In this document: piece after piece, positions 1 to 32,240 of the stretch
How positions within the stretch are numbered: position 1 is the first letter of the stretch
Layout: every line of letters begins with the position of its first letter
From: Coriobacteriia bacterium
GTDB lineage: Bacteria > Actinomycetota > Coriobacteriia > Anaerosomatales > PHET01
Direction: 5' to 3'
Length of the DNA stretch: 32,240 bases
NCBI GenBank assembly: GCA_009779675.1
Contig: WRDS01000015.1
Location: forward strand, 1 to 32,240
Notes under the pieces: model-generated
Seen by the model: only the letters and a program-made list of their open reading frames with translations
What the model was told of the DNA's origin: nothing
The model's database searches: none
Translations under genes and position numbers: made by a program

Positions 1-2
1 CA

Positions 3-752
3 GGCGTGCTTGCAGAGATAGAACGCCTCGGTGCGAAGAAGGCCTACATCATGGGCTCCTCTGCAGCGGTCTCTAACGCTGTGGAGGCATCGCTTGTAGG
101 TGTGGGGCTCCAGACGGAGCGCATCGTCGGCGCAGACCGTTACGCGACGAGCGCGCTCACCGCGAGCAAGGTCGCAGGCCTTGAGGGCACCGCGTTCGCG
201 AAAAAGGCGTTCCTCGCCCGCGGTGACAACTTCGCCGACGGCCTTGCGGCATCCCCGCTTGCCTACAGGAACAAGATACCGGTCGTCCTCACCCGCCCGA
301 CGGAGCTTTCCGCACCTGCGGCAAACGTGATCGGAACCCTTGGCATCACAGACGTCACCATACTCGGCTCTAGCGCCGCGGTGTCAGAGGGCATCGAGGG
401 CGCGGTCAATGCCCTTGGCACAGTCACTGCCACAAGGCGCCTGCAAGGAGCAGACCGCTATGCGACCGCACAGGAGATCGCCAAGTACGCGTTCGCGAAC
501 TCGCTTGCCACTATGGGCTTCATCGGCGTCGCGACGGGGCTCGACTTCCCTGACGCGCTTGCCGGGGGCATCGCGACTGGCGAGCGTGGCGGCATCATGG
601 TGCTCACCAGGCCGGGTGCGCTCTCTGCGAACTGGGTGGGCTACCTGCCTGGTGTATACGGGGATACCAAGCCCGACATCCAGCTCTACGGTGGGAGCAA
701 TGTGCTCTCCGACGAGGTGATGGACACCTTGAAGTCGATGTTGATCGACTGA
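3..752 (+). CDS. Protein with cell wall-binding repeat 2 (PF04122-type) modules, 5' partial
   Basis: Repeated R(I/L)xGADRYATA..., FA(D/V)GL(A/S)ASP/FPDALAGG, VxxLGxxxVTILGSSAAVS motifs; frame is open to the window start. Confidence 0.85.
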   Translation, partial: GVLAEIERLGAKKAYIMGSSAAVSNAVEASLVGVGLQTERIVGADRYATSALTASKVAGLEGTAFAKKAFLARGDNFADGLAASPLAYRNKIPVVLTRPTELSAPAANVIGTLGITDVTILGSSAAVSEGIEGAVNALGTVTATRRLQGADRYATAQEIAKYAFANSLATMGFIGVATGLDFPDALAGGIATGERGGIMVLTRPGALSANWVGYLPGVYGDTKPDIQLYGGSNVLSDEVMDTLKSMLID

Positions 753-770
753 GGCTCGCAAGAATCGAGG

Positions 771-810
771 CGTGGGGCTGCGACTCCGGACTTTGGATCG
801 CAGCTCCACG
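771..810 (+). terminator. Terminator-like hairpin downstream of the cell-wall-binding protein
   Basis: 13-bp stem CGTGGGGCTGCGA (771-783) / TCGCAGCTCCACG (798-810) with one G-U pair; only a weak T-rich tail follows (tgtatttc). Confidence 0.5.
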
Positions 811-1074
811 TGTATTTCAGGAATGCGAGCGCAATAAGGATCTTATGCGGAGATCTTGTGGCCGATGTGGAAGTTAACGCCGCCGTCCTCCTGTTTCCGG
901 TAACATAGCCAGCGCCCGCGTTAACCAGTGGTCGCCAGCTCAGTGGTCGCCAGCTGCGTTCGCCAGCTGTCGCGGCGGGTGCGCTTTGCCTCGGCGGGCG
1001 CTTGCCTTAGCGGGTGCGCTTTGCCTCGGCAGGCAGTTGGTTTCGCGACAAGTTCTACCTTGGAGGACATACCG

Positions 1075-2072
<998 letters not shown>

Positions 2073-2076
<4 letters not shown>

Positions 2077-4268
2077 GCACGCGAGACTTTGTTTTCGAGA
2101 TCGGCTGTGAGGAGCTGCCTTCAAGCGCGGTCTATCGTGGCATCGAGCAGCTCTCCCGTGCGGTGCCCGAGGCGCTTCAAGCTGCACGCCTGGAGCACGG
2201 CCCGGTGCATGTGACCGGCTCGCCAAGAAGGCTGGCGGTCATGGTGGCGGGCCTGGCCGACGCGCAATCTGACTCGGTCGAGCGGTTCAAGGGCCCTGCG
2301 GCAAAGGCGGCATTCGACGACAGCGGCACCCCGACAAAGGCCGCTATGGGCTTTGCCCGGAGCAAGGGTGTCCCTGTCGAGCAGCTGGAGGTCTCAGAGG
2401 GCGGCGGCGGAGGCGGGAGCTACGTCTACGCGACGGTCGAGACCCTCGGCGCGCCGGCGACAGAGGTACTGCCCGAGTTGCTGGAGCGGCTCGCCACCGG
2501 TCTTGACTGGGCAAAGTCGATGCGGTGGGGTGCAGGGGAGGCGCGTTTTCCTCGGCCTGTGCGCTGGCTGCTTGCGCTTTTTGGCACCGAGGTCGTCGAA
2601 GCGCGCTTTGCGGGGCTTACCGCCGGGAACATCACCTACGGCCACCGCTTCCTTGCCCCTGGTGGGATCGTGGTTCCCTCGGCGGGCGCGTACCTGGACA
2701 TGCTGAAGAAGGCGTTCGTGCTTGCCGATGCCACAGAGCGCGGGCGCGCCATCAAAGAGGGGATCGCGGATGCTGCCGCCTCGGCAGGCGGTGTCGCCGT
2801 CTTGCCGGAAAAGACCCTTGCCGAGGTAGTGAACCTGGTCGAGTGGCCGACGGTGGCGACGGGGAGGTTCGACGAGGACTTCCTGGACATTCCGCGGGAG
2901 ATGCTTGAGAGCGCGATGACGGGCCATCAGCGGTACTTCCCGCTCGAAGACCCTTCCGGCGGGCTCAGCAGCCGCTTCATCGTCGTCCACAACGGCGACC
3001 CCGAGCGCACCGCGCACATCATCTCCGGCCACGAGCGGGTCATCCGTGCGCGCCTCGCGGACGCCGCCTTCTTCTACCAGGAGGATGCCGCCACGCCGCT
3101 CGAGGACTGGCTCCCCAAGCTCGAGCATGTCGTGTTTCAGAAGAAGCTCGGCACACTCGCCGAGAAGGCCCGGCGTATCGAGCGGCTTGTGCCCTGCGTA
3201 GGCGGGATGCTCGGCACCTCTCCTGATGATCTCACGCATGCCCGTCGGGCTGCGTGTCTCGCCAAGGCCGACCTCGTCACCAACGCGGTCATAGAATTCA
3301 CCGACCTGCAGGGGGTGATGGGCCGGTATTATGCCGAGGCAGCTGGCGAGGCCGACGAGGTATCGCGTGCAATCGAGGAGCACTACCGGCCGAGGTTCGC
3401 CGGGGACACGCCGCCTCTCTCGCCAGCCGGCAAGATCGTTGCCATCGCAGACAAGACGGACACCATCTGCGGCGTGTTCGCTGCCGGCCTTGCGCCACGC
3501 GGCTCTTCGGACCCGTTTGCGCTGCGTCGCTCGGCTATCGGGATCCTGCAGATCGTCCTCGGCGACGACCGGCACGCGGGCGAGCGCGATCAGGCTGACG
3601 GCAGCCACAAGGAGATCGCGGGTGGTGGCGGTCGGCAGGCGGGCGGGCGCCCCGCCGGGTTCGACCTTAGCGCGCTTATCGCAAGCGCCCTCTCCGGTTA
3701 CGCCGATGTCGTTGGCGGCTTGCACGCGACCGCCCCGGGTGCGGGGGATCCAAACGACGGGATCGCCGATGCGGTCAGGGCGTTTATGCTCGGCAGGTTT
3801 GAGGGCATTTTGCAGGATCGGGGCTATTCGCATGACCTTGTCGCGGCGGTGTTCGCCGCAGGCTCTGACGACCCGTGTGAGATGGCGGCGCGCTGCGCTG
3901 CGCTGGATGCCGCCCGCAGTCAGGCACCCGAGGTCTTTGAGGACATGTCGGTGGCGTACAAGCGGGCGGCAAACCTCTCGCGGGGCGCTGCGCCGACCAT
4001 CGACCGCGAGCTGATGGGGGAGCACGAGATCGCGCTTGATGATGCGCTCGGCCAGGCGGAGGAGAGGATGCGGGGCCTTGCGGACGAGCACGACTACGGG
4101 TCCATGCTTCAGCTGTTCGCCGGTCTCCGCGAGCCGATCGATGCGTTTTTCGACAACGTCCTTGTGATGGACGAGGACCCGAAGGTGCGGGGTAACCGTC
4201 TTGGGCTGCTTGCCCGGTTCACCGGCCTTTTTTCGGGGTTTGCAGATTTCGGGCAGTTGGCAGGCTGA
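2073..4268 (+). CDS. glyS: Glycyl-tRNA synthetase beta subunit
   Basis: [13 protein letters not shown]... and [33 protein letters not shown] motifs; GTGA overlap with glyQ stop gives start GTG 2073 rather than 1821. Confidence 0.94.
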
Positions 4269-4269
4269 C

Positions 4270-5091
4270 ATGGCAGAGTCAGGCTCCATCTCCATCCATG
4301 TGCTCTCTGACTCGCTGGGCGAGACAGGCGAGACGGTCGCCCGTGCGGCGGCGGCCCAGTTCGCCCCAGGCACCTATCGCATCGAGCGCCTCCCCAAGGT
4401 CGTGTCCGCCGCACACCTCCGGGAATCCGTGAGGGCGCACTGCGGGTCGCACTGTGTGTTCATGTACACGTTCGTGAACAGCGACCTGGTCAAAGAGATG
4501 GAGGTATTGCGCGCCGAGGGGGTCAACGCCGTCGATCTGCTCGGCCCGGCGGTGAGGCTGCTTTCCGAGATCGCCAATCATGCCCCGATGGGCGAGGCAG
4601 GGGCTATCCGGCGTACCGATCAGGAGTATTTCGAGCGGATCGAGGCCATGGAGTTCACGGTGAAGCACGACGATGGGCGCAACCCCGAGGGGCTTGCCTT
4701 GGCGGACGTGGTGCTCATCGGGGTCTCTCGGACATCGAAGACCCCCCTGTCCATGTATCTTGCGCTCAAGGGGTACAGTGTGGCGAACATCCCGCTCGCC
4801 AAGGGCGTTATGCCTCCCAGTGAGCTTTTCGAGGTCGACCCTTCCCGCATCTTCGGGCTTACGAGCAGCGTGGACACGTTGCTGGAGATCCGCAGTGCAC
4901 GGATGCGTGAACTCGGCACATGGGTGCCCGGGTATGCCGAGCGGGAGGCGCTTGAAAACGAGCTCGAAGGGGCGCGTGCTTTGATGCGTCGGCTGGGGGC
5001 CTATGTGATCCACACGGACAATCGGGCGATCGAGGAGTCTGCGCAGGAGGTCATGAGGCAACTTGAAGGCAGTCATCTGACCGCCGACTGA
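4270..5091 (+). CDS. Pyruvate, phosphate dikinase regulatory protein (PDRP, DUF299/YqfL family)
   Basis: HVLSDSLGETGETVARAA..., GVSRTSKTPLSMYLALKGYSVANIPL signature; directly upstream of ppdK; ATG 4270 follows the glyS stop. Confidence 0.93.
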   Translation: MAESGSISIHVLSDSLGETGETVARAAAAQFAPGTYRIERLPKVVSAAHLRESVRAHCGSHCVFMYTFVNSDLVKEMEVLRAEGVNAVDLLGPAVRLLSEIANHAPMGEAGAIRRTDQEYFERIEAMEFTVKHDDGRNPEGLALADVVLIGVSRTSKTPLSMYLALKGYSVANIPLAKGVMPPSELFEVDPSRIFGLTSSVDTLLEIRSARMRELGTWVPGYAEREALENELEGARALMRRLGAYVIHTDNRAIEESAQEVMRQLEGSHLTAD

Positions 5092-5150
5092 GCGGCATGC
5101 TGTATCATCTAAGGATACCGACGTACCCGGGGTGAGATAAGGAGAAGAAG

Positions 5151-7883
5151 TTGTCAGACATCAAAAGGGTCTACGCTTTTGGGGCTGGGGCAACCGAGGG
5201 GAACCGGGACATGAAGTCCCAGCTCGGCGGGAAGGGTGCAAACCTCGCCGAGATGGCCAACATGGGCCTGCCCGTGCCTCCAGGGTTCACCATCACGTGT
5301 CAGGCGTGCATGGAGTATTACAACTCCGCCTCCCCGGCGTTCCCGGCGGGGCTTTCCGATGAGATCGCCTCACACTTGGGCAGGCTTGAGGAGAAGATGG
5401 GCAAGTCGCTTGGGGACCCGGGCGATCCGCTGCTTGTGTCCGTGAGAAGCGGCTCACCGTTCTCGATGCCAGGCATGATGGACACGGTCTTAAACCTCGG
5501 GCTCAATGACGCGTCCATCCAGGGGCTTATCGCCCAGACCGGCAACGAGCGGTTCGCCTGGGACAGCTATCGCCGCTTCATCCAGATGTTCTCGAAGGTG
5601 GTGCTTGATGTCGAGGGTGACCTTTTCGAGAACGCGATCACCAAGCTCAAGCGTGACCGCGGCGTAGTAAGCGACACCGAGCTTACCGCCGCAGACCTGC
5701 GCGGGCTCGTTGACACGTTCAAAGAAATCTTTGCCGAGAATGTTGGAGCGGATGCCTGGCCAGAGCTGACCCTGGGCGGGAAAGGTGACGGGGAGGTGGC
5801 GTTCCCACAGGATGTGCAGCTTCAGCTGCGCCTCGCCATTGAGGCTGTTTTCCGCAGCTGGATGAATGACCGGGCGGTCTACTACCGCAGGATGGAGAGG
5901 ATCGCCGATGACCTCGGCACGGCGGTCAATGTGCAGACGATGGTCTTTGGCAACAAGGGCGAGACCTCTGCGACGGGGGTCGGCTTCACGCGCAACCCTG
6001 CAGACGGCACGAAAGAGTACTATGGCGACTTCCTCACCAATGCGCAGGGCGAGGACGTGGTCGCCGGGATCCGGCTCACCGAGCCTATCGCCAAGCTCAA
6101 AGAGGTCCCTGGCCTCGAGGAGGCCGGCATCGAGCTTGACGGGGTGTTCGCCAAACTCGAGGCCGAGTACCGCGACATGTGCGACATCGAGTTCACTATC
6201 GAGCAGGGCACGCTCTACATGCTTCAGACCCGGGTGGGCAAGCGTACCGCCCGTGCAGCGATCAAGATAGCGATCGACATGGTCGACGAGGGGCTCATCT
6301 CTCGCGAGGAGGCGGTAGGGCGCGTCAATCCCAACCAGCTTGACCAGCTCCTCCATCCACAGTTCGACTCCTCGGCGAGTTACGATGTCGTTGCGAAGGG
6401 GCTGAACGCCTCGCCAGGTGCCGCCGTTGGCGAGGTCGTGTTCTCCTCGGCAGATGCGGTGGCTGCCAAGCAGGCTGGCCGCAAAGGCATCCTTGTGCGC
6501 TGGGAGACCAACCCTGATGACCTGCCGGGCATGGATGCGGCCGAGGGGATCTTGACCTCGCATGGGGGGAAGACCTCGCATGCGGCGGTCGTCGCACGTG
6601 GCATGGGCAAGCCCGCGGTGTGCGGCGTGGAGAGGCTGCGCATCGATGCAGAGAACAAGACCGCCAGAGTCGCGGGCACCGATATCGAGATCCGCGAGGG
6701 GGATGTCGTCTCTATCGACGGTACGACCGGTGCGGTCGTTCTAGGTGCCGTCGGGCTGATCGAGCCCGTTGTCACCGGGGATTTCGACACCATGCTCACC
6801 TGGGCGGATGAGATCCGGGGCATGGGTGTCCGTGCGAACGCCGACACGCCGGACGATGCCGCCCTTGCGCGCAACTTCGGGGCCGAGGGCATCGGGCTTT
6901 GCCGCACGGAGCACATGTTCTTAGGCGAGCGCAAGGACATCATACAGCGCTTCATCCTCGCTCAGGAGAGCGATGGCAAGCGGGAACAGGCCCTAGCCGA
7001 GCTCCTTGAGGCGCAGACTGGCGACTTCCTCGGCATCTTTGATGCCATGGACGGCCTGCCGGTAACGGTGCGCCTGCTCGACCCGCCGCTCCATGAGTTC
7101 CTGGACAGTCCGCGTGGCCTTGAGATCGAGATCCTGCGCGCCGAGGCTGCCGGAGCGGGCGCAGAGGAGCTTGCCGCCAAGCGCAGGCTGCTTGTGCAGA
7201 TCGACTCGATGGCCGAGGCAAACCCGATGCTCGGCCTGCGCGGCTGTCGGCTCGGCATCATGTTCCCCGAGCTTTATGCCATGCAGGTGCGGGCGATCAC
7301 CAAGGCGGCCTGCGAGCTCAAGGCCGCTGGTAAGGACCCGCGTCCCGAGATCATGATCCCGCTCGTGAGCGTGAAGGCCGAGCTCGAGGCCCTTCGCGCC
7401 GAGTCCGAGCGGATCATCGCAGAAGTCGCCGCCGAGTGCGGCGTCCCAGGGCTCGATATCCCCATCGGCACCATGATCGAGCTGCCGCGTGCGGCAGTAA
7501 CCGCCGATGAGATCGGCCAGGCCGCAGACTTCTTCAGCTTCGGGACCAACGACCTCACGCAGACGGCCTTTGGTTTCTCGCGTGATGATATCGAGTCCAA
7601 GTTCCTTCCCCGCTACCTTGAGAGGAAGATCCTGCCGAGAAACCCGTTCGAGACGATCGATCCGGGGGTTGCTGCCCTTGTCGCGATGGGTGTCGAGAAA
7701 GGGCGGGCGGCCAACCCCGCGCTGCATCTGGGTGTTTGCGGCGAGCATGGTGGCGACCCGGACTCGGTGCATACGTTCTTTGAGGTCGGACTGGATTACG
7801 TGTCCTGCTCGCCGTATCGGGTGCCCCTTGCTCGGCTTGCGGCGGCACAGGCTGAACTGAAGGGGCGTCTTGGCACCTGCTGA
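5151..7883 (+). CDS. ppdK: Pyruvate, phosphate dikinase
   Basis: LGGKGANLAEMANMGLPVPPGFTI, GGKTSHAAVVARGMGKPAVCG (catalytic His region), FGTNDLTQTAFGFSRDD, GVCGEHGGDP; TTG start with aaggagaag RBS. Confidence 0.96.
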   Translation: MSDIKRVYAFGAGATEGNRDMKSQLGGKGANLAEMANMGLPVPPGFTITCQACMEYYNSASPAFPAGLSDEIASHLGRLEEKMGKSLGDPGDPLLVSVRSGSPFSMPGMMDTVLNLGLNDASIQGLIAQTGNERFAWDSYRRFIQMFSKVVLDVEGDLFENAITKLKRDRGVVSDTELTAADLRGLVDTFKEIFAENVGADAWPELTLGGKGDGEVAFPQDVQLQLRLAIEAVFRSWMNDRAVYYRRMERIADDLGTAVNVQTMVFGNKGETSATGVGFTRNPADGTKEYYGDFLTNAQGEDVVAGIRLTEPIAKLKEVPGLEEAGIELDGVFAKLEAEYRDMCDIEFTIEQGTLYMLQTRVGKRTARAAIKIAIDMVDEGLISREEAVGRVNPNQLDQLLHPQFDSSASYDVVAKGLNASPGAAVGEVVFSSADAVAAKQAGRKGILVRWETNPDDLPGMDAAEGILTSHGGKTSHAAVVARGMGKPAVCGVERLRIDAENKTARVAGTDIEIREGDVVSIDGTTGAVVLGAVGLIEPVVTGDFDTMLTWADEIRGMGVRANADTPDDAALARNFGAEGIGLCRTEHMFLGERKDIIQRFILAQESDGKREQALAELLEAQTGDFLGIFDAMDGLPVTVRLLDPPLHEFLDSPRGLEIEILRAEAAGAGAEELAAKRRLLVQIDSMAEANPMLGLRGCRLGIMFPELYAMQVRAITKAACELKAAGKDPRPEIMIPLVSVKAELEALRAESERIIAEVAAECGVPGLDIPIGTMIELPRAAVTADEIGQAADFFSFGTNDLTQTAFGFSRDDIESKFLPRYLERKILPRNPFETIDPGVAALVAMGVEKGRAANPALHLGVCGEHGGDPDSVHTFFEVGLDYVSCSPYRVPLARLAAAQAELKGRLGTC

Positions 7884-7890
7884 GCTGCCC

Positions 7891-8916
7891 ATGAGGCGCG
7901 AGGAGGCGGAGGCAGCCGAGTTTGATGTGCTGGCGCCCCAAGCGTGCAAATCGGCACAGTCGCGCGGTAGAAAAGATCCGACAACGTCGGATCTTTACCG
8001 CACGGACTTCCAGCGGGATCGGGACCGCATCCTGCATTGCAAGGCGTTTCGCAGGCTTTCGCATAAGACCCAGGTGTTCTTGGCACCCGAGGGCGATCAC
8101 TACCGGACCCGGCTGACCCATACCCTTGAGGTCTCCCAGATCGCTCGGTCAGTCGCCCGTGCGTTGCGGCTGAACGAGGATCTCACCGAGGCGATAGCAC
8201 TCGGCCACGACCTTGGCCACACCCCGTTCGGGCACACGGGCGAGGTGGCGCTCTCCGAGGTCTTAGGGGAGGTCAGCGGCGACCACCCTGATGCCCCGTC
8301 TGTGTACCGGCATAATGTGCAGTCGCTCCGCATCGTCGAGAAGCTGGAGTACGGCGGTCGCGGCCTCAACCTCACGTGGGAGGTCCGGGACGGGATCCTA
8401 GGCCACACCGGTGAGCACGTGCCGAGCACCCTGGAGGGGCAGATCGTACGGACTGCCGACCGGATCGCCTATGTGAACCATGATATCGACGACGCGCTTC
8501 GGGCGGGGGTGCTCTCGCTCGGCATGCTTCCTGAGCGCTCGCTTCGGGTACTAGGGCGACACCACGCCGAGCGGATCACGACGATGGTCACCGACATGGT
8601 GGCCACCTCGGCAGATCTGGAGAGCATCCGGATGTCGCCGTCGGTATACGAGGCGATGATGGAGCTGCGGGGCTACCTGTTCGAGAACGTCTATTTCTCC
8701 ACCACGGCAAAGGCCGAGGGGCCACGGGCAAGCAGCCTGGTCTGCATGCTGACAAGGCATTATCTTGCACACAGCGAGGACCTGCCGACGGAGTTCCGTC
8801 CGCGTGAGGAAGAGGAACCGGTGCAGAAGGTGGTCGACTACGTATCCGGGATGACTGATCGGTTTGCAATCCGAGAGTTTGAAAGGATATTCATTCCCAA
8901 AAAATGGCTTGTGTGA
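7891..8916 (+). CDS. dgt: Deoxyguanosinetriphosphate triphosphohydrolase-like HD-domain protein
   Basis: DFQRDRDRILHCKAFRRLSHKTQVF, RTRLTHTLEVSQIARSVAR, GHDLGHTPFGHTGE HD motif; start ATG 7891 or TTG 7870. Confidence 0.9.
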   Translation: MRREEAEAAEFDVLAPQACKSAQSRGRKDPTTSDLYRTDFQRDRDRILHCKAFRRLSHKTQVFLAPEGDHYRTRLTHTLEVSQIARSVARALRLNEDLTEAIALGHDLGHTPFGHTGEVALSEVLGEVSGDHPDAPSVYRHNVQSLRIVEKLEYGGRGLNLTWEVRDGILGHTGEHVPSTLEGQIVRTADRIAYVNHDIDDALRAGVLSLGMLPERSLRVLGRHHAERITTMVTDMVATSADLESIRMSPSVYEAMMELRGYLFENVYFSTTAKAEGPRASSLVCMLTRHYLAHSEDLPTEFRPREEEEPVQKVVDYVSGMTDRFAIREFERIFIPKKWLV

Positions 8917-9053
8917 CAGGCTGTGTGACGGCTGGCGCAGCTCCTCGGCGACGTGCAAGCGGTCTGTGCAGCGCCTATGATGTGTGACGGCTCGTGTGGC
9001 AGAGTGTGTGCCGCTCGCAGACGTGTGTGTACAAGCGCTAAGTAAAAAGACGT

Positions 9054-9082
9054 TTGATACGGTTTCTTCTCATGCATATGCT
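9054..9082 (+). promoter_or_regulatory. Putative sigma70-type promoter for hppA
   Basis: TTGATA (9054-9059) - 17 nt - TATGCT (9077-9082), about 60 nt before the hppA start. Confidence 0.5.
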
Positions 9083-9141
9083 ACAGTGATTCGGTGTGCA
9101 CCTTATGCGCTCAAAGAAGGACCTTTTTGAGGGGAGTTCGG

Positions 9142-11331
9142 ATGGGTGAAGGGGCTTTGCTCAGCCTGATCGCAGGCTTTAGTGTCTTGGGGCTTGCCGT
9201 GGCGTTCGTGCTTGGCCGCTGGGTGCTTGCAAAGGGAACGGGCACAAAGGGGATGAGGGATGTCTCCGATGCCATCAAAGAGGGAGCCGAGGCATTCATG
9301 CGTCGGCAGTTCCGTACGATCATCATCCTGACAGCTATTTTGGCGGTCATCCTGTTTGCGGGTTACCTCATCAAGCCGCACAGCGCGAACGACCCGCTTA
9401 CCGGCGTGGCTCTGGCGATGTGGGTCACCATCTCCTTTGTCTTTGGTGCACTTTGCTCGCTTATCGCCGGCTATGCGGGCATGTGGATATCGATCCGGGC
9501 CAACATCCGCACCGCTGCTGGCACGCTCAACAGCGTCAACGAGGGTCTTCAGATCGCGCTGCGTGGCGGGGCCGTCTCTGGTTTCATGGTTGTTGCGATG
9601 AACCTGATCGGTGTCGTCATACTCTTTCATGCGATCGGCCTGACCGCAAATGTCGAGCCCGCTCGGGTACCGCTGCTTATCGTGGGTTACGGTTTCGGCG
9701 CGTCCTTTGTCGCCCTTTTTGCCCAGCTGGGCGGCGGTATCTATACCAAGGCTGCTGATATCGGTGCTGATCTTGTCGGCAAGATCGAGGCCGGTATCCC
9801 CGAGGACGACCCACGCAACCCTGCCGTCATCGCCGACCTTGTCGGGGATAACGTCGGTGACTGCGCCGGTCGGGGCTCGGACCTGTTCGAGTCCTCAGCT
9901 GCCGAGAATATCGGCTCGATGATCCTGGGTGCCACCATGGCCTCTGCCGTTCCCGCCTCCGCATGGGGCAGCGGGGGCGAGCTCGCAAAGAACACATTCG
10001 TCATCGGTGTCATGATGTTCCCCCTCATTGCGCGCTCGTTTGGCATCCTGGCCTCGGCGATCGGCGTTGCGGTTGTCAGGGTCAAGGGCGACGAGGACCC
10101 CATGAGGTCGCTTAACCGTGGCTTTTACGTTGCGACCCTGTTCGCGCTTATCGGGTTCGGGGTTGCTTCCTACTGGCTTCTTAACCCTCCGGGGTACCCG
10201 AATGCATGGTGGTGCTTCTTTGCTGCCGGTGTCATCGGTGTCATAGCGGCGTTGCTCTACGTCTATATCACGCAGTACTACACGGAGCACCGCTTCCGTC
10301 CCGTGAAAGAGATCGTCGATGCGTCCAGGACCGCTCCTGCGACCAATATCATCTCAGGCATTGCCGTGGGCATGGAATCGACGGTCGCGCCGGTCATCGT
10401 TATCTCTGTCGCCTTGCTGGCCGCGCATTACCTCGGCTCGCTCTCAGGCCTTCCTGCCGAGGGTCGGCCGGGCCTCTTTGGCACTGCGGTCGCAACGATG
10501 GGCATGCTCGCCACAGCCGCCTATGTCCTTGCGATGGATACCTTTGGCCCGATCGCAGACAACGCAGGCGGGATCGTCGAGATGTCTGGCCAGCCCGAGG
10601 AGGTCCGCGAGAAGTCCGACCGCCTCGACTCGGTCGGGAACACCACGAAAGCACTCACAAAGGGTTACGCGGTCGGCTCGGCAGGGCTTGCCACGTTCTT
10701 GCTTTTCTCGGCGTATATGGATGAGATCGTGGCGTACACCGGTCGTGCGTTCGATGTTGTGAACCTTGCGGACCCGCGTGTCTTTGTCGGTGCCCTGCTC
10801 GGCGCGATGCTCGTCTTCTTGTTCTGCTCGCTTGCGATCCGCTCCGTTGGGCGTGCGGCCCAATGCGTCATCACCGATGTCCGCGAGCAGTTCCAGGCCA
10901 ACGCGGGCATCCTTGAAGGCACGGTCAAGCCGGATTACGGTCGCACGGTCGATATCGTCACGCGTGCCGCTCTGAAAGAGATGGTCGCCCCCGGGCTGCT
11001 TGTTGTCCTGGCACCGGTTGCCGTGGGTGTCATCTTCCGTTTTTTTGGTGTTGGTGCCGAGGCTGTTGCAGGCATGCTCATGGTCGGTACGATCGTCGGC
11101 ATCCTGATGGCGTTGTTCCTAAACAACGGCGGTGGTGCATGGGATAACGCCAAAAAGTATGTTGAGACCGGCTTTGGTGGCGGCAAGGGTTCCGACACCC
11201 ATAAGGCGGCGGTCATCGGCGACACGGTCGGCGACCCGTTCAAAGACACGATCGGCCCGTCACTGCACGTCTTGATCAAGCTGCTGGCTACCACCACGCT
11301 GGTCATGGCACCGCTCTTCATCAAGTTTTAA
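9142..11331 (+). CDS. hppA: Membrane-bound proton-translocating pyrophosphatase, predicted K+-independent type
   Basis: Multi-TM; GIPEDDPRNPAVIADLVGDNVGDCAGRGSDLFES; GNTTKALTKGYAVGSAGL (Lys at the position that is Ala in K+-dependent enzymes). Confidence 0.94.
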   Translation: MGEGALLSLIAGFSVLGLAVAFVLGRWVLAKGTGTKGMRDVSDAIKEGAEAFMRRQFRTIIILTAILAVILFAGYLIKPHSANDPLTGVALAMWVTISFVFGALCSLIAGYAGMWISIRANIRTAAGTLNSVNEGLQIALRGGAVSGFMVVAMNLIGVVILFHAIGLTANVEPARVPLLIVGYGFGASFVALFAQLGGGIYTKAADIGADLVGKIEAGIPEDDPRNPAVIADLVGDNVGDCAGRGSDLFESSAAENIGSMILGATMASAVPASAWGSGGELAKNTFVIGVMMFPLIARSFGILASAIGVAVVRVKGDEDPMRSLNRGFYVATLFALIGFGVASYWLLNPPGYPNAWWCFFAAGVIGVIAALLYVYITQYYTEHRFRPVKEIVDASRTAPATNIISGIAVGMESTVAPVIVISVALLAAHYLGSLSGLPAEGRPGLFGTAVATMGMLATAAYVLAMDTFGPIADNAGGIVEMSGQPEEVREKSDRLDSVGNTTKALTKGYAVGSAGLATFLLFSAYMDEIVAYTGRAFDVVNLADPRVFVGALLGAMLVFLFCSLAIRSVGRAAQCVITDVREQFQANAGILEGTVKPDYGRTVDIVTRAALKEMVAPGLLVVLAPVAVGVIFRFFGVGAEAVAGMLMVGTIVGILMALFLNNGGGAWDNAKKYVETGFGGGKGSDTHKAAVIGDTVGDPFKDTIGPSLHVLIKLLATTTLVMAPLFIKF

Positions 11332-11369
11332 ACTCGTACGTGGGCGGGCCCTTGTTCGAGCCTTTGGCC

Positions 11370-11402
11370 CCTGCATCGTTGTGCAGGTTGCCCGTGCGGG
11401 CA
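11370..11402 (+). other. Tandem small hairpins in the hppA-dnaG intergenic region
   Basis: CCTGCA-tcgttg-TGCAGG (11370-11387) followed by TGCCCG-tg-CGGGCA (11389-11402). Confidence 0.4.
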
Positions 11403-11460
11403 TCCCGGTCGGTAGGCCGTATGACAGCTGTGGGACTTACGGGGAGGGAGGTCGTGCCTT

Positions 11461-13383
11461 ATGGGTCGCATCAGCGCGGAGGACATCCAGCGTGTGCGCG
11501 AGGCGACCGATCTCGTCGCCTTGGTCTCCGAACGGACGGTCCTTAGGCAAAAAGGCAGGCTTTTTTGGGGGCTTTGCCCGTTCCATGGGGAAAAGACCTC
11601 TTCGTTCAAGGTCGATCCTGCTACCCAGCTCTGGCACTGTTTTGGCTGCGGCAAGGGCGGGGATGCCTTTGGGTTTGTGATCGAGTCCGACAATGTGGAC
11701 TTCCCTGACGCGGTGCGGCTGCTTGCCAGTCGCGCCCATATAGAGATCGCCGAGCAATCCGGGCCTGGTGACATCCCACATGGCCGCAAAGAACGCCTGA
11801 TGGCTGCCTGCGAGGAGGCAGCTGCGTACTATGCACGGGTGCTCACCGGGTCGCGCAAGGACCACGCCGAGGCCGCACGCCGCTATCTGGCTGACAGGGG
11901 GTTTGGCAGTGAGGTTGCAAGGGCGTGGAGGCTTGGGTATGCGCCCGGGCGCGGGGAACTTGTCTCCACCCTTGCAAAAGCCGGCTTCACCGAAGGCGAG
12001 ATGATCCAGGCGAACCTCGCGATGCGTGGGGACAACCAGGTGCTGCGGGACCGTTTTTTCGAGCGCATCATGTTCCCCATAGCCGACCTGCAAGGGCGCA
12101 CCGTTGCTTTTGGGGGTCGGGTGCTTGGCGATGGTGTCCCGAAATACCTCAACACGTCGGATACGCCGGTCTTCAAGAAATCGGTGAGCCTGTACGCCAT
12201 TGACCGTGCAAAGGCCGCCATAACCTCATCCGGTGTGGCTATCGTTGTCGAGGGCTATACGGACGTGATCGGTCTGCACACGCACGGCATCACCAATGCG
12301 GTCGCTACGCTCGGCACGGCGCTCACCACGCAACACGTCAAGCTCCTCGGACGCTTTGCGCGCGAGGTCGTGTACCTTTTCGATGGGGACGAAGCCGGCA
12401 TGCGCGCTGCCGACCGGGCTGTCGAGTTCGTCGACACCTACTCGACAGAGATGCACGACAGATACCGGGTGAACCTCTCGGCGGCGGTTATGCCGGATGG
12501 CATGGATCCTGCGGATTACGTTAATGCGAAAGGTGCCGAGGCAGTGTCCTCGCTCGTTGCAAGCGCTGTCCCTTTGCTGCAGTTCGCGATAGACAGGCGT
12601 CTTGCGCGCTGGGACCTCGACCGCCCGGAGGAACGTGCTCGAGCACTGCGCGATGCTGCAGAAGTGCTTGCGCCCGTGAAAGGCTCGATACTTGCGGCCG
12701 ATTATGCGAACTACATCAGCGACAAGCTGCTTGCTGATGCCGCGGCTGTGCGGAATGCGATCAGCTCGGTATCTCCGTCTGGCGCAAGGGGCAGGGAAGT
12801 GCGGTCAAGGGGTGATGACAGGGGGGCGGTAGGCCTCCCGACGCAGGCGGGTGGCACGGCACCGACGGATGGCACGGCACAGGCGGATTTAACGCCGATG
12901 GGCTCACAGGCGAGGGTGGAGCTTGAGACCCTCGGCATGCTTGCTGCCCACCCTCGGCTGCGAGAAACGGCACGGGATTTGCTCAAATTGGAATTGTTCT
13001 CGGATGAACGGAACCGCAGCATCGCTCGGGTGCTTATGGATGCGGGAAGCAAGGCCGGGGCGGCAGAGGTGAACGGGCTGCTTTTTGCGCACGTCCCCGG
13101 TGCGGTTGAGATGCTTGCCGCATCCAAACTCGCCGATTGCGCATCGGTGGCCTCTGATGAGGTTTTTGTGAGTCTGACGCGCAGACTCAAGGAGTTTGCG
13201 CTTGAACGCCGAATAGCTGTTGGGAAGGCAAAGCTGAAGCATTCAGGCAAGCTTGTCTCATCGGCCGAGTATGACGATGTTTTCAGGGAAGTATCCCTGC
13301 TGCAACGGGAGCTTGACGTGTTGCGGCGCGGGGAGGACAGCGAAAAAGACAACCAGGAGGCGCGTGGCCAGCGTGATACATGA
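11461..13383 (+). CDS. dnaG: DNA primase
   Basis: [35 protein letters not shown] zinc finger, Toprim [41 protein letters not shown]. Confidence 0.96.
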
Positions 13384-14821
13384 CTCGAGACCCAAAACCA
13401 AACAAAAAAGCACAAGCGATTCCAAGTCTGTCAAGTCTGGGTCCAAGGCATCAGAAATCGCCAAAAAGGCCAAAAGGCTCGAGGAGGCGGTTGGGTCAAA
13501 ATCAGCCAGGGAAACTGTTTCCGAGCTTGAACTGCCCGAAATGCGGGTGCTGGTCAAGATCGGCAAGACTCGTGGCAGTGTCACTGACGAGGAGATCCAA
13601 GGGGCGTTCTCGGACATCCATCTTACCGAGATTCGGCTCGAGCGCATCTACTCACACCTCAGGGCGCAGGGGATCGACATCGTAGAGGATTCCGTGCATG
13701 TGCTCGATGAGGATGCGGTCGCAGACACCGTGGCGCAGGCCGAAGGGCCGGATCGTGCGAGCCGCGACCTTGGTGATGACGACGATGACCAGAGCGTTGC
13801 CGAAGCGGCTATCGTCGATATCGAGCTGCCCAAGGTGCCGCCCAAGGCAAGCACCAAGAAAAGCAAGAAGCGCGTGGTCAGCGCCTCGGCTTTAGCGCCC
13901 CTCACCGGCGATCCGGTGCGGATGTATTTGAAAGAGATCGGCAAAGTCCCGCTGCTCAACGCGGCCCAGGAGATCGATCTTGCCATGAAGATCGAGGCGG
14001 GCATTGAGGCGGGGGCGCGCATCGAGGAGGCGGGGGCGACCGGGGACGGGCTTGACCGTGCCGAGAAGCGCCGCCTGTACCGCATAGAGCAGCTTGGCCT
14101 TGACGCGAAGCAGCAGCTTGTCGAAGCCAACTTGCGGCTTGTCGTCTCGATTGCAAAACGCTATGTGGGCCGAGGCATGCTCTTTTTAGACCTTATCCAG
14201 GAGGGCAACCTGGGCCTGATCCGTGCGGTCGAGAAGTTCGATTACACCAAGGGCTTTAAGTTCTCGACATATGCCACCTGGTGGATCCGTCAGGCAATCA
14301 CCCGGGCGATCGCAGACCAGGCGCGCACCATCCGCATCCCGGTTCACATGGTTGAGACGATCAACAAGCTCATACGCATCCAGCGTCAGCTCCTACAGGA
14401 GCTTGGGCGCGAACCGTTGCCGGAAGAGATCGGCGAGCGGATGGATATGTCTGCCGACCGGGTGCGGGAGATCCTCAAGATCAGCCAAGAGCCCGTGAGC
14501 CTTGAGACGCCTATCGGCGAGGAGGAGGACTCGCAGCTCGGCGATTTTATCGAGGACTCCGAGGCTGTGGTGCCGCCTGATGCGGCAAGCTTCTCGCTTT
14601 TACAAGAGCAGCTTTCAAAGGTGCTCATCGGGCTTTCCGAGCGGGAGCGCAAGGTCATTGAACTGAGGTTCGGGCTTGTGGACGGCCATCCGCGGACTTT
14701 AGAGGAGGTCGGCCGGGAATTCGGGGTGACACGCGAGAGGATCCGGCAGATCGAAAGCAAGACGCTTTGCAAGCTCCGCCATCCATCGCGGTCACAGCGT
14801 TTGCGCGACTACCTGGAATAA
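13364..14821 (+). CDS. rpoD: Primary sigma-70 family RNA polymerase sigma factor
   Basis: [88 protein letters not shown], regions 3-4 to the C-terminus; start GTG 13364 (or 13373) after AGGAGG. Confidence 0.94.
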
Positions 14822-14837
14822 AGCAGGCAGTCCGGCT

Positions 14838-15950
14838 ATGGCACGGCACCGCAGGCCCACAAAGAAGCACCGGAAGCATGTTACCCATAAGCAGGTAGCG
14901 CTCAAGGCTGTCGCTGCGCTTGTTGTCTGCCTCGTAGGCATCGGCTGTCTTCTCGTTGGCCTGAACGCATCCCGCAGGGCCGCTGACTCCCACAAAGACG
15001 GCGAGCCTGCAAGCGGGGTCACTGCTACCGCAGGGCAGCTGGTGGAGGTGCCCGATGTCGTCGGTTCGACGATCAAAGAGGCCATGGCCATACTCAATGC
15101 GGCCGGTCTTGCTCCTTTGAGCCCGCCTGGTGCCTCGAGTGAGGAGCCCGCGAGGATCGTTTCCCAAGAGCCTGTCGCCGGCGAGCTCGTCCGGGCCCGC
15201 ACGCGTGTCGTGTTGCAGGTCTCTGGATCCGCCGAGGCTTCGGCATCAGCGCTGGCATCTTCGACTATCTCGGCTATCGGGGCAGATGAGGACAGTGCGG
15301 ACGCTCTGGGCGGCCGCAGGGGCCTTGTGGTCTGCATCGACCCTGGGCACCAGAAGCGCAGCAATCAAAAGCTTGAGCCGATAGGCCCCGGGTCAGCAGA
15401 GACCAAGATCAGCGTGAGCGGAGGCACTACGGGGCGCGCCACTGGGCTCCCTGAGTGTGAGGTGGCCCTGCAGATCGCGACGAACCTCAAGACCCGTCTG
15501 GAGAAAGAAGGGGTCAGGGTCGTCATGACCAGGGCCACAAATGATGTCAATATCAGCAACGCCGCTCGGGCCGAGGTCGCGAATGCGGCAGGGGCCGACC
15601 TTTTTGTGCGGATCCATTGCGATGGCAATACGGATTCGTCGATCGCCGGTATATCCACGCTTTACCCCGGCGGCAACGGCTGGGTAAGCCCGATAAGCGC
15701 CGAGAGCAAAAAGGCCGCCGTCTTAATCCAGCACAGTGCGGTGGTCTCCACAGGGGCCATCGACCGCGGCCTTTCCGAGCGCTCCGACCAAACAGGGTTT
15801 AACTGGGCGCGGGTGCCGGCGGTGCTTATCGAGTGCGGCTTTATGTCTAACGAGGTCGAGGACCGGCTACTTGCAAGTCCGCATTATCAAGATAAACTTG
15901 CCGAGGGCATCAAATGCGGTATCCTAGAGTACGCTGAGGCGGCCCGATAG
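14838..15950 (+). CDS. N-acetylmuramoyl-L-alanine amidase (Amidase_3) with N-terminal TM and one PASTA domain
   Basis: N-terminal TM; VEVPDVVGSTIKEAMAILNAAGL...VSQEPVAGELVRARTRVVLQVS (PASTA); VVCIDPGHQ..., ADLFVRIHCDGNTDSSIAGISTLYPG, VPAVLIECGFMSNEVED (Amidase_3). Confidence 0.92.
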   Translation: MARHRRPTKKHRKHVTHKQVALKAVAALVVCLVGIGCLLVGLNASRRAADSHKDGEPASGVTATAGQLVEVPDVVGSTIKEAMAILNAAGLAPLSPPGASSEEPARIVSQEPVAGELVRARTRVVLQVSGSAEASASALASSTISAIGADEDSADALGGRRGLVVCIDPGHQKRSNQKLEPIGPGSAETKISVSGGTTGRATGLPECEVALQIATNLKTRLEKEGVRVVMTRATNDVNISNAARAEVANAAGADLFVRIHCDGNTDSSIAGISTLYPGGNGWVSPISAESKKAAVLIQHSAVVSTGAIDRGLSERSDQTGFNWARVPAVLIECGFMSNEVEDRLLASPHYQDKLAEGIKCGILEYAEAAR

Positions 15951-15981
15951 GCTGTAGGCAGTGGCCGGTCAACGGGTGCTC

Positions 15982-16057
15982 GGCTGGCGGTGGCCAGCTG
16001 GCGGAGTGAGGCCAGCCAGCCGGTTGGATCTTTGTATTTTTCTGGCTCTTGTCGTCT
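15982..16057 (+). terminator. Putative terminator region after the amidase gene
   Basis: Alternating GCTGGC/GCCAGC arms (15983-15988, 15993-15998, 15997-16002, 16011-16020) able to form hairpins, followed by T-rich tttgtattttt. Confidence 0.45.
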
Positions 16058-16098
16058 GCCGATGACAGGATCTTATTTTTGGAAGCGGACATTAGGAG

Positions 16099-16184
16099 GT
16101 GAGACCAACGGAACCTGACAGTACCCGAAGTACGACGTGTGCGCGGAGCGCATGTATTGGTTGCAACAGGTTCTGGCGTCTCAC
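16099..16184 (+). ncRNA. Candidate structured cis-regulatory leader RNA of mgtA
   Basis: Nested stems GTGAGAC(16099-16105)/GTCTCAC(16178-16184) and GAACCTG(16111-16117)/CAGGTTC(16167-16173), inner hairpins GTAC-ccgaa-GTAC and TGCGC-gga-GCGCA; located in the ~290-nt gap before mgtA. Confidence 0.4.
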
Positions 16185-16223
16185 GTCGTTCCGCTGATGG
16201 CCATGCGCCCGCCTGGTTTTTAG
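16152..16223 (+). CDS. Candidate mgtA leader peptide MYWLQQVLASHVVPLMAMRPPGF
   Basis: ATG at 16152, in frame to TAG 16221-16223, ending 19 nt before mgtA ATG; terminal Pro-Pro-Gly codons; too short for the ORF track; RBS spacing is short (GGAG 16145-16148). Confidence 0.35.
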   Translation: MYWLQQVLASHVVPLMAMRPPGF

Positions 16224-16242
16224 AAGGTAGAAGGGCAAAGGC

Positions 16243-18918
16243 ATGGCAAAAAAAATAACGCAGACCACAATAACGCAGCAGGAGCGCGTGAAGCGTCGCC
16301 TGTTGAATGCTGCACGCAAAGCGCCGGAGATGTTGTTGATCCAGTACGACAACATGAACGACGGATTCGACGAAGAACAAGTAGACGATATGCGCGACCA
16401 GTACGGCGCAAACCTCATCACCCGTCAAAGAAAGGCCTCGGTGCTGCAGCGATTGTGGTCCGCGTTTGCGGATCCTTTTACTGGCGTGCTGCTTGTCCTC
16501 GCGCTGATCTCATTGTTCTCTAAAGACCTCCCGGCAGTCATCATCGTTCTGACGATGGTCCTGATAAGCGGCCTGTTGAGCTTTATCCAGGAGCTACGCA
16601 GCAGCAACGCGGCAGAAAAACTCGGCGAGCTTGTTGAGACGACAACTGCGGTAATGCGCCGTGACGAGGATGCGGAGACATCAGAGAAGCGCGAGATACC
16701 ACTCGATGAGGTGGTTGTTGGCGACATCGTGCATCTTGCCGCTGGCGACATCATCCCTGCCGACGTGCGGATCCTGCGTGCGAAAGACCTGTTTATCAGC
16801 CAGTCGTCGCTCACCGGTGAGAGCGAGTCGGTAGAGAAGTTCATGGAGCCGGTGGCGGGAAGGCCAGCCAGCCCGCTCGATCTGAACAATCTGGCGTTTA
16901 TGGGCAGCACGGTGATCTCTGGTTCGGCGGCGGCACTCGTCCTTGCGGTCGGGGATGATACCGAGCTTGGCAAGATCGCGTCGCAGTTGCAGGAAAAAGC
17001 ACCTCCGACGAGCTTTGAAAAGGGCGTTTCCGCCGTCTCATGGGTGCTGATACGCTTTATGCTCGTCATGGTGCCGATAGTGCTCTTTTTAAACGGGTTC
17101 ACGAAGGGCAACTGGCTACAGGCGCTCATTTTCGCACTGTCTGTTGCGGTCGGTCTCACGCCAGAGATGCTGCCGACGATCATGTCGGCGAACCTCGCAA
17201 AAGGCGCGGTGTTCATGGCCAAGAAGCAAGTCATCGTAAAAGAGCTGAACTCGATTCAGAACTTTGGCGCGATGGACATCCTTTGCACGGATAAGACCGG
17301 GACGCTGACGCAGGACAAGATCATCCTTGAATACCACCTTGACGTGCATGGCAACAGCGATGTGCGCGTGCTGCGACATGCGTTTTTGAACAGCTACTAC
17401 CAGACGGGACTGAAAAACCTGATCGACATCTCGATCATCGAGCGTGCCCACGAGGAACAGGTCGCACCGCACGAGGATGCATACACGAAGATCGACGAGA
17501 TCCCGTTCGACTTCGCGCGGCGGCGCATGAGCGTTGTTGTGACTGATGGGAACGGCAAGACGCAGCTGATCACAAAAGGAGCAATAGAGGAGATGCTCGC
17601 AATCTCGTCCTACGTCGAATACGGGGACGATGTGACGCCGATGACAGACGAGCTGCGGCGCGAGGTCTTGGAGACGTGCAACAACTACAACGCGGACGGG
17701 CTGCGTGTCCTCGGCGTGGCGCAGAAGACGAACCCGTCCCCGCAAAGCGCGTTTTCGGTAGCGGATGAGGCCGACATGGTGCTGATCGGCTACCTTGCGT
17801 TCCTTGACCCGCCAAAGGAGAGTGCAGCGGACGCGATCGCCTCGCTCGGCGAGTATGGGGTGGGCGTAAAGATCCTCACCGGGGATAACGATGTGGTCAC
17901 GAAAAGCGTCTGTCGCCAGGTGGGCCTCGATGCGGGGCATATCCTGCTCGGCGCGGATGTCGAGGGGATGGATGACGAGCGTTTGAACAGCGCGGTCAAA
18001 GAGACGACGGTGTTCGCAAAGCTCTCCCCTCAGCAGAAGGCGCGGATTGTCAAGGCGCTGCGCGAGGATGGTCACACTGTTGGGTACATGGGCGACGGGA
18101 TCAATGATGCTACTGCGATGAAAGCTGCCGATGTCGGCATATCCGTTGATACGGCGGTCGATATCGCACGGGAGTCAGCGAACATCATCCTTATGGAGAA
18201 GGATTTGATGGTGCTTGTACAGGGTGTCATTGAGGGGCGGAAGACCTACGCGAACATCATCAAGTACATCAAAATGACTGCCAGCTCGAACTTTGGCAAC
18301 ATGTTCTCAGTGCTGATTGCAAGCGCGCTTCTCCCGTTTCTGCCGATGATGCCGATCCAGTTGCTGCTTTTGAACCTGATCTACGACATCTCGTGTCTGA
18401 CGATCCCGTGGGACAACGTGGACAAAGAGTTCTTGGCGGTGCCACGGAAATGGGATGCATCGTCCATCAGCAAGTTCATGGTCTGGTTTGGCCCGACAAG
18501 CTCGGTGTTCGACATAACGACGTATATGCTGATGTACTTCGTGATCTGTCCGCTTGTAAGCGGCGGGCTGCTGTTCCACCAGATAACGGATCCGGCTGTG
18601 GGCGCGCACTACATTGCGATGTTCCAGGCCGGCTGGTTTGTCGAGTCGATGTGGAGCCAGACGCTTGTAATCCACATGATCCGCACGCCCAAGCTGCCGC
18701 TCATCAAGAGCCGAGCATCTGCGCCCGTTACCCTGCTCACAGCGACCGGTATTGCCGCGCTGACCATAATCCCGTTCACGGGGTTTGGCGAGGCAATCGG
18801 GCTGGCACCTCTGCCGCCTGTGTATTTTGCGTGGCTTGCCGGGACGGTTTTCTTGTATATGGCACTTGTAACAGGCGTAAAGAAGGTATTCGTGAAAAAG
18901 TACGGGGAGCTGCTGTAG
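16243..18918 (+). CDS. mgtA: MgtA-type magnesium-translocating P-type ATPase
   Basis: [78 protein letters not shown]; MgtA/B-type C-terminal TM region ([28 protein letters not shown]). Confidence 0.94.
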
Positions 18919-19037
18919 GGCGCGGTGCCAGATGCAGTGCTGGGTACTTGACGGACATGCGGGAAGCGTACGGTGCGGCGAGATGTGAGACGGGGGATGC
19001 GTGGTGCCGTCGCAGGGTGTGTGGTGCCGTAAGTGTT

Positions 19038-19113
<76 letters not shown>

Positions 19114-19187
19114 GTACTACGGCGCATCACATAGATGCGAGAAGAGAGTTTACCGACGACGTGGACGGTTTGCAACGGGCATTTCGT

Positions 19188-19223
19188 ATTGCATCACAAA
19201 TCGCGTCACAAATCGCATCACAA
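19188..19223. repeat. 12-bp tandem repeat x3 (ATYGCRTCACAA)
   Basis: attgcatcacaa / atcgcgtcacaa / atcgcatcacaa contiguous. Confidence 0.85.
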
Positions 19224-19258
19224 ACAGGCATCGCGAGTCGGTCGCTATTGCCTCCCGC

Positions 19259-19303
19259 AATGGTGTCGGCAATGTGTCGGTAATGTGTCGGAAATGGTGT
19301 TGT
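19259..19303. repeat. 11-12-bp tandem repeat x~4 (AATGTGTCGGN)
   Basis: aatggtgtcggc / aatgtgtcggt / aatgtgtcgga / aatggtgttgt contiguous. Confidence 0.75.
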
Positions 19304-19409
19304 TTAAGTGTAGGTCTCGGCGGTTTGTGCTAAGACCGGTTACAATAAGCAGGCGTTGCACGGCGCTTTGACCACGCGCTTCGGTCGAGTGTCTATACAG
19401 GTGCGTAGC

Positions 19410-19484
19410 GGGCCCGTAGCTCAACGGTGGAGCAGGGGACTCATAATCCCTTGGCTGCAGGTTCGAATCCTGCCGGGCCCACCA
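19410..19484 (+). tRNA. tRNA with CAT anticodon (elongator Met or lysidine-modified Ile2), CCA encoded
   Basis: GGGCCCG/CGGGCCC acceptor, GCTC/GAGC D stem, GGGGA-CTCATAA-TCCCT anticodon arm, GCAGG-TTCGAAT-CCTGC T arm, ACCA end. Confidence 0.95.
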
Positions 19485-19520
19485 TGAAGGTCTTACGCTT
19501 TGAGCGGTTCACAAAACATG

Positions 19521-19539
19521 CCTCCGGTTTTACCGGAGG
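19521..19539 (+). other. Perfect 8-bp hairpin downstream of tRNA(CAT)
   Basis: CCTCCGGT-ttt-ACCGGAGG; no T-tract follows. Confidence 0.7.
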
Positions 19540-19638
19540 TCAGGTGACTCTGTTCACGGGTTGCACAGAAGAGTAGGGAAAAGCAGATATCGAGGGAGTG
19601 GCTGGTTCAGTTGCTTTGTGAGATATGAGGATGACATC

Positions 19639-20472
19639 ATGGATGACACCGTGAACGAGACCGCAGACAACGCGATAAGCGATGGCGTGAGCGATGCCGC
19701 TGATGACATCCTGGGCGGCGATGGCGCGAGTGACACCGTCGGTGATGGTGCGGTCGGTACTGCAGACGATGCCGCGAATGACACCCAAGCCAGCACTGTG
19801 GGCGGCGATCCTGCGGACACTGCCCCTGCCACGGTCGAGCCTGGCAAGCCAAAGTCCTCGTTTGCCGCTATGGCTATCGTGCTCGTTTTCTTGCTGGTTG
19901 TTGTGGCCGGTGCGGGTGCCTGGTTCTTCGGCTTCACACGGTCACCGGCGTACTCGCTCGGCGAGCTTGCAAAAGCGGGGCAGGCCAAGGACATGGATGG
20001 CGTGCAGAAGTACCTTGATATCGATGCGGTGATCGACCAGCTTCTGGACATCGCTATCAGCAAGGTCCTTGCCGAGAGCGGCGAGGCAGATCCGTCGGCA
20101 GCAGGTATGATCGAGATGATGAAGCCGATGCTAGCCGAGCAGCTCAAAGAAGAGATCCGTAAATCGGTTGAGGAAGGCAAGGGCGCAGGCGGGTCGGGCA
20201 CGGGGCTTGTCACAAACCTGTTTGCCCTCACCGGCGGCTCAGGCGGTGCCCGAAAGGCGGGCCCTATGACGAACCTGTTCGTCTTAGGTAAGGCAAAAAC
20301 GACTGGTCGCACAGGCAATGAGGCGCTTGTGACCATCGGGATCAAAGACCGCAAGGGCAAGCCGCTTGACCTCGCGCTGAGGATGAAGCGCACCGGTAAC
20401 CACTGGCAGGTCATCGCCATCGAGAACGCGGAGGAGCTGCTCGAAAGGCAAGCAAGCGAGCAGGTCGAGTGA
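19639..20472 (+). CDS. Single-TM hypothetical protein with acidic N-terminal tail and DUF2939-like C-terminal part (tentative)
   Basis: Asp/Ala/Gly-rich N-terminus, TM AAMAIVLVFLLVVVAGAGAWFFGF, then SPAYSLGELAKAGQAKDMDGVQKYLDIDAVIDQLL; start ATG 19639 likely. Confidence 0.65.
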   Translation: MDDTVNETADNAISDGVSDAADDILGGDGASDTVGDGAVGTADDAANDTQASTVGGDPADTAPATVEPGKPKSSFAAMAIVLVFLLVVVAGAGAWFFGFTRSPAYSLGELAKAGQAKDMDGVQKYLDIDAVIDQLLDIAISKVLAESGEADPSAAGMIEMMKPMLAEQLKEEIRKSVEEGKGAGGSGTGLVTNLFALTGGSGGARKAGPMTNLFVLGKAKTTGRTGNEALVTIGIKDRKGKPLDLALRMKRTGNHWQVIAIENAEELLERQASEQVE

Positions 20473-20510
20473 GCTGCCAGCAAGCAGGTGGGCGGCCCAA
20501 CTAAGCAGTT

Positions 20511-22538
20511 GTGATCCTTTCAGTCGACAACCTCACCAAGACCTTTGGGTCCCGGGTGCTCTTCTCGGGTGCCTCGCTTCGCGTGGGGGTGCGTGACCGA
20601 GTTGCGCTCATCGGCCCGAACGGTGTTGGCAAGACGACGCTTTTCGAGGTCATCGCTGGCCGTCAGGATGCCGACGAGGGTACGGTCACCGTTGCCCGTG
20701 GCGCGGTCATCGGCTATTTGGAGCAAGAAGCAATCGAGATGTCAGGCCGCACGGTGCTCGACGAGGCCCTTACGGCGGCAAGCCACGTCACCTCGCTTGA
20801 GCACAGGCTTCGGCTGCTTGAGGAAGAGGTCTCTGGCACCGAGGGTGAGGAGCAGGAGCGCCTGCTCGCCGAGTACGGGCGTGCGCAGGAGCGCTTCGAG
20901 GATCTCGGCGGGTATACGGTAGAGGCCGAGGCCCGCTCCGTTCTCGGCGGCCTGGGGTTTGCCGAGGGCGATCTTGCGCGGGATGCCGGGGAGTTCTCAG
21001 GTGGCTGGCTCATGCGGCTTGCGCTCGCAAAGCTTTTGCTCATGCGGCCAGATATCCTGCTTTTAGATGAGCCGACCAACCACTTGGACCTCGAGAGCGT
21101 GACGTGGCTTGAGGGTTTTTTACGTGGGTACGACGGCGCGCTCCTCTTGATAAGCCATGACCGGGCGTTCATCAACGGGCTGGCAACCTGCGTTGCCGAG
21201 ATCGAGAACCGGCGCGTGACCGTTTACACCGGGGACTATGAGTCGTACGAGCGGCAGCGTGCGTTTGCTATTGAGCAGCGCAAGAAACAGCGTGAGGCGC
21301 AGCTCAAAGAGATCGCGCACATGCAGGCGTTCGTGGACCGGTTCCGCTACAAGGCATCAAAGGCGACGGCCGCCCAAGACCGCGTGCGGCGTATCGAAAA
21401 GATCCGTGCGGAGCTTGTCGAGGCACCCTTGGAGCGCAAAACGGTGAAGTTCCGCTTCGCACAACCGCCGCGGACCGGCGACATGGTCGTCTCGTTTGAG
21501 GGCGTGTCGAAGGCGTACGGCGACCTCGTTGTGTACGAGGGCCTGGACCTTTCCCTTTACCGAGGGGATAAAGTTGCGCTTGTTGGGCCGAACGGGGCTG
21601 GCAAGTCGACGCTGTTGCGCATGCTTGCGGGCGTGCTTCCTATAGACGAAGGGAGGCGCAGGCTTGGCGCTGGGGTCGAGACAGCCTACTTTGCGCAGCA
21701 TCAGGTCCAATCCCTTACGCCCGATGCGACCGCGTTCCAGACAATCGATCGGGTAGCGCCCGGATGGACGCAGGGCGAGGTCAGAGGGCTCCTCGGCGCG
21801 TTCCTGTTCGAGGGGGACGATGTCGACAAGAGGGTGCGCGTCCTCTCGGGCGGGGAAAGGGGGCGGCTTGCGCTGGCGAAGATGCTCGTAAAGCCCGCTC
21901 CGTTGCTGTGCCTCGACGAGCCGACCAACCACCTTGACATTGCCTCAAGCGACGTGCTGGAGCAGGCGCTCTTGCGGTTCGCGGGAACGATCGTGCTGAT
22001 CACGCACGACCGCCACCTGATCCGCTCGGTTGCAAACAAGATCGTCGAGGTGGGCGAGGGGGGCATCACCGTCACCGAGGGCGATTACGGCTACTGGCTC
22101 TGGAAGCGCGAGGAGCAGGCGCGCAAGGATGCCGAGAAAGCCGAGGCGGGTGCCAAAAGGAGCGCTCCTTTGACCGGCAGCCCGGCTGCTAGCGCCCACG
22201 GCACCTTGAGCGACGCTATCGCCACCGGCCAGACGGTGGGGCCTAAGACCCGCGAGCAGAAGCGTGCGGAGGCCGAGGCACGAAACAGCACGTTCCGTGC
22301 GACTAAGGTCTGCCGAGAAAGGCTTGCACGCGTGGAGGATGAGCTGGCATCAGCGCAGGCCCGTTACGATGAGCTTGTTGCAAAGATGGCTGAGACCGAG
22401 TTCTACTCGGACCGTGACAGCTTCGAGTCGGCACTTTCCGAGTTCACCGGTTTAAAGCGTAAAATCCCTGTATTGGAGGAGGAGTGGATCCAGGTCTCGG
22501 AAGAGATCGTAAGGCTTGCCTCGGATCAGGAGTCCTGA
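20511..22538 (+). CDS. ABC-F family ATP-binding protein (duplicated NBD)
   Basis: Two Walker A motifs ([18 protein letters not shown]), two LDEPTNHLD Walker B motifs, [15 protein letters not shown] signature, no TMD, C-terminal coiled coil. Confidence 0.93.
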
Positions 22539-22642
22539 CCCCAGGCAGATGTGCGGCGGAGGATGTAGGGGGCGCAAGGGGCCTGGACCGGAACAGGATT
22601 TTGCATAAGAAACGGCACTTTGTGAGACGTTGTAAGATCTTT

Positions 22643-22671
22643 TTGCAAACTTATTTCAAGCCGATTACACT
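22643..22671 (+). promoter_or_regulatory. Putative sigma70-type promoter upstream of the nuo operon
   Basis: TTGCAA (22643-22648) - 17 nt - TACACT (22666-22671). Confidence 0.5.
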
Positions 22672-22708
22672 ATGCGCCTGTTCGATGTCGCGTTATCTGG
22701 CTTTGAGG

Positions 22709-22823
22709 GCAAGCGGCAGGCGCAAACCGACGCAAGCAGCAGGCACGGACTGACACAAGCAGCAAGCGCAAGCCAGGGCAAGCGGCACGTGCAAACTGAC
22801 GCAAGCGGCACATGCAAACCGAC
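22709..22823. repeat. Five contiguous 23-bp direct repeats, consensus GCAAGCRGCANGYGCAAACYGAC
   Basis: Units 22709-22731, 22732-22754, 22755-22777, 22778-22800, 22801-22823, all exactly 23 bp. Confidence 0.9.
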
Positions 22824-22871
22824 ATATGTAGACAGTCAATTCACATAGGAATCGATGGAGTGGGGTGAACG

Positions 22872-23240
22872 ATGCAGGTCGCGCAAACCGAGAATCTGTT
22901 GTTTGTGCTTGGCCTGTTCACGGCCACTGCGGCCTTTGTGGGCATTGTCTTTCTCCTTAACTCCCTTATTGCCCCCAAGAACCCGGGAGAGGCAAAGGGT
23001 GCTCCTTACGAGTGCGGGCTTGAGCAGGCAGGAAGCCCGTTTGTCGCACAACGCCTCCGATTCTCAACAGTCGCGGTGCTCTTTGTCATCTTTGACGCAA
23101 ACGTGATCCTGCTTTTTGCAGTCGCCAGCCGCTTGCACGGCGACCTGCTTGCCCTGGTCAAGGTCTGTGCATTCATCGGGGTGCTTGCCCTGGGGCTTGG
23201 GTATGCATGGCGGAAAGGAGCGCTTGAATGGCGTCTCTAG
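22872..23240 (+). CDS. nuoA: NADH-quinone oxidoreductase subunit A
   Basis: PYECGLEQAG....QRLRFSTVAVLFVIFDANVILLFAVA, three TM helices. Confidence 0.92.
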   Translation: MQVAQTENLLFVLGLFTATAAFVGIVFLLNSLIAPKNPGEAKGAPYECGLEQAGSPFVAQRLRFSTVAVLFVIFDANVILLFAVASRLHGDLLALVKVCAFIGVLALGLGYAWRKGALEWRL

Positions 23241-23872
23241 GCAAGACGGACAGCGCTTCAGACAGCGCCCTAGGCTACTCCACGCTGGAATCCGGGGTCG
23301 GTAACGTGATCCTTACCTCTGCGGATGCGCTGCTCGGCTGGTCAAGGGGGCAGTCGCTCTGGGCGTTTCCCATGGGGACCGCGTGTTGCGCCATGGAGCT
23401 TATCGCCGCGTCCTTCTCGAAGTTCGATTTCGACCGCCTAGGGGTCTTCCCCCGGCAAGGGCCTCGGCACACCGATGTCATGATCGTCGCAGGGACGATC
23501 ACCGAGAAGATGAAGCCGGTGGTGATCCGGCTTTACGAGCAGATGGCCGAGCCGAAATGGGTCATTGCGATGGGCAACTGTGCTATCTCTGGCGGCATCT
23601 TCTACTACGACACATACTCCGTTGTCCGAGGCGTCGACCAGTTCCTTCCCGTTGATGTCTACATCGCCGGCTGTCCTCCCAGGCCGGAATCGCTGCAGGA
23701 CGGCATCGTTCAGCTGCGAAACCTGGTCAGGGCCGAGTCCGTCTCCCCGGGGGTGCGCTACCGGCGTCGGACCGAGATCCCGCTGAGGACGGCCCCTGCG
23801 CCCACGACCCCCGCGCCCGCGGAGCCTGCGTCGGCGGCTCCCGCATCCGCGCCCTCAAAGGACCCGGCATGA
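23228..23872 (+). CDS. nuoB: NADH-quinone oxidoreductase subunit B with Ala/Pro-rich tail
   Basis: FPMGTACCAMELIAAS, GPRHTDVMIVAGTITEKM, AMGNCAISGG, DVYIAGCPPRPESLQDGI (N2 cluster ligands). Confidence 0.95.
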   Translation: MASLGKTDSASDSALGYSTLESGVGNVILTSADALLGWSRGQSLWAFPMGTACCAMELIAASFSKFDFDRLGVFPRQGPRHTDVMIVAGTITEKMKPVVIRLYEQMAEPKWVIAMGNCAISGGIFYYDTYSVVRGVDQFLPVDVYIAGCPPRPESLQDGIVQLRNLVRAESVSPGVRYRRRTEIPLRTAPAPTTPAPAEPASAAPASAPSKDPA

Positions 23873-24336
23873 CGACGACGTTTGCCGCAACCATGGCATC
23901 CATTGCCGAGAAGTTCAAGAGCGCCGTGCTGGCAGACAGCGACGGCGTTGCCGATGCGTGCATCCGCGTGGAGCGTGAAGAGCTGCTTGGCTTGGCGACC
24001 GAGCTGGCGGCCAAAGGCTTCGACCAGCTTGAGATGGTCACGGCTGTCGATTACCGCGACCGCATCGGGCTCATATATCGGCTGGTCTCGGCAACGCTCT
24101 CGGCATCGCTCGTCGTAAGGTGCGACCTGCCTGCCGAGCAACCACGCGTGGTGAGCCTGGCGGGCATCTGGCCGGCGGCCGACTCGCAGGAGCGGGAGGT
24201 GCTTGACCTTTTTGGCGTGGCCTTTGACGGGCATCCCTGTCCGAAGCGCATCTTTTTGCCCGATGATTTCTGCGGGCACCCGCTCCGCAAGGATTTTGAA
24301 AGCCCCACCCTCATCAGAAGACCGGACCTCATCTGA
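23869..24336 (+). CDS. nuoC: NADH-quinone oxidoreductase subunit C
   Basis: Position between nuoB and nuoD; VTAVDYRDRIGLIYRLVS, AGIWPAADSQEREVLDLFGVAFDGHPCPKRIFLPDDFCGHPLRKDF. Confidence 0.93.
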   Translation: MTTTFAATMASIAEKFKSAVLADSDGVADACIRVEREELLGLATELAAKGFDQLEMVTAVDYRDRIGLIYRLVSATLSASLVVRCDLPAEQPRVVSLAGIWPAADSQEREVLDLFGVAFDGHPCPKRIFLPDDFCGHPLRKDFESPTLIRRPDLI

Positions 24337-25445
24337 TGCCTGACCAGGAATTCAACCAAGAGCTTGTCGTGAACGTCGGGCCGCAACACCCGTCTACGCA
24401 CGGGGTCGGCCGCATCCTGCTTAACTTGGACGGCGACATCGTACGCAAGGCGGAGCTCATCATCGGGCACCTCCATCGCGGCATCGAGAAGATGGCCGAG
24501 AACCGCACGTACCTGCAGGTGGTCCCCCTCACGGACAGGCTCGATTACGTTGGCTCGATGTATGCGAACTGGGCGTATTGCCGAGCGGTCGAGAAGGCCG
24601 CAGCCATAGATGTCCCTGAGCGCGCCGAGTATCTGCGCGTGATCGTCTGCGAGATGCAGCGCATCGCCAGCCACATGATGAGTGTGGGCTCATCAGGAGC
24701 CGACTCAGGTGCATTCACCGTGTTCGTGTACGCCTTTGACCTGCGTGAGCGCATCGTCGAGCTCTTCGAGCAGCTGTGTGGGGCACGGTTGACTTACAGC
24801 TATGTCCGACCGGGCGGCGTGGCGTTTGACGCGCCGGACGGATGGGCGGACGCGGTCTTAGCCGAGATGCGCAAGCTCCCCACCGGCCTCGAAGAGCTTG
24901 ACAAGCTGCTTTTTGGCAACGTTATCGCACGCGGGCGCCTAAAAGGGGTCGGCATCATGAGCACCGAGCAGGCGATCGCCTGGGGCGCGACAGGCCCGGT
25001 GGCGCGTGGCTCCGGGGTTGCCCTCGACATCCGCAGACAGGATGCGTACTCGGTCTACCCGCGCATAGGGTTCGACGTTGTGGTGGGAGACAACGGGGAC
25101 GCCTACGACCGTGCCCGCTGCCGCCTGCTTGAGTGTTTTGAGAGCGTCCGCATAATCGAGCAGGCGATCACGCAGATGCCGGAAGGCCCCATCTTGACAG
25201 ACGGGATCCCTCGGCTGATCGCCCCGCCAAAAGGCGACGCGTACGCACGCATCGAGAGCGCTCGCGGGACGCTCGGCGTCTATACCGTGAGCGACGGGGG
25301 CGCAAAGCCGTATCGCGTGCACTTCCGTAGCCCGGCGTTTTGTAACGTGTCGCTTATCTCACGGCTTGCGCCGAGCCATGTGCTCTCGGACCTCGGGGTC
25401 ATCTTAGGCTCGCTTGATCCCGTGTTTGGCGAGGTGGATCGATGA
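24336..25445 (+). CDS. nuoD: NADH-quinone oxidoreductase subunit D
   Basis: VNVGPQHPSTHGVGRILLNLDGD, IGHLHRGIEKMAENRTYLQVVPLTDRLDYVGSM, C-terminal DLGVILGSLDPVFGEVDR. Confidence 0.95.
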   Translation: MPDQEFNQELVVNVGPQHPSTHGVGRILLNLDGDIVRKAELIIGHLHRGIEKMAENRTYLQVVPLTDRLDYVGSMYANWAYCRAVEKAAAIDVPERAEYLRVIVCEMQRIASHMMSVGSSGADSGAFTVFVYAFDLRERIVELFEQLCGARLTYSYVRPGGVAFDAPDGWADAVLAEMRKLPTGLEELDKLLFGNVIARGRLKGVGIMSTEQAIAWGATGPVARGSGVALDIRRQDAYSVYPRIGFDVVVGDNGDAYDRARCRLLECFESVRIIEQAITQMPEGPILTDGIPRLIAPPKGDAYARIESARGTLGVYTVSDGGAKPYRVHFRSPAFCNVSLISRLAPSHVLSDLGVILGSLDPVFGEVDR

Positions 25446-26389
25446 GAAGCTACCTCTTCGGCGTTTTGTGGGGGTTCGCCGCTGCCATACTTATCGCGCT
25501 CACGGCCCTTTTCGGGGTCTGGTGGGAGCGCAAGGTGGCCGGGCGCATGCAGATGCGCTTTGGCCCCCAGCAGGCGGGCCCTGCCGGCGTGCTCCAGACG
25601 CTTGCCGATACGGTCAAGCTTGTCGTCAAAGAGGACATCACGCCCAACCTCGCAGACGTGCCGGTCTTCAAGCTGATGCCCTACCTGGTGTTCGTGCCGT
25701 CTGCCTCGGCTTTTGCGGTCATCCCTTTCGCCAACGGCTGGGCGCCTTTCAATACCGAGGCAAGCGCGCTCTTCTTCCTCGCGGTTCCTGGGATGGGCGC
25801 GCTCGGGATGCTCCTCGCCGGCTGGGCATCGCACAACACGTACGGGAGCTTAGGCGGCGTGCGTGCGGCTGCGCAGCTCGTCTCCTATGAGCTGCCCCGG
25901 ACGCTCTCGGTGCTCTCGCTCGTGGTCCTGGCCGGCACGACAAGCGCCGTCGGGATCCGCGGCGCGTGGCAGTGGTGGTGGATAGTGGTCCTCGCCCCCG
26001 CCTTTGCCGTCTACTTCATCTCTTCTATTGCCGAGGTAAACCGAGGCCCCTTCGACCTGCCCGAGGCGGAGTCCGAGCTTGTTGCAGGCTACTTTGTCGA
26101 TTATTCGGGGATCCGCTGGGCGATCTTCATGATGGTCGAGTACAGCGGGATCGTTGCGGCCTCGCTTTTTGGTGCTGCGACGTTCCTTGGCGGCGGCCTG
26201 GGCATTCCCGGGCCTCTTGGGGTGCTGCTTTTTGTGGCCTTCACTGTTGCATTCACGACGATGATGATCTGGGTGAAGTGGTCGTTTCCTCGGCTGCGCC
26301 CCGACCAGCTGATGTCGTTTGCGTGGAAGGTGCTTACCCCCGTTGCCCTGGTGCAGCTGCTTGTCGCAGGGGTGGTGAGCGCGCTGTGA
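25442..26389 (+). CDS. nuoH: NADH-quinone oxidoreductase subunit H
   Basis: WWERKVAGRMQMRFGPQQAGPAGVLQTLADTVKLVVKEDI, AEVNRGPFDLPEAESELVAGYFVDYSGIRWAIFMMVEY. Confidence 0.95.
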   Translation: MRSYLFGVLWGFAAAILIALTALFGVWWERKVAGRMQMRFGPQQAGPAGVLQTLADTVKLVVKEDITPNLADVPVFKLMPYLVFVPSASAFAVIPFANGWAPFNTEASALFFLAVPGMGALGMLLAGWASHNTYGSLGGVRAAAQLVSYELPRTLSVLSLVVLAGTTSAVGIRGAWQWWWIVVLAPAFAVYFISSIAEVNRGPFDLPEAESELVAGYFVDYSGIRWAIFMMVEYSGIVAASLFGAATFLGGGLGIPGPLGVLLFVAFTVAFTTMMIWVKWSFPRLRPDQLMSFAWKVLTPVALVQLLVAGVVSAL

Positions 26390-28485
26390 GCACGGCGGAT
26401 ACCGACGGTACACGACGCCTGGACCCGGACCTCGATCCGGATGGCTCTTGCGGCACCGCGCCTTCGGCGACCGCTGCGGCGCACCCGACGGTGGTTCACG
26501 CGACAAATGAGTACTCGTCGGGCGTGCGGGGGGCGTTCGAGCGCTGCGCGAGCCTGTTTGTCGGCCTCGGGATCACCGCAGGCAGGATGCGGGCCAGGCC
26601 AAAGACGCTCCGATACCCGTTTGAGAGGCTCACGCTCTCGCCCCGGTGGCGTGGGGCGCTCAGGCTCACCGGGCTTCTCGGCACGGATGAGGTATCGACG
26701 ATCCAGGCCGACTGCGCAAGTTACAACGCACGCATCGGGGAGATGGCTGCTGCAGGCGGGCTTCCTCCCTGCACCGGGAACTGCCCGGCCAATGTGGACG
26801 CCCGCGGGCAGGCGCTTTACCTCGCCAAGGGGATGTCTGCCGAGGCATACGAGCTTGTCCGCTTGCGCAATGTGTTGCCCGGCACCATGGGGCGCATCTG
26901 CCACTATCCCTGTGAGAGCGCATGCAAGCGTAACCATTACGATGAGCCGATTGCGATCAGGCCGTTGCACCGGGTTGCCTATGAGGGCTTCCAGCAGGTG
27001 CGTGCCGAGCGTGTGAGACCGCTTCCTGTCACGCGTGGGCAACGGGTCGCGGTGATTGGCAGCGGCCCATCCGGATTGGCTGCCGCCTTCGATCTCATGC
27101 AACAGGGCTATGAGGTCCACTGCTTCGAGAAAGAGGGCAAGCCGGGCGGGGCTTTATACTCCGGTGTTCCGGCATACCGCCTTCCGCGTGATATCTTGCA
27201 TGGGGAGATAGACGACCTTGTGGCGATGGGGCTGCGGATCACCTCCGGTGTTGAGGTCGGCGTTGATATGCCGATCAGACATCTTATCGACGAGTACGAC
27301 GCGGTGCTCATTGCGACCGGCCTCCAAAGCAGCCGGATGCTTCCGTTGCCGGGGGCAGATGCCGAGGGCGTCATGGGTGCCCTTGAGTTCCTGAAGGTCG
27401 GGAACCTGACAGGTGATGTCGGCATCTCGGGGAAGCGCGTGCTGGTGGTAGGAGGGGGGAACGTCGCGGTCGACTGTGCCCGCGTGGCGCTCAGAGTGGG
27501 TGCCTCCCAGGTGCAGATGACCTCGCTGGAGTCGATGGACGAGCTGCCCGCACACCCCTGGGAGATCGAAGAGGCACTCGATGAGGGCGTTGTGGCGCTT
27601 TGCGCTTGGGGCCCTCACAGTGTGATGGCCGAGGACGGGTGTGTCACCGGTATGCGGATGCAAAGCGTCGTCTCGGTCTTTGATGCCCACGGCAGGTTCG
27701 CCCCGCAGTTCGCAGACGAGTACATGGAGGTAGAGGCAGACATCGTGCTCTTTGCCATCGGTCAGGCCTCCGATCTGCACCGCTTGGTGGAAGGCTCGGG
27801 TCTTGAGCTCACCGAGCGCGGGATCTTGCCGGTTGACCGCACGCTCATGACCACGCAGGCCGACGGGGTGTTTGCGTGCGGCGAGGTCGTCACAGGCCCC
27901 GGCTCGGCGATCGGCTCTATTGCCAGCGGGCATGAGGCCGCCGTCTCCATACACCGCTACTTGCAGGGCATCGATCTTGCCGAGGGGCGGGCCTTTCGGC
28001 CGGATCTGCAATGTCCCCGCTATGGGGATGTTGACCTTGAGGGGCTTCAAGCCACACGCCTCCGGGCAAAGATGCCCATGGCGCACCCCGAGGAGCGCGC
28101 CAAGGACTTCCGCTCGGTCGAGCTTGGCATCACCGAGGCCGAGGGCCTACGCGAGGCTCAGCGCTGCCTTCAGTGTGAGTCCGGGGTGTGTGTAGGCTGC
28201 GCCTTCTGCGCCCGTGCGTGCCCCGATTATGCGATCGACGTCGAGCGCGTGGACGATCCCGACAACCGGCACGTGGCCCGGTATGACCTGGATCTCACAA
28301 AGTGCTGTTTCTGCGGGCTCTGCGCCGAGCAATGCCCGACGGGCGCTTTGCGCCATACGGCCCAGTACGAGCTGGCCTTCTACCATCGTGACCTCATGGT
28401 GTTTGACAAGCAGGAGATGCAGCGTCCGGAAGAAGGCTCTAGGGCAACGGGGGCAGACGGATGCGCTGGAGGCGGCTGTGACTGA
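26386..28485 (+). CDS. Chimeric NuoI: N-terminal NuoI arm + GltD/DPYD-like FeS-FAD-NAD(P) oxidoreductase + C-terminal NuoI-like 2x[4Fe-4S] domain
   Basis: GLGITAGRMRARPKTLRYPFERLTLSPRWRGALRLT (NuoI N-arm); PPCTGNCP..RICHYPCESACKRN (GltD-type FeS); VAVIGSGPSGLAAAFDL (FAD); VLVVGGGNVAVDCARVALRVGA (NAD(P)); CVGCAFCARACPDYAI...CCFCGLCAEQCPTGALRHTAQYELAFYHRDLMVFDKQEM (NuoI C-term). Start GTG 26386 (GTGA overlap), not 25966. Confidence 0.92.
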   Translation: MSTADTDGTRRLDPDLDPDGSCGTAPSATAAAHPTVVHATNEYSSGVRGAFERCASLFVGLGITAGRMRARPKTLRYPFERLTLSPRWRGALRLTGLLGTDEVSTIQADCASYNARIGEMAAAGGLPPCTGNCPANVDARGQALYLAKGMSAEAYELVRLRNVLPGTMGRICHYPCESACKRNHYDEPIAIRPLHRVAYEGFQQVRAERVRPLPVTRGQRVAVIGSGPSGLAAAFDLMQQGYEVHCFEKEGKPGGALYSGVPAYRLPRDILHGEIDDLVAMGLRITSGVEVGVDMPIRHLIDEYDAVLIATGLQSSRMLPLPGADAEGVMGALEFLKVGNLTGDVGISGKRVLVVGGGNVAVDCARVALRVGASQVQMTSLESMDELPAHPWEIEEALDEGVVALCAWGPHSVMAEDGCVTGMRMQSVVSVFDAHGRFAPQFADEYMEVEADIVLFAIGQASDLHRLVEGSGLELTERGILPVDRTLMTTQADGVFACGEVVTGPGSAIGSIASGHEAAVSIHRYLQGIDLAEGRAFRPDLQCPRYGDVDLEGLQATRLRAKMPMAHPEERAKDFRSVELGITEAEGLREAQRCLQCESGVCVGCAFCARACPDYAIDVERVDDPDNRHVARYDLDLTKCCFCGLCAEQCPTGALRHTAQYELAFYHRDLMVFDKQEMQRPEEGSRATGADGCAGGGCD

Positions 28486-28984
28486 GACGGTGCTCTTCTA
28501 CCTGCTTGCTGCAGTTGCGCTTGCCGGTGCGCTCACGGTCGTCTTGGCTCGCGATGTGACGCGGCTCGGTCTTGGACTCGGCTCTGTCCTTCTTGCCATC
28601 GCAGGGCTTTTTGCGCTGTTTGGCTATGGCTTCCTTGCGCTCGCGCAGCTGTTTGTGTATGTGGGCGGCGTTCTTGTGCTGACGCTTTTTGCGATCATGT
28701 TGGTCCACCGGTCTGATTCGGGAGGCCCACGCCTGTCTGCCAACCATGACCCGTTGGCTGCCATTGCATGTGTTGGGCTCGTGAGTCTTGGCGTGATGGC
28801 TTTGCGGCCAGTGTTCGACGGCATTTTGCCAGCCGTTGGTCAGGCGCTCTCTGCCGGTGGGTCTGCACCCGGCCTCGGCGAGGTGCTTCTCGGCGAGGTG
28901 CTTGTGCCGTTCGAGCTTGTCGGCGGGCTGTTGCTCGTTGCGCTTGTGACGGTGGTCTCTTTGAGCGGGGGGAGGGATCGATGA
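28478..28984 (+). CDS. nuoJ: NADH-quinone oxidoreductase subunit J
   Basis: Five TM, ALAQLFVYVGGVLVLTLFAIMLVHR; GTG 28478 overlapping the chimeric nuoI stop. Confidence 0.9.
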   Translation: MTETVLFYLLAAVALAGALTVVLARDVTRLGLGLGSVLLAIAGLFALFGYGFLALAQLFVYVGGVLVLTLFAIMLVHRSDSGGPRLSANHDPLAAIACVGLVSLGVMALRPVFDGILPAVGQALSAGGSAPGLGEVLLGEVLVPFELVGGLLLVALVTVVSLSGGRDR

Positions 28985-29361
28985 ACGTTGCCATTGTTGC
29001 CTTTGCCCTGTTCGGCATCGGGCTTTATGGCGTTCTTACCCGACGCGACATGGTTGCGTTGCTCGCATCGGTCGAGGTGATGCTGGGCGGTGCTTTCGTC
29101 CTGCTTGTCGGCTTAGGGGCGCGGTTCGGCGCAGGCGCACGGCTTGAGGCGATCACGCTCGTCCTGCTCGCGGTGGCTGCTGCCGAGGCGGCGGTCGGGC
29201 TTGCACTTCTTTTGGCCATAGCCCGCACGGCAAAGACCACTCGGGTAGACGAGATAGGCATAGACGGTTTTGCGGTAGCCGAGAACGACTTTGCAGTGGC
29301 CGAGAGTGATCCTGCGGTAGGCGAGATAGGCATAGACGACCTTGGGGAGGTGTGCGGATGA
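28981..29361 (+). CDS. nuoK: NADH-quinone oxidoreductase subunit K with acidic C-terminal tail
   Basis: LFGIGLYGVLTRRDMVALLASVEVMLGG, LLAVAAAEAAVGLALLLAI; ATGA overlap with nuoJ. Confidence 0.92.
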   Translation: MNVAIVAFALFGIGLYGVLTRRDMVALLASVEVMLGGAFVLLVGLGARFGAGARLEAITLVLLAVAAAEAAVGLALLLAIARTAKTTRVDEIGIDGFAVAENDFAVAESDPAVGEIGIDDLGEVCG

Positions 29362-31364
29362 CAGCCACAGCCCTTGTGAGCCCCATGGTCCTTCTTATTG
29401 TGTTACCGATGGTGCTTGCCCTGCTTATCGCGACCGTTCCTGAGAAGGAGCAGGAGAAGGGGCGTCTGCTTGCACCCGTGCTCGCATCTGTCGCCGCGCT
29501 CGTTCCCTTAGCGGTTGCCGTTTCCAGGCTTGTGAGTGGGCTTACGGCGCATGGCAGCCTGCCCTGGTTTATGGACCTGGGGGCGAGCCTAAGCATCGAT
29601 CTGACGATTGACCGGTTGTCAGCGGTGATGCTTGCGGCTATCGCCGTGACGGCGGTGTGCGTGACGGTGTTCTCCGTTGGCTATTTGCGAGAGGAAATGG
29701 GGTGGCCGAGGTATTTCGCCCTGATCGCCCTTTTTATCGGCTCCATAAACCTGCTCGTGTGTGCGAGTACCCTGACCGCGCTTTTTATAGGCTGGGAGCT
29801 TGTCAGCCTCTGCTCTTACCTGTTCATAGGCTTCTGGTACAAAAAAAAGGAGGCAGCGCAGGCTGCGGTCAAGGCCTTTGTCACCGCACGGGTGGGTGAT
29901 GTCGGCCTGTTGCTCGGCATGGCACTTTTGTGGAGCCACGTCCAAAGCGATTCCTTTGCCGAGATATTCGCAGCAGTCGGCAAGCTGCCCGTCTCGGTGT
30001 GCACCGCTGCAGCGCTTGCCATCGCGGTTGGAGCGATGGGCAAGGCGGCGCAGTTCCCGCTTCAGGCGTGGTTGCCCGATGCCATGGAGGGCCCGACACC
30101 GGCTTCGGCGCTGACCCATGCGGCGACCATGGCCGCATCCGGGGTCTATCTGGTGGCGCGCATGTGGCCGCTTTTTGATGCGGCTCCTGTTGTAAAAGGG
30201 GTCTTGCTGGCGGTCGGTTTGATATCGGCGCTCGGCGGGGCGCTTGCAGCCTCGGCGCAAGCCGACATCAAGAAGGTGCTTGCGTACGCAATGGTGAGCC
30301 AGCTGGGATCGATGTTTGTGGTCCTTGGGACCGGCATGTGGCCAGTGGCCTCTTTTCACCTAATGGTTCATGCGGCGTTTACCGCGCTGCTCCTTCTTGC
30401 GGCCGGCAGCGTCATCCATGGCGTAGGGACCCAAGACCTTTCCAGGATGGGGGGGCTCTGCAAAGCGATGCCGGTCACATTTGCGGTCTGGCTCGTCGGG
30501 ATCGTTGTTATCGTGGGAATTCCGCCCTTCGACGGCTTTTTTGGTGCAGATCCCGTCATAAGCGGGGTGTTTCATGCGTCAGTGCCTGTAGGAATAGCGC
30601 TCTTGGCTGCTAATGGCATCACCGCTTTTTATGCGGCGCGTGTTACCAGGTTGGTGTTTTTCGACCCGCAGGGCAGCTCGCAGGGCACCCTGCGAAAAAG
30701 CGGTTCGCACACGGGTGCTTCGCGCAAGGATGTCTCACGCAAGGACAAGGGCACCTCAAAAGGGAAGGCGGCGACGCGGGCAAAGGCGAGAATGCGGGCA
30801 AAGACACGGGCGCACGAAAGCCCTGCCTTGATGCTCGGGCCGCTCCTGGCACTTGCCCTCGGCGCAACCGGGCTGGGGTTTGCATCGATACCGTTGCTGC
30901 GGCTACTCGGCGAAGATCCGATGCCGTTTCGCCTTGGCGTGGCCGTAGCCGCCTTTGTACTGCACGCAGCAGGCGCTTTTCTTGGCTGGAGGTTTGCCGC
31001 AGTGCGTGCGGTCGACAGCGCTGATGCAAACGCCGAGGGCGGCGCAAAGGCGCGCTTTGGCCTCGGCGGTAGTGGTGGTGACGGCGGCAGCGGCCTCGGA
31101 AGGCTCCTCGAGAACGGCTGGAACTGGGATGCGGTTGTCGACCGCGTGGTCGTGCGTCCGGTGATCGGGGCCTCGCGTGCGCTCTGGGCGATCGGCGACC
31201 GGCTGATCGCCGAGTGGATCGCCGAGGGCCCCGCAGTCCTTTCACGGGCGGTCGGGCGCAGCCTTTCTGGCCTGCAGACCGGCGATGCCCAGGCGTATGC
31301 GGTTACGACGGTAGTGGCGTTTATCGTGCTGCTTGTCGTTTCTATTTGGGTGGGGAGGTGGTGA
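29358..31364 (+). CDS. nuoL: NADH-quinone oxidoreductase subunit L with basic loop insertion
   Basis: FIGWELVSLCSYLFIGFWYKKKEAAQAAVKAFVTARVGDVGLLLGM, AQFPLQAWLPDAMEGPTPASALTHAATMAASGVYLVARM, C-terminal LQTGDAQAYAVTTVVAFIVLLV; ATG 29358 after ggggagg. Confidence 0.95.
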   Translation: MTATALVSPMVLLIVLPMVLALLIATVPEKEQEKGRLLAPVLASVAALVPLAVAVSRLVSGLTAHGSLPWFMDLGASLSIDLTIDRLSAVMLAAIAVTAVCVTVFSVGYLREEMGWPRYFALIALFIGSINLLVCASTLTALFIGWELVSLCSYLFIGFWYKKKEAAQAAVKAFVTARVGDVGLLLGMALLWSHVQSDSFAEIFAAVGKLPVSVCTAAALAIAVGAMGKAAQFPLQAWLPDAMEGPTPASALTHAATMAASGVYLVARMWPLFDAAPVVKGVLLAVGLISALGGALAASAQADIKKVLAYAMVSQLGSMFVVLGTGMWPVASFHLMVHAAFTALLLLAAGSVIHGVGTQDLSRMGGLCKAMPVTFAVWLVGIVVIVGIPPFDGFFGADPVISGVFHASVPVGIALLAANGITAFYAARVTRLVFFDPQGSSQGTLRKSGSHTGASRKDVSRKDKGTSKGKAATRAKARMRAKTRAHESPALMLGPLLALALGATGLGFASIPLLRLLGEDPMPFRLGVAVAAFVLHAAGAFLGWRFAAVRAVDSADANAEGGAKARFGLGGSGGDGGSGLGRLLENGWNWDAVVDRVVVRPVIGASRALWAIGDRLIAEWIAEGPAVLSRAVGRSLSGLQTGDAQAYAVTTVVAFIVLLVVSIWVGRW

Positions 31365-31371
31365 TCCAGCC

Positions 31372-32240
31372 GTGCTGATACTCGACCTGTTCGTGATCAT
31401 CCCCCTGTTCGTCGCAGCAACATGCGCGCTGACCTCACGGTTTGCACCTCGTATCGGGCGCTGGATTGCTCTTGCAGCACCTCTTTCACAGGCGGTCTTA
31501 CTTGGGTTTGCCGCTGCGCAGGTGAGAACAGATGCGGTCTTTGGGGCGGTAAGTCCAACGGCTGCATCCCTGTGGCGGCTCCGTGCAGACGGGCTTTCTT
31601 TTGTACTGCTTGGGCTGACCGTTGTGGTGGGCCTGCTTGCAATCTCAGCGTCTTGGGGCATGGGCCTTGAGGAGGGCGACTCCAAGGGTCGTGGCCTTCG
31701 TGACCGCGGAGGCGCGGAGCATAAGGGGGCGGCCCGTCGCCCTTCCACGGTCTTCGCTCTGCTTGCCCTGTTGCAGGGCTGTATCGCACTGGTGTTCCTT
31801 GCCGACAGCATGCTGCTTTTCTATGTCGCTTGGGAGTCGGTGCTCATTCCAGGGTTCTTCCTCATCGCCGGTGGCAGGCCCGGTGTTCCCAGACGTGCGG
31901 CGATGAGGTTTCTCGTGTATGTTTTTGCCGGTGGGGTGCTGCTGTTTGCGGGGATCATCCTCGCCCTTGCCACACAGGGGTACGACTCGATCTCGCTTCT
32001 TACCAAGCTTGCCGATGCAGACGCTGTCACGCCTGTCGGAAGGCTGGTGTTCTGGCTGGTTGCAGCGGCGTTCCTGATAAAGCTGCCTGCTGTACCACTA
32101 CATGCCTGGCTGCCGGATGCGTATACCGAGGCCCCTGCAGGCATCTCGATCTTCTTTGCTGGGATCCTGGCAAAGATGGGCGCGTATGGTCTGCTGCGGG
32201 TTGCGGCACCGCTCGCCCCTCAGGCATTTGCCGAGGCAAC
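31372..32240 (+). CDS. nuoM: NADH-quinone oxidoreductase subunit M, 3' truncated by the window end (not in ORF track)
   Basis: My translation from GTG 31372: VLILDLFVIIPLF..., YVAWESVLIPGFFLIAG, FLIKLPAVPLHAWLPDAYTEAPAGISIFFAGILAKMGAYGLLRVA; open to 32240. Confidence 0.92.
   Translation, partial: MLILDLFVIIPLFVAATCALTSRFAPRIGRWIALAAPLSQAVLLGFAAAQVRTDAVFGAVSPTAASLWRLRADGLSFVLLGLTVVVGLLAISASWGMGLEEGDSKGRGLRDRGGAEHKGAARRPSTVFALLALLQGCIALVFLADSMLLFYVAWESVLIPGFFLIAGGRPGVPRRAAMRFLVYVFAGGVLLFAGIILALATQGYDSISLLTKLADADAVTPVGRLVFWLVAAAFLIKLPAVPLHAWLPDAYTEAPAGISIFFAGILAKMGAYGLLRVAAPLAPQAFAEA

Follow-up and report, generated by a model that had tools for sequence, protein, structure and literature searches.

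The leader of a magnesium transporter gene, mgtA, in a Coriobacteriia bacterium is probably a Mg2+-sensing translational switch for that gene, run by a short acidic leader peptide, here termed uORF1, in the manner of the enterobacterial leaders mgtL and mgtQ. The whole stretch of DNA analysed, 32,240 nucleotides of contig WRDS01000015.1, is referred to as the window, and the features of the leader are collected in Table 1. The gene downstream is a true MgtA, as its match to TIGR01524 (1164.7 bits) confirms. The initial annotation had proposed an analogue of mgtL in this leader and assigned the role of the peptide to another small ORF, one that ends in Pro-Pro-Gly (PPG). Of this proposal, a leader peptide very probably acting together with alternative stems is retained, and the identification of that peptide with the PPG ORF is not supported.

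Table 1. Features of the mgtA leader and of mgtA, in positions of the window
Feature	Position	Strand	Evidence
Terminator-like hairpin 16047-16070, then TCTTATTTTT	16047..16080	+	Consensus scan; by-eye comparison with L016, L018 and L023
Shine-Dalgarno of uORF1, AGGAGGTGA	16094..16102	+	-11.5 kcal/mol with the anti-SD; PWM block 1
uORF1, ACG-EPDSTRSTTCARSACIGCNRFWRLTSFR-TGA	16108..16197	+	Top PWM site; architecture common to the window and L016
H1, uORF1 start region 16095-16129 with uORF1 3' half 16156-16188	16091..16198	+	Duplex and fold z
H3 5' arm, candidate anti-anti-SD, pairing with 16192-16213	16142..16162	+	Energy; covariation in 13 relatives
PPG ORF of the initial annotation, GTG 16137 / ATG 16152	16137..16223	+	Translation, SD energies, comparison with relatives
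Candidate second small ORF MAMRPPGF, 3' part of the PPG ORF	16197..16223	+	No SD; shared by L016 alone
H2, anti-SD arm 16200-16214 with the mgtA ribosome-binding site and start codon	16200..16247	+	Hairpin energy
mgtA, magnesium-translocating P-type ATPase, 891 aa	16243..18918	+	TIGR01524 1164.7 bits; NF011702 1177.1 bits

The uORF1 element couples a strong Shine-Dalgarno (SD) sequence to a short acidic ORF and is present in 52 of 80 related mgtA leaders, 48 of them recognised by eye and the full 52 after a PWM scan. Its consensus runs RGGAGGTGA, usually 4-7 nt, and a start codon, opening a peptide of the form M-[D/E]-[P/S/T/A]-[D/G/E]-(G)-S. In the window the element spans 16094-16197 in a frame differing from that of the PPG ORF, and its frame of 28 codons closes with TGA at 16195-16197. 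The PWM built from the relatives scores 25.2 bits at ACG 16108, the runner-up in the window reaching 12.4, and when both strands of 1.58 Mb of locus sequence are scanned, 54 of the 61 sites of at least 16 bits fall in mgtA leaders, most of these 54 being training sites. Comparison of the sequences establishes both the conservation of uORF1 and that of its acidic second codon (49 of the 52 relatives). The window peptide starts with Glu-Pro-Asp (EPD), a single copy with no EPDP-like repeat, and [DE]P[DE] occurs within the first 18 residues in 19 relatives versus 1.5 expected. Conservation shows codon periodicity: counted from the start codon, positions 3, 4, 7 and 9 each hold some 1.5-2 bits of information, as against 0.03-0.44 at the wobble positions 5, 8 and 11. 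Serine at codon 5 or 6 is specified by AGY in 59 of 60 cases compared with about 38% in the mgtA genes, a bias which implies that the nucleotide sequence is under constraint too. Among the relatives uORF1 is 19-65 codons long (median 32) and mostly stops 5' of the strand here called the anti-SD arm; the most similar copy is that of the locus L016 (MESTEGSRSTTR...). Several relatives, including L065, have what appear to be tandem uORF1-like acidic ORFs before mgtA, at the following distances from the MgtA match: L068, -405/-174; L026, -598/-319; L031, -827/-464; L093, -933/-232. No Rfam family matched the uORF1 portion of the leaders, and lax thresholds on the leaders of the window and L028 returned chance matches.

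From its sequence and that of its relatives, the mgtA leader is very probably an RNA switch composed of three helices, H1, H2 and H3, with H3 excluding H2 where the two overlap. H1 folds uORF1 back on itself: in the window its duplex has a z of -3.9 and the fold of 16090-16200 a z of -3.62 (0 of 200 shuffles), and over the leaders the mean z is -2.1, with 36 of 53 at -1.64 or below. H2 is formed in the window by GCCAUGCGCCC pairing with GGGC...GCAUGGC, and this hairpin covers the mgtA SD and start codon. Its energy is -22.4 kcal/mol (z -2.53, 2 of 200 shuffles); in this GC-rich leader a duplex-only test of H2 is not significant (p 0.56). The equivalent pairing joins GCGCCCGCCU to the mgtA ribosome-binding site AGGAGGGCGC in L016, and CCCGCCUUUU to AAAAGGAGGG in L018. 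Over 49 leaders the pairing of the anti-SD arm with the mgtA ribosome-binding site has a mean z of -1.79, with p≤0.05 in 21, as against a mean of +0.16, with p≤0.05 in 5%, for ribosome-binding-site pairing in 37 control genes. RNAalifold recovered H1 and H2 unprompted from nine leaders; standard pairs make up 90.4% of their counts versus at most 53.5% when the strands are slid, and double-change cells number 9 versus 3.1 in shuffles. H1 and H2, too, are established by the sequence comparison as conserved among the relatives.

H3 joins the middle of uORF1 to the sequence that flanks the anti-SD arm on its 5' side, and the ATG at 16152 of the PPG ORF lies inside its 5' arm. Its covariation among relatives is likewise established by the comparison: across 13 leaders 93.6% of its positions pair as against at most 56.4% when slid, with 17 double-change cells versus 5.9 and a covariation of 0.763 versus 0.379 +/- 0.057. 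A first test of pairing between uORF1 and the anti-SD arm gave a weak signal, with a mean z of -0.34; with the arm extended 12 nt upstream, an extension chosen after inspecting alignment A3, from which the H3 covariation itself comes, the mean z is -0.95 over 53 leaders. In the window the putative H3 has an energy of -24.6 kcal/mol, with a weak z of -0.91 in a broad test and -2.71 in a narrower one. RNAalifold recovered both H1 and H2 from alignment A2, with little covariation, and H3 alone from alignment A3, with no H1 or H2, perhaps through misalignment. Since helices and alignments were picked post hoc and the sequences are related, the shuffle counts overstate significance, and more weight should be given to the slid controls.

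In E. coli and Salmonella, acidic residues near the start of the leader peptide—EPDP in MgtL, Asp2 and Glu5 in MgtQ—destabilise ribosomes (PMC11282234, PMC8092293, PMC11552253). In MgtL this destabilisation is favoured by low Mg2+ (PMC11282234, PMC11552253), and in MgtQ the mgtB ribosome-binding site is released via a mutually exclusive stem (PMC8092293). Sequence features of these leaders recur here: an SD and a translated-looking short ORF, starting with ACG in the window, precede the gene for a Mg2+ P-type ATPase; acidic and Pro residues come right after the start; and mutually exclusive stems are found in the relatives, with H1 and H2 supported in the window. From this analogy we infer both the sensing of Mg2+ via ribosome destabilisation and the polarity of the switch. 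With enough Mg2+, uORF1 would be translated in full, and the anti-SD arm would bind the mgtA ribosome-binding site in H2 and keep mgtA off. In low Mg2+, the N-terminal Glu-Pro-Asp would destabilise ribosomes and cause early drop-off from uORF1, so that the untranslated middle of uORF1 would pair with the anti-SD arm in H3 and free the mgtA ribosome-binding site. When ribosome footprints are imposed on static folding, H2 persists in every state except that with a ribosome at the uORF1 stop; a ribosome at this stop in the window would open H2 in the model, possibly inverting the polarity.

The leader shares with enterobacterial mgtL a short ORF before mgtA with an acidic and Pro-containing start (EPDP in E. 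coli, EPD in the window), mutually exclusive stems and the expectation that poor translation turns mgtA on (PMC11282234, PMC11552253). It differs in that the output of mgtL is Rho-dependent transcription termination, whereas the anatomy here is that of a hairpin occluding the ribosome-binding site, and in that mgtL has four alternating Pro codons (3, 5, 7 and 9), whereas the window uORF1 has one (codon 3) and its relatives have no such series. With Salmonella mgtQ, the leader of mgtB, it has in common an AGGAGG SD, acidic early codons (2 and 5 in mgtQ), the alternation of stems 1:2 and 3:4 with stem 2:3, and an anti-RBS that sequesters the gene for a Mg2+ P-type ATPase (PMC8092293). However, mgtQ has 8 codons and lies within the mgtC-mgtB operon, whereas uORF1 has 19-65, lies in the mgtA 5' leader and contains the switching strand inside the ORF. 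The Mycobacterium tuberculosis rv1805A/pe20 leader is similar in being Mg2+-related, in having a uORF after an M-box and in its logic of SD, anti-SD and anti-anti-SD (PMC12810186). In that leader, however, the uORF is under the control of the aptamer and encodes a peptide reported to be mycobacteria-specific (PMC12810186), whereas the uORF1 peptide is a different one and the window has no M-box.

Indeed, the M-box (RF00380) finds no match in the window leader up to an E of 10, nor in the genome. Of the 34 related loci that were scanned for it, 21 have it upstream, and all 21 also have uORF1, so that aptamer and leader peptide stand in series in many relatives. In the window, a terminator-like hairpin adjoins uORF1 upstream, and relatives with the M-box have a similar hairpin at the matching place. 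Two such hairpins stand in tandem at 15992-16080, between an amidase gene and uORF1. The second may be a leftover expression platform, since it occupies the place of the terminator in the M-box relatives. The constant company of uORF1 in the M-box loci, together with the M. tuberculosis case in which an M-box governs a uORF (PMC12810186) and the predicted opening of H2 by a ribosome at the window uORF1 stop, would suit a role in which uORF1, though translated, is not itself the Mg2+ sensor and serves just to couple translation to mgtA, or to hold the RNA open once an upstream aptamer has decided. We consider such a role unlikely: coupling needs no strongly conserved acidic N-terminal residues, uORF1 ends before the anti-SD arm in most relatives, and the element also occurs without the M-box (the window, L014, L019, L020, L023 and others).

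The MgtA protein of the window is 60-80% identical to proteins from termite-gut and other gut genomes. In a tree it is placed far from its own class, within a supported (98/90) termite-gut clade of MAGs whose labels, to be taken with caution, span many phyla. MgtA proteins of the same order are only 40-42% identical and have no uORF1, and none occurs in three other genomes of the same family. The gene has a GC content of 0.565 versus 0.62 in the flanking genes. The clade placement, the GC difference and the absence from the three same-family genomes suggest that mgtA was acquired horizontally. As DNA, the window leader matched none of 40 relatives, and nothing was found among viral contigs; the near relatives of the window genome all lack this leader. 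Two divergent tRNA genes lie downstream of mgtA, at 19041-19113 (-) and 19410-19481 (+). A gene for an ABC-F protein, a member of a family of ribosome-associated ATPases, is found 1.6 kb downstream of mgtA (20511-22538); the protein scores above the cut-off of NF000355 and below that of EttA. In E. coli, MgtL is a target of EttA, itself an ABC-F protein (PMC11282234); the nearness of this gene to mgtA may be due to chance.

All 52 relatives start uORF1 with ATG, GTG or TTG, whereas the window copy has ACG at 16108; an in-frame GTG at 16099 is an unlikely start because it is located within the SD. The ACG may be a sequencing error, a weak start or a sign of decay. In a different uORF, that of M. 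tuberculosis, an ATG-to-ACG change reduced expression without abolishing it (PMC12810186). We infer that the window copy is functional in spite of its ACG start. The ACG, the apparent horizontal acquisition of mgtA and the want of an M-box in the genome would also be expected of a decaying remnant, which came with a transferred mgtA, lost its M-box and then its uORF1 start, and no longer regulates the gene. This is somewhat less probable still than the non-sensing role, in that the SD, the 28-codon frame, the acidic N-terminus and H1 and H2 are all intact.

The PPG ORF is correctly located and translated (GTG 16137..16223 gives MCAERMYWLQQVLASHVVPLMAMRPPGF, with ATG 16152 in frame). It ends in ...MAMRPPGF with a TAG at 16221-16223, 19 nt 5' of the mgtA ATG at 16243, and this stop does overlap a TTTTT run (16217-16221) as had been observed. 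The run is absent in L016 and placed elsewhere in L018; a consensus scan finds no stem immediately 5' of it, and as a terminator it was set aside. Among 500 shuffled leaders, 0.4% have a small ORF with PPG and 8.6% one with any Pro-Pro, such that the motif is not trivial, though picked post hoc. Its frame has poor initiation signals: the SD energies are -0.6 kcal/mol at GTG 16137, -5.4 at ATG 16152 (spacer about 3 nt) and +1.1, i.e., no SD, at the in-frame ATG 16197, versus -11.5 kcal/mol for uORF1 in the other frame, which had gone unmentioned. The full-length PPG ORF is probably not a functional leader ORF. Its 3' part, MAMRPPGF, starts in an overlap with the uORF1 stop (TGATG), and L016 has the same overlap opening the frame MDSRPPAHTA. 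These two are the only cases of a Pro-Pro small ORF at the corresponding position among 53 leaders (1 of 52 relatives). A Pro-Pro stall leader would be expected to conserve Pro-Pro towards the end of its ORF; no such conservation is found across the 53, and the leader peptides show no Pro-Pro enrichment (11 observed, 10.4 expected). Hence, the claim that the PPG ORF is the leader peptide fails on in-frame conservation in close relatives, L016 excepted: 51 of 52 have no Pro-Pro frame, and what is conserved is the acidic uORF1 peptide.

The Pro-Pro codons are accounted for at the RNA level: CGC-CCG-CCT, which would read Arg-Pro-Pro if translated, forms the 5' arm of H2, and CGCCCGCCT, which would encode these residues, serves as the anti-SD arm in the pairing with the mgtA ribosome-binding site. 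In L018 the corresponding nucleotides lie outside uORF1. The PPG frame is probably for the most part a side effect of the RNA strand masking the mgtA start site, whether or not the frame is translated. That the PPG ORF, or MAMRPPGF coupled via TGATG, is the sensor, with an EF-P-dependent stall at Pro-Pro-Gly selecting the stems, is therefore most improbable, for all that few shuffled leaders have a small ORF with PPG, L016 has both the TGATG overlap and Arg-Pro-Pro, the genome encodes EF-P and Pro codons play a part in Salmonella mgtL.

Beyond the window, there is a real, if tentative, prospect that these leaders make up an undescribed and widespread mgtA leader family of Bacillota and other gut bacteria, in which an M-box and a ribosome-destabilising acidic peptide act in series with a translational output; the window would represent the peptide alone, with an ACG start. 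A search limited to the open-access literature found no description of the uORF1 leader family outside Proteobacteria and mycobacteria. Mg2+ sensing via the drop-off of ribosomes from an acidic nascent chain has been reported for enteric bacteria (PMC11282234, PMC8092293, PMC11552253). If true, a conserved acidic mgtA leader peptide in many Gram-positive and gut lineages, accompanied by covarying stems and frequently preceded by an M-box, would point to ribosome stability as a sensor of Mg2+ in wide use, and the uORF1 family would offer cultivable species such as those of Lacrimispora, Phascolarctobacterium, Lactococcus and Eisenbergiella.
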